The notes under the pieces were generated by a model. It had not been told where the DNA came from. It worked only from the letters and a program-made list of their open reading frames with translations, and searched no databases. From the IMG/VR virus record IMGVR_UViG_3300027791_000007, positions 62,001-126,000 of that record: DNA of 64,000 bases. The stretch is one strand, 5' to 3'. Shown here one piece after another: positions 1-64,000 of the stretch. The translations under genes were made by a program, and so were the position numbers. The DNA comes from a virus. Position 1 is the stretch's first letter. Each line of letters begins with the position of its first letter.

Positions 1-686
1 ACATAAGTTAATTTATTTTTTTGTAGTTGGTGCAGTCCATATATATTATCCTTATCTTCATTCAAACTGATAGTGATATACTTAGGTGTCTCATTACCAA
101 ATGCTCTTCCTTGTAGAGCAAACATATTATTTTCTTCATCAAAGAATGGAATGACCAACCGTGGGTGGTCTCCACCTAAAGATGAAAACTTATTAGGAAT
201 TAAAGTATTAACCCATGTAAAAAACTTAGGTGCATAAAACAATTCAAAATGTTTATTAGTGGGTATCTTACGACTTTCTACCCATCTCTTAACTGGATGA
301 TTAAATCCAAGTTGAGAAATCTTTTTAAGTTTAGTCAGAGGAGGCATACCCTCTTTAGTTCTCCTCATAAACTTAGGTTTTTGGAACTTACCTATATCAT
401 ACTCTTCTTTGTCTGGAGTCTTTTTGTAAGTCTCTAGTATATAGTCTTTATGAACGCTCTCATCGACAAAAGATAGGAAATTTTTTAAACTTTTTCCAAC
501 CCCACAGTTGTGACACTTGTACACAAGGTTTTGTTCCTTACGGAATATGAAACCTCTTGCTTTAGTTGTAGATTTATGAGAATCGCCACAATATGGACAT
601 CTAAAATTCCAGAGAAAATCCCCCTTCTTTTTAAACTGTGATAATTGGCTAGATATAATATTGACGTATTTAATTTCATTGAACAT
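1..686 (-). CDS. gp61: DNA primase, T4 gp61-like (3' end cut by window edge)
   Basis: Primase that makes RNA primers for lagging-strand synthesis with the gp41 helicase. The reading frame is open from an ATG at 686 to the left edge, so about 228 N-terminal residues are visible. The N-terminus has a zinc ribbon: C30-x2-C33 (CPYCGDS) and C58-x2-C61 (CHNCG). A segment around residues 165-215 (LGGDHPRLVIPFFDE, then LQGRAF) resembles the start of a TOPRIM core. A sigma70-like promoter ends only 7 bases upstream of the ATG, so the leader is very short. Identity rests on the zinc ribbon plus the T4-type replication gene set; the catalytic centre is outside the window. Confidence 0.85.
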   Translation of the reverse strand, partial: MFNEIKYVNIISSQLSQFKKKGDFLWNFRCPYCGDSHKSTTKARGFIFRKEQNLVYKCHNCGVGKSLKNFLSFVDESVHKDYILETYKKTPDKEEYDIGKFQKPKFMRRTKEGMPPLTKLKKISQLGFNHPVKRWVESRKIPTNKHFELFYAPKFFTWVNTLIPNKFSSLGGDHPRLVIPFFDEENNMFALQGRAFGNETPKYITISLNEDKDNIYGLHQLQKNKLTY

Positions 687-692
687 AGTATG

Positions 693-721
693 ACTATACA
701 CCAAAAACTATGCAGAGTCAA
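693..721 (-). promoter_or_regulatory. Early sigma70-type promoter of gp61
   Basis: On the minus strand TTGACT (721-716) and TATAGT (698-693) are separated by exactly 17 bases. It sits directly upstream of the primase start at 686. It matches the other TTGAC-N17-TA sites in this window. Confidence 0.65.
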
Positions 722-724
722 GTA

Positions 725-883
725 CTATTTTGAATTTTGTTGATTAAAAAGTTCAAACAGTGTCTTAACCTTCTCACCAAGTACAATTATAGCGTAATGC
801 ATCTTTGCAAGTACTATTACCAATGTAACAAACCCAACTAATATGGGCCATAGTTTGATGAGCAACTCGAAAGAATCTGCCAT
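725..883 (-). CDS. 52-aa single-span membrane protein
   Basis: Small ORF starting at ATG 883 and ending with TAG at 725. Residues 9-25 are strongly hydrophobic (LIKLWPILVGFVTLVIVL), one transmembrane helix, followed by a charged, partly amphipathic tail (GEKVKTLFELFNQQNSK). An AGGAAAAA-type ribosome site lies just before the start. It closes a run of small membrane and coiled-coil genes (883-2187). Size and topology would allow a holin-like or virion-associated role, but nothing in the sequence decides this. Confidence 0.6.
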   Translation of the reverse strand: MADSFELLIKLWPILVGFVTLVIVLAKMHYAIIVLGEKVKTLFELFNQQNSK

Positions 884-890
884 GTTTTTC

Positions 891-1322
891 CTATAAATTT
901 AAATTTATTAACTTATGTAAAATAAAACCAGCAACAATAGAACCACCAATTAGTACATGTCTCCACTTCTCCAGAACACCCACTCTGTCGTTAATATCAC
1001 TCTTTAATGTATTAATCTTCTCTGTTTGTTCTGTATGTTGTTTAGACATTAAATCCATTGTTTCTCTACTCTGATCAGATATCCTCTTATGTAAAAGTTG
1101 TATCTGTTCTGAAAAGTCATTTCTTCTGGATTCTATCGCTTTATTTAATTCTGTCTGTTCTTCTTCTTGTCTGGATAATTTCTCTTCGTGTACAGCAAGC
1201 ATACGATTTATGCTGTTAGAAACATCTGAAATTTTGTTTATTGCTGTATCTAATCTCAAATGTATTTGTTTGATATCAGATATCTCTTTTTTTAGGATTT
1301 CAACCTCTGTTTCTAAGCTCAT
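891..1322 (-). CDS. Coiled-coil protein with C-terminal membrane anchor
   Basis: 143 aa. Residues 1-120 are almost continuously charged and heptad-like (long coiled coil). Residues about 121-137 (HVLIGGSIVAGFILHKL) form one hydrophobic helix at the C-terminus, so it is probably a tail-anchored protein. It overlaps the end of the upstream gene by 23 bases and belongs to the late cluster behind the TATAAATA box at 2208-2215. Similar coiled-coil plus tail-anchor proteins are common hypotheticals in marine T4-like phages. Function unknown; the membrane anchor and lysis-cassette neighbours make a role at the host envelope possible. Confidence 0.7.
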   Translation of the reverse strand: MSLETEVEILKKEISDIKQIHLRLDTAINKISDVSNSINRMLAVHEEKLSRQEEEQTELNKAIESRRNDFSEQIQLLHKRISDQSRETMDLMSKQHTEQTEKINTLKSDINDRVGVLEKWRHVLIGGSIVAGFILHKLINLNL

Positions 1323-1548
1323 TTAATTCTCTCTCTAATCTATTTAACCTCTTTGTGAGATTGGGGAATTTTTTCATCTGTTTCTCTTCAACTGTCGCTA
1401 TCTTAATATCATATCGTTTCGCTGCCCAATTATATACTCTTTCTACTTTAGCATAAAACCACAATCCAAATTTAGTTTTCTTAAACCATTCGGCAGATGC
1501 ATCTCCAATAACTGCACCAGCAATCGCTTTGAATAGGAAAAACCACAC
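1300..1548 (-). CDS. Small basic protein, amphipathic N-terminus
   Basis: 82 aa. The start is GTG at 1548, overlapping the TAG of the upstream gene in the string TAGTG, with GGAGATT about 7 bases ahead, which supports this start. The N-terminus is hydrophobic (MWFFLFKAIAGAVIG), then aromatic and basic residues, then a charged helix rich in Leu, Arg and Glu. Family not recognised. It is translationally coupled to both neighbours, so it is probably made with the other small envelope-type proteins of this cluster. Confidence 0.6.
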   Translation of the reverse strand: MWFFLFKAIAGAVIGDASAEWFKKTKFGLWFYAKVERVYNWAAKRYDIKIATVEEKQMKKFPNLTKRLNRLERELNELRNRG

Positions 1549-1772
1549 TATTCAATCTCCAATATCTTAATTGGGTGTATGTCATCACCCACTCTTTCTA
1601 TTTGTAACTTACCTTGTTTACACACCCACCTAGGCCCATTCGCACCTTGGTTTCTTTTTATTATTCTTTTTACTTTCAAACACTCACCTAGTGTTTCTCT
1701 AGGTGTGAACTCTGTTGGTTTTATATCACCAGACATGAACATCATCAATACAAATCCACTGAAAATTTCCAT
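1548..1772 (-). CDS. Small protein with N-terminal hydrophobic segment
   Basis: 74 aa. The first about 15 residues (MEIFSGFVLMMFMSG) look like a signal or anchor sequence. The rest holds two cysteines, in GECLKV and RWVCKQ, that could form a disulfide in the periplasm. No family recognised. It lies between the late promoter-proximal gene at 1783-2187 and the GTG-started gene at 1300-1548. A secreted or periplasmic small protein is an inference from topology only. Confidence 0.6.
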   Translation of the reverse strand: MEIFSGFVLMMFMSGDIKPTEFTPRETLGECLKVKRIIKRNQGANGPRWVCKQGKLQIERVGDDIHPIKILEIE

Positions 1773-1782
1773 CTCTTTCTTC

Positions 1783-2187
1783 CTATTTTATTTGTCCAAT
1801 CTTGTCTTTTAATTTATCAAGATTTCCTTCTAGTTTTTTAATTCTTGTTTCATAAAAATCTAGAGTTAGTTTTTGTTGTTGATCATAAGGGGCCTTGCCG
1901 GTTTCTATATTTTGTGTAAGTTTTTCCAACTGTCCAGCAATATGCTCAATTAACATAAATTGTTCTGCATCAGCAGGTAAAGAACCCATATCACCTCTAG
2001 GCCATTTAATACGAAACTCTGTATTCTTTTCTAAATCAGATGTCATCAAGGTCTGTTCCGTTTCAATAGAATTTAGTCTTTCTATGATACCGAAATAAGC
2101 CCAAGTTGCTACTGCAACTGCTATGATGATTGACACCATATTTCTAATGGGCATTGCTACATTAGTATTATCTGAAATCTCTGCCAT
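1783..2187 (-). CDS. Membrane-anchored coiled-coil protein, possibly virion-associated
   Basis: 134 aa. A short polar N-terminus is followed by a membrane span at about residues 15-34 (NMVSIIIAVAVATWAYFGII). A coiled-coil region then flanks a well-defined central block (FRIKWPRGDMGSLPAD). From memory this block recurs in marine T4-like phage hypotheticals. It is the first gene after an exact late promoter (2208-2215) and has a GGAGAGG ribosome site, so it should be made late and strongly. Function unknown. Confidence 0.75.
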   Translation of the reverse strand: MAEISDNTNVAMPIRNMVSIIIAVAVATWAYFGIIERLNSIETEQTLMTSDLEKNTEFRIKWPRGDMGSLPADAEQFMLIEHIAGQLEKLTQNIETGKAPYDQQQKLTLDFYETRIKKLEGNLDKLKDKIGQIK

Positions 2188-2207
2188 TTACAATCGCCTC
2201 TCCATAC

Positions 2208-2215
2208 TATTTATA
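2208..2215 (-). promoter_or_regulatory. T4-type late promoter (TATAAATA)
   Basis: Exact TATAAATA on the minus strand, predicted start site about 2202, 15 bases before the ATG at 2187. It is followed by GTATGGAGAGG, which supplies the ribosome site. It drives the small envelope-protein cluster down to about 725. Confidence 0.8.
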
Positions 2216-2275
2216 AGTTGTCAATCTTTTGACAGTCACTTAAATTTGACATAAACCAAAATATGAATTTTGACA

Positions 2276-2752
2276 CTACTCTTTTGCAGAGGCAGGCCAT
2301 CTTCCAAACATTCTTACTGCATAATACGAGGCATAGATTTTCAAACTAGATACCTCTGGTTCAGCAGATTTCATACCATCTAAGAATACACGATCTGAAA
2401 GATACCTTGCTCTTTTCCATGTTTTCTTATCTACCTTACCACCACCATGCCACCAGAAATGTCTAAGTTTTGCATATAGATGATCGTGGATTACAGCTGC
2501 TCTTGCAACATCCCACGGTGAAATAAAGGCCCAGATTGCTCTTGGAACAGAGGCAAGGTCAGTTTTCATACCTTTACCACATGATACTCTGCCTGTACCT
2601 TTACCAGTATCGACTACACTTGCGCCACACTGTGACAAAATTGCAACATCAGCATCGTTTAGTTCTTCGCTTTCAAATGATAATTGTTTTTCTAAAACCC
2701 AACTTTTAGGGGGTGTAAATTCAGCAACTAATTTACCATTAAACTTTCCCAT
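2276..2752 (-). CDS. DUF1353 family protein
   Basis: 158 aa. The central part carries the DUF1353 signature: KTDLASVPRAIW (about residues 83-94), then AAVIHDHLY (110-118), then a C-terminal helix ending with the AVRMFG block. DUF1353 proteins occur in many phages, often near lysis or structural genes; no reaction is established. The conserved His-Asp in the IHDHLY block is metal-site-like. The gene sits two bases after the putative outer spanin gene, so a link to lysis or envelope passage is plausible but inferred. Confidence 0.75.
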   Translation of the reverse strand: MGKFNGKLVAEFTPPKSWVLEKQLSFESEELNDADVAILSQCGASVVDTGKGTGRVSCGKGMKTDLASVPRAIWAFISPWDVARAAVIHDHLYAKLRHFWWHGGGKVDKKTWKRARYLSDRVFLDGMKSAEPEVSSLKIYASYYAVRMFGRWPASAKE

Positions 2753-2754
2753 AG

Positions 2755-3126
2755 TTAGTCCTTTCCCTTTGGTTCATCCGTTACAGCTTTCTGATAATAG
2801 ATGATTATTTCTTTTTGTTGTTCAATATATCTTCTCAACTCTGCCATGTCTAATGCCAAGTTCTCATATGATGGAACAGACACAGCGTAAAAAACGTAAT
2901 CACCATTTTCTTTCGTAAACTTCTCTTTAAACTCTTCGTAGTTTTTTTCCGTAACCACATAGAATTTAACTGGAAGCATTTTAACTGGTTTAGGCATAGG
3001 TTTTACATCTATTACTGGTTTAACAACCTTAGTAATAGTTACTATTTCCTTTTCAGGCATCCAACTACAACTACTTAGTAGTAGTAATAGACTCAAACAT
3101 GTCAAGAACCTTTTGAGATGCATCAT
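2755..3126 (-). CDS. Putative outer-membrane spanin (Rz1-like lipoprotein)
   Basis: 123 aa. The N-terminus is a lipoprotein signal: basic start (MMHLKRF), Leu-rich core and lipobox LSSC with Cys20. The mature part is proline- and lysine-rich at first (KVVKPVIDVKPMPKPVKM), then helical with Tyr-rich and charged segments. Its start lies inside the last 56 bases of the inner-membrane coiled-coil gene, the gene-overlap layout typical of Rz/Rz1 pairs. Spanins fuse inner and outer membranes at lysis, which would imply a Gram-negative host. It is longer than most Rz1 proteins; assignment is from topology and layout. Confidence 0.6.
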   Translation of the reverse strand: MMHLKRFLTCLSLLLLLSSCSWMPEKEIVTITKVVKPVIDVKPMPKPVKMLPVKFYVVTEKNYEEFKEKFTKENGDYVFYAVSVPSYENLALDMAELRRYIEQQKEIIIYYQKAVTDEPKGKD

Positions 3127-3451
3127 TTATCCTTTTTTGTGTTTCTTCTGGTTTGTTAAGAGATGCGGCTGGTAAATCTATTTTACTTAGTTTTTTCCTA
3201 AGTGTATTACCATATTTCTCTGCATCTATTAACTTTGAAGATAATTCTTTATTCAATTTACTTTGTTTTTCAAAGTTGTCTGTCATTGCTTTTATAGTCT
3301 CTTGGTTCTGTTGGTTTGCTACTTCTAGTTTTGCATTACTATCACGCAATACACCAAGTCTCTGTTGTGTGTCATTGTAGTAATAATATGCACCATAACC
3401 CACACCAGCGAGTAAACCCATAACTATTAACAATCCATATACTTTTATCAT
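3071..3451 (-). CDS. Putative inner-membrane spanin (Rz-like)
   Basis: 126 aa. The N-terminal transmembrane helix (residues about 4-23, VYGLLIVMGLLAGVGYGAYY) is followed by a long periplasmic coiled coil. The C-terminal segment (KPEETQKRINDASQKVLD) resembles the end of many phage Rz proteins. It comes first in the pair and overlaps the lipoprotein gene by 56 bases in another frame. The late promoter at 3468-3475 is 17 bases from its start codon. Role: with the lipoprotein partner, spans the periplasm and fuses the membranes in the last lysis step. No holin or endolysin was recognised nearby. Confidence 0.65.
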   Translation of the reverse strand: MIKVYGLLIVMGLLAGVGYGAYYYYNDTQQRLGVLRDSNAKLEVANQQNQETIKAMTDNFEKQSKLNKELSSKLIDAEKYGNTLRKKLSKIDLPAASLNKPEETQKRINDASQKVLDMFESITTTK

Positions 3452-3467
3452 ATTTTACCTCTCGTAC

Positions 3468-3475
3468 TATTTATA
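3468..3475 (-). promoter_or_regulatory. T4-type late promoter of the spanin/DUF1353 genes
   Basis: Exact TATAAATA on the minus strand followed by GTACGAGAGG. It overlaps the stop codon of the radical SAM gene. Predicted start about 3462, ATG at 3451. Confidence 0.8.
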
Positions 3476-4535
3476 AAGTTTCTTTTCTTCTGGCGGTCAA
3501 GTTTTTTTGTGTACCACACTGTGAATAACATTGTCTTATATTATTTTTTGGGTCATTACTCCATAGTAATTCTATATAATCTCCTTGTTTTTTATATTCA
3601 TTTATTATCTCATCCCAATCATATTTTCTTAAATCTATTTTCATGTTTTTTAAAATTTGTACATGTTTAGCTTTATGCCCAACATGGTTTGGATTGTATT
3701 TAGATGCAAATTGATAATTACCCCACCAACAACAAGGTAAAACATCTCCATCACATGATACAAATAATTCCTCTTTTTTTTGTGATTGGCACAATATTCC
3801 AGATCCAGATGCATCCCAAGTTGATTCTGTCCATTTCTTTAATTCATTATTTTGTGGAACATAACTTGGTGTTCCACCAAATTTATCTAACATTTGTTGT
3901 TGAATCTTTTTTACTGGTGGTACTCTTGGTTCTCTTATTATACCATCTTCTAAAACGGTACGATTATTTCTTCTAAGTTCAAATTTTTTAAACCCCATCT
4001 TTTTTGCAAGTTCTCTTGCCTCATCTATTTGATGTTCGTTATGTTGAAATGCTATAAATACCCACTCTGCTCTACCACCATTATCTATAAATGTTTGTGC
4101 ATTTTTAATAATCGCATCAAAATTAGTATTTCTTCTATATAAATGATTTGTATCTCTCAACCCATCTATACTAAATCTTACATGACTCTTTCTTCTTGTC
4201 ATGGTTTTTGCAAGTTTTGTCCACCACTCTGTATTTCGCAAAGAACCATTTGTTACGACATGTATCTTACATTCAAATTGTTCTATGTATTCTACTATAT
4301 CTATGAGTTTGGGATGAATTGCTGGATCACCATAATTACCACAAAAATTAACACGCTCCATAGTTTCCCAAGGGATCTTTTTAAGAGTCTCTAATTGCAA
4401 ATCTATCCAACCAGAGTTCTCTATAAATTCTGTAACACCACTAGGTCTACTAGATGTTCTTCCACAAAGAGGACATCCAGCATTACACCTATTAGTAAGT
4501 TCTATATGAAGTTTTTTAATATCACTTTTTATCAT
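3471..4535 (-). CDS. Radical SAM protein with C-terminal cysteine cluster
   Basis: 354 aa. The canonical radical SAM motif CNAGCPLC (C17, C21, C24) binds a 4Fe-4S cluster. It is followed by the usual NFCGNYGDP strand and a glycine-rich SAM-binding region. The C-terminal quarter has further cysteines (ILCQSQ, VSCDGDVLPCCWWGN, QCYSQCG), the pattern of a SPASM/twitch auxiliary-cluster domain. Such enzymes often modify peptides or proteins. It overlaps the PAP2-like gene by 14 bases and sits between structural genes and the lysis cassette. Substrate unknown; it is an unusual gene for a T4-like late block. Confidence 0.85.
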   Translation of the reverse strand: MIKSDIKKLHIELTNRCNAGCPLCGRTSSRPSGVTEFIENSGWIDLQLETLKKIPWETMERVNFCGNYGDPAIHPKLIDIVEYIEQFECKIHVVTNGSLRNTEWWTKLAKTMTRRKSHVRFSIDGLRDTNHLYRRNTNFDAIIKNAQTFIDNGGRAEWVFIAFQHNEHQIDEARELAKKMGFKKFELRRNNRTVLEDGIIREPRVPPVKKIQQQMLDKFGGTPSYVPQNNELKKWTESTWDASGSGILCQSQKKEELFVSCDGDVLPCCWWGNYQFASKYNPNHVGHKAKHVQILKNMKIDLRKYDWDEIINEYKKQGDYIELLWSNDPKNNIRQCYSQCGTQKNLTARRKETL

Positions 4536-5580
4536 TCTCTAAACCATAATCGCTTCTATTCATTATCATATACATTTTTTCTGCAAGTAAATTACCGACA
4601 ACATAATCTTGTAAATAATGAAATCCAGCTAAAACTCTACCATATCCACATTCTTTTGCAGCTTCAATGATACCTTTTCTATGTTCTGGAAATTTATTAG
4701 ATATATACAATGCAACTAACATAGATTGTGTTGCATGTCCACTAGGATAACTCTTAGTTTTATTAGTTGTACTTGCCATTGGTTTAATTTCGTTATCATG
4801 ATCAAAAGGTCTTTTTAAGTCAAAAATTTCTTTAAAATATTTGATTGTTGGTCTTGCCTGCTGAACTATATCTATCATCTCATTTTCGTGAAATGACATA
4901 CCGTGTTCAAGTAAATATTGCTCAATCGCATAATAAGTCTGTTCATCATGGTTAGCAATAGACTCTTCATCTTTGTCTGTTCTTTTTGCCATAAGGGATT
5001 TTAATTTTAATACTTCCTCATCCAGATCAGTGTTGGGTTCTGGTAATGTTATTTGAAGGTGTAAGTCTTTTGGAAAAAACTCCATTGCTTCATTAAAACT
5101 TTCAAACTTTAACTTAGGCCCAGAGGTTTTAAAATCTTTCTTTCTCATTACTGTCTTTGCAACAAGTTCTAACTCTCCACCCTTTAGGTTTAATACAAAC
5201 GGCATATTGATATCAGTTTTCATATCATTGATAACTGCTTCTGCATCAGGCCCTAGTTGTGCGATAGTCTTACCAAATTTCTTGTGTGACTGTTTGAATA
5301 GTCTAGTAAGTTCTGCTGGTGTGATTTGTTTATTGTTTCTCGCATCATTTACTCTGTCTAAGAAATGTCGTGTAAACTCTACGTCAATACCAAGAGATGC
5401 AAATATTCTATCTGCATACTTCTCTATTTGATCTAAATCGGATTTCTTTAATGGTTTTTCTGATTGTGCATTTAAATTAATGATTGGAACATAGGTATCT
5501 AACCCAGGCCCAAGGCTACCATCTTTATAAGATACACCAGACAAAGACTCTTTAATATGTGTTCTAAAATCACGAGGCAT
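4522..5580 (-). CDS. PAP2-superfamily phosphatase fused to a phage-specific N-terminal domain
   Basis: 352 aa from the ATG at 5580, preceded by GTAGAGG; a TTG nine codons upstream is less likely. The C-terminal third has the three acid phosphatase/haloperoxidase motifs: K-x6-RP (KEIFDLKRP), PSGH (SYPSGHAT) and R-x5-H-x3-D (GRVLAGFHYLQD). The middle region (VEFTRHFLDRVNDARN through INMPFVLNLKG) resembles a stand-alone domain of marine T4-like phage hypotheticals. The N-terminus MPRDFRTHIKE ends in I-K-E, a possible prohead-protease site. PAP2 enzymes cleave phosphomonoesters, pyrophosphates or lipid phosphates; the substrate here is unknown. Confidence 0.75.
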   Translation of the reverse strand: MPRDFRTHIKESLSGVSYKDGSLGPGLDTYVPIINLNAQSEKPLKKSDLDQIEKYADRIFASLGIDVEFTRHFLDRVNDARNNKQITPAELTRLFKQSHKKFGKTIAQLGPDAEAVINDMKTDINMPFVLNLKGGELELVAKTVMRKKDFKTSGPKLKFESFNEAMEFFPKDLHLQITLPEPNTDLDEEVLKLKSLMAKRTDKDEESIANHDEQTYYAIEQYLLEHGMSFHENEMIDIVQQARPTIKYFKEIFDLKRPFDHDNEIKPMASTTNKTKSYPSGHATQSMLVALYISNKFPEHRKGIIEAAKECGYGRVLAGFHYLQDYVVGNLLAEKMYMIMNRSDYGLENDKK

Positions 5581-5596
5581 TGTAAATCCTCTACTG

Positions 5597-6103
5597 TTAC
5601 TTTGCAACTTTAAAAGCGATATTTTGTAGTTTCAGAAAATCACCTTTCTTACCGTTCATCATAGGTTTTAACTTTGCTTTATTAACATCATTAACCTTAT
5701 CATAAACTTGTGTAATTACGGATGCTGTCATCAAGTCGCATTTCATAGTTCCATCTTTGAACTTTAAATTTTTAGCCTGTTTACTCTTTACGATTGATCT
5801 CATCACATCAAGATTTTCTTCTGCAAGAAGAGACTCGATACCAAACTCTTGAACACTTGCAATAACACTACTTTGAAAAGAACCCTCTCTCATGGATTTC
5901 TTTTCTCTTTTCATTTGCAATTGTTTTGCATGAGCTCTATATGCTTTTGTTCTTGCATCTAAAAGACTTTTCTTTTTCTTTTTCTTCATCATAGCATCAG
6001 GCGGCATAGCAACTCCACCAGCAGCATTACTGTTAGTTGGAGCATCTTCTTCTATGTTGTTGCCTGTGTATGGATCTACTTCTGTATATATTTTATTTGG
6101 CAT
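5597..6103 (-). CDS. Conserved phage hypothetical, probable virion-related protein
   Basis: 168 aa. Low-complexity N-terminus with a Met/Asn/Pro-rich stretch and six consecutive lysines, then a basic helix (YRAHAKQLQMKREKK). A compact C-terminal domain follows (SVQEFGIESLLAEENLDVMRSIV, then CDLMTASVITQVYDKVND). The C-terminal domain resembles late-block hypotheticals I recall from marine T4-like phages. It overlaps its upstream neighbour by 11 bases. No enzymatic motif seen; a structural or head-interior role is an inference from position. Confidence 0.65.
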   Translation of the reverse strand: MPNKIYTEVDPYTGNNIEEDAPTNSNAAGGVAMPPDAMMKKKKKKSLLDARTKAYRAHAKQLQMKREKKSMREGSFQSSVIASVQEFGIESLLAEENLDVMRSIVKSKQAKNLKFKDGTMKCDLMTASVITQVYDKVNDVNKAKLKPMMNGKKGDFLKLQNIAFKVAK

Positions 6104-6710
6104 TTTTAATATCCTCTACACTTACATATATTTTTTCTTGGGTTCTAATATGAATAACTGGAAATATCTCAACACCCAAAACTGTATCAATAGGTGGTTC
6201 GTCATCATATGTGATAACCTTATCACCTTTTTTAGCAGTTAATTCTTCTTCTTCTTTATTTAGTATATCGTTGATTAGCACATATTCACCTTTGGGTAAA
6301 ACCTCACCAAAACCGGCAATCTCTTCTGAAATTGTATCGTCCAACTGTATTTCGTTCTCATGTAAAAATTTGATAAACTCTTTTTCAAACATATCTTTAT
6401 CATCAACAGATTCTTTGAATGTATCTTTTAGTAGAAACAACGCTGCAGCATATGTACCAACCTTACTTCTAAGTCCAGGCACTTTGTTAAAAATCTTTTT
6501 GATGTTGAATACAAGTTTGTGTAGAATAGTATATGCATTTTTTTCTTGTGATGAAACCAAGGGAACTTGTGGTTTCTTTGCTTTATCTTGCATAATACGA
6601 TTGCCCTTTTCGTCAATGATACCCAACTTATAAGCATCAGTGTCCTCAAAGGGTGTTGTTAGTAACCGTAAAAATCTATACGTTACAAATAGGTCTATCG
6701 CTCTTCCCAT
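6093..6710 (-). CDS. Conserved phage hypothetical (late virion block)
   Basis: 205 aa. The N-terminal region (DLFVTYRFLRLLTTPFEDTDAYKLGIID) and the following hydrophobic helix (VGTYAAALFLLKDTF) look conserved with marine T4-like phage proteins. The C-terminus is beta-rich and acidic. There is no signal peptide or catalytic motif. It begins exactly where the upstream 120-aa gene ends and is co-transcribed with it. Function unknown. Confidence 0.65.
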   Translation of the reverse strand: MGRAIDLFVTYRFLRLLTTPFEDTDAYKLGIIDEKGNRIMQDKAKKPQVPLVSSQEKNAYTILHKLVFNIKKIFNKVPGLRSKVGTYAAALFLLKDTFKESVDDKDMFEKEFIKFLHENEIQLDDTISEEIAGFGEVLPKGEYVLINDILNKEEEELTAKKGDKVITYDDEPPIDTVLGVEIFPVIHIRTQEKIYVSVEDIKNAK

Positions 6711-7072
6711 TATAGTTCCTCTAGTTTTTCTAGAACAAAAGAATCTGTTTCTATAATCTTTAGTTCATCTTCTCTAATTATATTTAGGTAAATACAAAAC
6801 GCCTTTAGTGCAGATAAGTGTTCGTGTTGTATTTTGTGTATAAGAAGAGTTGCACAGGCTTCTGGGCCAAATACATTTGATAAGACTATAATGTGATTGA
6901 TTAGTAGACGTTCTTTTAAAATACCACTTTCATAGTATTTTCTTAGAAGCCTTTTAATATATTTAAATCTTTTCAGATCGTCTTGAAATTCTTTTTCACC
7001 TTCGCAATGTGGGTTGTTGTAATGCCTTATGGCATACATCATTACATTTTCAGGCGTTATCTTTTCATACAT
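6710..7072 (-). CDS. Conserved phage hypothetical, all-helical
   Basis: 120 aa, mostly helical, acidic/basic mixed, with conserved-looking blocks ENVMMYAIRHYNNP, FKYIKRLLRKYYESG and LLINHIIVLSNVFGPEA. It resembles a small family found in many marine T4-like phages, placed among late genes. No catalytic residues stand out. It lies 3 bases after the upstream CTS-like 143-aa gene. Function unknown. Confidence 0.65.
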   Translation of the reverse strand: MYEKITPENVMMYAIRHYNNPHCEGEKEFQDDLKRFKYIKRLLRKYYESGILKERLLINHIIVLSNVFGPEACATLLIHKIQHEHLSALKAFCIYLNIIREDELKIIETDSFVLEKLEEL

Positions 7073-7075
7073 GTA

Positions 7076-7507
7076 CTATACAATGGAAGCGTATAGTTTA
7101 CATGAATTATTTCTTCCTACCATTTCATAATCCACTTTCAACTTCAATCCACCCTCTACCATGTGAGAAATCCCATCATCGTCTAAAAACTCATCAAATG
7201 GTGTATTCTCATCTTTACCAAATCTTCCACCCATCTTATTAAGTTGAAGTTCAAATGAACCACTCTGTTCACTCATACTTGGTGTTGCTTCCATACCAAG
7301 ACCAACAGCTGCTAATCTATTTCTTAAAGTATTAAGAGCGTGTTCTGGTAAAATAAATTCTTGATTTCCTATCAGTCCAACAAATGCATTAAGTCTTTTT
7401 ACGACTTCTGGATTTCCTAGTTCGGCAGGATTAATATCTAAATCCACAGCAACATTATGGTGCATATTATTGTGAACTTCTTTTATGTGTTGTTTAAAAC
7501 TTTTCAT
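7076..7507 (-). CDS. Hypothetical with capsid-targeting-like leader
   Basis: 143 aa. The first ten residues MKSFKQHIKE match the shape of T4 internal-protein leaders (M-K-x-F/Y...I-x-E), with predicted gp21 cleavage after E10. The rest has no recognisable domain. It starts in an ATGA overlap with the stop of the Cys-rich 43-aa gene, so translation is coupled. A packaged internal head protein is an inference from the leader; function unknown. Confidence 0.6.
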   Translation of the reverse strand: MKSFKQHIKEVHNNMHHNVAVDLDINPAELGNPEVVKRLNAFVGLIGNQEFILPEHALNTLRNRLAAVGLGMEATPSMSEQSGSFELQLNKMGGRFGKDENTPFDEFLDDDGISHMVEGGLKLKVDYEMVGRNNSCKLYASIV

Positions 7508-7635
7508 GAGTTACAACCTTCGCAGTTACAGTTATCATCACATTGTCCTTTACAAGCACACGAACTATCGCACCCACAAGGATTAGGAGTTTCATCTGAA
7601 CCATCGTATATTTCTTTCAACTCTTTTCGTTCCAT
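7504..7635 (-). CDS. 43-aa cysteine-rich, metallothionein-like protein
   Basis: Short ORF, ATG at 7635, TGA at 7504-7506, with an AAGGAG ribosome site 9 bases upstream. Residues 20-41 carry eight cysteines arranged C-x-C, C-x-C, C, C-x-C, C (Cys 20, 22, 26, 28, 32, 36, 38, 41), no aromatic residue after Y10, and small or acidic spacers. That is the composition of a metallothionein-type metal binder. Its stop overlaps the next start as ATGA. No homology claim is made; the alternative is a small zinc/iron-cluster protein. Coding status is supported by RBS, overlap and composition. Confidence 0.7.
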   Translation of the reverse strand: MERKELKEIYDGSDETPNPCGCDSSCACKGQCDDNCNCEGCNS

Positions 7636-7655
7636 TTTTAACTCCTTTAATAGTA

Positions 7656-7686
7656 TATAGTAGGGGAGCAGAACCCCCCTACTATA
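7656..7686 (-). terminator. GC-rich hairpin, possible terminator or processing signal
   Basis: Perfect 11-bp inverted repeat TATAGTAGGGG / CCCCTACTATA with a 9-base loop, between the 39-aa gene stop and the Cys-rich gene. There is no long T-run on the minus-strand 3' side, so attenuation or mRNA stabilisation is as likely as termination. Confidence 0.5.
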
Positions 7687-7693
7687 TTTAATA

Positions 7694-7813
7694 TTACTTC
7701 TTTGCAGCCCTCTTGACTACCTTTTTAACTGCCTGAACTGCTTTAGGAGCAGTTGTACGAGCTACTGGAGGCACCATCATTTTGCCTGCTTTTGACATGA
7801 ATCTTAATCCCAT
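7694..7813 (-). CDS. 39-aa basic Ala/Lys/Val-rich peptide
   Basis: ATG at 7813 after AAAGGAGATTACA, a strong ribosome site; stop TAA at 7694. The sequence is short and basic, with ten Lys and three Arg, and a repeat-like tail (AVQAVKKVVKRAAKK). No Asp or Glu is present. It is flanked by hairpins on both sides (7656-7686 and 7843-7860), so it sits as a separate cistron. The composition suggests a nucleic-acid-binding or capsid-interior peptide; this is inference only. Confidence 0.6.
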   Translation of the reverse strand: MGLRFMSKAGKMMVPPVARTTAPKAVQAVKKVVKRAAKK

Positions 7814-7842
7814 TGTAATCTCCTTTATCTAATATGGGAAAT

Positions 7843-7860
7843 GGGGAGGCGAACCCCCCC
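7843..7860 (-). terminator. UUCG-type hairpin after the 157-aa virion gene
   Basis: On the minus strand GGGGGG-TTCG-CCTCCCC forms a stem (one bulged T) closed by a TTCG tetraloop, 12 bases after the stop at 7872. The T-rich tail is weak, so termination may be partial. Confidence 0.5.
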
Positions 7861-7871
7861 AAATCTAATTA

Positions 7872-8345
7872 TTAGTTAGCGATATCAACAAGTCCACTAT
7901 CAGCACCAGCATCATGCTGTCCGATAACGGCCCATGAAGAACCAGTCCACATTAGTATAACAGCATCACCGTCATCAACAAAGTTGATGTCTGCATAACC
8001 CAATGGGTCAGCAGGTGTACATACAGATGTACCACCATCAGTGTCGTTAATGATAACTTTCAACTGACCTACGATAGTTCCATCAGCAATAGTAGTAGCG
8101 TTAGAACCAGCAGTCTGAAGCAAAGTAACAGCAGTTGTTACAGACAATGCAGCCTGTGTACCATCAGAAATATCTTCTACAGAATTTGAAAATCCGATAA
8201 AAGAAGGAAGGTTGTTAATAAAGTTAGTTACACTAACCTTTTTGTTAATAGGTGTTCCAGTTGGATCATCTACAACGTGTAGCAAGTCTGCGCCTGCGAT
8301 GCCTGTTGAAAGGTCAGTCAGTGCAGTAATTTTCTTATCAGCCAT
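7872..8345 (-). CDS. Probable virion structural protein (fiber/decoration type)
   Basis: 157 aa. The N-terminus (ADKKITALTDLSTGIAGADLLHVVDD) is a repeat-like block found at the start of many marine phage fiber or decoration proteins. The rest is Gly/Ala/Thr/Asp-rich, lysine-poor and beta-rich, ending with a WTGSSWAVIGQ strand typical of adsorption proteins. Start has AAGGAG upstream. It is an isolated cistron with a hairpin behind it. Exact location in the particle unknown. Confidence 0.7.
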   Translation of the reverse strand: MADKKITALTDLSTGIAGADLLHVVDDPTGTPINKKVSVTNFINNLPSFIGFSNSVEDISDGTQAALSVTTAVTLLQTAGSNATTIADGTIVGQLKVIINDTDGGTSVCTPADPLGYADINFVDDGDAVILMWTGSSWAVIGQHDAGADSGLVDIAN

Positions 8346-8435
8346 TTTTATTCTCCTTAAATAGCGTTATTAAATACCTAGACAATTCTAGGAATATTAC
8401 TGTAGGTACACACTCGGCGTCCTACATCACCCATG

Positions 8436-8735
8436 TTATTCTTTTTTGGAGACTGTAGATAAATCTTTATCTATCGACTCTTGACTAACATCAATTATAT
8501 AACCGTCTAGAAGATCTTGGGTTACTTGTTTTGCACCAGTAAGTGCATTTATCAACCCAACATATTCTAATCTCTTCTTGTCATGCAAATCTAGTTGGGA
8601 TTTAACCTTTTCTAAATCTGCATCTAGTACCGTATCCTTTTGCAACAACTTGTTAAACAATGCAGCTGCTTTGGTGCCAGGCACTAGTACAATTTCTTCT
8701 CGTTCAGTGTTATCCACTCTCTGTTTCATTACCAT
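8436..8735 (-). CDS. Hypothetical 99-aa protein (late)
   Basis: 99 aa, charged and helical, with a possible coiled coil around residues 32-58 (LQKDTVLDADLEKVKSQLDLHDKK). It is the first gene behind the late promoter at 8763-8770, with AAAGGTGAA about 8 bases before the start. No family recognised. The 90 bases between it and 8345 hold no gene; only an imperfect repeat CCTAGACAATTCTAGG at 8378-8393 is seen there. Confidence 0.6.
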   Translation of the reverse strand: MVMKQRVDNTEREEIVLVPGTKAAALFNKLLQKDTVLDADLEKVKSQLDLHDKKRLEYVGLINALTGAKQVTQDLLDGYIIDVSQESIDKDLSTVSKKE

Positions 8736-8762
8736 ATTATATTCACCTTTAATTTATAATAT

Positions 8763-8770
8763 TATTTATA
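8763..8770 (-). promoter_or_regulatory. T4-type late promoter
   Basis: Exact TATAAATA on the minus strand, predicted start about 8757, upstream of the 99-aa gene at 8735. A second, imperfect TATAAATT follows a few bases downstream. Confidence 0.75.
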
Positions 8771-8798
8771 AGACTTTTTGGCCCTATTTTTTCACTTA

Positions 8799-9989
8799 TT
8801 ATGTAGTAGTAACTCCGTTTAGGATAGAACCAGTTCCACTTGTAGAACCTACTTGTGAGTGTAATACAATATCAGAAGTCTTATCTTCTGCAAGTATAGC
8901 ATCAAACTCATCAGCACTTGAACCGTTTGTAGCATCAAAGATGATTGTACCACTAGTATCTCTACCTTCTGTACCATCTTCAAGCAATCCAATTTTGACA
9001 GCAGTATCTTCACCAGTTCTTGTAATACCAGTAATATCTGTAGTTCCACTATCTCCTTGAACAACTAAGTCTAATCCCTCATCACACAAACTGTCGTGTC
9101 CATCAGCAGAGAAGTTTAGAACTATGTCGTTTGCAACTGTAACTGGTCTTGAAAGTGTGACACTTGTTGAACCATTTGTTGCAGTAACAGTTAATGAACC
9201 ATCTTGTGATAAGTCAGTTGAACCATTTTCGTCTGTCAATGGTGTTGCATTTGCCTGTCCGTAAACTTTCATACCTACTGCAATTGTACCAGAGTTACCA
9301 TCTAGAACCAAAGCAGTTGTTGCTGTTGTAATTGCACCATTTACCGTTCCAACAATAGCAGCAACGGAGTCAAGAACAATTCTACCAGCAGGAACAGCGT
9401 CAGTACCACCTTCTTGTCTTATTGCAAGGATAGATGTTCCATCTTCTTCTGTAGCATCAGCAGAACCGTTGAAAACGATTGCTTTTGTGTTAAATCCAAT
9501 AAAACCAGCAGCGGCCGCTTGTAGTGAACCTCTGAATGTAATTTGGTTTGTTCCAGAACCAGAGAGATATTGGGCAGCAATTGTGTTGTCCTCTACCATG
9601 TCTGTCGCACCAAGTCTATTTAATAGAATGTATGCTTTGTTTGTTACTGTTTGGTTCGCTGTTACAGCGGCACTTGTCATGTCTACTGCTTCATCGAATG
9701 TTAGTGTTATATCAAATGTTGCACTATCGGCATATATACCGTCTGTCCAATCAATTGAGCGTACCGTAGCCGAACCAGCAATTGCCGCAAGGTTTCTAAT
9801 GCATACTAGGATTTCTGGTTGAGCATCTTTATTGTCGTTACCAGAAGCCGCAAGGCCAGAGGCAAGCGCCCATCCACCACTTGTTGCAATGGCGTTTTGT
9901 CTCGAACCCATTGATCCAGAAGCATTATCGTCCTCAGGCAAGAATTTTGGTCGGTTAGCTGAACTTGTATTTGATCCCCATAAACCCAT
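8799..9989 (-). CDS. Virion structural protein, beta-rich, repeat-bearing
   Basis: 396 aa, Gly/Ala/Ser/Thr/Asp-rich and almost free of lysine, as in extracellular phage adhesins. The N-terminal block (MGLWGSNTSSANRPKFLPED) resembles the opening of marine T4-like structural proteins. Near residues 350-372 it carries the motif IIFDATNGSSADEFDAILAED. Related copies of this motif appear in the fiber-like gene at 12458 and the tail sheath at 57530. A late promoter (10025-10032) and AAAGGAG precede it. Probably a fiber, whisker or decoration component. Confidence 0.7.
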   Translation of the reverse strand: MGLWGSNTSSANRPKFLPEDDNASGSMGSRQNAIATSGGWALASGLAASGNDNKDAQPEILVCIRNLAAIAGSATVRSIDWTDGIYADSATFDITLTFDEAVDMTSAAVTANQTVTNKAYILLNRLGATDMVEDNTIAAQYLSGSGTNQITFRGSLQAAAAGFIGFNTKAIVFNGSADATEEDGTSILAIRQEGGTDAVPAGRIVLDSVAAIVGTVNGAITTATTALVLDGNSGTIAVGMKVYGQANATPLTDENGSTDLSQDGSLTVTATNGSTSVTLSRPVTVANDIVLNFSADGHDSLCDEGLDLVVQGDSGTTDITGITRTGEDTAVKIGLLEDGTEGRDTSGTIIFDATNGSSADEFDAILAEDKTSDIVLHSQVGSTSGTGSILNGVTTT

Positions 9990-10024
9990 TTTAATCTCCT
10001 TTAGATCTTTAATCTATTTCCTTT

Positions 10025-10032
10025 TATTTATA
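10025..10032 (-). promoter_or_regulatory. T4-type late promoter
   Basis: Exact TATAAATA on the minus strand, predicted start about 10019, upstream of the structural gene starting at 9989. Confidence 0.8.
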
Positions 10033-10033
10033 A

Positions 10034-10546
10034 TTATCTATATCCCAAAGACTTCAATCTTGTAATAGTTTTATTGACATTCGTGTGATGAACCCCAATT
10101 CCACCTCTTTGTTCCCATTCCTTAATGTTCTTTATGTAATCATCAACTAAAACGGATGGTTTCCCATCAATTGTGGCATATGCCTGTTTCTGATCTCTTT
10201 GTACCAAATGAATATTACCTCGTTTAACATTCGTATTTTTGGCCAACCATTTCATCTTACCTGGCCTAGAATTTGAATCCTTCTTTGAAAAAGCAGAAAG
10301 AATATGTGCATCATATTTAGCAATAAATTGCCATAACTTTTTAGAACCAGGCATCCATTCTAACTCTGCCCAGAAACCTTTAGTATCACTAATCTTCTGC
10401 CATCGTTCTCCCTTATCAGCAGTAACAAATGAACCCCCAGCAGCTTTATCAGCACCAGCCATAAAGTTACATAGAACTTGATCCATGTCACAATATATAA
10501 TAGGCAAATCTTCTTTTGCCGTCATTAACTCCGAAAGAGTTTTCAT
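10034..10546 (-). CDS. HAD-family 5'(3')-deoxyribonucleotidase-like phosphatase
   Basis: 170 aa. The HAD motif I is IYCDMDQVLC with nucleophile D20 and acid/base D22. Downstream are HILSAFSK (motif II-like S/T), a conserved Lys region and VDDYIKN (motif III acidic pair). This is the pattern of NT5C-type deoxyribonucleotidases, which hydrolyse dNMPs to nucleosides; the cytosolic family is of similar length. It lies in the late virion block rather than with nucleotide metabolism genes. The N-terminus MKTLSELMTAKED only loosely resembles the capsid-targeting leaders of its neighbours. Confidence 0.75.
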   Translation of the reverse strand: MKTLSELMTAKEDLPIIYCDMDQVLCNFMAGADKAAGGSFVTADKGERWQKISDTKGFWAELEWMPGSKKLWQFIAKYDAHILSAFSKKDSNSRPGKMKWLAKNTNVKRGNIHLVQRDQKQAYATIDGKPSVLVDDYIKNIKEWEQRGGIGVHHTNVNKTITRLKSLGYR

Positions 10547-10549
10547 ACT

Positions 10550-11074
10550 TTAATCCTTTATTTTAGGATCAATTTCAACCTTTGCAGCTGGTTCACCAGT
10601 TGCGGCTTTTGAACCTTTTGCAAAATCTTTTTTCTCTTTCATCTTCTTTTTGTTCTCATCTTCAAAAGGATTCTTACCCTCTTGTCCACTCCAAACTTTC
10701 TTTAGAGCTTCCCTCATAGATAATGACTTACCATTCATTGCAGAGAGTTGTTCTTCAACTTCTTTTTTAGATTTTTCATCTACACCAAGTGGAGCCTTTT
10801 TTTCTTCTACTGGTTTAGCAGAGGAAAACGACCACTCTTTAAGTTTACCAATTAGTTGATTAACTGCTTCAGATTTCTCACCAGTGTAGTTCTTATCAAT
10901 ATAATCAAAAAACTTTTTCTTTGCTTTATCATCTTTTAATTCAGCAGGCGATTTAATATTAAACTTTTTCAATGCACCGTTAAAGAATTTTTGGTACTCT
11001 GCTTTAGTTCCGTCTGTTAGACTAGCCTTAATCGCCTCTTCAAGACTACCCTCTTTTTTATCAAAATATGCCAT
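10550..11074 (-). CDS. Lys/Glu-rich hypothetical, probable head-interior protein
   Basis: 174 aa. The N-terminal half has a compact helical domain (AEYQKFFNGALKKFNIKSPAEL, then KKKFFDYIDKNYTGE) resembling marine phage late hypotheticals. The C-terminal half is low-complexity and highly charged. It is separated by 3 bases from the nucleotidase gene and 9 bases from the 449-aa gene, so it is in one operon with them. Charged low-complexity tails are usual in scaffold or core proteins, but no direct evidence exists. Confidence 0.6.
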   Translation of the reverse strand: MAYFDKKEGSLEEAIKASLTDGTKAEYQKFFNGALKKFNIKSPAELKDDKAKKKFFDYIDKNYTGEKSEAVNQLIGKLKEWSFSSAKPVEEKKAPLGVDEKSKKEVEEQLSAMNGKSLSMREALKKVWSGQEGKNPFEDENKKKMKEKKDFAKGSKAATGEPAAKVEIDPKIKD

Positions 11075-11083
11075 TTTAGTCTC

Positions 11084-12433
11084 CTACTTTTTTAGCGCAT
11101 TAAGCAAGTCTTTGTATGACTTCGCTATTTGGTTTGAAAATTTTGCTTTGTCGATTGATGTTCGTATTGATGCAAATTTGTTCAGTGCTGCTTGTGCAAT
11201 CTTATCGTTAACCTTGACTTTTTTATTATCATTGAACTTGACATCTTTTAGTCCTCTTAGACTAACTGATTTTCTAAGTTGCATAAGAATATTATTATCA
11301 GCGGTTTTAATATCATCGTCTGTAGCAAAATCATCAATATCAGCAGGGTCGACTTTTCGTGCCTCTACTGTTTCTTCTTCTTCTTTAAGTTGCGACTTAT
11401 CTACTTTATCACCAATACTCTGTGCAGTCTTTAATCTTGCAATTTTAAGTGGTGAAACATCTTTTAACCTTTTCTCTAAAGAACCTCTTTCTATCTTCAA
11501 ATCTTTTTCATCACTATCTATTGCATAGATTTTCATATCTGTACCAACAAGAGCATATGTTATTTTTGGTGCTTCATCTAAATCTAATTCAGGCCTGTAG
11601 GGTTCAACGATTCTAGAAGCGTTACCTTCTGGAATAACTCTTAGTTTACCAGCAATGTATAGTGGATGCATCTTCATTGCTTTTTGTGCATCTTCCTCAT
11701 CATTACTGTCTACTTTAACTACGAACTTTCCACCTTTAGTGTCTAACTTGTATGCAATATTACCCATTGCATCGTCTACATCAATAGCGATGTTCTTCAT
11801 TTTACCTTCTTTGACATATGCCAACAGTTCTTCATTTTGTCTCCTCAAAACAGCTGCAACTTGTGTCTGTTTTGATAAACCTTTTTTAATTTTTTCTATT
11901 GCATTTACAGCGCCAGTCATGTTTCCTTGTTTATATCTAGGATCGGATGCGACTCCAATTGCCATTTTTACCTCTTTCGGTGTGTAGTTCTCATCAAGGT
12001 CTAATGTAACACACTCCTCGGCCAATGTCAAGTCTTTTTTTTCATTAATTCCTTCTAATTTGATAGTTTTCATTGATGCAGCCATATCACCAAGTGCTAG
12101 ACTTACATTACCGTCTGGCCTCTTGTATAAGAAGTACTTCATACCACCCTTACCACCATCCTTTTTCAGAGTGATTTTCTCACCCATACCAGCAGAACCC
12201 ATCTTTACTTTGTTTTTAGATGTTACTATGAAAGTACTAGACATGTTTTGTGCAACAGACGAGTCGTAACCAATTGTAACTTTTTGTTTTGATTTTAATT
12301 TATCAAATGCAGTTACAGCATCTTTTTTGATATCTTCGGTTACAGAGTATGCTTTTCTACTAGCAATGGAATCAGCATTGTCCATGACTTTGGCGTAAAG
12401 TTCGTATATATTTGTATATTTGTTCATGGTCAT
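11084..12433 (-). CDS. Conserved phage hypothetical, 449 aa (late)
   Basis: 449 aa, rich in Lys and Asp. It has several beta-type segments in the first 150 residues (KYFLYKRPDGNVSLALGD) and a middle region with an acidic hinge (VDSNDEEDAQKAM). The C-terminal helical part (LMQLRKSVSLRGLKDVKFND) is basic. No catalytic motif recognised. It is first in the operon behind the late promoter 12447-12454, just ahead of the 174-aa gene and the deoxyribonucleotidase. A virion role is inferred from its late promoter. Confidence 0.6.
   Translation of the reverse strand: MTMNKYTNIYELYAKVMDNADSIASRKAYSVTEDIKKDAVTAFDKLKSKQKVTIGYDSSVAQNMSSTFIVTSKNKVKMGSAGMGEKITLKKDGGKGGMKYFLYKRPDGNVSLALGDMAASMKTIKLEGINEKKDLTLAEECVTLDLDENYTPKEVKMAIGVASDPRYKQGNMTGAVNAIEKIKKGLSKQTQVAAVLRRQNEELLAYVKEGKMKNIAIDVDDAMGNIAYKLDTKGGKFVVKVDSNDEEDAQKAMKMHPLYIAGKLRVIPEGNASRIVEPYRPELDLDEAPKITYALVGTDMKIYAIDSDEKDLKIERGSLEKRLKDVSPLKIARLKTAQSIGDKVDKSQLKEEEETVEARKVDPADIDDFATDDDIKTADNNILMQLRKSVSLRGLKDVKFNDNKKVKVNDKIAQAALNKFASIRTSIDKAKFSNQIAKSYKDLLNALKK
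12003..12031 (-). promoter_or_regulatory. Candidate internal sigma70 promoter
   Basis: Inside the 449-aa gene: A-tract plus GAC, then TTGACA (12031-12026), 17 bases, TACATT (12008-12003). The upstream A-tract/GAC box is the same as at the early promoters of gp43, gp41, cobS-like and gp55. It could give early expression of the genes at 11074-10034, but it also encodes KKDLTLA, so chance is possible. Confidence 0.35.
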
Positions 12434-12446
12434 TCCTTTATAGTAT

Positions 12447-12454
12447 TATTTATA
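12447..12454 (-). promoter_or_regulatory. T4-type late promoter
   Basis: Exact TATAAATA on the minus strand, 14 bases from the start codon at 12433; predicted start about 12441. AAAGGAATG follows as ribosome site. Confidence 0.75.
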
Positions 12455-12457
12455 AAA

Positions 12458-14149
12458 TTAAGCGCCTGCTCCGTGTACAGTTTTTAAAGTAGTTCCACCA
12501 GAGTTCTTAATCAATAGTGTGGATAGTGTTTTTAGTTGTGTTGAACCAATAGCATCGTCTGCCATCATTGTCTCTGTCACACTGTCATCCGTAATTCCTA
12601 TTGCGATTTGATTATTTGTCACTGTCGTAGTAATACCATCTCCACCAGCAAAGTTCAATGTGTCTGTTCCTACAGCAACAGCATCATCACTACCACTGTC
12701 GGCACCAACTGTTAGTGTACTGGATATATTAGCAGTTGTCATTGATGTAATCAAACCTTGACTATTAAATGTAACCACTGGAATTGAAGTAGTTGAACCT
12801 ACAGTTGCACCAGTAACAATATCTGCAAGGACATTATTTCTTGTGAAATCTTCTTGAAGTATACTTTGACCTTCATCAGAACCAGAAGTATTTGTAGCAT
12901 CGAGAATAACTTCATCTCCACTATCATCTTCTAATGCGATACCATCATTTAAATCATCATCAACATGGATGTACTTCTTTGCAAAATCATCATAACGAAG
13001 CATTGCACCGTGGAATCTAGAACCAGCATCTATATCGTCCAAACCAAATAGTTTGATTTCTCCACCACCACCACCAGAGATTTCTCCTTGTGCAGTAGCT
13101 TTTGCATTTTCAGTAATAATTGGTGAAAGATTTTTAATAGTCTGTCCAAACATTTCCTTAAACTTGGAAAGGTCGGCACGTACTTTTTCTACTTCTGTTC
13201 TTTCGTCTATGACTTCTGGATCATTCTTATCATAAGCAACTGTATCAAGTTGTCTAAGAACATCATCAACATAGTTTTGAGCATCGTCAATCTTACTTGT
13301 AAATACTGTCTTATTATCTTTATATGCCTGTATAACTGGATTGAGTTTCTCGTTCTCCATCCTTTCAACTTGTGCTTGATGCATGTCAGCAATTCTTGAT
13401 TTCTTTTCATCAATTGCTGATTGTCTATCTTTTTCAAGTGCTTTCATCTCTTTCTTATAAACTTGTGAATTAACATCACCTCTCTTTAAGGCTTCATATA
13501 ATTCTTTTCTTTTCTCTAAATTTATGAATGTATCAGCATCTTCTTGGAATTGGGAAGTTACCGATTGTTTACCTAGTTTTCTAGTTGGTTGTATGGGTTG
13601 AATTGGTGTAATTGGTTTTACAGATTCACTAACAACTTTCTTATGAATAATTGGTTTTTTCTTTTCTTCGACAATCGGTTCAGGCTTAACACTTACCTTA
13701 ATATCATCGGCATTAAACCCAATCTTACTATTCTCTTTTAAACCAAAAGCCCTTGCAACGGATGCTGATGGTTTTTTAATTTCTTTTATTTCTTCTGTGA
13801 CTTGTTCTTTCTTTACTTTAAAATCAGTTATGTTACCAAAAATACTAACTAGTTCTTGTAAACTCTCTTTTGCTTTTTCAATAGAAGGTTTTACTTCTTC
13901 AAGACTTCTAACCTCTTCTTCAAGATGTTTCTGACCTTTGTTATTAAAACTATCAACTGAAATAATAGATGTTTTCATATCCTCATTAATGAAATTCATC
14001 TTCTCTTCTATTCTTTTTTCTTCAGCAAGTTGGGCTTCAATCTTTGCCTCTAAAACCTTTGTCTGTTTAGATTTCTTATCTTTACGAACCTCATCTATGG
14101 ATAAACCAGCGAGTTTTCGTAATTTTTGTTTTGGTTTTAAATCATCCAT
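12458..14149 (-). CDS. Fiber-like virion protein: coiled coil plus beta-rich C-terminus
   Basis: 563 aa. Residues 1-350 are strongly charged and helical (long coiled coils, two Pro-rich linkers such as PITPIQPIQPTRK). Residues about 350-563 change to a Gly/Thr/Ser/Asp-rich beta region. This holds the repeat-like stretch ALEDDSGDEVILDATN, then GSDEGQSILQED, also seen in the genes at 8799 and 57530. The end (DDSVTETMMADDAIGSTQLK) is typical of phage tail-fiber repeats. A trimeric fiber or whisker is the best reading. No chaperone gene seen beside it. Confidence 0.65.
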   Translation of the reverse strand: MDDLKPKQKLRKLAGLSIDEVRKDKKSKQTKVLEAKIEAQLAEEKRIEEKMNFINEDMKTSIISVDSFNNKGQKHLEEEVRSLEEVKPSIEKAKESLQELVSIFGNITDFKVKKEQVTEEIKEIKKPSASVARAFGLKENSKIGFNADDIKVSVKPEPIVEEKKKPIIHKKVVSESVKPITPIQPIQPTRKLGKQSVTSQFQEDADTFINLEKRKELYEALKRGDVNSQVYKKEMKALEKDRQSAIDEKKSRIADMHQAQVERMENEKLNPVIQAYKDNKTVFTSKIDDAQNYVDDVLRQLDTVAYDKNDPEVIDERTEVEKVRADLSKFKEMFGQTIKNLSPIITENAKATAQGEISGGGGGEIKLFGLDDIDAGSRFHGAMLRYDDFAKKYIHVDDDLNDGIALEDDSGDEVILDATNTSGSDEGQSILQEDFTRNNVLADIVTGATVGSTTSIPVVTFNSQGLITSMTTANISSTLTVGADSGSDDAVAVGTDTLNFAGGDGITTTVTNNQIAIGITDDSVTETMMADDAIGSTQLKTLSTLLIKNSGGTTLKTVHGAGA

Positions 14150-14156
14150 ATTCCTA

Positions 14157-16577
14157 TTAACCTTTCATCAAGTCTGTGACGGATTTGGTACTCCAAAACT
14201 TACACGACCAATATCCTGCTGTAGTCTTATCTTTTTTCTGATCGCAATTGTGTCTTGCACGAAAATTCTTTCTCGCTTGTGGGTCATCTCGTTTGATTGA
14301 CATATTTGGGTCACCAAACTCTACCTTCACAACATTGCCCTTATCGTTCTTTACATAAACTTTGTACTTTTTGACATCACCCTTTGTTGGATTATTTAGT
14401 TCTTTGCCTTCAGCATCTTCTGTATATTCACCCCAATCATTCATTTTCTTAAATTCAGTAAATGATGCGGCAAGTTTAGTTATTGCTTTTCTTCTTGAGA
14501 ATTTTGTTTGGCCTGATTTACCCTTTTTGGGGATTAGTAAATTAGGTAATTTTTTGTCTTTCTTTAGAGTTGATTTCTCTTCCATATCTGTTGATTCTGG
14601 TACACAGTTAGGAACTTGTTTTCCACCCTTATTCTTCATACCAACTTGTTTGTAACCATCCCAACATGGGCCTGTATCAGACTTTAATGATTCCTCATCA
14701 AAGTTATCAGCACAATCATCACAACAACCAACCTTTTCTAACATTGATTCCTTGACTTCTTGTAGTTTCCACCACCAATCTTCACCATGTCTTAATTGAT
14801 AGTTTGCACGAACAACTTGACTTTCAAACCACTCATTAACTTGGCCTGGTGTTACTTTCTTAGTATGATCTGCATAGTCTTTACCAATTTCATATGATTC
14901 TGCTTTTTTCTTCTTCTTATATCCACCTTGTGAAATGTCTTTTTGTAAATCTGGGTCTGCTTTACCACCAGTTAACATAGAATTAACTCTTGCAAATGCC
15001 CACTGTTGTGGGGTTGTGCCTGGGCGATGTCCACCTTTCCATGCAGCCAGTCCTCTGTCATATGACTTTTTAAGAATACCATATGGAACACCACTCTGTT
15101 TTGATTTGTTTACAAGTCCTTCAATCTTTTCGTCTAACTGTACTGATTCAGTATATGGGATTTGTTTAAGACCTCGTTCTTTTTCTACTTGTTTATTTGC
15201 TTTGTCAAGTATAGATGATATATCAGAACCATCAAATGCAATAGGTTTTGTTGGGTCACCAGTTATCCACCCCTTTTCCTTTGACTTTTTATCATCTACT
15301 TGGCCTGGATAATGTTTGAAATCTTCTTTTTTATCTCCAAACATCTGTTTAAACTTTTTAGTATACTGTGATGGTTTGGTATCAGCATCTTTATCGCCTG
15401 GAGCATTGTCTCTACTTCCACCTTTTGCAAAATGTCTTGCACGAGCAAGTTTAGTAGATTTTGACATTTCATCTCCTTCGGAATCTTTTGAGTAATACTT
15501 TGCTGGTTGTGTACCCTTTACATCTTTAACATCACCCTTGACTTGTTTTGTCTTTGTAATCTTCTTAGGTTCTTCTCTAAGTCTTGGTTCTCTACGATTA
15601 ACAGATGGGTCTTCCATTTTAAGATTTGATGGGTCATTGTTCATAGGATCATTATCTTTGTGTCCTACGTCCATACCCTTAATTACCTTATCACCCATAA
15701 CTCTGCGAGCCTTGTTCCTAGAAGAACGTCTTGCAATCTGTTCTGGTGTACCTTGATAATTTGCATACTCTTGTTTATAGTTTCTAACTTCTGTTAACCA
15801 TGCCTTATGTACTTTACCAGATGCATCGTTAAATGATATGTAATTAGTTCCTCTTGATATAATTTTACCATCAATACCATTTGCACTAATCATTTCTCCA
15901 ACTAACCAGATTTTTCCAGTAAGATACTTATCTCTTAGAGTTTCATAGTCATCCATGTCACCCATGTCTTTTTCTTCTCTGATACCCATATATTTACGAA
16001 CATCATTGAATAATTTTCTTGCAGTTGTTTCATCAGAAGCAACTCCTTGTTTGAAGATATCAAAACTATTTGCAGTTGCAGCAGCTCTCATCTTAGATGC
16101 CGACATACCCTCAACACCCTCTGCATCTGGATCTCTTTCTCCAGCAGAAATAACTTTGATTTCGTCAAAACCGTAATAACCGTGTTTCTTACCTTCTACA
16201 CCATTGTACTGATTTAGTAGTCTTTCAAACTCTTTTACTCTATCAGAACCAGCAATCATAGTGATTGACTTATATCCTAGTCCATGCAATCTAACAGCAA
16301 TGTCAAATACATTTCTTATTTTTGGATCTGCAACAATATTCTTAGAATGTTTTTTGAATATCTTTCTCATATATGCAATCTTTAGTGCATACGGTAAAGG
16401 GTCTTTAGCAGGACTTTGAGACTGTGAAGCGAAAATAGAATACTCTCTAGAACCAGAAGAGGTCTTTGCAACCTTTAGTATTAGTTTCTCATGCCCAACC
16501 GTTGGTGGATTGAATCTACCGAAAGTAAACGTATGATTAAACTTAGCTTCGTTAAGTATTTGTTTAAATTTTTTCAT
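14157..16577 (-). CDS. Multidomain nucleotidyltransferase/HNH-like protein with capsid-targeting-like leader
   Basis: 806 aa. Residues 1-10 (MKKFKQILNE) form a leader of the T4 internal-protein type. Residues about 15-200 are a cytidylyltransferase-like Rossmann domain: GRFNPPTVGH (T26-x-G28-H29) and the second motif EGMSASKMR, usual for NMN/pantetheine adenylyl- or cytidylyltransferases. About 275-345 looks like an HNH-type segment (GHKDNDPMNNDPSNLK). About 500-550 has the DUF5824-like block YGILKKSYDRGLAAWKGGHRP, and the end is a Cys-containing block (FRARHNCDQ, YWSCKFWS). Likely a virion cargo polyprotein; overlaps the ligase-like gene by 4 bases. Confidence 0.7.
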   Translation of the reverse strand: MKKFKQILNEAKFNHTFTFGRFNPPTVGHEKLILKVAKTSSGSREYSIFASQSQSPAKDPLPYALKIAYMRKIFKKHSKNIVADPKIRNVFDIAVRLHGLGYKSITMIAGSDRVKEFERLLNQYNGVEGKKHGYYGFDEIKVISAGERDPDAEGVEGMSASKMRAAATANSFDIFKQGVASDETTARKLFNDVRKYMGIREEKDMGDMDDYETLRDKYLTGKIWLVGEMISANGIDGKIISRGTNYISFNDASGKVHKAWLTEVRNYKQEYANYQGTPEQIARRSSRNKARRVMGDKVIKGMDVGHKDNDPMNNDPSNLKMEDPSVNRREPRLREEPKKITKTKQVKGDVKDVKGTQPAKYYSKDSEGDEMSKSTKLARARHFAKGGSRDNAPGDKDADTKPSQYTKKFKQMFGDKKEDFKHYPGQVDDKKSKEKGWITGDPTKPIAFDGSDISSILDKANKQVEKERGLKQIPYTESVQLDEKIEGLVNKSKQSGVPYGILKKSYDRGLAAWKGGHRPGTTPQQWAFARVNSMLTGGKADPDLQKDISQGGYKKKKKAESYEIGKDYADHTKKVTPGQVNEWFESQVVRANYQLRHGEDWWWKLQEVKESMLEKVGCCDDCADNFDEESLKSDTGPCWDGYKQVGMKNKGGKQVPNCVPESTDMEEKSTLKKDKKLPNLLIPKKGKSGQTKFSRRKAITKLAASFTEFKKMNDWGEYTEDAEGKELNNPTKGDVKKYKVYVKNDKGNVVKVEFGDPNMSIKRDDPQARKNFRARHNCDQKKDKTTAGYWSCKFWSTKSVTDLMKG

Positions 16578-17821
16578 TTATCCCATGCCTTTATAGCGGT
16601 AAAGTTGTTAAACGAGAACTCCATTCTGTCCACTAATTTAACTGCATTTCCACTAACTCTATCAATAGCAACATAACCTTCTGGGTTAGTTACTTTAAAT
16701 CCATTACTAGTCTTAATAAAGGTATTTGTTAATCCCTTTACACTATTTAGTTTATTCACAATTTCTGCTTTAGCATCAACTAGATAGTTCTGAAACTCTA
16801 GAGTTAAGGTTAATACGTTTGTAAATTTCTTGACTTCTCGTACATATTCTTTTTGCAAATTCTTGTATTTTTCTTTACCAGCAACCGACTTTACTTTATC
16901 AATATTCTTCTGCAATGCCATCTCTACATGTTTTGCATATCCTATAGCATGTTGTCTGGGGTTAGATATTGTCTCTCCAGCCCTAACTTTAGTATTATTA
17001 TATGTTTTTAATCCAGCACTAGCAAGTTGTCCAGTAAACAACTCTTGTAGTTTTAAAAACGATTTCAACTGGTTTGAATTAATCTTTTGAAAAGTCTTTC
17101 CAGTTTGTGACAGTAGAGCAGTTACTTTTTCTGTCTCTTTTGAATTAAATGTCGCACTTCCAGACACATCCTTATAGGTTGCATCATCCATCCACACAGA
17201 GGACGGTTTATTTAAACTTGATATGTTCGCACCAAATGATGCTTTCATTGATTGTAAATCACTTCCAGTATAAGTTGTATGCCAAACTACACCGATTTTT
17301 GATTTGTTTATTGTATTTCCTATGTCACTATCCACTGGTACTGCATATACAATAGTATTAGGCTGAAAAGTATAACACTTTTCGCCACCAATTGTTGTGG
17401 TGTCAACATCATCGGTGAACATGAGGTCTCCTTGAAGAACTCCTTTGATACCCAATTTAGAAAATTCTGTAAATGCAATCTTAAACTTAGAATTAAGAGC
17501 TCCAGATAATTTATCATCATCTATCTCCTTTATTGATTTGTATAGTTTTGGTTCAGCATTAAATACAGACTTCTTTGCAACAAAGAACTTATTATCAGAA
17601 GGGTCGATGCCAGAAAAGATTGCAGGCGCACCATCCCACTTAACAGTCATTGAAATAGATGAACGAGAGTTACCAGCAAGCATATCTCTTAATGAACGTA
17701 GGAAGTTAATTGCAGCTCTACCACCGTCAACTCCGTAGTTGAGAATTTCATCCTCTAGATGTTCTAGGTGTAAATTCTTACCACCCTTATCTTCTGTAAG
17801 TAGTTGATTAAATGTTTTCAT
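16574..17821 (-). CDS. Putative ligase-fold covalent nucleotidyltransferase (DUF6267-like) with leader
   Basis: 415 aa. The leader MKTFNQLLTE (cut predicted after E10) is very close in form to T4 internal-protein leaders. The motif VKWDGAPA places K61-x-D63-G64 as motif I of the DNA/RNA ligase and capping-enzyme superfamily. LQGDL (131-133 region) fits motif III, and EGYV (381-384) plus KLV (near 395) fit motifs IV and V. The gap between III and IV is unusually long. If correct, it binds ATP covalently and acts on nucleic acid. It overlaps both neighbours by ATGA. Family naming is from memory; the chemistry is inferred. Confidence 0.6.
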   Translation of the reverse strand: MKTFNQLLTEDKGGKNLHLEHLEDEILNYGVDGGRAAINFLRSLRDMLAGNSRSSISMTVKWDGAPAIFSGIDPSDNKFFVAKKSVFNAEPKLYKSIKEIDDDKLSGALNSKFKIAFTEFSKLGIKGVLQGDLMFTDDVDTTTIGGEKCYTFQPNTIVYAVPVDSDIGNTINKSKIGVVWHTTYTGSDLQSMKASFGANISSLNKPSSVWMDDATYKDVSGSATFNSKETEKVTALLSQTGKTFQKINSNQLKSFLKLQELFTGQLASAGLKTYNNTKVRAGETISNPRQHAIGYAKHVEMALQKNIDKVKSVAGKEKYKNLQKEYVREVKKFTNVLTLTLEFQNYLVDAKAEIVNKLNSVKGLTNTFIKTSNGFKVTNPEGYVAIDRVSGNAVKLVDRMEFSFNNFTAIKAWDK

Positions 17822-17961
17822 TTGGTATACGCCTTATAGCCTGTGCCAGTTTCTCTATTGTGCCACCTTTTATGCCAGGCCCAATTACTAATTCTACCAC
17901 ACTTAGTTTCTACCATACGATAGAATTTGTCAAGTACTTTTATTTTTAAACTTATCTTCAT
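17818..17961 (-). CDS. 47-aa basic, Trp-containing small protein
   Basis: ATG at 17961 overlaps the TGA of the upstream 451-aa gene as ATGA, and its own TGA overlaps the next ATG (17821) the same way. The ORF fills the whole gap exactly. The product is basic (CGRISNWAWHKRWHNRETG) with three Trp, no membrane segment. The double coupling strongly supports coding. It has no recognised family. Confidence 0.7.
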   Translation of the reverse strand: MKISLKIKVLDKFYRMVETKCGRISNWAWHKRWHNRETGTGYKAYTK

Positions 17962-19313
17962 TTTTGTAATCCATTGTATTTTACAGCAAGACTGAATTGC
18001 CCCAACTTCTTCTGTCCAGCATTTCCAGACTTATTTGTTCTAATTGACATATTCATAGTTAACTTGTCTTGTCCAGATTTCAACTCTATAAACCAACTTT
18101 GTTTAGATGATTTACTAGAATATGCTTTAACAAACTGTACTTGTGGTAAAAATACTCCAAGGGCATCTTTGTCTGTTACTTCCTCATACTTGTCACCAAT
18201 TGCTTTGATAACTAAAGTAGGAACATCTGGAGCATCCCTCAATACTTCATGTCGAATATAATCTACGGTTTTCTCTTTATTCTTATTAAATAAGTCAATA
18301 ACACCATTTCTCATAATTTCTAGATACTGATTGTAATACAACTCATATTCTTTATTATTCTTTTGGTCAAATTTTCTTAAAGCATTAACAGTTTTAAGTG
18401 TGCCTGATCTTTGTCTATATTGATTTTCTGCTGGGAAATCTGGTATTTTTGAATATATTTGAGAATACACCGTTTTCATTAATGTATCATGTATTCTTTT
18501 TTCTTTGAATACATCAAAAATCTTTGTAGTATATGTGTTAAGTTGTGGTTCAGAAGTTTTCTTTCCACCAGCTTTTAAACTCACACCTAATATACTTTTA
18601 TCGGCATACATTAAAAACATATCGCCTGGGTGTCCACTTGGAACACCAGAAGGTTTTTGACGATATCCCCAAAATACACTTTGAATAGGTTTGTCGTTAT
18701 GTTGATCTGTTAAGAATTTTGTTATTGCAATTGCATTAGTCATCTTATCTTCAAACTTAGATGATGTATCTGCTTTATTAATTGTCTCTTGAGCGGCTTG
18801 TAAGTCTTTACTACCAATACATTTAAGACTTTTGATATCCATGTCTAATAGATATTTATGAAATGCTTGTGTGTCTCTAGGTGTATATTTTGTTTCAAAT
18901 GCAATACAAGGAAATAGTTCTGTTATACTTGCATTAAGGGTAGTTTCTGCCATACCACCAGAAATAGGTTTCACAAAGATACGAAACTTCTTACCTTCAT
19001 GTTCACCATCAATTGGGTCAACACTTGATTGAGCAGTTCCTAACTGTGCCTGAATACCAGCTTGATTAAGATTCCTTAGAATCTCATCTCTATCCGTTTC
19101 TCTATCTTTTGAACGAACAATTATTACATCTCTAGAAGTAGAAGATTGTCTCTCATTCTTCTCGAAATCAAGTCCTCTAAAAATATCTACTGGTAATGTT
19201 GTTTGTTCTGATAAGAAATACTCCTCCACCAAATCAAGTTTAGGTTTATATGTAGATGCTCTACGCCTAACTTGTTGAACGGATTTCTTTAGTAATGACA
19301 TCAGTTTCCCCAT
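17958..19313 (-). CDS. Hypothetical with possible PD-(D/E)xK-like core (late)
   Basis: 451 aa. Residues about 30-45 (EEYFLSEQTTLPVDIF) recall the N-terminal processing region of T4 Alt, with L-S-E as a possible gp21 site. About residues 228-248 read GHPGDMFLMY...LGVSLKAGG, which fits a degenerate nuclease core (D then S-x-K in place of D/E-x-K). No other catalytic motif is certain. It opens the large late operon of ligase-like and nucleotidyltransferase-like genes behind the promoter at 19333. Function unknown; a virion-packaged nuclease-fold protein is a hypothesis. Confidence 0.6.
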   Translation of the reverse strand: MGKLMSLLKKSVQQVRRRASTYKPKLDLVEEYFLSEQTTLPVDIFRGLDFEKNERQSSTSRDVIIVRSKDRETDRDEILRNLNQAGIQAQLGTAQSSVDPIDGEHEGKKFRIFVKPISGGMAETTLNASITELFPCIAFETKYTPRDTQAFHKYLLDMDIKSLKCIGSKDLQAAQETINKADTSSKFEDKMTNAIAITKFLTDQHNDKPIQSVFWGYRQKPSGVPSGHPGDMFLMYADKSILGVSLKAGGKKTSEPQLNTYTTKIFDVFKEKRIHDTLMKTVYSQIYSKIPDFPAENQYRQRSGTLKTVNALRKFDQKNNKEYELYYNQYLEIMRNGVIDLFNKNKEKTVDYIRHEVLRDAPDVPTLVIKAIGDKYEEVTDKDALGVFLPQVQFVKAYSSKSSKQSWFIELKSGQDKLTMNMSIRTNKSGNAGQKKLGQFSLAVKYNGLQK

Positions 19314-19332
19314 TTAAATATAGTTACATTGT

Positions 19333-19340
19333 TATTTATA
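19333..19340 (-). promoter_or_regulatory. T4-type late promoter
   Basis: Exact TATAAATA on the minus strand between tRNA-Arg and the 451-aa gene; predicted start about 19327, ATG at 19313. It marks the switch from the replication block to the late block. Confidence 0.75.
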
Positions 19341-19354
19341 AGAAACATTTAGTT

Positions 19355-19431
19355 TGGCCTGCTCGGTAGGAGTCGAACCTACGACCTATTGCTTAGAAGG
19401 CAATTGCTCTATCCAGCTGAGCTACGAGCAG
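19355..19431 (-). tRNA. tRNA-Arg (anticodon UCU)
   Basis: 77 bases with encoded CCA. The acceptor stem CTGCTCG/CGAGCAG pairs perfectly. D stem GCTC/GAGC; anticodon stem ATTGC/GCAAT with loop CTTCTAA, giving anticodon TCT; T stem GTAGG/CCTAC with loop TTCGACT. It lies directly behind the gp41 helicase gene and ahead of a late promoter. It reads AGA, a frequent codon in such AT-rich phages. Confidence 0.95.
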
Positions 19432-19440
19432 ATAACAAAC

Positions 19441-20844
19441 TTAAACTTTAAAGGTAGAAAATTTATCGTATTTTTGGTTCTGTCCTTTATCAAATATAGG
19501 TGTATCCTCGTCAATTTCTTGACCACTTTCCACTATGTCTTTCTGTTCGTTTAGATCAACATCACTTAGTTTCATCCTTGACCTATCAACACCTATCACA
19601 AACCTCTTGTTCATTGTAGGATCGTTGTATCGGTTCTTCAATTGTTTGACTACGATTTGGTTTAGTTCTTCAAGTTCTTCTGTAGAAATAAGCGCAAACA
19701 TGAAATCTGCTGTTGCAGGCAACCCAAACGATTCAGATGTATCCTCAAGCCCGACATCTGTTGAGGAGAATCCACTTCTTGTTGTCTGTGTTGCCGACAT
19801 GATTGGTAAATTATTCTCAACGGCAAGTCCTCTAAGTTCTTCTGCAACTGCTTTGATATACATGTAAGAATTGACATTCTGGGCTCCTTTAAACCTTGAC
19901 GATGCACATATATTTAGATAGTCTATAAATATAATATCTGGATTGAATGATTTCTTAATTGCAAGTTCTTTAATCAATCCTCTGAAATGAGCACTATTTG
20001 CACTTGCAGTAGGATATTCTTTAATAATTAACTTACCCTCTGTTTTACTTCGTATCTGTTCTACCTTATCCGTGAACATTGTCTTAGGTAAATCATGTAG
20101 TTCTTCCATAGTAACATTCATTAGGTTTGCATCAATACGTTCTGCAATACGTTCCTCTGCCATCTCTAAGGTGATGTATAATACATTCTTACCTTGTGAT
20201 AAACAGTTTGCAGCCATATGACACATAAACAAAGATTTACCAACACCAGTTCCAGCAAGACATATATTCAAAGTCTTTTGTGGTAAACCACCCTTTGTAA
20301 TCTTGTTAAAGAAGTCTAGGTCAAAAGGAATCTTAATTTCCTTCTTATGGTAAAACTCATATCTTGTTTCTCCATCGTCAAGATAATCGTGTCCTACAGA
20401 TTGGTCAAAACTTACAGCAAGAGCATCTCTCATTATTTCTGGAATTGCTTCTTGTGTTCTATCTCCATCTTTACCATCAATAATTGCAATACCGTCTACG
20501 ATTGCATTATATACTGCTTTATCTTTACAGAACTTTTCTGTAGTATTTACTAACCACTCTAAGTCCACTTCTGTTTCATTTAGATTCTGAATAAGAGCAA
20601 CAACTGATTTGTGTTCTGTATCAGTTAAGTCTCTTCTGTTTTCTAATTCAACTTCTAGAGAAACCTTAGTAGGGCGTTTTTTGTATTTGTCAACAAATTT
20701 GACAATTTCTTCAAATACAACTCTATCTTCTTTTAACTCAAAGTATTTTGGTTTGATGAAAGGAATAACCTTTCTACAAAAATCATCATTCGTTATTAGA
20801 TTCGATAATGTCGTTTTCTCGATTGTGTTGGTCAATTGTTCCAT
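19441..20844 (-). CDS. gp41: Replicative DNA helicase, T4 gp41-like (DnaB family)
   Basis: Hexameric helicase that unwinds DNA at the fork and partners the gp61 primase. 467 aa from the ATG at 20844, preceded by AGCAGGAAATA; an ATG seven codons upstream has no ribosome site. T4 gp41 is about 475 aa. Walker A GTGVGKS at about 198-204, Walker B-like DIIFIDYLN, and the DnaB-type SATQTTRSGF segment are clear. It overlaps the 3' end of the 120-aa gene by 59 bases. A sigma70-like promoter lies at 20946-20974. Confidence 0.93.
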   Translation of the reverse strand: MEQLTNTIEKTTLSNLITNDDFCRKVIPFIKPKYFELKEDRVVFEEIVKFVDKYKKRPTKVSLEVELENRRDLTDTEHKSVVALIQNLNETEVDLEWLVNTTEKFCKDKAVYNAIVDGIAIIDGKDGDRTQEAIPEIMRDALAVSFDQSVGHDYLDDGETRYEFYHKKEIKIPFDLDFFNKITKGGLPQKTLNICLAGTGVGKSLFMCHMAANCLSQGKNVLYITLEMAEERIAERIDANLMNVTMEELHDLPKTMFTDKVEQIRSKTEGKLIIKEYPTASANSAHFRGLIKELAIKKSFNPDIIFIDYLNICASSRFKGAQNVNSYMYIKAVAEELRGLAVENNLPIMSATQTTRSGFSSTDVGLEDTSESFGLPATADFMFALISTEELEELNQIVVKQLKNRYNDPTMNKRFVIGVDRSRMKLSDVDLNEQKDIVESGQEIDEDTPIFDKGQNQKYDKFSTFKV

Positions 20845-21148
20845 TATTATTTCCTGCTTGTTCATCTATAATTTCTACCAGTATGTCACCGATTTGTTTA
20901 AAAAACACTTCGTCAAACTGGGATTTGTCTAAACCATTATTATCTAATATATCATACTCGAAGCGAAAAGTCAAGTCTTTTTTTTCATCTGGTTCTCCTA
21001 AAGTCACTTTTCCGTATTTGTAAACTACACCTTTATACATTCCAGTATTAATACCAATACAAGTTGTGTCTGGATACTTTGGTGAGTTTAAGTAAACATA
21101 TCTCTTTTGATCAATTTTTATTTTTGCAGTTTCTTGTATATCAGACAT
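20786..21148 (-). CDS. Small protein between uvsX-side genes and gp41, possibly gp40-like
   Basis: 120 aa. The N-terminal two thirds form a compact beta-rich block (KRYVYLNSPKYPDTTCIGINTGMYKG), with an acidic Asn-rich tail (DEQAGNNNGTIDQHNREND). Its tail is read through the start of gp41 in another frame. In T4 the gene between uvsX and 41 is gene 40, a head-vertex assembly factor; position suggests the same here, but sequence similarity cannot be confirmed. It starts 8 bases before the end of the upstream oxygenase gene. Confidence 0.55.
   Translation of the reverse strand: MSDIQETAKIKIDQKRYVYLNSPKYPDTTCIGINTGMYKGVVYKYGKVTLGEPDEKKDLTFRFEYDILDNNGLDKSQFDEVFFKQIGDILVEIIDEQAGNNNGTIDQHNRENDIIESNNE
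20946..20974 (-). promoter_or_regulatory. Early sigma70-type promoter for gp41
   Basis: A-tract-GAC-TTGACT (20974-20969), 17-base spacer, TATATT (20951-20946) on the minus strand, inside the 120-aa gene and about 100 bases before gp41. Confidence 0.6.
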
Positions 21149-21689
21149 AATGTAAATAACTCCCCACGATATATTTTGGTGTGTCTATTGGTTTTTGTCC
21201 AGCATGTAACCAAGGCCACATTGGTGGAAATATAAGTAAAGAACCTTTCTTACATGGCGAACCTTTATTCATTAGGGGGAATGTTGTCATACCACCTACA
21301 TTGTCATCTAAGTACAAGAAGAATACTAAAAACCTTCTTGCATTTTCATAGTTGTTTACATCTACATGTGCTCTAAATTCATCTTTATCGTTTGGTAGAT
21401 ATCTTTTCATCCTCAAACCTTCAAGTCCATATTTATTAGGCCACATTTCTTTAGTAATACCAGCTTGCATTTTATAATCAGCAACTCTAGATAGAAGTAT
21501 TTTTTGAAGTTTTTCACTATCTTCTTTCCACTCATCATGCTCGTAAAGATGAATTTGTGTAAAGTCAGCAGTGCTTTGTTTAATATCTTCATAACAATTA
21601 CTACTCTTATCAAACTTTTCTTTTAGATAATTACAGTATTCTTCATCAATGACATTATCATGTCGTTTCACAAAACTCATCAAGTCCAT
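21141..21689 (-). CDS. 2-oxoglutarate/Fe(II) oxygenase (prolyl-hydroxylase type)
   Basis: 182 aa. Double-stranded beta-helix signature: iron ligands H-x-D in FRAHVDVNN, then the strand FLVFFLYLDDNVGGMTTF, and the distal His in PWLHAGQKP followed by a Lys/Tyr-containing strand for 2-oxoglutarate. This is the layout of P4H/PKHD hydroxylases. The start coincides with the end of the next oxygenase gene upstream. It is one of a tandem pair beside uvsX. Substrate (protein, nucleic acid or small molecule) unknown. Confidence 0.8.
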   Translation of the reverse strand: MDLMSFVKRHDNVIDEEYCNYLKEKFDKSSNCYEDIKQSTADFTQIHLYEHDEWKEDSEKLQKILLSRVADYKMQAGITKEMWPNKYGLEGLRMKRYLPNDKDEFRAHVDVNNYENARRFLVFFLYLDDNVGGMTTFPLMNKGSPCKKGSLLIFPPMWPWLHAGQKPIDTPKYIVGSYLHYV

Positions 21690-22204
21690 TATATCTTCCT
21701 AACTGTAAAATCTATAGCCATTCTTTTGTGGTCTGTTAGTATATCAGAAGCCGCATGTGGAATTGTAGAATCAAATAATGCAAAAGATGTTGGTTTGATA
21801 TAGTTAGAAACACCATCATGTGTAAAACCACCACCCCAACTTTCTTTCCAATCACTATTCACCACACCCAAGATTTTAATTACATTATCTTGTTTATTAT
21901 GGTCAGTGTGGATATTATCTTTTCGATTTTTATCCTTTATAGACAATCCACAAAAATATATTTCAGGCACAAAGAAATCTTTTCCTCCTGCTTCATATAT
22001 TTGTATTAACAACCCCATTGCAATACCAGCAAGTAGTGGATGTTTAGTGTCATCATTATCTATAATATCTAACTTTAGATGTTTTTCATCCAGCGATTTG
22101 CCCATTGGATATTTTAGATTCCAACTGTCATCGTTAGATGCAACATGTTTAATCATATCTAAGTAGAATGGACTACAACAATTATCTAAAATTTTAACCG
22201 CCAT
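21689..22204 (-). CDS. 2-oxoglutarate/Fe(II) oxygenase-like protein
   Basis: 171 aa. The core reads [20 protein letters not shown] (H-x-D ligands), then WGGGFTHDG, then [11 protein letters not shown] with the distal His, then RMAIDFTVR for the 2-oxoglutarate-binding Arg. It is shorter than the preceding oxygenase but of the same fold. It overlaps uvsX by 11 bases and the next oxygenase by one base, so the pair is co-translated with the recombinase. Function unknown. Confidence 0.75.
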
Positions 22205-23210
22205 ATTTAAACTCCTTTGAAGCAGCTTCTTCTAGTTTCTCCATAACTTCTTCTGTGAAATATTTCTCTGGATCACCTAAAACAGCTTTACCATATTGTT
22301 TTGTACCATCAGGCATTAAATACCTTGGCCCTTCTTTCTTGAAAACTTCATACTTTTCTGCAAGTTCAATCAATCCGTAATATTTATCTAGTCCAGTACT
22401 ATAACTCAATCTAACATCAACCATTTTGTTTTCAATAGTCAATCTTGATTTGTGATTCTTACAGTGAATAATATTACCGACAACATCTGTACCTTCTTTA
22501 TCTTTTCTTTTAGATAAGAAGATAATTGATGAGGCTGCATACTTCAATCCAGAACCACCACCCATTTCCTTAGTAGGAAACATAGAACCCATAGAGTCAT
22601 ATGTGTGATTTGTTACAATCATTGGGATACCAGCTTTACCAAGTTTCAAAGTCAACACTCTAAATGCAGCCTTAAGAACTTGTGCTCGTGTCATGTCTCT
22701 AGTTTCTTTTCCTGCTTCTGTATCCTCTACTTCCTTTGTAGTAGATAACATACCAAGTGAATCTAAACACATCATCATAGGACGTTTTACATCCACATCT
22801 TGCTGAGAAAATCTATCTGCAATTTTAATCGCTTGTGTTCTAAACTCTTGTACAGTAGTAACTGGCATCATAACCATCCTAGTTGGGTCAATACCCCTAT
22901 CAACTACCATCTGTTTAGTAATAGCACTTTCTGATTCAAAGTAAACTACACCACCATCTGGATTTGCATCCAAAAAGTTCTTTACCATTCCCATCAAAAA
23001 GAATGTCTTACCAGTTGCACTTTCACCAGCAAGAGCAGTAATTTTGTTTGCAGGCAATCCACCATACAAACTACCACTCAATAGTGCATTGAAAATGTAA
23101 CTACCAGTATCTACAAAGTTTTCTACGTCACCAGCGGCAACACCATCGGATACTAAATCAGCATACTCATTTCCAGTTATTTTAATTATGTCTTTTAAAA
23201 AATCATTCAT
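22194..23210 (-). CDS. uvsX: RecA-like recombinase UvsX
   Basis: Strand-exchange protein for recombination-dependent replication, loaded by UvsY. 338 aa, shorter than the T4 protein (about 390). Walker A GESATGKT at 62-69, followed by the RecA-type VVYFESES strand, [10 protein letters not shown] (Walker B) and [16 protein letters not shown] loop. The gene overlaps the MazG-like gene at its start by 8 bases. uvsY, uvsW, gp46 and gp47 are also present, so the recombination set is complete. Confidence 0.93.
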
Positions 23211-23583
23211 AAATCACTCCTTCTAAATTAGGTTCTTCATAATTTGGGCCTTTCATGACCTTACCATCTTTTCGATACATGGGTTGACCATCTTCACCTA
23301 ATTTTGTCATATTAGATCGTTGAACCTCATCAAAACATTTGTCTAAGTCTAATCCAAATGTATGTCCAGCACCATAAACGACATATAAAATATCAGTTAA
23401 TGCATCTGCCACATCTACAAGTGTACCACTTTCGCAAGCTTCTTCTAGTTCATTCAGTTCTTCTCGTATTAAATCAATCCTCAAATCCACTTCTTCATCT
23501 GTTGGCCATTGAGGATTTTCTCGTATTTTCTGCTTGAAAGCAGACATAAAGTTTTCGACTTTGTTAAAGTTTGTTTGATTCAT
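23203..23583 (-). CDS. MazG-superfamily nucleotide pyrophosphohydrolase
   Basis: 126 aa. The all-alpha NTP-PPase signature is clear: [15 protein letters not shown] (E-x2-E acidic pair) and [15 protein letters not shown] (E/D-x2-D). It is followed by a conserved tail with [19 protein letters not shown] as in phage MazG/PRA-PH-like proteins. Such enzymes hydrolyse NTPs or dNTPs to monophosphates; phage versions have been linked to clearing (p)ppGpp or non-canonical dNTPs. It has its own sigma70-like promoter and heads the uvsX operon. Confidence 0.85.
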
Positions 23584-23589
23584 TTGTAG

Positions 23590-23618
23590 ATCCTATCATA
23601 ATTAGCGTTGTTTGTCAA
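23590..23618 (-). promoter_or_regulatory. Early sigma70-type promoter of the mazG-uvsX operon
   Basis: TTGACA (23618-23613), 17-base spacer, TAGGAT (23595-23590) on the minus strand, 7 bases from the ATG at 23583. Confidence 0.6.
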
Positions 23619-24421
23619 GTAAAAAATTCACTTAATGTTGCAACTCCGTGTTTGTCTGCAACTTTATTTACATTACTAGAGTTGTGGTTTGTTACAGTAC
23701 CATCTATAAATGGTAGTGTCTTTGTGAGAGTATATTTTTCTTCGCCTGGTTTCTTTATTTTCCATTGTAAATCAACATCTTTGGGATAATTGATATTCCA
23801 ATCCATAGTGGACTGTTTAAGATACTTCTTAGCCTTTTTATTTAGTGGGTAAATATATCTAAATTGTTTACCCCATACTCTACTAAATCCTAATTCACCC
23901 ATCTTCTTATCACTTGGTCTTGGGCCATACTTAGTATCCATACGATTCATTTCTTTTTTCATCTTTCTTTGGATAGTTCTGAAATGTACCTTTTCACCAG
24001 TTTCACTCAAATATATATCTGTCCAGATGAACCCACCAAATAAGAAGTTAGCGGCCTGATAAACATATCCTGGCTTACCAACAATTCCATCTGCCCATGT
24101 GTAAAGATATTTTATATTAGGTTTATTTTCTTTCAACCATTTAATAGTTAAACTCTGCATTTGTGATTCTGAATTTCTGGGCATCTTATCATCCATACAC
24201 ATCTTACCTATTTCAAAATAATCAGCAGTTGTTAACTCTGGAAACATCTTTCTTATTGTTCCCATAGGGTTCGTACCCCAACCCAAAGTTAGAACACCAA
24301 CCAATTCTTCATCTACATATGTACCAAGATAATGTTTAGTTAGTTTGGGCATCACAGCACTATAGTGTCGTTCTTGAACGAATAGTGTTGCAACTCTCCA
24401 ATCTATAGGTTTAATTATCAC
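23615..24421 (-). CDS. Mom-like GNAT-fold DNA modification protein (putative)
   Basis: 268 aa. Residues about 5-150 look like a GNAT fold of the phage Mom type: ERHYSAVMPKLTKHYLG, ELVGVLTLGWGTNP, DYFEIGKMCMDDKMPRNSESQM, then LYTWADGIVGKPGYVYQAANF. The C-terminal part is basic. Mom of phage Mu converts adenine to a carbamoylmethyl-type derivative that blocks restriction. The match here is from remembered family pattern, not a search. It overlaps the endonuclease VII gene by ATGA and lies in a run of modification-type genes. Confidence 0.55.
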   Translation of the reverse strand: MIIKPIDWRVATLFVQERHYSAVMPKLTKHYLGTYVDEELVGVLTLGWGTNPMGTIRKMFPELTTADYFEIGKMCMDDKMPRNSESQMQSLTIKWLKENKPNIKYLYTWADGIVGKPGYVYQAANFLFGGFIWTDIYLSETGEKVHFRTIQRKMKKEMNRMDTKYGPRPSDKKMGELGFSRVWGKQFRYIYPLNKKAKKYLKQSTMDWNINYPKDVDLQWKIKKPGEEKYTLTKTLPFIDGTVTNHNSSNVNKVADKHGVATLSEFFT

Positions 24422-24861
24422 CCCTTATGTCTCCTCAAATAAGCGGCTCCCGCTTCTAAAACTTCTGGACGATCTAGTGAACGTCCTATCATAATATTAC
24501 AATAGTCACAGATATATTCTCTTGGTGTTTCAGTTTCATGGTCATGATCTAACACCCAAACAGTTTTTGATGTTGCAGACGATAATCCTTGAAATGCACC
24601 TCTACCTCTGATATATTCTTCATTGTCATTACAAATACCACACTTATGATCCGACTCTGGTTTAGCTATTTCTTTTCTAACTTTATTAAGAATTTTTGTT
24701 TGGTGATTATTACACACTTTACAAATATTCTTAGTTTCTCTTGAACCATCTTTTCTGTGTCCTCTGTTTGCAAAGAGGTCTAAATGTTTTACCTCTTTAC
24801 AAGAATAACACATCTTTGTATGCTCAACTTCTTCTGGGCCCCATAATGTTTGAATAATCAT
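24418..24861 (-). CDS. gp49: Recombination endonuclease VII (T4 gp49-like)
   Basis: Holliday-junction and branched-DNA resolvase that trims DNA during packaging. 147 aa, close to T4 gp49 (157). Four Cys pairs are visible: CYSC, CKVC, CGIC and CDYC; the last two form the zinc site. The His-finger nuclease core is WVLDHDHET (DHDH), followed by ICDYCNIMIGR and a C-terminal helix. ATGA overlaps join it to both neighbours. Placement inside the modification-type island differs from T4 gene order. Confidence 0.85.
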   Translation of the reverse strand: MIIQTLWGPEEVEHTKMCYSCKEVKHLDLFANRGHRKDGSRETKNICKVCNNHQTKILNKVRKEIAKPESDHKCGICNDNEEYIRGRGAFQGLSSATSKTVWVLDHDHETETPREYICDYCNIMIGRSLDRPEVLEAGAAYLRRHKG

Positions 24862-25625
24862 ATTGGTAACTTTCCAACTTGACTATCTGTATACATTTTC
24901 TTCCACTTGATTTTAATCTTCTTGAAATCTCCACCCATAACATTCTCTTTAATGCCATTCCATGATACATGGTTAGGATACATCTCAATAAGTTTTGCAT
25001 GAGTATCATTAATTAAATCTAAAGTTCTCCATTCGTTACATCCACCCTCAACTAGAATCTTAGAAATATAACCAAACTCATCCCATATACGATTTGTATG
25101 TCCTTTTTCAAACAACTGTAATACCATATGAATATCTTCACATACTGGTAATGACCAATCTAGTTTTGTCTCATCAGGCATTTTATTACCATTGAAAAAG
25201 AAACCACAGTTTACAGCAGCGATATCAATAAATGGTTTTCCTGCTGGTGGTAGATTACCTTGACGAAAACCAGCGAAATCAACTTCATCTAACCATCGAC
25301 TAGTTTCTGATAACATATAATCCCAATCCTTAGCGTCCATAAATCTTTTAGATTTTTCTTTACCAGGCGTTCTACGAATGAATTTTAAGTCATCGTCAAA
25401 CACTCCGTATTTGATATTCATAGATTTCATATATATCCAGCGCCTAGTCTCCGTGATCCCAATATCATCATCAGGCAAAACCATTATGGGATAATTTGGG
25501 TATAAATGTTTTTCCTTCGGTTGCACTACAAGAGTAGTAATAGATTGTGTAGGGCCTGACAAATTATCAAAAGTAATTTGGTTGTGAGATCGGCCTAAGG
25601 TCGGTATATAAATCTGATCTATCAT
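24858..25625 (-). CDS. GT-A glycosyltransferase-like protein
   Basis: 255 aa. The N-terminus YIPTLGRSHNQIT is the usual start of nucleotide-sugar GT-A folds. YGVFDDDLKF holds a DDD metal-binding motif (77-79), and LPVCEDIHMVLQLFEKGH has the ED motif (163-164) of family 2-type transferases. The size and layout resemble glycosyltransferases associated with phage base hypermodification (TAGT type), though this cannot be separated from other GT-A families by eye. Next to a GT-B enzyme and Mom-like and ParB-like proteins, DNA glycosylation is a reasonable hypothesis. Confidence 0.6.
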   Translation of the reverse strand: MIDQIYIPTLGRSHNQITFDNLSGPTQSITTLVVQPKEKHLYPNYPIMVLPDDDIGITETRRWIYMKSMNIKYGVFDDDLKFIRRTPGKEKSKRFMDAKDWDYMLSETSRWLDEVDFAGFRQGNLPPAGKPFIDIAAVNCGFFFNGNKMPDETKLDWSLPVCEDIHMVLQLFEKGHTNRIWDEFGYISKILVEGGCNEWRTLDLINDTHAKLIEMYPNHVSWNGIKENVMGGDFKKIKIKWKKMYTDSQVGKLPI

Positions 25626-26608
25626 ATCGCAGTGTCCATTCTATTTGTAAATTCGTGATAGTAAGCGTCCAGAGATAACAATACTTGTTTGTAGTTGTTT
25701 CTATATTCTTCTAACTTACTGTTAAAGAAATCTTCATCTCTTAATTGTAAAATCTTTTCTTCTAGTTCTTCAAACTCTTGTACTCGTTGCCATTCATCAA
25801 TTCTGTATGTATTATTCTTATCATAGTCTCTCCATACAAATGGCACCATTCCAATTGAAAGTGCTTCTGGATACCTACTAGTTGTGGCATATGGGTCAAT
25901 CCAGTTAAAACAAAGTGTACTTCTTGCTGGTTCTAACATTGGATATAATTGTTTCCAATCTTTAATCCATGCGGCTTGTCGTTTTACCCCACTAGGAAAA
26001 CCACCCACCATTACAGTAGATAGTTGTGAACGATAGATTTTACGAATTGTTTTCTCTCTATCGTTACCATGTTTCATACGACCCCAGTAGGCCCAATCAA
26101 CAGTTTTACCTTCACTCATCATATCATAAAGAGGATTTTTTAAAGTCTGAATAAAATGATATTTCATACCGTGGATATTTCCACTAAAATCTATTTCATC
26201 TATCGTAGTAAATCTTGTAATTGTAGTACCCTTTAAAGTATGCACTCTATACAACTCTTCTGTGTCACCCCTATCTGAACGAAACATAATCACCTTTTTA
26301 TCTCTAAAGAACGGGCGAATAGTTTCCATATGACTTTCAGACTTTGCAAGGTCTTTTGGATTCATCTGTAACTCACCATGATACCTAAACTCTGAATCAC
26401 TAGGTATGACAATTACATCGGCCCACTCAATATTCTCTGGTGTTCGTTTGGGTCTACTTTCATCAAACGATACGTTATATGTTCTGTATTCATGTTGTGG
26501 GTTTGCTTTCATCCACTTGACATAGTTTTCAAAGAAACTATCTAGGACAGTTTCTAATGGGCCATTATACTTTACGTTACTTCGTAATCTTGCAATTGTT
26601 ATTTTCAT
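25622..26608 (-). CDS. GT-B glycosyltransferase-like protein
   Basis: 328 aa. The C-terminal half has the GT-B donor-site pattern: VDWAYWGRMKHG, VMVGGFP, then SRYPEALSIGMVPFVWRDYD (E-x4-G-x2-P) where the sugar nucleotide would bind. The N-terminal half has Rossmann-like strands (ADVIVIPSDSEF, KKVIMFRSDRGD). It is coupled by overlaps with the GT-A-like gene and the ParB-like gene. T4 itself uses GT-B enzymes to glucosylate hydroxymethylcytosine; whether this one acts on DNA is untested. No hydroxymethylase is seen in the window. Confidence 0.6.
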   Translation of the reverse strand: MKITIARLRSNVKYNGPLETVLDSFFENYVKWMKANPQHEYRTYNVSFDESRPKRTPENIEWADVIVIPSDSEFRYHGELQMNPKDLAKSESHMETIRPFFRDKKVIMFRSDRGDTEELYRVHTLKGTTITRFTTIDEIDFSGNIHGMKYHFIQTLKNPLYDMMSEGKTVDWAYWGRMKHGNDREKTIRKIYRSQLSTVMVGGFPSGVKRQAAWIKDWKQLYPMLEPARSTLCFNWIDPYATTSRYPEALSIGMVPFVWRDYDKNNTYRIDEWQRVQEFEELEEKILQLRDEDFFNSKLEEYRNNYKQVLLSLDAYYHEFTNRMDTAI

Positions 26609-27819
26609 TACATATCTTCTAAAGAGTTTTTGATCTTATATTCTAATGAAATCACCTCTACATTAAAACCCTTAGGCGCAATCCAAAACTCAATGTCATC
26701 CATCACCTTAGGCAACCACTTCTTGTTCCACTCTTGCATGGTCTTCCAATTGGGATGGGTGATGTAAATAGTTGCATACTTCTTCTTTGACTTTGCCTTT
26801 ACAAGTAACTTTAACTCATCTTGTAACGAATGTAAGTTAAACTTTCCAGATGAAGCGTGCATTGAAATTGAATCCTTATCAGTAGCATTTTCAAGAATAG
26901 TAGCTAATTCAGACTTGTATAGTGACCACTTCTTCCAAATCCAACCATCAGGCAACTTATCATTTAGAGTAATCGTTGTCTGTGCCTTATTGATAATCCA
27001 GTTGATTTGTCTTGTGCTCCAATTCATATCTTCCAAGTATTTAATATTATCTGTTGAGTCGGCCGGAACACCTTTCTTATTAAATGCAGCAACAATCCAT
27101 GCTACTTGGTCGTCTGGATGACCAACCTTTGTAGCCTTTTTCTGCTGAGGATTTAACAGATTAGCAAGAATTTGTAACTGTGTGACATCAAACTGATTCC
27201 AAATCTTCTTTGAGATATACATAACTGGCACCTTAATTACATGAGAAACCCTCTTTGCGGCCGCAGTAGTGTGATTACCATCAAGAATGATATCATCACC
27301 ATTCTTTCCATATCCCTTTAATACAATAATTGGATCAAAACTATCAATCTTTCCATGTAAGTCAATCATAGCATCTGCAAGAACTCCAACATGATTAGTG
27401 TCAGTATTTTCTACCCTTGTCTGATACCTCGCAAGTTCAGTAATTATTGACTTCTCAATCAACTCAATAGGTAATTCCTTAGTCTTAATCATTTGAGATA
27501 ATTCCCTCAATTCTAAATTCTTACCTACTGTCTTGAGGTACTTACCACCACCATTTGACTTGTTGTAGTATTCTTCATTGTTGTTCGCATCTACTTCTAA
27601 TAACATATTTCTCTCCAATGTCGCCATATTAATTTTAGTTCCTTGTTTCACAATCTTGTATTCATTATCACCCTCAGCAAAATCTTCCATGAAAATAGGA
27701 CACTTACTTGAATGAATATAATTAGAAATAGTTTCTCCTTTTTTTAAAACATGATAACCAATATACTTCTTTCCAGTTCCATTAACTGTGATTTCGTAAA
27801 CATAAGCTTCTTGATTCAT
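26608..27819 (-). CDS. GIY-YIG-like plus ParB/Srx-like fusion protein
   Basis: 403 aa. Residues about 1-95 resemble a GIY-YIG module: VYEI near 7-10, KKYIGYH near 17-23 and a later ERNMLLEV...EEYYNKSNGG helix-turn. Residues about 100-210 are ParB/Srx-like: IILDGNHTTAAAKR (180-190) matches the DG-x-HR loop with R replaced by T. The C-terminal about 200 residues are unassigned. ParB-fold proteins in phages include nucleases and DNA-base kinases. It heads the operon of two glycosyltransferases, endonuclease VII and the Mom-like gene behind a near-consensus promoter. Confidence 0.6.
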   Translation of the reverse strand: MNQEAYVYEITVNGTGKKYIGYHVLKKGETISNYIHSSKCPIFMEDFAEGDNEYKIVKQGTKINMATLERNMLLEVDANNNEEYYNKSNGGGKYLKTVGKNLELRELSQMIKTKELPIELIEKSIITELARYQTRVENTDTNHVGVLADAMIDLHGKIDSFDPIIVLKGYGKNGDDIILDGNHTTAAAKRVSHVIKVPVMYISKKIWNQFDVTQLQILANLLNPQQKKATKVGHPDDQVAWIVAAFNKKGVPADSTDNIKYLEDMNWSTRQINWIINKAQTTITLNDKLPDGWIWKKWSLYKSELATILENATDKDSISMHASSGKFNLHSLQDELKLLVKAKSKKKYATIYITHPNWKTMQEWNKKWLPKVMDDIEFWIAPKGFNVEVISLEYKIKNSLEDM

Positions 27820-27851
27820 ATTTTTTCTTTCTCTTGATTGTTTATACTAAT

Positions 27852-27880
27852 AGTATAACAGCCAAAAGTGCATTTGTCAA
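27852..27880 (-). promoter_or_regulatory. Strong early sigma70 promoter of the modification-type island
   Basis: TTGACA (27880-27875), 17-base spacer, TATACT (27857-27852) on the minus strand: full -35 consensus and five of six in the -10. A palindrome TTATACTAATAGTATAA (27842-27858) overlaps the -10 and could be an operator. Confidence 0.7.
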
Positions 27881-27953
27881 GTAGGGCAAAAATCTCCAGT
27901 AAAAACAAAGACTTAAATTTAACGTAAAATTTGTGTTTTAGCACAACTGCGAA

Positions 27954-29066
27954 TCACCTTATTATATCAATCTTATCCATAGTATCTTTATTCCAGACTT
28001 CAAGTTCTTTTCTTAACTTGTCCTCTCTAATCATTTTAGTGTATCTTTTAGTAGAAAGCTTCTTCCACCACTGTACTACATTTTCAAGTTCAAATCTATC
28101 ATAGTTTTCTGCTTTTGTCAAGGTATTTGTTTCACCTAGTAAAACATTTCTTGCATTTTCATATCCATATGTTGACATATAAAATCTTTTCTGTGTGGTC
28201 ACTTCTCCTGCTTTATTCATTGCATCTGTAAATAACTGATAGGCCTTTGAGTCATGTTGTTTTAATGATGCCTTAACCGTTCCCACCATCTTGGTCTGCA
28301 TCTTTAACTTTCTTGAACTTGCACCTTTATGTATTAGGTCTTCACCACCGTTTCTTTCAGTAAACCAATCTCTCATCTCCATATAGATTTCTTCTCCAAG
28401 TGTCAATAGAAACTTAGATTGAGTATCACCTTTGTATCTTAGATATGGGCGCATACCATCATACATACTACCACCTTTGATATTACCATAAAGACTTGTA
28501 GTTTCAAATAGACAGAACTTTGTATTATACTTCTTATTCAACATACGTCTAGTTGCATGAGAACAACAAATAGCTGCAAGTAACTTACCACCAAGATAAT
28601 TATACCCAAATGGTTGTGCAGGCACAATATTAAATCCCATGATAGCACGTTTGTTAAAGATATCTAAATCTGGAACACCACCAAGAAAATCATTTCTAGG
28701 TTTAGAGTTAATTAGTGGACTACCATAACGTATAAATCCTACAATAGTATTTGTAGTTGTTTCCTTAACAACTAGTTTCAAAGTCTTGCCTGGGTTTTCA
28801 TCTGGACTGAATGATGCAGTCTTTTCTAATAGTGTATCATATACCTTGTTTGGTATTTCTACAACTTGAAAGTTCATATCCTCTGGATGCATATCAAAGT
28901 CTTGAAACAAATCATCTTCAATTGACATGCCAGGCAGTGGTGACGGAATATCTTTAACTCTTTCAATCTTTCTTACACGAAAGTAATCATCAATGCGATT
29001 AAAATCTTTGAAGTATTTCATCAATTTTGTAGCAGCGTATATTGAGTCTTGTCTGTCTAGTATCAT
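27954..29066 (-). CDS. DUF4338-like (DruA-type) protein
   Basis: 370 aa. Blocks LKLVVKETTTNTIVGFIRYGSP, then FNIVPAQPFGYNYLGGKLLAAICCSHATRR, then CLFETTSLYGNIKGGSMYDGMRPYLR fit the DUF4338 pattern as I remember it. DUF4338 is the domain of DruA from the Druantia anti-phage system and is also found in phages. No biochemical role is established. Its start overlaps the DNA polymerase stop by ATGA and it lies just ahead of the modification-type operon. The 27881-27953 stretch after it has only a weak TTGTG/CACAA hairpin. Confidence 0.55.
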   Translation of the reverse strand: MILDRQDSIYAATKLMKYFKDFNRIDDYFRVRKIERVKDIPSPLPGMSIEDDLFQDFDMHPEDMNFQVVEIPNKVYDTLLEKTASFSPDENPGKTLKLVVKETTTNTIVGFIRYGSPLINSKPRNDFLGGVPDLDIFNKRAIMGFNIVPAQPFGYNYLGGKLLAAICCSHATRRMLNKKYNTKFCLFETTSLYGNIKGGSMYDGMRPYLRYKGDTQSKFLLTLGEEIYMEMRDWFTERNGGEDLIHKGASSRKLKMQTKMVGTVKASLKQHDSKAYQLFTDAMNKAGEVTTQKRFYMSTYGYENARNVLLGETNTLTKAENYDRFELENVVQWWKKLSTKRYTKMIREDKLRKELEVWNKDTMDKIDIIR

Positions 29067-31549
29067 AGAAAATCCATTAAGTTACCTTGTTGGCCATATG
29101 TGCGATCCACTGTCCATTTAAGTTTGGACACAATAAAGTTTAGTGGTTCAACAAATGACTTTTCAAATTGTTGTTCATAATCAATCATACTCTGTAATCC
29201 AAACTCATCAGGCATTTTTGTAATGAATGAAATAGAACTTGATTGGTGAGCATTTGGTATTCGTAAGTGCAAGAATTTAATCTTATCCCCTTCTTGAATG
29301 TATGGGTATTTGTTTACTAGTTTCTTTTGTTTGAGAAGATGGTTGTATAGAATTGCTCCCTTACAATGAATAGGGGCTCCTTTAGCAAATAGGGAACTAG
29401 GATCACTCCATTTCGTCAAACCGTTTACACTTCTAGGATATGCAATCATCTCTGCTGGCATGTTCATAAACTCTTCTCTAAAGTCTCGTATAAACTTATT
29501 TAGCATTTTCTCATCACCACTCATGATGATTTTCAAACCTTCTTTAATTTTGTTTCTACAAGGTTCTGGCGTAGAAGATTTTACTGCTTCAATACCCATA
29601 ATCTTTAGTTTAGGTTCTTGATAACGAACACCCTCATTATCCCACACATTAAGAATATATCGTTTCTTAGCAGTCCATATACCCTTGTCAGCGATGACTT
29701 CTCTTGACATCTCCATCTTCTGTTGGTATGCTTTCATGTAAGTAGCGAGTTCTTCATAACATGAACTGATATATGGTTCTATCTTATCCTTTGCAATGCT
29801 GTCTAGAAAATCAATTGGACTAGATGGATTAAACTTTTCTACCAAAGAACCGAATGTAACATAGATGGAATCTGTATCAGAAGCAACCACATAATCTTGA
29901 TTATCAGTTTTGAGTAAATTGTTCATATAACTATTAATCTTGTTTTCAATCCAACGAATAGATAATTGTCCAGAAGTTGTAACAGCCTCTGCCATTGCAA
30001 GGGAGTAGTATCTGAAATACTGATTACCGATAGCACCATAAGCACTGTTCAATGCAATCTTTCTTGCCATCTGAATATTATCATACTTAGAAATCTTTTT
30101 AAGTAGTTTTGGTTCTTTGGTATCTTCATATTCTTGTTTTGCCTGTAACATCTTCTTCTTGAATACGACACGATCATTGTACATGTTTTCCATCAACTCT
30201 GGAAGAAAACCTTTTGTATCTGTTCTGAACAATGCACCGTTTGGTGTCATAGTGGTATCTTTGAAAATAGATGTATCAACTTCCTTGTTTAGAAGTTTGT
30301 CCACCTTCATACCTTTTACCGTATCCAGAGATTTTAATGTTTCTGGGGAAATATTATATTGCATCATTAAGTGTGGATACAAAGAGTTCAAGTCAAAAGA
30401 CATAATCCATTTATGTTCACCGACTATAGGGTCTTTGACATATGCACCCTCAAACTTCTCTGCCTTTTCTGAATGACGTTTCTGTGGAATTACAATATTC
30501 TTTTTCTTTAGATAATTGTAAATCAGAACATCCCAATATTTAACCGAACCAAGAACATCCATGTAATTAACTTTGGCTTCATATGCCATAGTCAAACACA
30601 ATTCAATAAGTCTCATCTTATCTTCAATACGATCAACTAGTTCCACATCAAGAATGTTATAGTCAATAAAAGATTGAAAGTCTTTTGTATACCACTCACT
30701 GAAAGTTTCATATGGATTTGTATCTTTCTTTTGTCCAAGTTCTACATATGCGATATGAGTAAGTGCATATGACTCTTGACTTGTGTATGTAAACTTGTGA
30801 TATAAGTCCAAGTAATCCAAGTGAGCAACACCTCTAATATCGTAGAGTTGATGATTCCTACCATTTCTGAAAACTTCTTTATCTTGAACCATACGCCATG
30901 GTGATAATCTTTTTAGTTCATCCTCACCAAACAAGTTCTTCATACGATTACATAGATAAGGAATATCAAAAAATTCTGTATTCCAACCAGTGATAATATC
31001 TGGTGGGCTGTTTTCCCAAAAGATAAGAAACTCTTTAAGTAAATGTATTTCACTCTCACATTCAATGTAAGTTACATCGTCACGACTATTAGTATATTTA
31101 CCAACACCCCAAACAATAATTTGTTTGTTAGAATGGTTCTTTAAAGTAATTGATAGAAAAGGTTCTGCAGCCTCTTGTGGATTAGGAAACCCATTCTCAC
31201 ATTTAACCTCAATGTCAATAGTGTATATTAGAATCTGATCTAAATCCCAATTGACATCATTAGGATATTCTTCTGAAAGATAAGTATATGGATATTGGTT
31301 TAACCCCAATACCAACGATTTTTGATTCTCGTATGATTTTTGCCACTCTTTCGCATCTTTGATATTATCAAATTTGATTGGGGCAGCATTCTTGCCAGTA
31401 AGAGTTTTGAAACCGCTTACCTTTTCGCAGGGCGTGTACAAAGTTGGTTGGTATTTAACCTTACGAACTTGTCGTTTGCCGTTTACAACTTCTCTTAGAA
31501 AAAGTTGGTTTCCCCACTGTAAAATATTTGTGTAAAAGTTTATCATCAT
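29063..31549 (-). CDS. gp43: Family B DNA polymerase, T4 gp43-like
   Basis: Replicative polymerase with proofreading. 828 aa, slightly shorter than T4 gp43 (898). Exonuclease motifs: YTIDIEVKCENG (D-I-E) near residue 90 and GWNTEFFDIPYL. Polymerase motifs: MSFDLNSLYPHL (motif A), KIALNSAYGAIGNQ (motif B) and VASDTDSIYV (motif C). It works with clamp gp45 and loader gp44/62, all encoded just upstream. A sigma70-type promoter is at 31555-31583, only 6 bases before the start codon. Confidence 0.97.
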   Translation of the reverse strand: MMINFYTNILQWGNQLFLREVVNGKRQVRKVKYQPTLYTPCEKVSGFKTLTGKNAAPIKFDNIKDAKEWQKSYENQKSLVLGLNQYPYTYLSEEYPNDVNWDLDQILIYTIDIEVKCENGFPNPQEAAEPFLSITLKNHSNKQIIVWGVGKYTNSRDDVTYIECESEIHLLKEFLIFWENSPPDIITGWNTEFFDIPYLCNRMKNLFGEDELKRLSPWRMVQDKEVFRNGRNHQLYDIRGVAHLDYLDLYHKFTYTSQESYALTHIAYVELGQKKDTNPYETFSEWYTKDFQSFIDYNILDVELVDRIEDKMRLIELCLTMAYEAKVNYMDVLGSVKYWDVLIYNYLKKKNIVIPQKRHSEKAEKFEGAYVKDPIVGEHKWIMSFDLNSLYPHLMMQYNISPETLKSLDTVKGMKVDKLLNKEVDTSIFKDTTMTPNGALFRTDTKGFLPELMENMYNDRVVFKKKMLQAKQEYEDTKEPKLLKKISKYDNIQMARKIALNSAYGAIGNQYFRYYSLAMAEAVTTSGQLSIRWIENKINSYMNNLLKTDNQDYVVASDTDSIYVTFGSLVEKFNPSSPIDFLDSIAKDKIEPYISSCYEELATYMKAYQQKMEMSREVIADKGIWTAKKRYILNVWDNEGVRYQEPKLKIMGIEAVKSSTPEPCRNKIKEGLKIIMSGDEKMLNKFIRDFREEFMNMPAEMIAYPRSVNGLTKWSDPSSLFAKGAPIHCKGAILYNHLLKQKKLVNKYPYIQEGDKIKFLHLRIPNAHQSSSISFITKMPDEFGLQSMIDYEQQFEKSFVEPLNFIVSKLKWTVDRTYGQQGNLMDFL

Positions 31550-31554
31550 GTTCC

Positions 31555-31583
31555 ATTGTATAGTAAATTGTTGGCATTGTCAA
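31555..31583 (-). promoter_or_regulatory. Early sigma70-type promoter of gp43
   Basis: A-tract-GAC-TTGACA (31583-31578), 17-base spacer, TACAAT (31560-31555) on the minus strand. The predicted transcript start is at or beside the ATG, so the leader is nearly absent. Confidence 0.65.
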
Positions 31584-31588
31584 GTCTT

Positions 31589-31837
31589 TTATTCAAATAA
31601 TTCTATTTGTTTTTTCTTGTTAACTGGTTTCATTGGGAAATAAATATTAATCATTTCTAGTCTATCATGTGCGGCAGATAGTTTATCTAGTTCAGCCATA
31701 ACTGCTTCTGTTACATCTGAATGCTCTCCAATTCCTGCCGGCATTGTTTGATACACTGCAATATTTGCCTTGTGAACTTCAATTTGTCCTTCTGCATGTT
31801 TTTTTGCAGCAAAAATAATTTGTTCGCCTACTTTCAT
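31589..31837 (-). CDS. Small conserved phage hypothetical (82 aa)
   Basis: 82 aa, helical, with the block HKANIAVYQTMPAGIGEHSDVTEAVMAELDKL. I recall similar blocks in short proteins near the polymerase of marine phages. No cysteine or membrane segment. It overlaps the RimK-like fusion by 4 bases. Function unknown. Confidence 0.65.
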   Translation of the reverse strand: MKVGEQIIFAAKKHAEGQIEVHKANIAVYQTMPAGIGEHSDVTEAVMAELDKLSAAHDRLEMINIYFPMKPVNKKKQIELFE

Positions 31838-33306
31838 TTTGTACTCCTTTTATTGAGTTTTTGGGGTAAATCGTCCTCATCTGTTTTATCGCCTCTTTCA
31901 ATCCAATCGGATAGAACGAATCTCCTATTTGGATTGACACTTACTTGAAACAAAGTCATAATATCTCTGTTAGCAAGAAAAGTACTTCTTGAATCTTTTT
32001 CAGTAAGTCCTATTGGTACATCTAAATATTTTCTATTATTAAATGTTATGTTTACGTTAACAATAGGTCTTTCATCTATTTTTCCAACATGTTCTGGTTT
32101 GGAAACACCTTGTAAGGCACTTGTAAATTTCTTTCCGTCTTTTTCCCACTTAACTGTTCTGCCGTTAATATCTACTTTGTCAACAACAAACATTGATGCA
32201 TGTGTTCCATTTCCAGTATCGAACTTTGCTCTTAGTGGGCCGTAACCATCTATTTCAATTCTTTCTACATATCCAGATTCAGTAGGAAATGAATGTCTAC
32301 GATTATTTGGTATCATAATAAACTCTAATAACTTTTCTACAATCTTAGATGGATTTGCATCACCAATATATGCATTGTTGTCTGATTCTGTATCAGTAGC
32401 ATCATACAATGCAAAATTAGAACCAATACCAGCAGAACCATTACACTCTAAAACGTAAACATCTCCACTTACAATAGCATGGTCAACACCAACAACATAT
32501 GCACCAACTGAACGAGATGCCCTTAGAATCACTTCTCTTTCTCTATCATTCAATTTATATGGTTCTGTTGTAGCACCTCTATGTCTATTAGACCTAAAAT
32601 CTTTCTTTGCAGAAATCCTCTTTGTTGATGCTAGTATTTTACCACCAACTACAATTGTTCTTATATCACTATCGAATTTAAAATATTCTTGAATTAAAAG
32701 TTCAGCACCAAATTTCCATAATGACTGAACATTAGAAACTAAACTCTCGTAATCTTTAGCAATAGAAACACCAATACCTTGTGTACCAGTAATTGTTTTA
32801 ATGATAACTGGAAACTTACCACCAATTCTTTTTAATCCATCTTCTAGAGACTTTTCATTTGAAACTATTGATGTTCTAGGAGTCGGTATACTGTTTCTTT
32901 CAAAAGATAAGAACGCTGACATTTTATTATCACATGTCAACATACCTTCTCTATTGTTAATCATAAACGAACCAGACTTCTCAAAAGATGTTAGTAGTGC
33001 GAGTCCGATTTCATCTTCTAAAACTCCAGCACGAACAAAACACACAGTCTTTCTAGTGTTAAATTCTACATCATTATCGTTACCATCAAAATTAGATACT
33101 GTTATTATTCCAGTTTCTAAATCATTAGCAGCGATCCATGCATCTCTAACATTAATGATGTGACATTTAATATTACGTTTTTCGCAAGCTTTCTGTAAAA
33201 GATTGCTTACTAGTTCTGGTTTTTTAGATTTAACTTTGGTTAGAATTGCTACTTCAATATCAGTGTCAACTTTGGCCTCAGTAAAAAAATCGGCAAATTT
33301 TTCCAT
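31834..33306 (-). CDS. RimK-like ATP-grasp ligase fused to RimB-like retropepsin-type protease
   Basis: 490 aa. Residues 1-10 (MEKFADFFTE) look like a capsid-targeting leader. Residues about 15-330 are an ATP-grasp ligase of the RimK type: glycine loop TGTQGIGV (173-180), VGVDHAI and LECNGSAG (E287, N289 as metal ligands). Residues about 345-480 match the aspartic/zinc protease-like RimB family: LRAKFDTGNGTHAS (D363-T-G), then LDVPIGLTEKDSR and FLANRDIM. RimK adds glutamates to ribosomal protein S6. The combination suggests modification and trimming of a host protein. It lies downstream of regA. Confidence 0.8.
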   Translation of the reverse strand: MEKFADFFTEAKVDTDIEVAILTKVKSKKPELVSNLLQKACEKRNIKCHIINVRDAWIAANDLETGIITVSNFDGNDNDVEFNTRKTVCFVRAGVLEDEIGLALLTSFEKSGSFMINNREGMLTCDNKMSAFLSFERNSIPTPRTSIVSNEKSLEDGLKRIGGKFPVIIKTITGTQGIGVSIAKDYESLVSNVQSLWKFGAELLIQEYFKFDSDIRTIVVGGKILASTKRISAKKDFRSNRHRGATTEPYKLNDREREVILRASRSVGAYVVGVDHAIVSGDVYVLECNGSAGIGSNFALYDATDTESDNNAYIGDANPSKIVEKLLEFIMIPNNRRHSFPTESGYVERIEIDGYGPLRAKFDTGNGTHASMFVVDKVDINGRTVKWEKDGKKFTSALQGVSKPEHVGKIDERPIVNVNITFNNRKYLDVPIGLTEKDSRSTFLANRDIMTLFQVSVNPNRRFVLSDWIERGDKTDEDDLPQKLNKRSTK

Positions 33307-33323
33307 ACACCATCTCCAAGGCT

Positions 33324-33746
33324 TTATATTTCTTTAGTTTCTTCTTTTTTCTTTCCAATATTATATTTTGTCTCTAAAACCCACTCATTCTTTTCTTTGA
33401 ATGAAATGATTTTGATTTGACTCAATGGTGTTATTGGTTCAGCCTCACCCTTTAGTGTTACCAGACCCCAATCACTTAATAGTTTACCGATTGTATTACG
33501 TCTTGCAACATCATTCTCACTTAAATTAGTTTCCTTACCATCTAGGGCAAAGAGTTCTTTAAAGTGAACTAAGTAATATTTACCTTGTTTATGTAGTATG
33601 TGGCAAGATTGATAGAGTTTCCTATCTTTTCTACTTGCAACACCAATTCTGGATAATGTCTCTCTCACTTTTAGAAAATCATCCGGCTCTTTTAAGACGA
33701 TTTCTAACATATCGTCTTGCTTCCAATTCAGTTTAACCTCTTCCAT
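33324..33746 (-). CDS. regA: Translational repressor RegA
   Basis: Binds ribosome-binding sites of early mRNAs and represses their translation. 140 aa from the ATG at 33746, preceded by AAAGGTGG; a GTG three codons upstream is less likely. The core matches T4 RegA (122 aa) well: EIVLKEPDDFLKVRETLSRIGVA, LYQSCHILHKQGKYYLVHFKE and RRNTIGKLLSDWGLV. It overlaps the gp62 gene by 14 bases, as in T4 where regA follows 62. Confidence 0.92.
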   Translation of the reverse strand: MEEVKLNWKQDDMLEIVLKEPDDFLKVRETLSRIGVASRKDRKLYQSCHILHKQGKYYLVHFKELFALDGKETNLSENDVARRNTIGKLLSDWGLVTLKGEAEPITPLSQIKIISFKEKNEWVLETKYNIGKKKEETKEI

Positions 33747-34125
33747 TTTTTCCACCTTTATTCAAACTATCTTTAATAGTCTTTATCTGTTCATCATTAA
33801 GTATACTTAGAGCGGACTTTGCCTTTTCATTACTATATCCATAATACTCTTTTACATACTCTAGATCTTTAAGTTTACTTGCTTTCAACCAAGGATTAAA
33901 TCGTTTCCTTGGTCTTAGACTATTTAGTAAAAAGTCAAACTGCAACTTATTGTCTAGGTGATGTTGACGGTTCATCTCATTTGCGAGATGTATGGTTTCT
34001 TGGTCTAATAAACATTTATTTATAATGAATGGTGCATACTTCTTTTCCCAAGTTTCGTCACCACTATCCATAAGACGTTCTTTAGTATAGTTTATAGCAT
34101 TTAGGTATTCTTTCAATTCATACAT
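33733..34125 (-). CDS. gp62: Clamp loader small subunit, T4 gp62-like
   Basis: With gp44 it loads the gp45 sliding clamp. 130 aa, shorter than T4 gp62 (187). Recognisable blocks are YAPFIINKCLL, ETIHLANEMNRQHHLDNKLQFDFLLNSLRPRKRF and YYGYSNEKAKSALSIL. Gene order 45-44-62-regA-43 follows T4, with an oxygenase gene inserted between 44 and 62. An exact TATAAATA box occurs inside the coding region (34017-34024), see rejected items. Confidence 0.85.
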   Translation of the reverse strand: MYELKEYLNAINYTKERLMDSGDETWEKKYAPFIINKCLLDQETIHLANEMNRQHHLDNKLQFDFLLNSLRPRKRFNPWLKASKLKDLEYVKEYYGYSNEKAKSALSILNDEQIKTIKDSLNKGGKNGRG

Positions 34126-34127
34126 GA

Positions 34128-34679
34128 CTAATCTCTATAATCATCTAGACGGTTTGGATTAGTTATTTCTCCACCCATGTCCATTGTTTTAAATACAATA
34201 CAAGTCCTTAGTTTATGGCACATCCTTGAAACAGGCAAAGCACCATGTGTAGTTTTCGCTGGGAAACAAATTAATCTATTACCCACATATTCTGCAACTT
34301 CATTACCCACGATTGTTCCACCCATGAAATCTTTTTCCCAATCCATTCTAGGATAATATATCAAGGTATAATCACCGTCATCTTTGTGTGTTAGTGGTTC
34401 TATACCATGAGTGTGGGCATTTAGGTAAACTCTTACCCATTCTAGTTTCAATTCAATCTTTCGCATGGCTGCATCCCAGATAGGTAAAAGCCAATCCATA
34501 TTTGCTGAAAGTACCTCATCACGATTATGCATACCAGCAACATGCCAGTGTTTACTTGCACCACCTTTTCTAGAATTATAATCATACTTCCATGAAAGAG
34601 AATTTACTTCTTGGTCTATAAGTTCAGCGATATGTGGTTCAACCAGATTATCTACAATATTTAATTTATCATATCTCAT
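34128..34679 (-). CDS. 2-oxoglutarate/Fe(II) oxygenase between gp44 and gp62
   Basis: 183 aa from the ATG at 34679, which overlaps the gp44 TGA as ATGA; a longer start at 34715 would overlap gp44 by 40 bases. Core motifs: LTHKDDGDYTLIYYP (H-x-D) and FPAKTTHGALPV with the distal His, then LRTCIVFKT. The strand DFMGGTIVGN is as in other phage oxygenases. Insertion into the otherwise conserved clamp-loader operon suggests co-expression with replication. Substrate unknown. Confidence 0.75.
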   Translation of the reverse strand: MRYDKLNIVDNLVEPHIAELIDQEVNSLSWKYDYNSRKGGASKHWHVAGMHNRDEVLSANMDWLLPIWDAAMRKIELKLEWVRVYLNAHTHGIEPLTHKDDGDYTLIYYPRMDWEKDFMGGTIVGNEVAEYVGNRLICFPAKTTHGALPVSRMCHKLRTCIVFKTMDMGGEITNPNRLDDYRD

Positions 34680-35611
34680 TTGAATTTCACAGCCCCCATA
34701 ATCTCTGTTAGACAAGCCAACAAGTTAATCTCTTGATCTGCAACAAAGGCAGACTTATATTGATAATCACCTAGAATAACCACAGCATGAGGAATAGTAC
34801 TAGGATTAAGATAATCGTATAGCGCATCGTAAACCCTACGATAAATCCTAATAGGGTCATTATCGAGATTAGCAACAATCCATTTTCTGACATTTGTAAA
34901 TTCCTTTCCTTTTAGTGATGACATCAAGTCACCAATATTCTTTTCAGATATATTGACTAGAACACCAGCATCAATTTGACCAGTAACAGAGTATCTTTGA
35001 AGTTCATTTATCACTCTACGCCAGTCTGGAAAGTGTTTGTTGATTAATTCAGCAACAGCCTTAGGTTCATTTTTAATATCTTCTATTACTAGAATCTTTA
35101 GGATTCTTTCAAAGAACTGTTCTGCAAGTTTTACTTTGTCACTATTATTAATAGAGAAATCAATACCAGAACACCTTGAGTGTAACGGTTCAATTAATCT
35201 ATTCTTATAATTACAAGTAAGAATAAATCCACAGTTATTGTGAAACTCTTCCATAAACCCACGAAGGGCAGGTTGAGTTGATTGTGGATTTAGATAATCA
35301 GCCTCATCTAGAATGACGTATTTTCTACCACCCTCTAGACTTACAGTTGAAGCAAAGTTTTTGATTTTTGTTCTAAGAACATCAATACCAGATTCTTCCG
35401 AACCATTTATCAACATATAAGTAGCACCGATTTCATTTAACATCGCTTTTGCAACTGTAGTTTTACCCACACCAGCAGTACCAGATAATATTAGATTTGG
35501 TATTGATTTGTTCTTAACAAATTCTGTGAATGTATCTTGTAAACCTTTTGGTAAGATACATTCAGCAATAGTCGTTGGGCGGTATTTCTCCACCCACAAG
35601 AAGTTTTCCAT
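34676..35611 (-). CDS. gp44: Clamp loader ATPase subunit, T4 gp44-like
   Basis: AAA+ ATPase of the clamp loader. 311 aa (T4 319). N-terminal LWVEKYRPTTIAECIL, Walker A GTAGVGKT (44-51), Walker B VILDEADYL, sensor 1 ILTCNYKNRL and the arginine-finger region LHSRCSGIDF are present. It is coupled by ATGA to the oxygenase and starts 15 bases after gp45 ends. Confidence 0.96.
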   Translation of the reverse strand: MENFLWVEKYRPTTIAECILPKGLQDTFTEFVKNKSIPNLILSGTAGVGKTTVAKAMLNEIGATYMLINGSEESGIDVLRTKIKNFASTVSLEGGRKYVILDEADYLNPQSTQPALRGFMEEFHNNCGFILTCNYKNRLIEPLHSRCSGIDFSINNSDKVKLAEQFFERILKILVIEDIKNEPKAVAELINKHFPDWRRVINELQRYSVTGQIDAGVLVNISEKNIGDLMSSLKGKEFTNVRKWIVANLDNDPIRIYRRVYDALYDYLNPSTIPHAVVILGDYQYKSAFVADQEINLLACLTEIMGAVKFK

Positions 35612-35626
35612 AATATAATTCCTAAA

Positions 35627-36295
35627 TTAAACTTTGTAAGAGGATTCTGGTTCAAGAGCAATCCAATACTCAACTTTATTAGTTACGTTTTGAAAGTGAC
35701 TAATATTTTGAGAAGATACTGTAACATCATAGTTACCAGATAACAATTTCATATTTTCTACTTTGAAATAAAAATTATAGTCTGCACCCTCTGGAGCAGT
35801 ACAATCAACATCCATAGAATAATTGTTAGCAGTATCGTTTTTCTTATCCTTTACTGTCAATGAATTATTTTTCAACGCCATATCTGGTGAAGAAATAACT
35901 CCAGCAGCACGTTTAAGTTGATTGATTGTATCTTCTTGTAAAGAAAATGTAACATCACTTGAAGGCATAGTTATCATTTTAGTAGGACTAGTTACTACAC
36001 TAGGATCAGAATAGAAATACTTCAAAGATTTCTTTGGATTACTTTCTTCTGCCATCATTACAAACTGTTCTTGGAAATCCAAAACTGGTGTTGTAAATAA
36101 AGATAAAGCAGCAAGAAATTCATTCAAGTCATAGATTGCAACTTCTTGTGGAAATGATTGATCTACTTCTGCTTTTGCAACGATATTCTTCATCGCTGAC
36201 ATTGTTGTAAGTGTATTACCCTCTTTTATAATCAAGTTCTGATTAATAGTTGAAAAGTTTTTTAGTACACTGATAGTTTGACTACTTAGTTTCAT
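35627..36295 (-). CDS. gp45: Sliding clamp, T4 gp45-like
   Basis: Trimeric processivity clamp for gp43; in T4 also the mobile activator of late transcription with gp55. 222 aa from the ATG at 36295, with GGAG 10 bases upstream; an in-frame ATG at 36316 has no ribosome site. The start MKLSSQTISVLKNFSTIN and the internal EVAIYDLNEFLAALSLF resemble other T4-type clamps (T4 228 aa). It overlaps the DUF3310-like gene by 14 bases. Confidence 0.93.
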   Translation of the reverse strand: MKLSSQTISVLKNFSTINQNLIIKEGNTLTTMSAMKNIVAKAEVDQSFPQEVAIYDLNEFLAALSLFTTPVLDFQEQFVMMAEESNPKKSLKYFYSDPSVVTSPTKMITMPSSDVTFSLQEDTINQLKRAAGVISSPDMALKNNSLTVKDKKNDTANNYSMDVDCTAPEGADYNFYFKVENMKLLSGNYDVTVSSQNISHFQNVTNKVEYWIALEPESSYKV

Positions 36296-36575
36296 TGGTT
36301 TCAATCTCCGTTTCATTAATATAAAGTGCTATTATACCATAATGTATAATTTTAAGCAAGTCATTTCGGTCTTTACCGTTCTTTTTTCCATATCGTTGTG
36401 CATACTTTAGTATGTTACCCATACAGAAACCTTCACCGTGTCCACCGTCTATAATAAACTCTGTCGCTTGGTACTTACCATCACTGTAGTGTTTATTATA
36501 AGTTTTGTCTACATAATCTTTAAGTTCATTTAATATTTTACCTTCCATAAACTTATATTCAATATTCTTTGCCAA
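36282..36575 (-). CDS. DUF3310-like small protein
   Basis: 97 aa. The block FIIDGGHGEGFCMGNILKYAQRYGKKNGKDRNDLLKIIHYG is the typical core of DUF3310-type phage proteins (F-x2-GN-x2-KY-x2-R). These are small all-helical proteins of unknown function that often travel with nucleotide metabolism genes. It begins one base after the 322-aa oxygenase gene ends and leads into gp45. Confidence 0.65.
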   Translation of the reverse strand: MAKNIEYKFMEGKILNELKDYVDKTYNKHYSDGKYQATEFIIDGGHGEGFCMGNILKYAQRYGKKNGKDRNDLLKIIHYGIIALYINETEIETNETK

Positions 36576-37544
36576 CTAAGACCTCCGTAGTGTTTTAATA
36601 TATTTTGATTGATCTTCTGGACTAGTGATACCCAATTTCTTTAATGTAAGTTTATCAACTACATTAATATTTGCAGAAAATGTTCTACGTTCACCTTCAC
36701 CAAAAAATGGCATTACGGAATGTCTTAACCAATTAGGGAATATATACATAGCCCCAACTTCTGGTTTAACATATTCGTCTGTAGCAGGTCTAAGAATCTT
36801 AGTATCTGCCCTTCCATTATTACCCCATGAGAAATAAGTGAAACCATCAACACCACCAGAATTATTATTCAAGTTGACTTGATCTCCACTAACCTTTTTC
36901 TCAATCGCCTCTGGAACTTTTAGATACAGAATACACGACAACCCATAAGGTGTAGCAACACCGTGGTCGTGTAAAGGATTATAATCTCCAGAGTAACTAT
37001 GAACTGACCATGCTTCAAATGTATCTACTTCTGCATCAACTTCATGTCCATTCTTTAAATAAGTTCTTGCACACTGGTCGATAATAGTTTTTACTTGTGA
37101 TGGTATAGAAAGAGTCTCTGGTGTTTCTGGTTCATGAGTAATTGGAAAGACAAGTTGTGCTGATTTATTATCTTGTTTGATTTGTCCTACAAGTCCACCG
37201 GCCAAACTATTGTTTGCAGTTGTATTACCAGCAGTTTCACCAAATGATTCGTCTTGTGTTACAATAGTTTCATCAATGTATCTATTAATTTCAGTTATAG
37301 CATCAACTGGAATTTCTACTCGCATCATATGTAGTGCAAGTTTAGTTTTCATAGAAATTCTTAAACCAGAATTTTTCTGTGTATGTTCTTCATCAGCATC
37401 AGCCATAGCCTGTCCATCTTCAATTGCTTTTTCAGCATCTGTTTTAGGAATTGGTTCGTTTGAAGTCCAATGATTTTTGTCTGTTTTTGCGACACCACCG
37501 TCTTTGAATTGGTCTGGTGCAACATCAAATGTTTTTAAACCCAT
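36576..37544 (-). CDS. 2-oxoglutarate/Fe(II) oxygenase, large type
   Basis: 322 aa. Residues about 190-300 hold the oxygenase core: NPLHDHGVATPYGLSCILYLK (His/Asp ligands), YIFPNWLRHSVMPFFGEGERRTFSANI (distal His and the Arg for 2-oxoglutarate). The N-terminal about 180 residues are acidic with no recognised domain. The core resembles the phage oxygenase family described from cyanophages. It sits first in the gp45-44-62-regA operon. Substrate unknown. Confidence 0.8.
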   Translation of the reverse strand: MGLKTFDVAPDQFKDGGVAKTDKNHWTSNEPIPKTDAEKAIEDGQAMADADEEHTQKNSGLRISMKTKLALHMMRVEIPVDAITEINRYIDETIVTQDESFGETAGNTTANNSLAGGLVGQIKQDNKSAQLVFPITHEPETPETLSIPSQVKTIIDQCARTYLKNGHEVDAEVDTFEAWSVHSYSGDYNPLHDHGVATPYGLSCILYLKVPEAIEKKVSGDQVNLNNNSGGVDGFTYFSWGNNGRADTKILRPATDEYVKPEVGAMYIFPNWLRHSVMPFFGEGERRTFSANINVVDKLTLKKLGITSPEDQSKYIKTLRRS

Positions 37545-37571
37545 AATATATCTCCTTGGATTAAGTGAATA

Positions 37572-37596
37572 GGGGTGGCGAATGACTCGCCACCCC
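37572..37596 (-). terminator. Stem-loop behind the 86-aa gene
   Basis: Nine-base perfect stem GGGGTGGCG / CGCCACCCC with a 7-base loop, 16 bases after the stop at 37612. It separates this gene from the oxygenase-gp45 operon. No clear T-run, so termination may be incomplete. Confidence 0.55.
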
Positions 37597-37611
37597 AGAA
37601 ATTAATACCGA

Positions 37612-37872
37612 TTAGGCTTCGTAACCTTGAGCACCAAATAGTGCAGTTTGTCCAGCTGCAATCACAGCTTTACTTGGAGTACCAACTCGATACGAAACAC
37701 CAGCAGTTCCACGATTTTCATAAATCATCATACCTTCATTTCGTAGTTTACCAACCATCCCAGCTGGGGATGCAAGGTCAAATTTAGTTCGCAAACTTTT
37801 CCAAGTTACAGCATTGCCTTTTGCAAAAAGGTTTCGGATTTTTGCAGTCTTAGTCATTTTAGTCTTAGTCAT
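37612..37872 (-). CDS. Small winged-helix-like protein
   Basis: 86 aa. The sequence AKIRNLFAKGNAVTWKSLRTKFDLASPAGMVGKLRNEGMMIYENR reads as helix-turn-helix plus wing. The tail is short and Gly/Ala-rich (AVIAAGQTALFGAQGY). Similar small proteins occur in marine T4-like phages, but function is unknown. It is an isolated cistron with its own near-consensus promoter (37921-37949) and a hairpin behind it, so it may be an abundant regulator. Confidence 0.65.
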   Translation of the reverse strand: MTKTKMTKTAKIRNLFAKGNAVTWKSLRTKFDLASPAGMVGKLRNEGMMIYENRGTAGVSYRVGTPSKAVIAAGQTALFGAQGYEA

Positions 37873-37920
37873 ATTGTATTATACCTTTCATAGTATATTT
37901 GGTAATTTGTTAGTATCTAT

Positions 37921-37949
37921 ATACTAACATAGATTAGAGGCATTGTCAA
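37921..37949 (-). promoter_or_regulatory. Early sigma70-type promoter of the 86-aa gene
   Basis: TTGACA (37949-37944), 17-base spacer, TAGTAT (37926-37921) on the minus strand. An inverted repeat TTAGTATATAGATACTAA (37912-37929) overlaps the -10 and could be an operator, perhaps for the 86-aa product itself. Confidence 0.65.
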
Positions 37950-37974
37950 CCCCTAAAATTCTTTTATTTGGATT

Positions 37975-38047
37975 TGGAGCGGGCAGATGGAATTGAACCA
38001 CCTTCTTCAATTTGGAAATTGACATAATACCTTTATACGATGCCCGC
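37975..38047 (-). tRNA. tRNA-Gly (anticodon UCC), shortened anticodon arm
   Basis: 73 bases with encoded CCA. The acceptor stem GCGGGCA/TGCCCGC pairs perfectly; T arm GGTGG-TTCAATT-CCATC is normal. It closely resembles the bacterial tRNA-Gly(UCC) pattern. The anticodon arm TCAATTTCCAAATTGA has 16 rather than 17 bases, so the loop is 6 or 8 bases. It lies between the cobS-like gene and the 86-aa gene's promoter. Confidence 0.85.
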
Positions 38048-38054
38048 ATTTTTC

Positions 38055-39233
38055 CTAGAATGATGGTTCTTCTTCATCATCACTATCCATATCAGATAAC
38101 ATATTATCCAATTCAGTTTCGTTGTTAGTAGAATCAATCTCGATTCCACTGTCAATTTTGGTGTACAAGTCCATGAAAGAGTCTTTGGTCTCTTCATCGA
38201 ATCTTGCAACACAAAGTTCGATAGACTTCATCTTGTCATTGAAAATGGCAAATGCCTTTACAATGTGGTCTAACCTTCTGGTCGAAATCACTTCATCGAC
38301 TCCACCGTCAAAGAAAGTCTTTCTGATAACCTCGGCCCACTTGACAAGATTATCTGCAAACACTTCATCAACAGTTCCATACTTTTTCATAGAACCGATA
38401 ACAATCTTCTTTTCGGTTTTTGTGGTAGCGTATGGTTGTTCAATAGTGATTGCAAATCTTTCGAGGAAGGCCTCATTCAATACGTTAGTACCAATAAATC
38501 TACCGTCATCAGAACCTTTACCTTTAGTGTTAGCAGTCGCCATCACATTAAAACCAGTTTTAGGAGTAATCCACTTGTTTACTTTTTTCAAGTAAACACC
38601 TTTACCCTCAAGAACTGGTTGGAGTGCAAGTAACTTGTTTGAACCCAAATCACACTCATCAAGCAAAAGAGTACAACCTCTTTGCATGGCCTCAATGACT
38701 GGCCCAGGAACAAACTTAGTTTCTCCATTCACCAATCTGAAACCACCAAGTAAATCATCTTCATCAGTTTCGATTGTGATGTTCACTCTGATCAATTCTT
38801 TTTTCATCTCAGCGTGAATCTGTTCAATCATCAATGTTTTACCATTACCAGATAATCCAGTAACAAATATTGGATAGAACAAACCAGACTTTACAATCTG
38901 TTTGATTGTAGTGTAATGACCCCAAGGTACGAAACCTACAAATGTCTCTGGAACTAAATTTTGTTTTTCCATATTTGTTGCAACTAAATTCATAACAGTA
39001 TTCTCCACTGGAGCAGTAGTATTAACTTGAACTGTCTCAGCAACATACAAATCTTCATTAGGAAGTTTGAACTGATTATAACCAGTTTTACACTGACCTA
39101 GAAACCAACCAGCAAGTGGTAGTTCTAGTTTTTCACAAACCTCTTTTACTTGAGTCTTGTTTAGAATAGAACCAGCACCGAATTGTTCAGATGCAGAATC
39201 TACAAACTTCTGTTTTCTTGGACTTAAATACAT
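38055..39233 (-). CDS. cobS: CobS-like AAA+ ATPase (MoxR type)
   Basis: 392 aa. Walker A GLSGNGKT at 126-133, Walker B CTLLLDECDLG, sensor-type NVMATANTKGKGSDDGRF and the LNEAFLERFAITIE segment are clear. In marine T4-like phages this gene is annotated cobS after the cobaltochelatase subunit. The neighbouring VWA/metalloprotease-like gene suggests the general MoxR-VWA chaperone pair instead of, or besides, a cobalamin role. Own promoter at 39268-39296. Confidence 0.85.
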   Translation of the reverse strand: MYLSPRKQKFVDSASEQFGAGSILNKTQVKEVCEKLELPLAGWFLGQCKTGYNQFKLPNEDLYVAETVQVNTTAPVENTVMNLVATNMEKQNLVPETFVGFVPWGHYTTIKQIVKSGLFYPIFVTGLSGNGKTLMIEQIHAEMKKELIRVNITIETDEDDLLGGFRLVNGETKFVPGPVIEAMQRGCTLLLDECDLGSNKLLALQPVLEGKGVYLKKVNKWITPKTGFNVMATANTKGKGSDDGRFIGTNVLNEAFLERFAITIEQPYATTKTEKKIVIGSMKKYGTVDEVFADNLVKWAEVIRKTFFDGGVDEVISTRRLDHIVKAFAIFNDKMKSIELCVARFDEETKDSFMDLYTKIDSGIEIDSTNNETELDNMLSDMDSDDEEEPSF

Positions 39234-39267
39234 AATATAACCTCTTTTTCAATTTTCATCATACCTT

Positions 39268-39296
39268 AAAGTAACACATCTTTAACCCATTGTCAA
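39268..39296 (-). promoter_or_regulatory. Early sigma70-type promoter of the cobS-like gene
   Basis: A-tract-GAC-TTGACA (39296-39291), 17-base spacer, TACTTT (39273-39268) on the minus strand. Confidence 0.55.
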
Positions 39297-39333
39297 GTCT
39301 TTTTTTAAGTCCTTGATTTTAAAGGGTTTTTCA

Positions 39334-41598
39334 TTAGGCAATCATTCCCACAAACTTGTTTAATACTGGGCGATTCGCCATCTTATTATTCGCAGATTTC
39401 ATGAAGGCCTTTTTCAATTCACCAACTTTAGCGTTTGGTGATACTTCAAACTCCTCTGATTCTTTCATTGCACCAGCACCAGGCAAGATATAAAATTCAT
39501 CATAACCTTCCTCTTTACAAACTACTACGTTTTCTTTCTTTAGTTTTCTGTAAATATCCTTTATAGCATTATAGTCTGTATAACTATGTAGATCGAATTT
39601 ATCAGAAATAATATTCTTATGAACCATACCTCTTTTTCCAGAACCAGCAATAAAGAAACCTACAATATTCATATTAGGCACTCTTTTCTTTAATAACTTG
39701 AACATGGCAACAGTTTGTTCATTCCTATATCCATTAGACTTACCAATTACAATTTTTGCATTTGTAACTGGGTCAGTGATATGAGTAGTACTTCTACTCC
39801 AACCTTGCACTGGTCTAGTAGTTTCAATATCATTACCATCTCTATTAGTTATGATTGTGAAAGCATCATCCATTCTGTGACTATATCCATCAGTAAGAAA
39901 AACGGTGTGTATTTTTTCAACACCATGTTTTTTCTGAAAGTCTGGAACAATTTTCATTGCAGCGACAATAGCGTGATTAAGTGGTGTACCACCTAACTGA
40001 AACTTGTATGGTGGTGAAATAGGATAACCCTCTTGACTCCAATTCCTATAACCCTTCCAAGCCTCGGCCATCATAAACATATAATGCATCATCTCAAACT
40101 GTTCTTTTTTCTTCATTGAAGAACTCAAAAAGTTAAACAATTTCAAATCTTCAATTGATAAATCACCAGACTTAAATTCTTGTTTAAATTGTCCTTCTCT
40201 TTTATTTCTAGAACACCTATCTGAAAAAGCATAAACGTCAAAAGGAATTTTAGTTCTCATACAAAATTCAGTAAGATTAAACAACTGTTTCATAGTACCA
40301 CTCATATTTTCTTGCATTGATCCAGACCAATCCAAAAAGAAAACTAAACCGTGATTTGTCGCACCAGGCACTGTAGTGACTTTAGCGAATAAATCCTCAT
40401 TGAATTTGTAAGTGTGTAACTTACCCATATCAAGAGTTCCAGTTTTTGAAGTAGTAGCACGATTATACTGACTTGCAGCTTTTTTCATCTCAAATTCTTT
40501 AGTAATATAAGAAACTGTCTTTTTAGAACTTGTAAGAAAATCTTTCAACTCATCTTGAGTATAAGAGAAAAACCTATCTTGATGATCATTTTTATATTCT
40601 TCTCTCAATTCTAGTAGAAGATCAGTTGGTGTTTCAATCAAATCTTTAATATTGTTTAGTTTTGGTATCCAAGCATATGTTCTATCTGTTGCAGTACCAT
40701 CTATAAATTTCTTAGATGCACTCTGATAAGCACTATCTGTAGAAGCAACAAATGGTTTATCATCAGACTTACCACCTTCTCGACCATTAGATACGACTTC
40801 TTTTTTATCGTCCTTTTTGTCCTCTGATTCATTGTCTGCACCAGAACTACCATTTGGAGTTTGTTCCTCTTGGTCGTCCTTCTGGTCGTCTCCAGCCTCA
40901 CTCTGGTCATCAGATTCACCGTTTTCTTGGTTATCTTCTTTACCTTCACCAGCGTCTGATTTCTGTGGAGTCTGTTCACCAGACTCATTACCGTCACTAG
41001 GCATCTGACTCATCTTACCGTCAGCACCAGCACCATCTTGGTCTGGATCACCTTGGGATTCTTCGTTTTGTTCAATATATTCATATAACTCTTGAGCAAG
41101 TTTTAATACTTGTTTAGGAGTCTTAGTTTCATTTGCTTTTTGAACCCACTCCATCTCTGCATCAGAAAATGGAACATCAGACACATGTTTAAAATGAAGA
41201 TTAATTCTATCAATCAAGTTCATTGATTTTAGATGTTTACCTTGGAGTTTGAAAAAATCCATTTGTAATAATTCAGTATATCCTAGATTGAAACACCTAA
41301 CACCGCCTGGGTATCTAGATTGTATCATCTTTTCAATTCTAACATCTTCTAGGACATTGACAAAAGAAAAATCAATATTTTTCTTTCTAGCGGTTTCCAA
41401 CATATCTAATGGAGTCCAAAATGCATGACCTACCTCATGAAGTGTAAATAAGTCTTGAACACTTTCACTCATATCTTTCCAGATAGGTAAAACCAATTCA
41501 CGATTTTTAACGTCAAAAGCAGCAGTTTCTACTTTTTTATGAACTACATGGATATCTTCTTCTGCAAGTAACTTCGCAAGTCTCGATTTATCTTTCAT
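39334..41598 (-). CDS. Metalloprotease-like and von Willebrand A domain protein (CobT/VWA-like)
   Basis: 754 aa from the ATG at 41598, preceded by GAGAGG; a TTG five codons upstream lacks a spaced ribosome site. HEVGH (54-58) in FTLHEVGHAFW is a zinc-protease signature. An acidic low-complexity linker rich in Asp, Glu, Gln and Gly fills about residues 180-280. The C-terminal half carries a VWA domain with MIDAS motif LDWSGSM and TVFLTDGYSH. AAA+ MoxR plus VWA pairs act as metal- or cofactor-insertion chaperones. Its partner is the adjacent cobS-like ATPase. Confidence 0.8.
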   Translation of the reverse strand: MKDKSRLAKLLAEEDIHVVHKKVETAAFDVKNRELVLPIWKDMSESVQDLFTLHEVGHAFWTPLDMLETARKKNIDFSFVNVLEDVRIEKMIQSRYPGGVRCFNLGYTELLQMDFFKLQGKHLKSMNLIDRINLHFKHVSDVPFSDAEMEWVQKANETKTPKQVLKLAQELYEYIEQNEESQGDPDQDGAGADGKMSQMPSDGNESGEQTPQKSDAGEGKEDNQENGESDDQSEAGDDQKDDQEEQTPNGSSGADNESEDKKDDKKEVVSNGREGGKSDDKPFVASTDSAYQSASKKFIDGTATDRTYAWIPKLNNIKDLIETPTDLLLELREEYKNDHQDRFFSYTQDELKDFLTSSKKTVSYITKEFEMKKAASQYNRATTSKTGTLDMGKLHTYKFNEDLFAKVTTVPGATNHGLVFFLDWSGSMQENMSGTMKQLFNLTEFCMRTKIPFDVYAFSDRCSRNKREGQFKQEFKSGDLSIEDLKLFNFLSSSMKKKEQFEMMHYMFMMAEAWKGYRNWSQEGYPISPPYKFQLGGTPLNHAIVAAMKIVPDFQKKHGVEKIHTVFLTDGYSHRMDDAFTIITNRDGNDIETTRPVQGWSRSTTHITDPVTNAKIVIGKSNGYRNEQTVAMFKLLKKRVPNMNIVGFFIAGSGKRGMVHKNIISDKFDLHSYTDYNAIKDIYRKLKKENVVVCKEEGYDEFYILPGAGAMKESEEFEVSPNAKVGELKKAFMKSANNKMANRPVLNKFVGMIA

Positions 41599-41714
41599 AG
41601 TTTTTCCTCTCAATCATCATCATATATATAAGCTGACACACTTTTGAGGCAAAGTCAAGTCTTTTTTTCACTTTTTTTCAATTTAAATTTCGCTGTAAAA
41701 TCAGTGGCTTACTA

Positions 41715-42581
41715 TCACGCCCACTGTTTATTCCATGCCTTATATAGGTATTCTGCCAGATATTTGTGGCCTGATTCGTTTGGATGCGAATCATCTACTC
41801 CCATTCTATACTTTTCATGGTGAATTATTGATGATGCTGTATTTCCACCAATATCTCCAAATATAGGCCAACCAACAAATGTTTCATTATTTATAGAAAG
41901 CATATAATCTGTAGTCATTAAATGATCTATTACTTTTCTTCTTTCTACATTATAATCTTGTTCATCAAACCAAGTAAAAAATGGATTAGTTCCCATAATC
42001 TGTAAATATGGTATTTTCTCATTTTCACAAATACTTTGAATTGCATACCAATATCGTAGACTTTGATTCCACGATGTTTCAATTTGCCATATACCTAACT
42101 TTAATGTATTATCTGCAAGGTGGTCAAAATCTGTTGGTGATCTTTGTAATTGTCTTTGAACTATGCCTGTTATGCCTGTTTCAAAAAATGTTCTATAATG
42201 CTGTTCTAGTGGCATATGTGTTTGTCTTTTATTACCAAGAGATCGTCTAGGACTCCAATGGAAAAAAGCGCTGTCCGTTATTGAATTATAACCTTTTAAA
42301 GCTTTATTATTATGAACTTCAAAATCAATTCTATCTGGTTCACTCCACATACAAACCACACCACCAATATTATCAGCATAATTTGTGACATCCACAGCTT
42401 TATTGAATATCTGTTGATTACCAGATCCAGATTGACCAAGATTTATTAAATCCATATCTAAATATTTAGCAAGATGTTCAGGCCATTTGGGCCAATTAGT
42501 ATCCATATCTGGATAAACAGAACTGTTAAAATTATCATCTGTCCAGCTATCACCAATACAGACTAAAACTTTTTTCGCCAT
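41715..42581 (-). CDS. SGNH/GDSL-type hydrolase
   Basis: 288 aa. Block I is VCIGDSWTDDN with nucleophile S12; LGQSGSGNQ gives the Gly and Asn of the oxyanion hole; the C-terminal DDSHPNESGHKYLAEYLY supplies the catalytic Asp/His (D263, H266). SGNH hydrolases deacylate or de-esterify lipids, polysaccharides or sialic acids. There is no signal peptide, so it acts in the cytoplasm or virion. Its start overlaps the methyltransferase stop. Substrate unknown. Confidence 0.75.
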   Translation of the reverse strand: MAKKVLVCIGDSWTDDNFNSSVYPDMDTNWPKWPEHLAKYLDMDLINLGQSGSGNQQIFNKAVDVTNYADNIGGVVCMWSEPDRIDFEVHNNKALKGYNSITDSAFFHWSPRRSLGNKRQTHMPLEQHYRTFFETGITGIVQRQLQRSPTDFDHLADNTLKLGIWQIETSWNQSLRYWYAIQSICENEKIPYLQIMGTNPFFTWFDEQDYNVERRKVIDHLMTTDYMLSINNETFVGWPIFGDIGGNTASSIIHHEKYRMGVDDSHPNESGHKYLAEYLYKAWNKQWA

Positions 42582-43114
42582 TATTTTCTTCCCACAAATT
42601 GAATTAGTTGTGAATCACCCTTACTAAACAAATACCAACAACAATTATCTTTGCCTGTGGAATTACTGTCTGGTATCCATTGCACTCTACCAATACTTAC
42701 TATCTTTTTTAAAAGTGGTAGATATTGAACACTCTGTTTAGTATGTATCCAATCAGCATCAAACAATAACCATGTAGGTCTAAATGCAGTAAAGTATTCA
42801 ATCATAGGATGTAATAGTTTTCTATCCCAAGGCGGATTTGTAATGATATAATCAGCTTCTAAAAACTCATGTTCACCTAAATCTCTAAAGTGTTTATTAA
42901 TAATACTTTTTTTCTGTGGTTCAATATCTGATGCCCATGAACACCAACCACCTTCCATCAAAGTTTCAATATGATTTACCAATGCACCATCACCAGCACA
43001 AGGTTCAGCAAATGCAAACTCCTCTGGTAAATGTGGAACAAGAGGTTCTACTGCTTGCCAAGGTGTAGGATAAAAATCCCTCTCGACTCTTTCAAAATCA
43101 CTCCTCTTACCCAT
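42581..43114 (-). CDS. Adenine-specific DNA methyltransferase-like protein
   Basis: 177 aa. DFYPTPWQAVEPLVPHL is the usual opening of small phage N6-adenine methyltransferases. SAM motif I is FAEPCAGDGALV and the catalytic motif IV is YIITNPPWDRK. The C-terminus is short with no separate target-recognition domain. It directly follows gp46 with a one-base overlap. Protection from host restriction is a likely role; the recognition site cannot be told. Confidence 0.75.
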   Translation of the reverse strand: MGKRSDFERVERDFYPTPWQAVEPLVPHLPEEFAFAEPCAGDGALVNHIETLMEGGWCSWASDIEPQKKSIINKHFRDLGEHEFLEADYIITNPPWDRKLLHPMIEYFTAFRPTWLLFDADWIHTKQSVQYLPLLKKIVSIGRVQWIPDSNSTGKDNCCWYLFSKGDSQLIQFVGRK

Positions 43115-44820
43115 TAAGTAGCAACATGACTAAAGTTTCTTATCTTTTCAAATCTTATTGAGTTTCTAAATTTGTCTGTTAATTGGTCACCCTTATGTGA
43201 TATAACAAATATGTTTTCATTTTCTAAAGTTCCCAGTATTTTTAAGAACTCTTCTGTTCCAGTTCCATCTAGTGAACTATCAAATATTTCATCAAGTATT
43301 AATAGATTAGTATTCGTAGAGTTTTTCATTTTTGCAATTGCACGCCAAGTAAATAGTAATGCGAGGTCTATTCGCATTTTCTCACCCTCACTAAATGAAG
43401 CATAATTAAAATCATCACGGAATCTAGACTTAATAGTTTCATTAAAGTTTTCATCTAAATTAAAGTTTACATAAAATTCCATAGATTGTAAGTAAGCATT
43501 AATTAGTTTATTCATGATAGGAAGATACTGTTTAATAATCTTAGTCTTGATTCCAGTATCTTGTAACATTGCTTTTGCAGCTTCATTATATTGTTGTTCA
43601 TCTTTTAAAGATGATTGTTGTTTATCTAACTCATCTAATTTAGTCTGTAAATTATCTAGATTAGATTCATCTGCTGACTTTTCTTTGTTGTCCAGTTGTG
43701 TTAGTTCAGTTTCCAGTTTAATATTAAACTTCTCCAATTCAGATTTAGAATATCCTATTGATGAAATCTCCACATCCAACTCTCTAATTTTATTAGAGTT
43801 AGACTCTATTTCTGATTGTCTCTTTTGTGTATTCTCCATCTCTACTTTAAGCTGTTTCATACCATCTTCTAATTCTTCAAGTTGTCCTTGTTTATTAAAC
43901 AGTACTTCGTCCTTAAACGATTGACTAATTTCTTGGTCACATGTTGGACAACTTTCATTATCTTTGAAAAATTGAGCAGAGTTACTATGACTTTTGTGTT
44001 TTTCTACTAATGTAGCCCGAATACCCAACATCTTTTGCAATTTTTGTTCTATCTTACTTGCATCTGAAATCTTTACTAGATATTCTTCTTTTGTAGATTT
44101 TAAACTATTAATTTGACTTTCTCTTCTAACTATCTCTTTTTCGTTTTGTTCTATCTGTCTCTTCTTATCAGTTCGTATCTTTGCTTTCTCGCTTTTACTT
44201 TCATTGATATACTTACTAGATAAATCAAATTCTGTTTGTGTAACCTCAAACTTATGTGAAACTTCTCTAGTTTCATCTACAATATTCTTTATGTGTGTTT
44301 TTACAATCATATTCATCATTGAAAAGATTTTTATATCTAATATCTCTTCAACAACTTCTCTTCTTTTCATTGCTTTAAGTTGCATAAACGGAGCCCATGA
44401 TGCACTTCCAAGAATAACTACTTGTGTAAATGAACCATAGTTTAGTTTTAGAATTTGTTGTTCTAGTATCTTTTGATAATCTCTAGCATGCGCTTCTTGA
44501 TTCACCATTACATCATCACAATAGATTTCAAACTTATTTGGTTTGATACTTCTAAATATTTTGTAGTTTTTTGTTCCGATTTGAAATGTAACTTCTACTT
44601 CTGTACCACTACCATTAATAGAATTAATCAATTGATTTTTACTAATCACTCTAAATGGTTTACCAAACAAACCAAAACATAGTGCATCCAGTATTGTAGA
44701 CTTACCAGCACCGTTATCTCCAACAATAAGTGTTTGTGGGTTTCTGTCTAAATCAATACTTGTACTAGTATTGCCAGTTGATAAAAAATTCTTCCACTTC
44801 ACATTCTTAAATATAATCAA
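43114..44820 (-). CDS. gp46: Recombination endonuclease subunit, T4 gp46-like (SbcC/Rad50)
   Basis: ATPase subunit of the gp46/47 nuclease that resects DNA ends and degrades host DNA. 568 aa (T4 560). Walker A GDNGAGKST at 34-42, a long coiled coil interrupted by the zinc hook NESCPTCDQE, and a C-terminal SFSEGEKMRIDLALLF signature plus Walker B LLILDEIFDSSLD. The partner gp47 gene is at 45507, separated by a kinase/nucleotidyltransferase pair. Confidence 0.95.
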   Translation of the reverse strand: MIIFKNVKWKNFLSTGNTSTSIDLDRNPQTLIVGDNGAGKSTILDALCFGLFGKPFRVISKNQLINSINGSGTEVEVTFQIGTKNYKIFRSIKPNKFEIYCDDVMVNQEAHARDYQKILEQQILKLNYGSFTQVVILGSASWAPFMQLKAMKRREVVEEILDIKIFSMMNMIVKTHIKNIVDETREVSHKFEVTQTEFDLSSKYINESKSEKAKIRTDKKRQIEQNEKEIVRRESQINSLKSTKEEYLVKISDASKIEQKLQKMLGIRATLVEKHKSHSNSAQFFKDNESCPTCDQEISQSFKDEVLFNKQGQLEELEDGMKQLKVEMENTQKRQSEIESNSNKIRELDVEISSIGYSKSELEKFNIKLETELTQLDNKEKSADESNLDNLQTKLDELDKQQSSLKDEQQYNEAAKAMLQDTGIKTKIIKQYLPIMNKLINAYLQSMEFYVNFNLDENFNETIKSRFRDDFNYASFSEGEKMRIDLALLFTWRAIAKMKNSTNTNLLILDEIFDSSLDGTGTEEFLKILGTLENENIFVISHKGDQLTDKFRNSIRFEKIRNFSHVAT

Positions 44821-45149
44821 ACTGGTATCCCCCTAATCTCTGTTGCAGATATACTTTCAATTTCTTCATCAAGTTTTTCTTGTTCAATCTTATAACCAAC
44901 ATCTCTGCCATATGTAATATTAACAATATTAGGAACATTCATAATAATATAGTCAACATCATATAAGAAACCAGCATTAGATAGTTTGATTTTTACATCC
45001 ACACTGTCATGATACCCTTCACCAGTATCACGAACCATTATTGCAACTTGGCCAGTCTTTGAATGAGCTCTTTTGAAAAGCTCTGTGTGTCCATCGTGCC
45101 AAGGCTGAAACCTTCCAAGCATTTGTACAGTTGGTTTTCGGCTATCCAT
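44817..45149 (-). CDS. Small HxGH nucleotidyltransferase
   Basis: 110 aa. GRFQPWHDGH (H18-x-G20-H21) and the second motif ISATEIRGIP mark a cytidylyl/adenylyltransferase of the NMN or pantetheine adenylyltransferase superfamily, at about minimal length. The start lies 112 bases inside the kinase gene in another frame. In other marine T4-like phages I recall kinase and nucleotidyltransferase as one polypeptide, so these may be two halves of a split fusion. ATGA overlap with gp46. Confidence 0.7.
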   Translation of the reverse strand: MDSRKPTVQMLGRFQPWHDGHTELFKRAHSKTGQVAIMVRDTGEGYHDSVDVKIKLSNAGFLYDVDYIIMNVPNIVNITYGRDVGYKIEQEKLDEEIESISATEIRGIPV

Positions 45150-45496
45150 TTTGTTATCCTTATGTCTGCTATTTTAATAGGTGGTTTGAACAGAGCATCA
45201 GTATCTTTATACGGTGATGCTTGTACGGTATCCATCCAGATCAATATATCTGGTCTAAAGTTATTTCTTAATGCTGGTAGTGGACAAATAAATGCACTAA
45301 TACTTACTGGGTCTAACTCTGCAAGTGTTCTCATCCTATTAGCTTGAATGGCTCTTCCTTGAATAGAAAAATCCCAATCATTGTATATTTTTCTTACTAC
45401 ATCAGCATCCCAAGTAGGAACAGATAACTCTTTTCCCAATCTATTTGCTAACCAAGTTTTTCCACTATTGGGTAAACCCATAATCAAAATTTTCAT
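45038..45496 (-). CDS. APS-kinase-like P-loop kinase
   Basis: 152 aa. P-loop GLPNSGKT (7-14), then WDADVVRK, then GRAIQANRMRTLAELDP and FICPLPALRNNFRPDILIWMD, the layout of adenylylsulfate kinase-like enzymes. The domain appears complete by about residue 118 (FKPPIKIADIRITKW). The last about 37 residues run over the start of the nucleotidyltransferase and may be a frameshift product. Substrate uncertain: APS, or another small nucleotide or alcohol. Confidence 0.7.
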   Translation of the reverse strand: MKILIMGLPNSGKTWLANRLGKELSVPTWDADVVRKIYNDWDFSIQGRAIQANRMRTLAELDPVSISAFICPLPALRNNFRPDILIWMDTVQASPYKDTDALFKPPIKIADIRITKWIAENQLYKCLEGFSLGTMDTQSFSKELIQRLAKLQ

Positions 45497-45506
45497 AATA
45501 TTTTTC

Positions 45507-46568
45507 TCATATTTCTAAGTCTTGTGCTTCTGTGTATAGTTGTTTCATAATGTATTTTAGTTTCTTTTTATTTAAGTCAATTGATAAGTCATCTACATAC
45601 CTATCCAAAATTGTAAGTGTGTCTTGTGTTCCTTCTACAATTTCATCTGATACATTGTTAGCATTTAATTCTGAAAAATCTTCTACAATTTTTACTTCGT
45701 GAGCATCTGCTTTTAAAAGTTTCTCCGTAAACTTATCAAATGTATACAAGTCTTTCTTATTTACAACAATCAATTTTACATACTTACTTGCATATTGTGT
45801 GAAATCGTGATTATCATAATCCTTCATAGAATCATCATAGTAAATCTTTTGGAATATCTGAAAAGGGTTCTCTATTCTAGTTAGTTCTCTAGTTTCAGTA
45901 TCAAAAATATGAAATCCTTTCGGACACCCATAGTCACTCCATGTCATCTGATATGGTGTTCCCAAATAAAATACTTGTCCATCATCTGATTTCTTGTGAA
46001 AGTGACCAGAAAATACAGTATCAAATTTCTTAAACTCTTTCTTTTCCCATCCAGTTTCCGATACATGTCCAGCATGCATTTCAAAACCTTTAAGTTCTAG
46101 ATGAGACATACAAACTGTTGCTGGTGTTTTATCAATCATACCAAAAGAATATATTTCATTTTGTGGATTAATCCAAGGCAACATGAGAATAGGCATACCA
46201 TCAAAGTCCACTGTTTCTGCTTCTGAATACATTTTAATATTTTTATAATGTGTGCCTATAAGTTCTTGTAAAGAATTTACTTCGTTTGTATTTTTGAAAT
46301 AAATATCATGATTACCAACCAACATATGTAAGTTGACATCTAAAACATTGAATGGTAAAAGAAATCTCTCTCTAAAGTTCTTTGCAGTTCTATAAGAAAT
46401 ATATTTTCTTCTATCCATTACATCGCCGAGATGGATACAATGCTTTATGTTATGTTGTTGCAGATATGGGAAAAATATTCCTTCATAAAACTTGTAGAAA
46501 TATTCATCAAAAAATATATTATCATTTCTTGCACCAAAATGAGTATCAGTTACTAAAGCGATTTTCAT
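45507..46568 (-). CDS. gp47: Recombination nuclease subunit, T4 gp47-like (SbcD/Mre11)
   Basis: Metallophosphoesterase nuclease partner of gp46. 353 aa (T4 339). All phosphoesterase motifs are present in order: LVTDTHFGA, IHLGDVMDRR, MLVGNHDIYF, CMSHLELKG and VFSGHFHKK. Its start overlaps the zinc-ribbon gene stop. Confidence 0.95.
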   Translation of the reverse strand: MKIALVTDTHFGARNDNIFFDEYFYKFYEGIFFPYLQQHNIKHCIHLGDVMDRRKYISYRTAKNFRERFLLPFNVLDVNLHMLVGNHDIYFKNTNEVNSLQELIGTHYKNIKMYSEAETVDFDGMPILMLPWINPQNEIYSFGMIDKTPATVCMSHLELKGFEMHAGHVSETGWEKKEFKKFDTVFSGHFHKKSDDGQVFYLGTPYQMTWSDYGCPKGFHIFDTETRELTRIENPFQIFQKIYYDDSMKDYDNHDFTQYASKYVKLIVVNKKDLYTFDKFTEKLLKADAHEVKIVEDFSELNANNVSDEIVEGTQDTLTILDRYVDDLSIDLNKKKLKYIMKQLYTEAQDLEI

Positions 46569-46729
46569 ATATTGAAGGGCCCTTCTATTTCTTTTTTACG
46601 ATATACTAATACAAATGCATCACAGTTTTTACATGAAAGATTTGTTTCCATATCATATTCATCCTCTAAATCATCCATATCATTATCTCCACCCCATATT
46701 AATTCGGTGTTACAGAAATAACACTTCAT
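46565..46729 (-). CDS. 54-aa zinc-ribbon protein
   Basis: ATG at 46729 overlaps the gp55 TGA as ATGA, and its own TGA overlaps the gp47 ATG at 46568. Two CxxC knuckles are visible: CYFC (3-6) and CKNC (33-36), joined by an acidic linker (DNDMDDLEDEYDME). A two-knuckle zinc ribbon of this size would bind nucleic acid or a transcription partner. Position between gp55 and gp47 suggests a link to late transcription or recombination. I recall similar small proteins in marine T4-like phages. Confidence 0.75.
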   Translation of the reverse strand: MKCYFCNTELIWGGDNDMDDLEDEYDMETNLSCKNCDAFVLVYRKKEIEGPFNI

Positions 46730-47280
46730 ATCTGGGTTTCCTCTTCTTCATCCATAAAATTCTCTAATCCAACTCTTTTCTTATCAGATTCATCTTTTTT
46801 CTTCTTTGGTTTGTATACTGCTTCTTCTGGCACCATTACATTTGGGTCAAATCCTACAACGCTGTACTTTGAAGTATCTCCGTCAATAGTATCAAAAGGA
46901 ACGTACTCTTGTTTTGAAATTAATTGGTGTTTAACATGTGTCTGTTTTTTTTCTTTTGCAATTCGTCTAAGAAATGCATAGTAGATAATTTGTGTAAAAT
47001 ATGCAAATGGGTTGCTTGATTTTTCTGGATTGAAATTGTGTAAATATTGTAAACAATTTTCAATGCCGTCTGCAACCATTTCATCTTTATATGTGTAATT
47101 GATAAAGTTAGGACGATATGATAACCCTTGTGCTATCTTTAAAAAGCATGTTCCAATGTAATTGGATATTGCTGGTTTATCATCTGTTTCTTCCATCTCT
47201 AAACATAGTTGCTTATATTCCTTCATCGCTTGAAGAAACTTCTTATTGTCTACATAGTGTGGTTTTTGTTTTTTAATCAT
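46726..47280 (-). CDS. gp55: Late-transcription sigma factor, T4 gp55-like
   Basis: Directs host RNA polymerase to TATAAATA late promoters together with the gp45 clamp. 184 aa (T4 185). Blocks ISNYIGTCFLKIAQGLSYRPNF, DGIENCLQYLHNF and SNPFAYFTQIIYYAFLRRI correspond to sigma region 2. The exact TATAAATA boxes upstream of the window's virion genes fit its specificity. A gp33-like co-activator was not recognised. Own early promoter at 47308-47336. Confidence 0.92.
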   Translation of the reverse strand: MIKKQKPHYVDNKKFLQAMKEYKQLCLEMEETDDKPAISNYIGTCFLKIAQGLSYRPNFINYTYKDEMVADGIENCLQYLHNFNPEKSSNPFAYFTQIIYYAFLRRIAKEKKQTHVKHQLISKQEYVPFDTIDGDTSKYSVVGFDPNVMVPEEAVYKPKKKKDESDKKRVGLENFMDEEEETQI

Positions 47281-47307
47281 CCTAATATATCCTTGTAGTT
47301 AGGTCTT

Positions 47308-47336
47308 ATACTACATCAATTTGGGGCTGTTGTCAA
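47308..47336 (-). promoter_or_regulatory. Early sigma70-type promoter of gp55
   Basis: A-tract-GAC-TTGACA (47336-47331), 17-base spacer, TAGTAT (47313-47308) on the minus strand, 28 bases before the ATG. Confidence 0.65.
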
Positions 47337-47346
47337 GTCTTTTTTG

Positions 47347-47769
47347 TTAATGGAGTGTTTTTTTTGTGACTAAATCACCATACAAATCTTGCCACTCTTC
47401 TGTAGTATCAAACTCTTCAAAAGCTTCTTCTGCTAACAAGTCTGAATCTTTAGGGGGGCCCCATTCTTCTGGTTTCATATTATCCATTTTTGCTACAACA
47501 TACTCGTAATACTTACTCAATCCAGCTGAGGCGTCTATTCGCATAGTAACCGAATCACTTGGTATGATATGTGTTTTGTCATCTGAAAATGGTTGTAACC
47601 ATCTAGACAATCCTAAAGTTTCCATGAATCCCTTTGGGGAATGTTTAGAAAATAAATCCATTTTCATTGGGTCAGAAATCTCATAATGATCGTCTGTAGT
47701 TTCGATTACTTTACATATTACATCTTCACCATTATTTAATTTAAAAATATGATATATCTCATTACTCAT
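47347..47769 (-). CDS. Sm-like-fold hypothetical protein
   Basis: 140 aa. The N-terminal 40 residues (YHIFKLNNGEDVICKVIETTDDHYEISDPMKMDL) read as the Sm1/Sm2 beta strands of an LSm-type barrel. A central block ETLGLSRWLQPFSDD and an acidic C-terminus follow. I recall similar proteins in marine T4-like phages. RNA binding is possible but not shown. It overlaps the uvsW gene end by 8 bases. Confidence 0.6.
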   Translation of the reverse strand: MSNEIYHIFKLNNGEDVICKVIETTDDHYEISDPMKMDLFSKHSPKGFMETLGLSRWLQPFSDDKTHIIPSDSVTMRIDASAGLSKYYEYVVAKMDNMKPEEWGPPKDSDLLAEEAFEEFDTTEEWQDLYGDLVTKKTLH

Positions 47770-49210
47770 GTAATTTTACCTTTTCTACTGTATAATTTAA
47801 TTGTTCTGTCTTGTATATATTTAGTCTCTGTTGAAAATGTCTATAAGTGAAATTCTGTCTGCTTAGATATGATATATCGTCTGCAATATCAAAGATTAAA
47901 ACGGAATCTTTATTATCGCCCTTACGCAGCCCACGTCCAATTGATTGGAGCACTCGTACCCTACTTTTACTTGGTGATGCGAACACGATGTTGTGAAGAT
48001 TGCGAATATTGATGCCTGTAGAAAACGTACCATAAGAAGCAATAATGATTGCGTTCTTTTCTTTTTCAACAATGCCTCGTATACTTTCTCTAGTTTTAGT
48101 TTCTGTATTACCATAAACAAAAAATACCTTCTTATCTCCATCCTTCATCATATCATAAAGAGGTTTACCGTGTTTCTCTACAAGTTGAAAAAGGATTAAT
48201 GTGTTACCCTTTACAGTTTCGCCTAATGTTTTAATAAAATTATTTCGTTTTGCATGTGAAACAATATAATTCATTTCTTCTTGATAATCGTATTTTTTAA
48301 CTCGCTTACAATCTTCCTTATCATGTTTCAAGACAATACAGTTAATATTTAGTTGTGAAAGAGTTCCTTTATCAATTAATTCTTTAGTGGTAGTCACTTT
48401 ATTAACAGTACCAAAAAGTCCTTCTAAAATTAATTGATGTGTTTCCATACCATCTAAAGTTCCAGTAAATCCAAATCTATATTTACATTCTGTAAGAAAA
48501 GTCATAATCTTAGTAAGACTTTTAGATTTAAACAAATGGGCCTCATCCCCTATCACACAACCAAATTGATTAAAGTAGGTTCTAGGCATCTTGTAAATTG
48601 ACTGCCAAGTTGAAATAACTATAGGTAACTCTGTATCTTTATCGTGTCCAGAATATATCTTATGTAGTTTAGTTCTATCCATACCATAAGAAACAAAATC
48701 TCCATACATTTGTTCTACTAAAGATGTGGTTGGAACTATGATTAATATCTTCTTTTCTTGTAATAATTGATAATATCTAGTTAAGATATATATTATTAAT
48801 GATTTGCCCGAAGCAGTAGGACTAACAAGAAAACACCTATTTTTTGATATAGCATGTTGGATAGCATCAAGTTGATAGTCTCGCATAACGATGGTCTTTG
48901 GTAGTATGGAGGTGGCAAATTTTCCCACATCCTCACGAATAACATTCCGTTCATTGTCGAATCCTTCCAATGTTAAATTAATTTGATTATTATCACAAAA
49001 GCGCTTGACATAGGCCACTAAGCCAGTATATAATGAACTTGTTCTTAGTTCATATAACCTTATCTTTCCATCCCATAACCTTCTTCTGTAATGTGGCATA
49101 TACCTTGCGCCTGGTACGTCAAAGGTAAAAAAGTCTTTAAGGTTGTGTTCAACATCTTCATCAACTTCACTTACTTTCATAAACACTTCATTCTTTTTAA
49201 TTAGTTTCAT
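47762..49210 (-). CDS. uvsW: RNA-DNA/branched-DNA helicase UvsW
   Basis: Superfamily 2 helicase that unwinds R-loops and reverses forks, and helps the switch from origin- to recombination-dependent replication. 482 aa, shorter than the T4 protein (587). Q-motif-like MRDYQLDAI, Walker A SPTASGKS (130-137), VIGDEAHLF, GFTGTL and motif VI QSIGRGLRKG are clear. Overlaps the oxygenase gene by ATGA. Confidence 0.92.
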   Translation of the reverse strand: MKLIKKNEVFMKVSEVDEDVEHNLKDFFTFDVPGARYMPHYRRRLWDGKIRLYELRTSSLYTGLVAYVKRFCDNNQINLTLEGFDNERNVIREDVGKFATSILPKTIVMRDYQLDAIQHAISKNRCFLVSPTASGKSLIIYILTRYYQLLQEKKILIIVPTTSLVEQMYGDFVSYGMDRTKLHKIYSGHDKDTELPIVISTWQSIYKMPRTYFNQFGCVIGDEAHLFKSKSLTKIMTFLTECKYRFGFTGTLDGMETHQLILEGLFGTVNKVTTTKELIDKGTLSQLNINCIVLKHDKEDCKRVKKYDYQEEMNYIVSHAKRNNFIKTLGETVKGNTLILFQLVEKHGKPLYDMMKDGDKKVFFVYGNTETKTRESIRGIVEKEKNAIIIASYGTFSTGINIRNLHNIVFASPSKSRVRVLQSIGRGLRKGDNKDSVLIFDIADDISYLSRQNFTYRHFQQRLNIYKTEQLNYTVEKVKLHE

Positions 49211-49749
49211 TTCATCTTAGGCCCTAATACCCAACCCACAAGACTTCTTCTTATTCCGTTTGTAATTGGACGAACTCTGTGCCACTGGTCAGATTTAAAG
49301 AAGAGTGCTGTATCTGGTAATGAACGAAATGTTTCATATCTATTTTCAACAGCAGGCGAGTATATTTCCAAATCAAACTCTCCACCCTCAAAAGTATCGT
49401 TTAAAAAAACAGAGAATGACATCTTTCTTACTCTACCATCTTTGTATGGTTTATCATGAACATCTTGATGCCAACCATATTCACCACCTATAGGATACTC
49501 TCCATATTGTAATGGTTCAATTGTATCTATATCAAATCCCCAACCCACATCTTGATTAACTTTTTTAGCAATATGTAGAAAATGTTCTCGTATATCTGCA
49601 TCTTCGATAAAAGAAACATAGGAGTCTCTTTGAGTTTTTCCAGTTTGGTTGTGAGTTTGAGCTGCTTTTACACCTCTAACTCTATCCATAGTCATTACTA
49701 ATAAATATGATGGGATTTCTCTAGTTGTGTATGGCCATCCGTAAGACAT
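49207..49749 (-). CDS. 2-oxoglutarate/Fe(II) oxygenase, PKHD type
   Basis: 180 aa from the ATG at 49749, which overlaps the uvsY stop as TAATG; an ATG at 49767 lacks a ribosome site. Core: YGWHQDVHD (H-x-D), SFSVFLNDTFEGGEFDLE, FFKSDQWHRVRPIT (distal His) and GIRRSLVGWVLGP (Arg for 2-oxoglutarate). This is the PiuC/PKHD hydroxylase pattern. It lies between uvsY and uvsW. Substrate unknown. Confidence 0.8.
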   Translation of the reverse strand: MSYGWPYTTREIPSYLLVMTMDRVRGVKAAQTHNQTGKTQRDSYVSFIEDADIREHFLHIAKKVNQDVGWGFDIDTIEPLQYGEYPIGGEYGWHQDVHDKPYKDGRVRKMSFSVFLNDTFEGGEFDLEIYSPAVENRYETFRSLPDTALFFKSDQWHRVRPITNGIRRSLVGWVLGPKMK

Positions 49750-50174
49750 TACATTCCATGCTCCCATTGTCTAAATGCAATAGCGTTTTTAATATCCCAT
49801 CCTCTACCTTGGATTGATTTTAAAACACCATCAATATATTTGACAATTGTTTCAAGGTACATAATCTTATGTTCCATCTTAATGATATCTTCATCGGATT
49901 CTATGTATATTGATAAGTCTGTTTTTAATACTTTTAAGTCAAATGGTTTTGTTGCATAAATTTTTGCATCAGCTTTACCACCGTAATATTCCCATTTGTC
50001 TCTGTAAATAACTTTATACTCACCCTTTGATTTCCATAAGAGTAGTTCATATCTAGTTTTGTGATCTAGATATTTTGCATATAGTTCTTGGTTTTTGAGG
50101 GATTCGGTGTCTAACTTTTCATCATTTACTACCAAGTCACTTGCGACTTGAATCTTCAATTCATCTAGTGTCAT
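49749..50174 (-). CDS. uvsY: Recombination mediator UvsY
   Basis: Loads UvsX onto gp32-coated single-stranded DNA. 141 aa (T4 137). Layout matches the T4 protein: helical N-terminus (TLDELKIQVASDLVVNDEKL), YAKYLDHKTRYELLL, YYGGKADAK and a C-terminal helix with IKNAIAFRQWEHG. uvsW follows in the same operon as in T4. It has its own late promoter at 50195-50202 in addition to any early transcript. Confidence 0.85.
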   Translation of the reverse strand: MTLDELKIQVASDLVVNDEKLDTESLKNQELYAKYLDHKTRYELLLWKSKGEYKVIYRDKWEYYGGKADAKIYATKPFDLKVLKTDLSIYIESDEDIIKMEHKIMYLETIVKYIDGVLKSIQGRGWDIKNAIAFRQWEHGM

Positions 50175-50194
50175 AATATATCCTTTGTTAATAC

Positions 50195-50202
50195 TATTTA
50201 TA
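50195..50202 (-). promoter_or_regulatory. T4-type late promoter of uvsY
   Basis: Exact TATAAATA on the minus strand followed by GTATTAACAAAGG. It overlaps the stop codon of the tail-tube-like gene; predicted start about 50189, ATG at 50174. Confidence 0.75.
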
Positions 50203-50779
50203 TCTTATTAATAGTATATATTTTGTATCTAAAACTTACGTCTGCTGTTAAATATTCCACATCTGTAGCACCTTGAGTAAATGATAGTGCTCCAACAGCT
50301 ACTGGAAATATATCTTCAAATCTCACCTCTACGATTGGGTTATTCTTATTTGACAAAATTGTTAATGTTGCATCAGAGTACATTGATTTATCAGCAACAG
50401 CACGTCCAACTTGATCAACTGATACATTACTTGGAGTAGATGGTGTCACAGAAGTACTATTTCTAAAAAATGCAAATTGGTCTCTTTGTTGTGGAAAACC
50501 AATACCAGTTAACCAACCGTGTATCTCTCTATAGTTATCTAATTCTTCATCAACAATAAAAGTAATATCTAAATTACCATATGTTATATTTGTGCCTGGG
50601 ATAGGAATATCTTTAAATGGTGTGGGTATGACTGCCTCACCTAAAGTCAAGTCTGGTATAGTTACTGCTGTAGTATTAAATTGCACCTTTGGAAGTTGCA
50701 AGATATTAAAAGCAAATTGTGTAGGACTTAGATAGTCCAAATTAGTTGGTTGTCTTGACAGTGGATTTGTTTCGGCCAT
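50198..50779 (-). CDS. Tail-tube-fold virion protein (gp19 paralog)
   Basis: 193 aa. NPLSRQPTNLDYLSPTQFAFNILQLPKVQF is the opening of a tail-tube-like barrel family. It continues with TIPDLTLGEAVIPTPFKDIPIPG, IVDEELDNYREIHGWL and FPVAVGALSFTQGA, close to T4-type tube folds. A separate gp19 is at 56997. Its place after gp23, with its own late promoter (50805-50812) and the capsid terminator just ahead, is not the T4 position. Tube-initiator, spike-collar or minor tube protein are options. Confidence 0.7.
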   Translation of the reverse strand: MAETNPLSRQPTNLDYLSPTQFAFNILQLPKVQFNTTAVTIPDLTLGEAVIPTPFKDIPIPGTNITYGNLDITFIVDEELDNYREIHGWLTGIGFPQQRDQFAFFRNSTSVTPSTPSNVSVDQVGRAVADKSMYSDATLTILSNKNNPIVEVRFEDIFPVAVGALSFTQGATDVEYLTADVSFRYKIYTINKI

Positions 50780-50804
50780 TACAAACTCCTTACAGTTATA
50801 TTTT

Positions 50805-50812
50805 TATTTATA
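50805..50812 (-). promoter_or_regulatory. T4-type late promoter of the tube-like gene
   Basis: Exact TATAAATA on the minus strand, directly behind the gp23 terminator; predicted start about 50799, ATG at 50779. Confidence 0.8.
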
Positions 50813-50817
50813 ACGCT

Positions 50818-50842
50818 AAAAAAAGGGGGAGCGAACTCCCCC
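50818..50842 (-). terminator. Rho-independent terminator of gp23
   Basis: On the minus strand GGGGGAG-TTCG-CTCCCCC, a perfect 7-bp stem with a UUCG tetraloop, followed by seven T residues (50824-50818). It is 22 bases after the gp23 stop and is the clearest terminator in the window. Confidence 0.9.
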
Positions 50843-50863
50843 CTCTAATATTATTTTCAAATA

Positions 50864-52195
50864 TTACATTAAGTTTGAAACTTTAACTTTTCTGTAATAC
50901 TGGTTAGTCGCAGAAGATACGGAAATCGCACCGTTAGCAGCAGCAGCAACCGTTCCAGTGTGGAATGGGTTAGCAGCAATACCGTAACGAGTTTTGAAAC
51001 CAATCTTTGGTTGGAATGTATTTTCACCAACTGCACGAACCATTTGTAGTGGAACGTAAGGGCAATAGAACATACCAGCGTCATAAGGTGATGTACCTTT
51101 ATATCCAACAATGTAGTATTGTGAGGAAGATACGTTTGCAGAGTATGGGTCTACATAGACTTTAAATCTACCGTTCATAACACCAGCGAAAGTAGTTGAT
51201 GTGTCATCTACGTTCAAGTTGTTATTTAGAGCAGGAGTATAGTCTAGAACACCAGCCATTTGAAGGGCAGATGCGACATCAGCGGAACAGATAATCATGT
51301 TACCTTTTCCTCTTCTTGTCTGTTGACCGATTGCGTTTGCATCTCTTTCAAGAGCGAACATCAAACCTTTAAACTTCTCAACACTCCAACGTCCGTTAGA
51401 ATCTGTGTCTAAGTCAAAGATACCAGCGTTAGTTGTATTTGTTTGAGCACCTTTTACAGCAGAAACATAAATGTTTCTTACAACTTCTCTGTTGATTTCA
51501 GCAAGGATTTCAGCAGATAGGATGTTTGCAAGTTCTGTCTCAGCGTCTAAACCATGAATTGCTTTTAAGTCTTGTGCAAGTTCCATAGTGTATTCTGCTT
51601 TAAGAGCACGTGTTACAGCAGTAACAGTATGCTTCTCAATTGAGAACGCCATTTCAGCAAACTGATTTCCAGCAGCGTCACCTAATGCTTCTGCCTGTGC
51701 AGTTGTCATACCAGTTGCACTAGTATAAGTTCCAGCAGGACTGTCATTAAGAACAGATGGATTAGTTTCACTTGAACCAATATCTCCACCACCGACATCG
51801 CCAGCAGCATTTTGGTTTGAATGATCTGGTAGTGCTTCATCGACAAGTGCTTCTGCACCGTCCATTGATGCAAATCTTGCTCTCATTGCAAAGATTAAAC
51901 CAGTTGGCCCAGTCATAGGTTGCACACCACAAATGTCATATGCAATAAGATTAGGCATTGATCGTCTTACTAGGGAAATCAAGATCGGATCCCATGTGTC
52001 TAGAGAAGCGTTACCACCAACAAAGTTTGTTGGAGCGGCTTCTGTCATGAAGGCTTTATCTTCTTTTAAAGCTTTCTCTTGGTTCTCTAGGATAATTGTA
52101 GTAACGGCCCGTCTGTAACTATCCGAAATTTTTGGTAATTCTGGATGTTCTAGGACTGGCTGCCACTTTTCTTGTAAATGTTCTGTTTGAAACAT
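50864..52195 (-). CDS. gp23: Major capsid protein, T4 gp23-like
   Basis: 443 aa (T4 precursor 521). The N-terminal propeptide ends with FMTE|AAPTN (cut predicted after E52), matching the gp21 cleavage type. The HK97-fold region has the T4-type block LVRRSMPNLIAYDICGVQPMTGPTG. The C-terminus includes PLQMVRAVGENTFQPKIGFKTRYGI. An ideal GGAGG ribosome site (AATAAGGAGGAACACATG) and the following strong terminator fit very high late expression. Confidence 0.97.
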   Translation of the reverse strand: MFQTEHLQEKWQPVLEHPELPKISDSYRRAVTTIILENQEKALKEDKAFMTEAAPTNFVGGNASLDTWDPILISLVRRSMPNLIAYDICGVQPMTGPTGLIFAMRARFASMDGAEALVDEALPDHSNQNAAGDVGGGDIGSSETNPSVLNDSPAGTYTSATGMTTAQAEALGDAAGNQFAEMAFSIEKHTVTAVTRALKAEYTMELAQDLKAIHGLDAETELANILSAEILAEINREVVRNIYVSAVKGAQTNTTNAGIFDLDTDSNGRWSVEKFKGLMFALERDANAIGQQTRRGKGNMIICSADVASALQMAGVLDYTPALNNNLNVDDTSTTFAGVMNGRFKVYVDPYSANVSSSQYYIVGYKGTSPYDAGMFYCPYVPLQMVRAVGENTFQPKIGFKTRYGIAANPFHTGTVAAAANGAISVSSATNQYYRKVKVSNLM

Positions 52196-52227
52196 GTGTT
52201 CCTCCTTATTTAAACAATTTTACGTTA

Positions 52228-53526
52228 TTATTTCGTATTCGCACTCTTGACACTTCTACCTATGGCAGACATGTAGACATTCATAGTATCAGTTGTGTCA
52301 ATGTCCTTTACGGTGCCAGTTTCTACATCATCAAATGCGCCAACCACCTCTTTAATGGTTCTTGGAAAGTAACTTTCTTTCAAAGTATCAATTTTCTCTC
52401 TAAATGATTCTTCGTCAGTGAAGTCAACTTCTCTAACCAGCGATTGAAACTTTTCAATTTCAGTTTCAGCCAAATCAGTAACACTCTCTGATATGACCTT
52501 TTCCCTCACTAGTTTAGCATTCTGTTCTTTAGACTCGACTACCTTTTGGATAGTTTCGTCCAGTTTGCTTTCTAGTTTAGAAATCTTGTCTGATTGTGCC
52601 TCAAGTACATCGTACTTTTCGTCAGGCACGTCTACATAATGATCTTCAAAGAGTTGTTTCAATCCAGAGATAAAGTCCTCAGCAATTTCACCTTTTAGTC
52701 CTCGTTCAATTGCAAGTGTATTCTCTTTCATCCATTCTTCGACAACATAATTCAAGTAGTTGTCAACTTTTTCCGATAGGTCGTCTTTGGTTTCATTAAT
52801 TTCAGAAGTAAGTTCGTTCTTATATTCTTCTTCAAGACGTTCTACTTCTTCTCTTACCTTAGATTTAACTGCAGCTTCAAATACTGTTGCAGCTTTTTTC
52901 TTAAATTCATCTGTTAGTTCAGAATTTTCATCGTTCATAAGTGCATCGACATGTTCTTTAACATCTATGTCTGCAACTCTTTTCTCGATTTTTTCTGATT
53001 TTTCTTTAGAAGCTTCGTCCATGTCCATTTCGTCCATCTTATTGTACATGGCCATAAGTTTTTCCATCTTTGCCTTAGGCATAGATGCCATCGCATTAAT
53101 CATCTTGTCTTTCATTTCCATTTTAGTCATTTCTGCGATTTCTTCTTCACCTTTTACGTTCTCATCGCCTGCAGCGAGAGACTTAGCAACTTTACCTTCT
53201 CCATCATTTGGTGTATCCATTTTATCTGCACCACCTTGTGATTTCTGTTGAGCGTCGCCTGAAACTTGTTTAGCTTTAGCAGCTGCTTTTTTACCAACAT
53301 CTGCACCAGCAAGATTACTTGCTTTAACTGCATCTTTAGTTACAGTTCCTTCTGGTTTTGCACCACCAACATCGTCTTTGCCAGTTGCACCATCAGTTGG
53401 AACAGATTCTTGTTTTTCTGCTTTCGCAGCGTTTTTCATAGGAGCATCGGCACCGTTGGCTTCTTCTAATTCACCAAGTACTTCAGCTTCCAATTCCTCA
53501 ATGGTTTTGTCTAATTGATCAGCCAT
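52228..53526 (-). CDS. gp22: Prohead core scaffold protein, T4 gp22-like
   Basis: Main scaffold removed by the prohead protease during maturation. 432 aa, much longer than T4 gp22 (269). The N-terminal about 130 residues are low-complexity Ala/Lys/Gly/Asp. The rest is a highly charged helix (EKRVADIDVKEHVDAL, SKLESKLDETIQKVVESKEQ), ending with VYMSAIGRSVK as in gp22-type proteins. Order 21-22-23 agrees with T4. Own late promoter at 53569-53576. Confidence 0.85.
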   Translation of the reverse strand: MADQLDKTIEELEAEVLGELEEANGADAPMKNAAKAEKQESVPTDGATGKDDVGGAKPEGTVTKDAVKASNLAGADVGKKAAAKAKQVSGDAQQKSQGGADKMDTPNDGEGKVAKSLAAGDENVKGEEEIAEMTKMEMKDKMINAMASMPKAKMEKLMAMYNKMDEMDMDEASKEKSEKIEKRVADIDVKEHVDALMNDENSELTDEFKKKAATVFEAAVKSKVREEVERLEEEYKNELTSEINETKDDLSEKVDNYLNYVVEEWMKENTLAIERGLKGEIAEDFISGLKQLFEDHYVDVPDEKYDVLEAQSDKISKLESKLDETIQKVVESKEQNAKLVREKVISESVTDLAETEIEKFQSLVREVDFTDEESFREKIDTLKESYFPRTIKEVVGAFDDVETGTVKDIDTTDTMNVYMSAIGRSVKSANTK

Positions 53527-53568
53527 GGGATTCTCTCCTTTTTATTTAACTCTATGGTTATTAACTAT

Positions 53569-53576
53569 TATTTATA
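53569..53576 (-). promoter_or_regulatory. T4-type late promoter of gp22-gp23
   Basis: Exact TATAAATA on the minus strand; predicted start about 53563, ATG at 53526. No separate late box is seen before gp23, so the scaffold and capsid genes probably share this one. Confidence 0.75.
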
Positions 53577-53578
53577 AA

Positions 53579-54223
53579 TTACAACATTTTGAGGAACTTA
53601 GCAAATTCTAATGCTTGATTTGCAGCTTTCCCCTTCTCAAGTCTTTGTTTCATCTCCACCAAATGTGGTTCAAGATAACTTCCATTATCCCACACCCACT
53701 CTTTTCCTTCCATGATACCTTCCACGAAAGCGGATGGAGCCGATGGATCAGCAACGATATCAGCCGCAGTTGCGAGCATGAAATCTTTGTTTACATAGTT
53801 TGCACCACCTTTTGATACTAAACTACCCATACCTCTTGATGAAACACCTAATGTAGCACCCTCATCCATAAGACTTTTTACAATCTTACCCATAGGGGTG
53901 TCCATTATTTTTGCCTCTCCGATAAAATTTTTACCTTCGGGCACTAATGATGTTATCAAATGAGATGCTCTTTCGAGATTTACAGTCGGCCCTTCTGGGT
54001 GACCTAATTCTCCAAAAGCTCTCTTTTTCGCTATGAAGTTTTTATTATACTTACCTACTTCATTAGTCAATACTTCCATAGGATAAACACGGCCATTTCG
54101 GTTCTTTATGTCCGCCTGCATGAAAACACCACGAATTTTATAGTTCTTCTTACCATCAGCAGCTTCTTCTGCGATAAAATGAACATCTTGGATATCTTCT
54201 GTAATTAATTTTACTAAGCGCAT
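53579..54223 (-). CDS. gp21: Prohead maturation protease, T4 gp21-like
   Basis: Serine protease that cuts scaffold, capsid and internal proteins after (L/I)-x-E. 214 aa (T4 212). Catalytic His lies in FGELGHPEGPTVNL and the Ser in LGVSSRGMGS. Its own N-terminus MRLVKLITE ends in I-T-E, a self-cleavage-type site, and resembles the leaders on several cargo candidates in this window. Own late promoter at 54255-54262. Confidence 0.95.
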   Translation of the reverse strand: MRLVKLITEDIQDVHFIAEEAADGKKNYKIRGVFMQADIKNRNGRVYPMEVLTNEVGKYNKNFIAKKRAFGELGHPEGPTVNLERASHLITSLVPEGKNFIGEAKIMDTPMGKIVKSLMDEGATLGVSSRGMGSLVSKGGANYVNKDFMLATAADIVADPSAPSAFVEGIMEGKEWVWDNGSYLEPHLVEMKQRLEKGKAANQALEFAKFLKML

Positions 54224-54254
54224 TTGTTTACCTTTTCCGAAATCTTATTACTTT

Positions 54255-54262
54255 TATTTATA
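54255..54262 (-). promoter_or_regulatory. T4-type late promoter of gp21
   Basis: Exact TATAAATA on the minus strand; predicted start about 54249, ATG at 54223 after AAGGTAA. Confidence 0.75.
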
Positions 54263-54285
54263 ATTATAAAATGTTCTATAATTAT

Positions 54286-54879
54286 TTAAATTCCAGTTTG
54301 TCCTAGAATGATTTCTTCTACATATATTTTGCTGTTAGAACCAGCAGTCTCGTTAATATGTGATATACTGTAACATGATCTTGCAGTAGCATCACCAGTA
54401 AATGTTGCAGTACTACTACCATCAACAGCACCAAGTGTGATTGTTGTAGAACCCACAGCAGATACATTAACATTTGTTAACAGTGTATTCCATGCAGCAA
54501 CATCAGCATCCACTACAGATATTTGATCACCTACAGCAAAAGGATGATTTACACCACCACCGCCTGGGGAGTTACCACCACCTTCTCCTCTTTGTGCAAC
54601 TGTTAATACCACTGGATCAGCAGAAGTTGCAGACAAAATTTGAATTGCGTTTGGTCTTTCTTCTGGTATCATAGTGATTACAGTACCCCCATCTATATAA
54701 CTTCCGTTGGTTGCTGTAACTGTTGTACCCTCTTGTGTTATTTTGACAAAACCATTCTCTCCACCATGTTCCGAAATTCTGATAGCAGAACTTGGCCCTA
54801 ATGGCCCCAGAACTAACGAAGCCGCGGCATTGTTGGCTTGAACGATTTTACCAATGTGTCGTAACATTTTAAACGCCAT
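54286..54879 (-). CDS. Beta-rich virion protein inserted between gp68 and gp21
   Basis: 197 aa, Gly/Thr/Ala/Val-rich, low in Lys, with a poly-Gly/Pro stretch (GEGGGNSPGGGG) near the middle and WNTLLTNVNVSAVG strands. The composition fits a head decoration or collar protein. T4 has no gene at this position. The ribosome site AGGAGAA lies 6 bases upstream. Function unknown. Confidence 0.65.
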   Translation of the reverse strand: MAFKMLRHIGKIVQANNAAASLVLGPLGPSSAIRISEHGGENGFVKITQEGTTVTATNGSYIDGGTVITMIPEERPNAIQILSATSADPVVLTVAQRGEGGGNSPGGGGVNHPFAVGDQISVVDADVAAWNTLLTNVNVSAVGSTTITLGAVDGSSTATFTGDATARSCYSISHINETAGSNSKIYVEEIILGQTGI

Positions 54880-54888
54880 TTTATTCTC

Positions 54889-55131
54889 CTATATGTCTAA
54901 AATCTCTCGTTCAAAGTACTTGATTAAATCTTTCTCTGGAACGCTATTTTTTTTCGCTACATTTTTAATTGTTTTTTCAAAAGTATTTAGGAAATCAGAA
55001 GGTTTGTCATCCATAACTTGAAAAATTCCGTCCACAGCTTTCTTCATCCTAGGCGACAATTTCTTGTACTCCTTAGATTTTTTGTGTTCGTCCTTTTCAA
55101 GAACTGTATTATACATACCTTCAAATATCAT
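54889..55131 (-). CDS. gp68: Prohead core protein, T4 gp68-like
   Basis: 80 aa, charged and helical (KEYKKLSPRMKKAVDGIFQVMDD, FEKTIKNVAKK). Position (20-67-68-21) and size agree with the T4 prohead core protein gp68; sequence similarity is not strong enough to be sure. Its start abuts the end of the gp67-like gene. Confidence 0.6.
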   Translation of the reverse strand: MIFEGMYNTVLEKDEHKKSKEYKKLSPRMKKAVDGIFQVMDDKPSDFLNTFEKTIKNVAKKNSVPEKDLIKYFEREILDI

Positions 55132-55310
55132 TATTCTTCTGTCTCATCTGCATTTGGGAGTCCATCTCTAACAAAAGTCTTTGCAACTTCTTTTCTTTTT
55201 GCTTCAAGAGCATCCCCTACTTTGGTTTGAATAGCGGCCTTAAAAGCATCTTCTGCCTCAAGGTTATTCTTATTCACAACTGCATCAACAAACTCTTTAC
55301 TTGTCGCCAT
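55131..55310 (-). CDS. gp67: Prohead core protein, T4 gp67-like
   Basis: 59 aa from the ATG at 55310, with GGAGATG just upstream. The frame is open further upstream, but that region lies inside gp20. The sequence is helical and acidic/basic mixed (KEFVDAVVNKNNLEAEDAFK), ending in an acidic tail (LPNADETEE), as expected for the T4 prohead core protein (80 aa). It overlaps the portal gene by 14 bases. Confidence 0.6.
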   Translation of the reverse strand: MATSKEFVDAVVNKNNLEAEDAFKAAIQTKVGDALEAKRKEVAKTFVRDGLPNADETEE

Positions 55311-56955
55311 TTTCATCTCCATTTGGTTTAGGTTTCGGTTTATCTTTGGATTTATCATCCCCACCTTCTGGTGGCACCTCGCCTCTAAATTTCGCAACAT
55401 CATCAGCAGGAAGAGCACCACCATCTACTTGTGGATATCTAGTAATACCATCTGTTGCAGTTGGAACATTAACTCCACCATCTTCAACATCCATACCAGC
55501 CTCTTTCTTAATTTGAAGTTGCATCTCATCTACTTCAGCATCAGTCATATTCAACACATTTCTCAATACATATTCTTTTGAAAAGAATGTGCCGATATAA
55601 GGTTCTATCGTTGATAAAGAGTTTAACCTACCCTCTAATAGTTCTGCTTTCTTTAGTTCTGCAAAATGTCCGTCTTGTAGAAAATCATATTGAATATGTT
55701 CTACCATTTTCGGCCAATCTTCTATACCAATTACTCCTTTTAAGAGTAGTTGTGTTTTTAGAAGATCTGTTAGTAGTGGTGTAAACCTCTTCCTCATTCT
55801 CTGAACAAACTTAGTAAATTTAAGTTCATCCCTTGTAATCTCTGTACTTCTACCTAAACTAAATCCTTCTTCTGCATTTAATCTAGCTTGTGGAACATTT
55901 AATGATTGATACAATTTCTTTTTAAAATATTCAATATCATCAATCTCTCCAAGATTAGAACCGCCTGGTAATGTAGTAATTTCTGTTCCTCTACCACCTT
56001 CTCTTCGTGGCAACCAGAAATCTTCTAGCATTGACATGTGATTTCTATCATCTTTAATTTCACCAGTTTGAGCATCATATACCAGTTTGTTACGATATCT
56101 GTTCATAACATCTTTTAGGTATTGTTCTGCTTTAATTTTAGGTAAGTTACCCACATCAATATAGAATATACGTCTTTCAGGCGCCCTTGATATACGATAG
56201 ATAACAAGTGCATCCTCAATCATTCTAAGTTGATTAACTGGTTTGATTGCTTTGTGTAAGTATGAAAGTACATGACCTTTGTTTTGGTCAATTAATCCAG
56301 ATGGACAGTAAGCGATTGAATCTCCAGCGACTTTAATACCTTGATTAGAACCACCTCCTACACCAATACCCTTTTCATTATACATGTAGTAATCTTCTAC
56401 ATCTGTAATGAGTTCCATTGATTGATGAGCGCCTTTGCCTTTATCTTTTTTAATCTCTCTTACTTTTTTAATCTTTTTGGGATCAATGTATCGTAATTCT
56501 ACAATACCTTGTCTGGGATTCTTTTTATCAATTACTTTATGATAAAACAATCTTCCATCAACATACCAACGTCTGAATATGTCGTGACCTTTAGCTTCAA
56601 AGTCTAGTAGTTGTAAGACTTGTGAAAACTCTTCCCTAATTCTTCTTTTGATTTTGTCTGAATAACCAAGGTTATCAAGTGTGACTTGAATCGCTTGATC
56701 TCTTTCGTTAGAGACAATGGACTCGTTAACAATATCTTCAATCGCAGCATCGCACTCTGCCTGTTGGGCAATGTCTCGATATCTACGAATAAGGTCTTGT
56801 TCAGTCCGTTCTCTACCGTCTGTGTCTAAAATTTGAGCAAAATGTCCACCACCAGCGACTTCAACAGTTCCGTCATCGGTTTTTGGTGGGGTAAATTTCT
56901 CTACCCCACCAGTATCTTTTATTTTCTCAAATTTAAATCCAAATAGTTCCGCCAT
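55297..56955 (-). CDS. gp20: Portal vertex protein, T4 gp20-like
   Basis: Dodecameric portal that nucleates the head and passes DNA. 552 aa (T4 524). Recognised by IVNESIVSNERDQAIQVTLD, RRWYVDGRLFYHKVID, the RISRAPERRIFYIDVGNLPK block, and NVPQARLNAEEGFSLGRSTEITRDE. The C-terminus is Pro/Lys/Asp-rich. No exact TATAAATA box precedes it; an inverted repeat CCTACT/AGTAGG (56973-56991) lies in the leader. Confidence 0.96.
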   Translation of the reverse strand: MAELFGFKFEKIKDTGGVEKFTPPKTDDGTVEVAGGGHFAQILDTDGRERTEQDLIRRYRDIAQQAECDAAIEDIVNESIVSNERDQAIQVTLDNLGYSDKIKRRIREEFSQVLQLLDFEAKGHDIFRRWYVDGRLFYHKVIDKKNPRQGIVELRYIDPKKIKKVREIKKDKGKGAHQSMELITDVEDYYMYNEKGIGVGGGSNQGIKVAGDSIAYCPSGLIDQNKGHVLSYLHKAIKPVNQLRMIEDALVIYRISRAPERRIFYIDVGNLPKIKAEQYLKDVMNRYRNKLVYDAQTGEIKDDRNHMSMLEDFWLPRREGGRGTEITTLPGGSNLGEIDDIEYFKKKLYQSLNVPQARLNAEEGFSLGRSTEITRDELKFTKFVQRMRKRFTPLLTDLLKTQLLLKGVIGIEDWPKMVEHIQYDFLQDGHFAELKKAELLEGRLNSLSTIEPYIGTFFSKEYVLRNVLNMTDAEVDEMQLQIKKEAGMDVEDGGVNVPTATDGITRYPQVDGGALPADDVAKFRGEVPPEGGDDKSKDKPKPKPNGDENGDK

Positions 56956-56996
56956 TATATTACTCCAAATTTCCTACTACTATTTAGTAGGTTTCA

Positions 56997-57527
56997 TTAT
57001 AAGATATTTGAGGGTTCAAAATGTTGATATCTCCAAGTAACCTCAAATGTTTCAATTTCTGTTGCTTCAGCAGTTGTTAAGTCAATCTGTGAAACAGTCA
57101 GTGGAAACGCATTTCTAAAAATGTAAGATTTAAGGATTGTATCATCTCTGTCTAGTTGTTCAACTGTTAAATCAGTTTGATAACCAGCAGGGGTAATTAA
57201 TCCAGTAGCATCGGCATAATTGTTAATACCGTTCTGCCATCTTTCCATTGCGTTTCTAATCATAAAGTCAGTATCATTATAAAAAGTAGTTGTCCAAGTT
57301 TCTGGAGCAGGTCTATCACCAGCCATATAAATGGTTCTACCTCTGAATGGTACAGCAATCTCACCTAAAGTACTTGCAGGCAAGTTAGTTGCAGTTACCA
57401 AGAATGAAGTTCTACGAACATCCAATCCAGTAGTAATTTCAGAAGGTGGAGTTAACGTCACTTTAAATTGGTTGGCACGAGCACCACCACCGATAAGATT
57501 TGCTTTGAAATCGTCTATTTTAGCCAT
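56997..57527 (-). CDS. gp19: Tail tube protein, T4 gp19-like
   Basis: Forms the inner tail tube under the sheath. 176 aa (T4 163). Blocks ARANQFKVTLTPP, SFLVTATNLPASTLGEIAVPFRGR and APETWTTTFYNDTDFMIRNAMERWQNGIN are as in T4-type tube proteins. It begins 2 bases after the sheath gene ends, as in T4 order 18-19-20. Strong AGGTT-type ribosome site. Confidence 0.93.
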   Translation of the reverse strand: MAKIDDFKANLIGGGARANQFKVTLTPPSEITTGLDVRRTSFLVTATNLPASTLGEIAVPFRGRTIYMAGDRPAPETWTTTFYNDTDFMIRNAMERWQNGINNYADATGLITPAGYQTDLTVEQLDRDDTILKSYIFRNAFPLTVSQIDLTTAEATEIETFEVTWRYQHFEPSNIL

Positions 57528-57529
57528 GA

Positions 57530-59704
57530 TTAACCTCCTACCTCTGTAAATGCGACACCAGTTCTTACGGCGACAAAGTTAAGAGTAATAAAGTTGATAC
57601 TTCTGTTAGGTTTAACATAGATATCTGCAACAAACTCATTTCTGTCAATTACTTGTCCAGTATTATTAGTACCGTCAGCAACAACCTTAAAGTCTGTTAT
57701 TCCTCTTCTTCCTTGTACATCTCTAAGGAATGGTTCTACTAAGTTTCTAAATTGTGCCCTCGTAAATTCATCGTTGAACTCAAAGAGTTGGAACTTAGCA
57801 GCAGTTGCGATTGCTTTTTCTAATACCAAGAACAACCTTCTAACATTAATTCTGTCGAAAGCACTTGGTTTTGATAATGCAGTCTTATCACCGAATAGTA
57901 CAACACCTTGGCCTGGGAAGTTAACAACTGGATTAATCCTTGCACGATACAATATATCTCTTTGAGATTTACTTGGATTGTAAGCAAGTTTTACAGCGCC
58001 TCTAACATTTCCTCTATTGAAACCGCCTGGTGAAAACCAAGGATCAGCAACATTGTCTGTGTTTGCACATAGTCCAGCAGTATCTCCGTTCAATGGAACG
58101 AATCTAAACTGGTCGTTGTATTTGTCATACATGTACTTGTAACCACTGTCAAACACCATGTAAGATGATGATGGGCAGTTATCAAATGCAGATTTAACAT
58201 TATCAGTTTGTGTTACCGAATCTGCAATACCAACTACAGCATTTCTGTGGGGTGATACAAATCCTACACAATCTTTTCTAAACTCAACCAAATCTGTAAT
58301 CATAGTAACATGTGTGTCCATACCAGTTTCAGTATCAGCAGCGATACTTGACGGCCCACCTAATACTAGGTTGATGTCAATACTCTCTACATCTTTGAAC
58401 TTATCGTATGCAAGTGCAATTTCACCAGCAGATACACTAAAATCATCTGCACCACCGTTAAGTTGTGATTCATATGCACTAGTAACAGCAGTGTATGCAC
58501 CACCTTCTTCTAGTAGAATATCACTACCAGCATTAGTTGATGAACCATCTGTACCGTCTAAGATAACATTGTCACCTTCGTTAGTACCAGAAGCATCTGT
58601 TCCGTTCAATAATATTTCGTTACCAGTTTGTAAATCTGTTCCCCAGTTAGTACCAGATGAAGTAATTTCTTCAGCTTTACTTGTTGGGATATCAGAAGTT
58701 ACTGGATGATCCATCCAATAAATCAAAGTTGATTGTCTGTAGACTACATCTGGATAATAGTTACTCTGTCCTTGAGCAGTTTTTCCATTTACGTTTTTAG
58801 AAAGACTTGCAAAAATTTCAAGCACACCTAGAGTTCTTTGTCCTGCTGTATCACTATCAAAACCAGCAATAGTTCCAGTTGTGTCGAAAACTACAATGTG
58901 TAGTTCATCGCCTGTACCTCTACCATTTTGAGTTGCCCAAGCAGATGTGCCTGGGGCACCATCAAACAAGTCATAAAATTTCCACCTACGTCTGATAAAT
59001 GTACCAGTAGAAAGTGCGGCAACCAAACCAGTTCCGTTTACGTTGTCAAGTTCTCTGATTGTTGCAGTGTTGTTAGTAATATCAATTGCAGTCACTTCAT
59101 ATTGTTTATCTTCATGTCCACTTACTTGTGTAGTAAATGCAGAAGATGTGAAGAACGAAAGTATATCTCCAATATTAATTTCGTTATCTGCAACATCAAC
59201 ATCGTCTAGTGTAATTGAAGTTGCACCAGAAGCAGCCGGTGCAGCGACTTTATTTGCAGTAGTTAAATTTTGTTCGTAAGCACTTGCACTAGGACATACA
59301 GAAACAGCAATACTATTTCCTTCTGATCCAGAAGTTCTTGATGCCCACAAACCAACAGTTCCTTGCCCTTCAGCAAAAGATGTTGTATAGTGGTCAGTTG
59401 ATCTTATTAGTAGTCCACTCGCCTTTGATGTTGCGTTTAAAACACCAGATTCGATACGAACCACTCTTAGAGCATCTGAATATTGTAAAAAGTTTGCGGC
59501 TGTAAACCAAGTTTCGTAGTTACTAGAATTAGGTTTTCCAAAGATTTTTAATAGTTCTTCTTCCGATCCAATTGCAGTAACCTCACCGACAGGCCCCTTT
59601 TCAAATGGCCCAGCAATTGCACCAATAGATGTTGCAACAGCAGGAACTACATTTGTTAAGTCGACCTCTTTAACTTGGACGCCAGGTGATACTAGAAATG
59701 CCAT
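57530..59704 (-). CDS. gp18: Contractile tail sheath protein, T4 gp18-like
   Basis: 724 aa (T4 659). The start FLVSPGVQVKEVDLTNVVP and the C-terminal domain FPGQGVVLFGDKTAL, VRRLFLVLEKAI and EPFLRDVQGRRGITDF are clear sheath signatures. A central insertion (about residues 360-410) holds the tandem motifs ILLNGTDASGTNEGD and VILDGTDGSSTNAGS, which recur in two fiber-like genes (8799 and 12458). The surface domain of sheath proteins is variable, which fits. Late promoter at 59767-59774. Confidence 0.96.
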   Translation of the reverse strand: MAFLVSPGVQVKEVDLTNVVPAVATSIGAIAGPFEKGPVGEVTAIGSEEELLKIFGKPNSSNYETWFTAANFLQYSDALRVVRIESGVLNATSKASGLLIRSTDHYTTSFAEGQGTVGLWASRTSGSEGNSIAVSVCPSASAYEQNLTTANKVAAPAASGATSITLDDVDVADNEINIGDILSFFTSSAFTTQVSGHEDKQYEVTAIDITNNTATIRELDNVNGTGLVAALSTGTFIRRRWKFYDLFDGAPGTSAWATQNGRGTGDELHIVVFDTTGTIAGFDSDTAGQRTLGVLEIFASLSKNVNGKTAQGQSNYYPDVVYRQSTLIYWMDHPVTSDIPTSKAEEITSSGTNWGTDLQTGNEILLNGTDASGTNEGDNVILDGTDGSSTNAGSDILLEEGGAYTAVTSAYESQLNGGADDFSVSAGEIALAYDKFKDVESIDINLVLGGPSSIAADTETGMDTHVTMITDLVEFRKDCVGFVSPHRNAVVGIADSVTQTDNVKSAFDNCPSSSYMVFDSGYKYMYDKYNDQFRFVPLNGDTAGLCANTDNVADPWFSPGGFNRGNVRGAVKLAYNPSKSQRDILYRARINPVVNFPGQGVVLFGDKTALSKPSAFDRINVRRLFLVLEKAIATAAKFQLFEFNDEFTRAQFRNLVEPFLRDVQGRRGITDFKVVADGTNNTGQVIDRNEFVADIYVKPNRSINFITLNFVAVRTGVAFTEVGG

Positions 59705-59766
59705 GATTTACTCCTTGTCCTTTAAGTTATGCCCGTTTAGCATTGTTCTTACTTAATCATTACTTT

Positions 59767-59774
59767 TATTTATA
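59767..59774 (-). promoter_or_regulatory. T4-type late promoter of gp18
   Basis: Exact TATAAATA on the minus strand; predicted start about 59761, ATG at 59704. Confidence 0.8.
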
Positions 59775-59817
59775 ATTTACCGTTTCTTAAAAACCCACAT
59801 TTATATGTATTTAATCA

Positions 59818-59825
59818 TATAAATA
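59818..59825 (+). promoter_or_regulatory. Plus-strand T4-type late promoter at the HNH-like gene
   Basis: Exact TATAAATA on the plus strand, back to back with the gp18 promoter. With normal spacing the transcript would start at 59831, the A of the ATG itself, giving a leaderless mRNA. Confidence 0.55.
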
Positions 59826-59830
59826 GTAGT

Positions 59831-60130
59831 ATGACAACACACTATGAAAAATACAAAGACACTATTAAAAAGGTTGCAAGAAGAAACTATCGCAAACGAG
59901 GCGTTTGGTTAAACAATATTCTAGCAAATCAGTCTTGTACACACTGTGGTGAATCAGAAACAGTCTGTCTCAAATTCTATCCTCACGATAATGTAATTCG
60001 CTCTCAAACCAAAAGAAAAGGTATGAACGATGATAGCAGAGAACAAATACAAGAATTGATTGATAACTCTAAGGTTGTTTGTTCTAACTGTTGGATTAAA
60101 CTAGATAGTGATTTGATAGAATTTCTCTAA
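59831..60130 (+). CDS. HNH-like protein with lost catalytic histidines
   Basis: 99 aa, the only plus-strand gene seen. It has two CxxC knuckles (C36/C39 in CTHC, C84/C87 in CSNC) spaced as in small phage HNH endonucleases (RGVWLNNILANQSCTHCG...VVCSNCW). The usual HH of the first motif reads YPH and the final His after the CxxC is Trp, so nuclease activity is doubtful. It has no ribosome site. It ends 4 bases inside the convergent oxygenase gene. Probably a degenerate homing-type element or zinc-ribbon DNA-binding protein. Confidence 0.7.
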   Translation: MTTHYEKYKDTIKKVARRNYRKRGVWLNNILANQSCTHCGESETVCLKFYPHDNVIRSQTKRKGMNDDSREQIQELIDNSKVVCSNCWIKLDSDLIEFL

Positions 60131-60678
60131 TCAATATTTCCAGCAACCATTACTCTGTCATGTTCACATTCTTGTGGTGGTACACAATGCATGTTATATT
60201 GATATTTATCATTTGCAAGTATTCCATTCCAAAAAATTAAAGTATCTTCTTCTGGTATAATTTCTAAATTTCTTTGTTCAAATACTAAGGGTGAACACTT
60301 AGGACAACATTCTGCATAGTAAGTCCATGCCCATACAACACTATGTATATGTGCTGTCGCTTCATCACCCCTCTGATATATTGCACCCCAACAATCTTTT
60401 GTTTCCCATCTTCTAGCATGTCCAGTAAAATAGTTTAATACATCTATTACTGAGTCTGATATTTCCCCAAAGATTGGATTAAAATGATTCATATGCCAAC
60501 TAGTTCTGTGTTCAGCGACTATATTGGTAGACTTGCCTGGATGATTTTTTAAATTAAATGCATCATCTTTTATTATACTTTTGATTAGAAGTCTTTTATC
60601 CGTAGGTATATTTAACTTAACTTTACCAATTGGATGAATAGTCTCTAACAATTGGAGCCCACTTTGTTCCATATTCAT
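60127..60678 (-). CDS. 2-oxoglutarate/Fe(II) oxygenase-like protein beside terminase
   Basis: 183 aa. The core reads IYQRGDEATAHIHSVVWAWTYYAE (His ligands), LVFEQRNLEIIPEEDTLIFWNG and MHCVPPQECEHDRVMVAGNI (distal His, Arg). This is the pattern of phage 2OG oxygenases acting on unknown substrates, with H-x-H where H-x-D is usual. It overlaps the terminase C-terminus by 56 bases; the ATG has GGGAGATGG upstream. Inserted between gp17 and gp18. Confidence 0.65.
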   Translation of the reverse strand: MNMEQSGLQLLETIHPIGKVKLNIPTDKRLLIKSIIKDDAFNLKNHPGKSTNIVAEHRTSWHMNHFNPIFGEISDSVIDVLNYFTGHARRWETKDCWGAIYQRGDEATAHIHSVVWAWTYYAECCPKCSPLVFEQRNLEIIPEEDTLIFWNGILANDKYQYNMHCVPPQECEHDRVMVAGNID

Positions 60679-62260
60679 CTACCATCTCCCCAATATTTTC
60701 ATCTTCTAAACCATCTACTATAAATCCGAAAGGAGCCATATCTTGTTCTATTTGGTTTTTATTTTCTTGTAACATGCGTTCTCGCATATCCATGTTAGTT
60801 AATTCTTTAAAATACGTTTGGTCAATCGACCATGCAAACATAAACAAACATGCAACCAAATCATCGTTACATCCATCGTCTGCTTGAAAAGACGATCCTT
60901 TTACTATGAATGTTGATAATTCGTTTATCATATCATAATCTTGTACTATCATTTTATTATCTTCGATCATCTGTTTTAGATTAGAACAACCAATCTTCTT
61001 AACTGCTTTAGTTGTTCTTACCCCCAACTGTGCCTTACCACCACTAAATCCACCACCCATGATTTGTCCAGCACGACCTCTCATAGATGCCATAACTAGA
61101 TTATCATATTCTAAATCAAACTGTAATGTATTAGCAACTTGTTCACCGATATCATTTACCTCTACCAAAACAAATGCTTGATTATATGCTCTTGCAACAT
61201 CATATATTTTTTGTGGGAACAATAGTGGTTTTATTTCGTTATCTCTGTACTTCGCACATATTTTATATGGTATCTGTGTTACGTCAAAAACAACAAAGGC
61301 AGAGTAATCACTCTCTACTCCTCTTGCAACGTCCACCGTCATAAAATAAGTATGATCTTTTTCTGGTGGATAATAAACATCCAAACCTTTATTAGATTGT
61401 ATCGGAGTCTTATATGCAAGTTCTCTTAGTTTGCGTGGCGAAATAAGTGTATCAATAGAACCTAAAAACTCACACTCAAACTCTGTGTTAAACTGTTGTT
61501 CACTTGTATTCGCAATAGTTTCTTTCTTCCATTTCTCATCTCGGCCTGGTACTTCTGACCAATGAACCTCAATAGGTATATAACTATTTCGTTTTTCTTC
61601 TGCTTCTGTCCATATCTTATAGAACATGTTCATACCGTGTGGTGTGGAAACAATCATAACCTTTGTTGTTTTACCAGAAGAAATGGTAGGATACACAGAA
61701 CTAAAAAATTGTTCTGCTACGTTGCTGGGTACATATGCAAACTCATCCAAGAAAATAATATTATAAGAACCACCACGAACGGCAGATGCTGAAGTAGATG
61801 ACGCCAAAATTTTAGAACCGTTTTCAAGTTCAAGACTCCCTTTGTTCCAAGACATAACTCCTTGTTGTAACCACTTGGGAAGATGTTCATACGCAAGTTG
61901 CAGTCTCCCCAATAAATCTCTCGCAGTTGCGGCCTTGTTTGCAAGTATAGCAATATTAACTGCTGGATTAAATAAAGCATAGTGTAACAAATACGACACC
62001 ATTGTTGTGGACTTACCAGACTGTCTAGGTAATTTACATATAGTAAAACGATTACTGTGGAATGTACCAACCATTTCTTTTTGAAAAGGATACATCGTAA
62101 ATGGTACTAAACCTTCATCAAGATTAATAATCTTCACATAGTTTTGAATAAAGTATAGTGGGTCTTCCATACAACTAGCATATTCTTGCAGTTCTTTCTT
62201 AGTCCAGTTCTGCTGTACATTGGCCTTTTTAAGATTTGGATTACCTAGATAAGTTTCCAT
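60623..62260 (-). CDS. gp17: Terminase large subunit, T4 gp17-like
   Basis: ATPase and nuclease that packages DNA into the prohead. 545 aa (T4 610). Walker A PRQSGKST (78-85), Walker B IIFLDEFAYV, coupling motif MIVSTPHG, and RNase-H-type nuclease motifs TVDVARGVESDYSAFVVFD and VLVEVNDIGEQV are present. It overlaps the sulfotransferase-like gene by 20 bases. Confidence 0.97.
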   Translation of the reverse strand: METYLGNPNLKKANVQQNWTKKELQEYASCMEDPLYFIQNYVKIINLDEGLVPFTMYPFQKEMVGTFHSNRFTICKLPRQSGKSTTMVSYLLHYALFNPAVNIAILANKAATARDLLGRLQLAYEHLPKWLQQGVMSWNKGSLELENGSKILASSTSASAVRGGSYNIIFLDEFAYVPSNVAEQFFSSVYPTISSGKTTKVMIVSTPHGMNMFYKIWTEAEEKRNSYIPIEVHWSEVPGRDEKWKKETIANTSEQQFNTEFECEFLGSIDTLISPRKLRELAYKTPIQSNKGLDVYYPPEKDHTYFMTVDVARGVESDYSAFVVFDVTQIPYKICAKYRDNEIKPLLFPQKIYDVARAYNQAFVLVEVNDIGEQVANTLQFDLEYDNLVMASMRGRAGQIMGGGFSGGKAQLGVRTTKAVKKIGCSNLKQMIEDNKMIVQDYDMINELSTFIVKGSSFQADDGCNDDLVACLFMFAWSIDQTYFKELTNMDMRERMLQENKNQIEQDMAPFGFIVDGLEDENIGEMVDEYGTKWAPIVRDYSSNW

Positions 62261-63218
62261 AAAATTTATTTTCTCTTTCTATTCTTTCTTCTAATATATC
62301 AGTTGTTACTCTTTGGTAATAATTACTCTCTTTGCACCATTCATTATATCTATCAACACATTCAGAAAAATTCTCTATCTTATTTCTTTTATCAAGTAAA
62401 GTATTCATTTTTAATGGAACACCCCACAAGAGTCTTTTCTGTTTTACTAGACTACTTATGTATTCTTCAAACCTTATAGATTTTAACAGTGAACCTAAAC
62501 CAATATTATCAACACCAATATTACTAAGATTGTATGTTGTCTTATTATATTCATCAAAACTTATACCTTTCATTTCATGTTCTATTCCAGTTAATTTCCA
62601 AAGCATATGGTCTGTATTGTATGCAAATTCATTATAATCAACTTCAATAGCTGTAGGAAAATACTTATCTACCCACCACTTATATCTAAGATACATTTTT
62701 AATTTTTTATTAAATAAATTTAAATCAACTTTGTAGTTTTCATCTTTGACATTATTTCTATGTTCGTCTACACTAAAAACATTTCTAATCTTATTAGTAT
62801 CCCTAATACCCCAACTTAAAGCGTATTCAAATGGATCTCTTGTACAATAAAAAATCTTTTGATAATGTCTGTTTAAAAAAGGATACCACTCTCTTGTACC
62901 ACCAGCTTTTTTACCAGCCATTACAGCTCTTTCTTTCATCACATAATGTGCTAATCTAGAAACTAAAGAACTTCCAGTATTGTTTTCTAAAAGTTGTATA
63001 ACTCTTTCTAGTGGTTGTCCATATCGTATATATGTGTAATCAGGGCCTCTAGGCACTTTGTGTACAATTTTTACAATATTATTATTGTATAATTCTAATC
63101 CTGCAGCTATTTCATGTGTATTAGTATAATCTAATCCAGCACTATTTAAAAATACTGTAAGACTTCTTTGTAAGTAGGTTGAACCTACTCCATCTGGAGT
63201 CAATATCAAATAATTCAT
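62241..63218 (-). CDS. Sulfotransferase-like protein between terminase subunits
   Basis: 325 aa. The N-terminal loop DGVGSTYLQRSL resembles the PAPS 5'-phosphosulfate loop, and IFYCTRDPFEYALSWGIRD (R127, S135) is the 3'-phosphate motif of sulfotransferases. The C-terminus is helical and charged. Such enzymes move sulfate from PAPS to sugars, peptides or lipids. The gene splits gp16 from gp17, which are adjacent in T4, so it is an insertion. It is more AT-rich in feel than the core genes. Acceptor unknown. Confidence 0.65.
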   Translation of the reverse strand: MNYLILTPDGVGSTYLQRSLTVFLNSAGLDYTNTHEIAAGLELYNNNIVKIVHKVPRGPDYTYIRYGQPLERVIQLLENNTGSSLVSRLAHYVMKERAVMAGKKAGGTREWYPFLNRHYQKIFYCTRDPFEYALSWGIRDTNKIRNVFSVDEHRNNVKDENYKVDLNLFNKKLKMYLRYKWWVDKYFPTAIEVDYNEFAYNTDHMLWKLTGIEHEMKGISFDEYNKTTYNLSNIGVDNIGLGSLLKSIRFEEYISSLVKQKRLLWGVPLKMNTLLDKRNKIENFSECVDRYNEWCKESNYYQRVTTDILEERIERENKFYGNLSR

Positions 63219-63221
63219 GCA

Positions 63222-63614
63222 TCACTTTCCCTTTAACATCTTTTGTAATTCAGCAGTTGAACCAACAAACAATGCATTAGTAACATTCTTAGGAGCATTA
63301 CTGGGTACTTCTTTAAGTTTTCTCATCTTCTCTTGTAAGTCGCCCAACTTCTCTGTTACTTCTGCTACTTGTTTTATAAGATTACCAGCAACTTCATATG
63401 CTCTTGGATGATCAGATTCCTTTGCAAGTTCTAATATACCATCAATTGCATGAGAACCCTTTTCTACAAGATTATAAAAGTTCTCTCGTTGATACTTGTA
63501 ATCATTGTCAACGTCACCCCAATCTTCTCTTTGACTTTTCTTTGGTGTAACATCTATAAGGTCTTTACCTTCTTCGATAGGTATACCCAGAGATTCTGCT
63601 ATTTCAATACTCAT
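63222..63614 (-). CDS. gp16: Terminase small subunit, T4 gp16-like
   Basis: Ring-forming DNA-recognition subunit of the packaging motor. 130 aa (T4 164). The helical layout and NLVEKGSHAIDGILELAKESDHPRAYEVAGNLIKQVAE plus LQEKMRKLKE match T4-type gp16. Gene order 15-16-(insert)-17 supports it. Confidence 0.88.
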   Translation of the reverse strand: MSIEIAESLGIPIEEGKDLIDVTPKKSQREDWGDVDNDYKYQRENFYNLVEKGSHAIDGILELAKESDHPRAYEVAGNLIKQVAEVTEKLGDLQEKMRKLKEVPSNAPKNVTNALFVGSTAELQKMLKGK

Positions 63615-63616
63615 AA

Positions 63617-64000
63617 CTAACTACTAGGTTCGCCGTCCTCAAAGAATGAGGTCGTTTCATTAAATCCAAAATCATCATCATCTGCACTTGCAGTTGCTGG
63701 TGCTGGGGTAACACTATATTTCTGTTGTCTAGTTGGTGTATTCTCTGGTAAGTCAGTATACTGGTCAACTGTTGCAGTTTTGATAACTGCCTGTGACGTA
63801 ACTGGGCCATATAAGTAAAATTTACATGTGAAAGATAAGTTATAGATAACTGCCCTTCTCTCTGCAAAGTCTCCTTGATAACTATCCTCGTAACTGATAT
63901 CGTTTAGAACAATAGGTACATCTCTTTTGATTCCCATATCAACCATATCATTGATTGTCAATGTGTAGTCTGGTTGAAAGTATGGTAAAATTTGTTCTAC
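63617..64000 (-). CDS. gp15: Tail sheath stabiliser/completion protein, T4 gp15-like (5' end cut)
   Basis: The frame is open to the right edge, so the start lies outside; 127 C-terminal residues are seen. VEQILPYFQPDYTLTIND, then RDVPIVLNDISYEDSYQGDFAERRAVIYNLSF match T4 gp15, which carries the same EQILPYFQP block. gp15 forms the ring that closes the tail and joins it to the head. The C-terminal tail is acidic and disordered. Confidence 0.88.
   Translation of the reverse strand, partial: VEQILPYFQPDYTLTINDMVDMGIKRDVPIVLNDISYEDSYQGDFAERRAVIYNLSFTCKFYLYGPVTSQAVIKTATVDQYTDLPENTPTRQQKYSVTPAPATASADDDDFGFNETTSFFEDGEPSS

What the first reader, a model, noticed from the sequence alone, without database searches (positions are those of the whole stretch)
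16574..17821. Ligase-superfamily motifs in an uncharacterised late protein
KWDG (61-64), GDL (131-133), EGYV (381-384) and a later KLV fit motifs I, III, IV and V of covalent nucleotidyltransferases, with a very long III-IV insertion and a capsid-targeting-like leader. A virion-packaged ligase or capping-type enzyme would be new.
Basis: partly seen in the sequence, partly recalled or inferred. Interest (0 to 1): 0.72.

Follow-up and report, generated by a model that had tools for sequence, protein, structure and literature searches.

The report
Probable virion-packaged nucleic-acid ligase, marine phages
A widespread gene of unknown function in marine T4-like phages appears to encode a divergent DNA/RNA-joining enzyme that, in this phage's lineage, carries a tag for loading into the virus head, so it may be delivered into the host with the genome; the enzyme activity and its presence in the particle are still untested.

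Summary
The 415-aa protein is Pfam DUF6267 / PHROG 455 (unknown function), in about 400-470 phage records, nearly all marine T4-like. An AlphaFold model of a short relative returns 44 covalent nucleotidyltransferases among its top 50 PDB matches (tRNA ligase Trl1, DNA ligases, capping enzymes). Single E-values are weak (best 0.036), sequence profiles find no ligase, and the long window model alone is not convincing. Motif V lacks the second lysine and no OB domain or motif VI exists: a divergent family.

The leader resembles T4's IPII/IPIII tag (MKTYQEFIAE) and holds the T4 head-protease site [LI]xE in 113/113 nonredundant relatives of three clades; two cyanophage clades have none (0/39). A TATAAATA late promoter precedes the cassette. 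The adjacent nucleotidyltransferase, with the same leader, was found in cyanophage virions by mass spectrometry; a leaderless DUF6267 was not listed. No leader-bearing DUF6267 has been tested. Most of these phages lack recognisable ligases, so this is a candidate. Activity and substrate are unproven.

The parts
16574..17821 (-). DUF6267 protein, 415 aa, predicted covalent nucleotidyltransferase (ligase/capping superfamily)
17792..17821 (-). residues 1-10, MKTFNQLLTE: head-targeting-like leader ending in an [LI]xE head-protease site
   Evidence: residues 1-14 disordered in the model
17630..17641 (-). motif I KWDG (61-64), predicted nucleotidylated Lys61
   Evidence: invariant K, D, G
17570..17572 (-). 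Lys84, invariant, in the place of motif Ia (FFVAKKSVF)
   Evidence: placement is inference
17423..17434 (-). motif III QGDL (130-133)
   Evidence: Q130 and D132 invariant; strand 128-135
17336..17356 (-). strand TIVYAVP (156-162), candidate motif IIIa
   Evidence: Y159 invariant; T156, I157, P162 nearly invariant; strand 157-162
16742..17143 (-). helical insertion (residues 227-360) between IIIa and IV, lineage-variable
   Evidence: shorter in L340
16670..16681 (-). motif IV EGYV (381-384)
   Evidence: E, G, V invariant
16631..16639 (-). motif V KLV (395-397)
   Evidence: K395 invariant, R399 invariant
14157..16577 (-). 806-aa protein with N-terminal HIGH-type nucleotidyltransferase (GRFNPPTVGH) and leader MKKFKQILNE; start codon overlaps the DUF6267 stop (ATGA)
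   Evidence: homologues found in virions
17818..17961 (-). 47-codon ORF whose stop overlaps the DUF6267 start
17958..19313 (-). first large gene of the cassette (PHROG 2496); nuclease-like D...SLK signature
   Evidence: nuclease reading by inspection only
19333..19340 (-). TATAAATA, T4-type late promoter, 20 nt upstream of the cassette
53579..54223 (-). head maturation protease (T4 gp21 homologue), the predicted leader-cleaving enzyme
   Evidence: PHROG 207, E 4e-77

Best explanation
DUF6267 is a divergent polynucleotide ligase-type covalent nucleotidyltransferase. Lys61 is predicted to take AMP from ATP (or NAD+) and pass it to a 5'-phosphate end that is then joined to a 3'-OH end. In this phage and its relatives it is made late, is drawn into the prohead core by its leader, is cut after LTE10 by the gp21-type protease, stays in the head, and enters the cell with the DNA, where it repairs RNA or DNA ends broken by host nucleases early in infection. 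Shown here: motif invariance, predicted fold class, leader and protease site, late promoter; taken from papers: virion detection of the partner enzyme in other phages. Inferred: catalysis, packaging of this protein, ejection, substrate. RNA is slightly favoured over DNA (no OB domain; Trl1 and phage RNA ligases among the nearest folds). My estimates: superfamily 0.88, leader acts in head targeting 0.8, packaged 0.7, RNA substrate 0.5, DNA 0.35.
For: Invariant motif residues in 61 relatives. Short-relative model pLDDT 86.2, pTM 0.81; 44 of the top 50 PDB matches are covalent nucleotidyltransferases of roughly ten kinds, best the Trl1 ligase domain (counted by me from the list). Long model: TbREL1 and LigA in its top 50 and an annotated phage RNA ligase at probability 0.98 in the viral library. 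Motif IV-V is the best local profile alignment to T4 Rnl1, though not significant. Leader: [LI]xE in 43/43, 17/17 and 53/53 relatives against 12.6, 4.4 and 10.2 expected from shuffling; 0/27 and 0/12 in two leaderless cyanophage clades; in a separate set from bacterial and archaeal assemblies, 26 of 27 with a leader of this type. T4's published cleavage points read LRE|, LTE|, LIE| on its sequence; T4 IPII/IPIII start MKTYQEFIAE. Late promoter: 11 of 13 minus-strand TATAAATA sites lie 14-63 nt upstream of an ORF start (6.9% of the window lies in such zones); the motif precedes gene -1 in about two thirds of the window-clade loci that could be scored. The leader-bearing partner was detected in S-SM1, S-CREM2, S-SZBM1 and S-SCSM1 virions. 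No PF09511, PF09414, PF01068 or PF01653 ligase in the window genome, Melnitz, HTVC008M or Syn9.
Against: No PDB match below E 0.03; TM-scores about 0.2-0.28; no significant profile link to T4 Rnl1/Rnl2 or to any Pfam ligase. Motif V lacks the second lysine; no motif VI or OB domain. The leaderless DUF6267 of S-SZBM1 is not among the 30 virion proteins detected, and no leader-bearing member has been assayed. HTVC008M-clade loci lack the late-promoter motif (0/15). Virion proteomes may hold abundant contaminants, as their authors note.
Confidence: 0.6

Rival explanations
1. DUF6267 is the missing replicative or repair DNA ligase of marine T4-like phages, working inside the infected cell; the leader is a lineage-specific addition.
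For: Cyanomyoviruses have no g30 homologue and a review left open whether distant ones exist (PMC2984593). No ATP- or NAD-dependent DNA ligase family in four of five genomes tested. The gene lies beside the primase-helicase and polymerase genes. Two cyanophage clades have no leader.
Against: Late promoter in the window clade, head-targeting leader in three clades, and DLP6 has both a PF01068 DNA ligase and a leader-bearing DUF6267. No OB domain.
Confidence: 0.25
2. It is a capping-type or protein/RNA-end nucleotidyltransferase, or an NAD+-using ligase whose NMN product is recycled by the neighbouring NMNAT-like enzyme, not an ATP-dependent ligase.
For: Natural fusion of DUF6267 with the HIGH nucleotidyltransferase (PHROG 455; S-PM2 protein) and frequent adjacency (43 of 83 loci with at least 2.5 kb downstream). 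The segment before motif I has invariant H18 and H21 and nearly invariant D24.
Against: No NMN-binding Ia domain was shown; the partner's substrate is unknown; capping enzymes normally carry an OB domain.
Confidence: 0.12
3. The protein keeps the fold but is catalytically inactive, serving as a head-core or nucleic-acid-binding protein.
For: Motif V and VI departures; very divergent sequence.
Against: All motif I, III and IV residues and the first motif V lysine are invariant among relatives only about 25-30% identical, which points to kept catalysis.
Confidence: 0.08
4. The motifs and leader are chance; the fold is unrelated to ligases.
For: No single significant structural or profile match.
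Against: Enrichment of one superfamily; chance rate 0.115 per shuffled proteome.
Confidence: 0.06

Closest known systems
T4 RNA ligase 1 (Rnl1, gp63) and fungal Trl1 ligase domain
   Same: K-x-D-G motif I, EGYV motif IV followed by a K-bearing strand at similar spacing; Trl1 is the best PDB fold match
   Different: No significant profile match to Rnl1; D, not E, in motif III; single motif V lysine; helical part inserted before motif IV; leader
ATP-dependent DNA ligases and mRNA capping enzymes
   Same: Same predicted adenylyltransferase core
   Different: No OB domain or motif VI; no PF01068 match
T4 internal proteins IPII/IPIII and Alt (packaged by a capsid targeting sequence)
   Same: About 10-residue N-terminal leader ending in [LI]xE; gp21-type protease encoded
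   Different: Cargo is a predicted ligase; packaging not shown
Virion-associated cytidylyltransferase/NMNAT-like protein of cyanophages (T4-GC190)
   Same: Adjacent gene, same leader type, sometimes fused
   Different: HIGH-type, not covalent, nucleotidyltransferase; virion presence reported by MS
Virion-packaged vaccinia capping enzyme (own knowledge, not tested here)
   Same: Covalent nucleotidyltransferase carried in a virion
   Different: Eukaryotic virus, different architecture and route

Membership tests
Covalent nucleotidyltransferase superfamily | Motif I KxDG with nucleophilic lysine | tested here: met
   K61, D63, G64 invariant in 61 sequences
Covalent nucleotidyltransferase superfamily | Acidic motif III and motif IV EG | tested here: met
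   D132, E381, G382, V384 invariant; D replaces the usual E in III
Covalent nucleotidyltransferase superfamily | Motif V with two lysines (KxK) | tested here: not met
   Only K395 invariant; V397 follows, R399 is invariant
Covalent nucleotidyltransferase superfamily | Adenylyltransferase fold | tested here: inconclusive
   44 of top 50 PDB matches from the superfamily, but best E 0.036 and low TM-scores; long model weak
Covalent nucleotidyltransferase superfamily | Lysyl-NMP intermediate | not testable with these tools
   needs a biochemical assay
DNA ligase / capping enzyme families | C-terminal OB domain with motif VI | tested here: not met
   Protein ends about 20 residues after motif V
T4 Rnl1 or Rnl2 family | Significant profile similarity | tested here: not met
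   hhalign not significant; only DUF6267 in Pfam
T4-type capsid-targeted internal proteins | Short N-terminal leader with [LI]xE cleavage site | tested here: met
   113/113 in three clades; 26/27 in a separate set
T4-type capsid-targeted internal proteins | gp21-type head protease in the genome | tested here: met
T4-type capsid-targeted internal proteins | Present, processed, in virions | not tested
   No proteome of a phage with a leader-bearing DUF6267 found; partner detected

The most novel reading that the evidence does not exclude
Marine T4-like phages load a small nucleic-acid end-processing kit into the head (nuclease-fold protein, DUF6267 ligase, HIGH nucleotidyltransferase, in some lineages a P-loop kinase or HAD phosphatase, all with the same kind of protease-cleaved leader) and inject it with the genome, while leaderless DUF6267 supplies the ligase long thought missing from cyanophage genomes.
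Probability: 0.3. Interest if true: 0.86.

Novelty: new variant of a known kind. Interest (0 to 1): 0.68.

Why it matters
It gives a testable enzyme activity to a protein family found in hundreds of marine T4-like phage genomes and labelled 'unknown function'. It offers a candidate answer to an open question in the literature, namely why cyanomyoviruses seem to lack T4's DNA ligase (PMC2984593). If packaged, it would be, to my knowledge, the first ligase-type enzyme carried in a phage head, extending the T4 internal-protein route from inhibitors and ADP-ribosyltransferase to nucleic-acid repair. The leader pattern also gives a simple rule to find other head-loaded proteins in these phages.

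Tried and rejected
Sequence searches of PDB with the protein and with the 61-member profile gave only chance or coiled-coil matches. Pfam scan of all 61 members gave no ligase family among the 25 families listed. hhalign against T4 Rnl1 and Rnl2 profiles was not significant. The long model alone was not decisive in PDB, so a short relative was modelled. I first took T4-GC15 for a possible DUF6267; the S-SM1 record shows DUF6267 is T4-GC71, which the paper's text does not mention. S-SCSM1 ORF90, a virion protein beside the NMNAT, is PHROG 1462, not the window's PHROG 2496 or DUF6267. S-CREM2 has no DUF6267 beside its cytidylyltransferase. S-CREM1 has a leaderless DUF6267; its main text does not say which ORFs were detected. 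A strict leader pattern over the whole genome gave a modest contrast with internal methionines (7/163 ORFs against 10/757), so I relied on the family-wide comparison. Supplementary tables (Table S8 of PMC3037559) could not be read.
Full report
What is there. The ORF at 16574-17821 lies on the minus strand and encodes 415 residues. It is Pfam DUF6267 (E 2.7e-103) and PHROG 455, both of unknown function. tblastn finds it in 402 phage records at E 1e-5 and 468 at E 1, mostly Synechococcus and Prochlorococcus T4-like phages, plus Pelagibacter HTVC008M, Methylophilales Melnitz and Stenotrophomonas DLP6. The window belongs to a 148-kb viral record with T4-type portal, protease, scaffold and major head genes.

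The motifs. I aligned 61 diverse members, down to 25% identity. All eight motif residues (K61, D63, G64, D132, E381, G382, V384, K395) are among 32 invariant columns, with F79, F80, K84, F87, Q130, P154, N155, Y159, H181, T182, R399 and others. The ordered pattern is unique in the genome and expected 0.115 times in a shuffled proteome. Two departures from the textbook set are real: motif III has D in place of E, and motif V has one lysine followed by L-V-D-R, not KxK.

The fold. AlphaFold2 on the window protein with this alignment gave pLDDT 85.7 and pTM 0.80, with the first 14 residues disordered and helices at 227-360 inserted between the strands after motif III and motif IV. Foldseek against PDB gave no clear winner, with T. 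brucei RNA editing ligase 1 and a LigA adenylation domain among weak matches. Against viral models it found DUF6267 homologues, a fused DUF6267-cytidyltransferase of S-PM2, and an annotated Agrobacterium phage RNA ligase at probability 0.98. Reasoning that the insertion splits the core, I modelled a 314-residue relative of the Syn9 type (pLDDT 86.2, pTM 0.81). Its PDB list is dominated by one superfamily: by my count 44 of the first 50 are covalent nucleotidyltransferases (Trl1, DNA ligases I, III, IV and archaeal, LigA, PCE1 and human guanylyltransferase, Naegleria and archaeal RNA ligases), best E 0.036. No single match is significant, TM-scores are near 0.2-0.28, and many entries are repeats of the same enzyme, so I treat the fold as strongly indicated, not proven. 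Sequence profiles do not reach known ligases. The protein stops about 20 residues after motif V, so it has no OB domain or motif VI.

The leader. In the window clade, the HTVC008M clade and the DLP6 clade, the residues before the conserved core (H-x-x-H-x-E-D) change from phage to phage, yet every one holds [LI]xE: 43/43, 17/17 and 53/53 nonredundant members, against 12.6, 4.4 and 10.2 expected if each leader's residues are shuffled. Typical leaders are MKTFNQLLTE, MKKFNSFLAE and MLSFKQYLNE. Two cyanophage clades have no such site (0/27, 0/12). In a separate scan of bacterial and archaeal assemblies (mostly MAG contigs, probably phage DNA), 26 of 34 scorable members had the site; of the other eight, seven lacked a leader of this type altogether and one carried MFSFKGFFTQE. 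On T4's own sequence the published cleavage points after residues 10, 65 and 9 of gp24, gp23 and gp21 (PMC9958956) read LRE, LTE and LIE, and IPII and IPIII begin MKTYQEFIAE. The window phage encodes the gp21-type protease. T4's capsid targeting sequence is known to carry foreign proteins into heads (PMC3012670 and PMC9958956).

The cassette and its timing. In reading direction: a gene of PHROG 2496 (17958-19313), a 47-codon ORF, DUF6267, then an 806-residue protein with an N-terminal HIGH nucleotidyltransferase and leader MKKFKQILNE; stops and starts overlap. A TATAAATA, the late promoter of T4 and, as NATAAATA, of S-PM2 (PMC2984593), lies 20 nt upstream of the first gene. Eleven of 13 such minus-strand sites in the window sit 14-63 nt before an ORF, including the gp21 and gp22 genes, while such zones cover 6.9% of the window. 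The motif precedes gene -1 in 21 of 31 window-clade loci that could be scored, 26 of 55 in the DLP6 clade, 5 of 24 in the leaderless S-RSM4 clade and none of 15 in the HTVC008M clade. In DLP6-type phages the gene before DUF6267 is often a PD-(D/E)XK-like protein (by inspection) with its own leader; some loci have an HAD phosphatase or, mainly in HTVC008M-type phages, a Zeta-toxin/AAA_33 kinase with the same kind of leader. The HIGH enzyme and DUF6267 are fused in some phages and adjacent in many.

Virion evidence. The HIGH enzyme with a leader was detected by mass spectrometry in virions of S-SM1 (PMC3037559, T4-GC190; leader MKKFSAFLNE), S-CREM2 (PMC10665884; MKNFSSFLTE), S-SZBM1 (PMC9146016; MRFRQFIIE) and S-SCSM1 (PMC9602691; MKSFLQFLKE). 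In S-SZBM1 the DUF6267 product, which has no leader, is not in the table of 30 detected proteins although its two downstream neighbours are. That agrees with the leader governing packaging, but no proteome of a phage with a leader-bearing DUF6267 was found. The authors of two of these studies warn that such proteins might be carry-over.

Does the phage have another ligase? PF09511, PF09414, PF01068 and PF01653 find nothing in the window genome, Melnitz, HTVC008M or Syn9; DLP6 has one PF01068 DNA ligase (the PF09511 search rang in no control genome, so its negative is weaker). A review notes that cyanomyoviruses lack the g30 ligase and asks whether distant homologues exist, thinking it more probable that they do not (PMC2984593). 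DUF6267 is a candidate.

Mechanism. Most likely: late synthesis, leader-driven entry into the prohead core, cleavage after E10, retention in the head, ejection, then adenylation of K61 and end joining that counters host nucleases. The order of trust is superfamily (0.88), head-targeting role of the leader (0.8), packaging (0.7), active end joining (about 0.65), RNA rather than DNA (0.5 against 0.35). In leaderless cyanophages the protein would act inside the infected cell. The main rival is a replicative or repair DNA ligase; other rivals are an NAD+-using or capping-type enzyme tied to the HIGH partner, and a dead enzyme.

Verdict. The family is not a member of a described ligase family on the tests made; it is best called a new, divergent family of the covalent nucleotidyltransferase superfamily, with a head-targeting leader in part of its range.

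Noticed in passing
window 14157-16577 (-): 806-aa protein with leader MKKFKQILNE, HIGH nucleotidyltransferase domain, a weak HNH-like match and DUF5824; homologues are in cyanophage virions.
   Followed up: partly
window 17958-19313 (-); L198:3204-4001, L197:1760-2551, L226:3346-4161: The gene before DUF6267 varies between phages and often shows a PD-(D/E)XK-like signature (e.g. YSDVLV..KVWIEVKM), frequently with the same kind of leader.
   Followed up: partly
L082:7742-8404 (HTVC008M), L229, L235: P-loop kinase (Zeta_toxin/AAA_33) with a leader containing [LI]xE next to DUF6267.
   Followed up: partly
L204:2457-3065, L176:3396-4001, L211:2845-3450: HAD phosphatase with head-targeting-like leader next to DUF6267; a possible end-healing partner.
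   Followed up: no
window 31834-33306 (-): RimK-like ATP-grasp protein starting MEKFADFFTEAK, resembling the leader but with F in place of L/I.
   Followed up: no
window 7076-7507 (-): 143-aa protein of no known family starting MKSFKQHIKE, another possible head-loaded protein.
   Followed up: no
L385:10013-10726 (S-CREM2 ORF156): Pol-beta-type nucleotidyltransferase (NTP_transf_2) listed among S-CREM2 virion proteins, two genes after the cytidylyltransferase.
   Followed up: partly
window, 11 of 13 minus-strand TATAAATA sites: T4-type late promoters map neatly upstream of ORFs across the window.
   Followed up: yes
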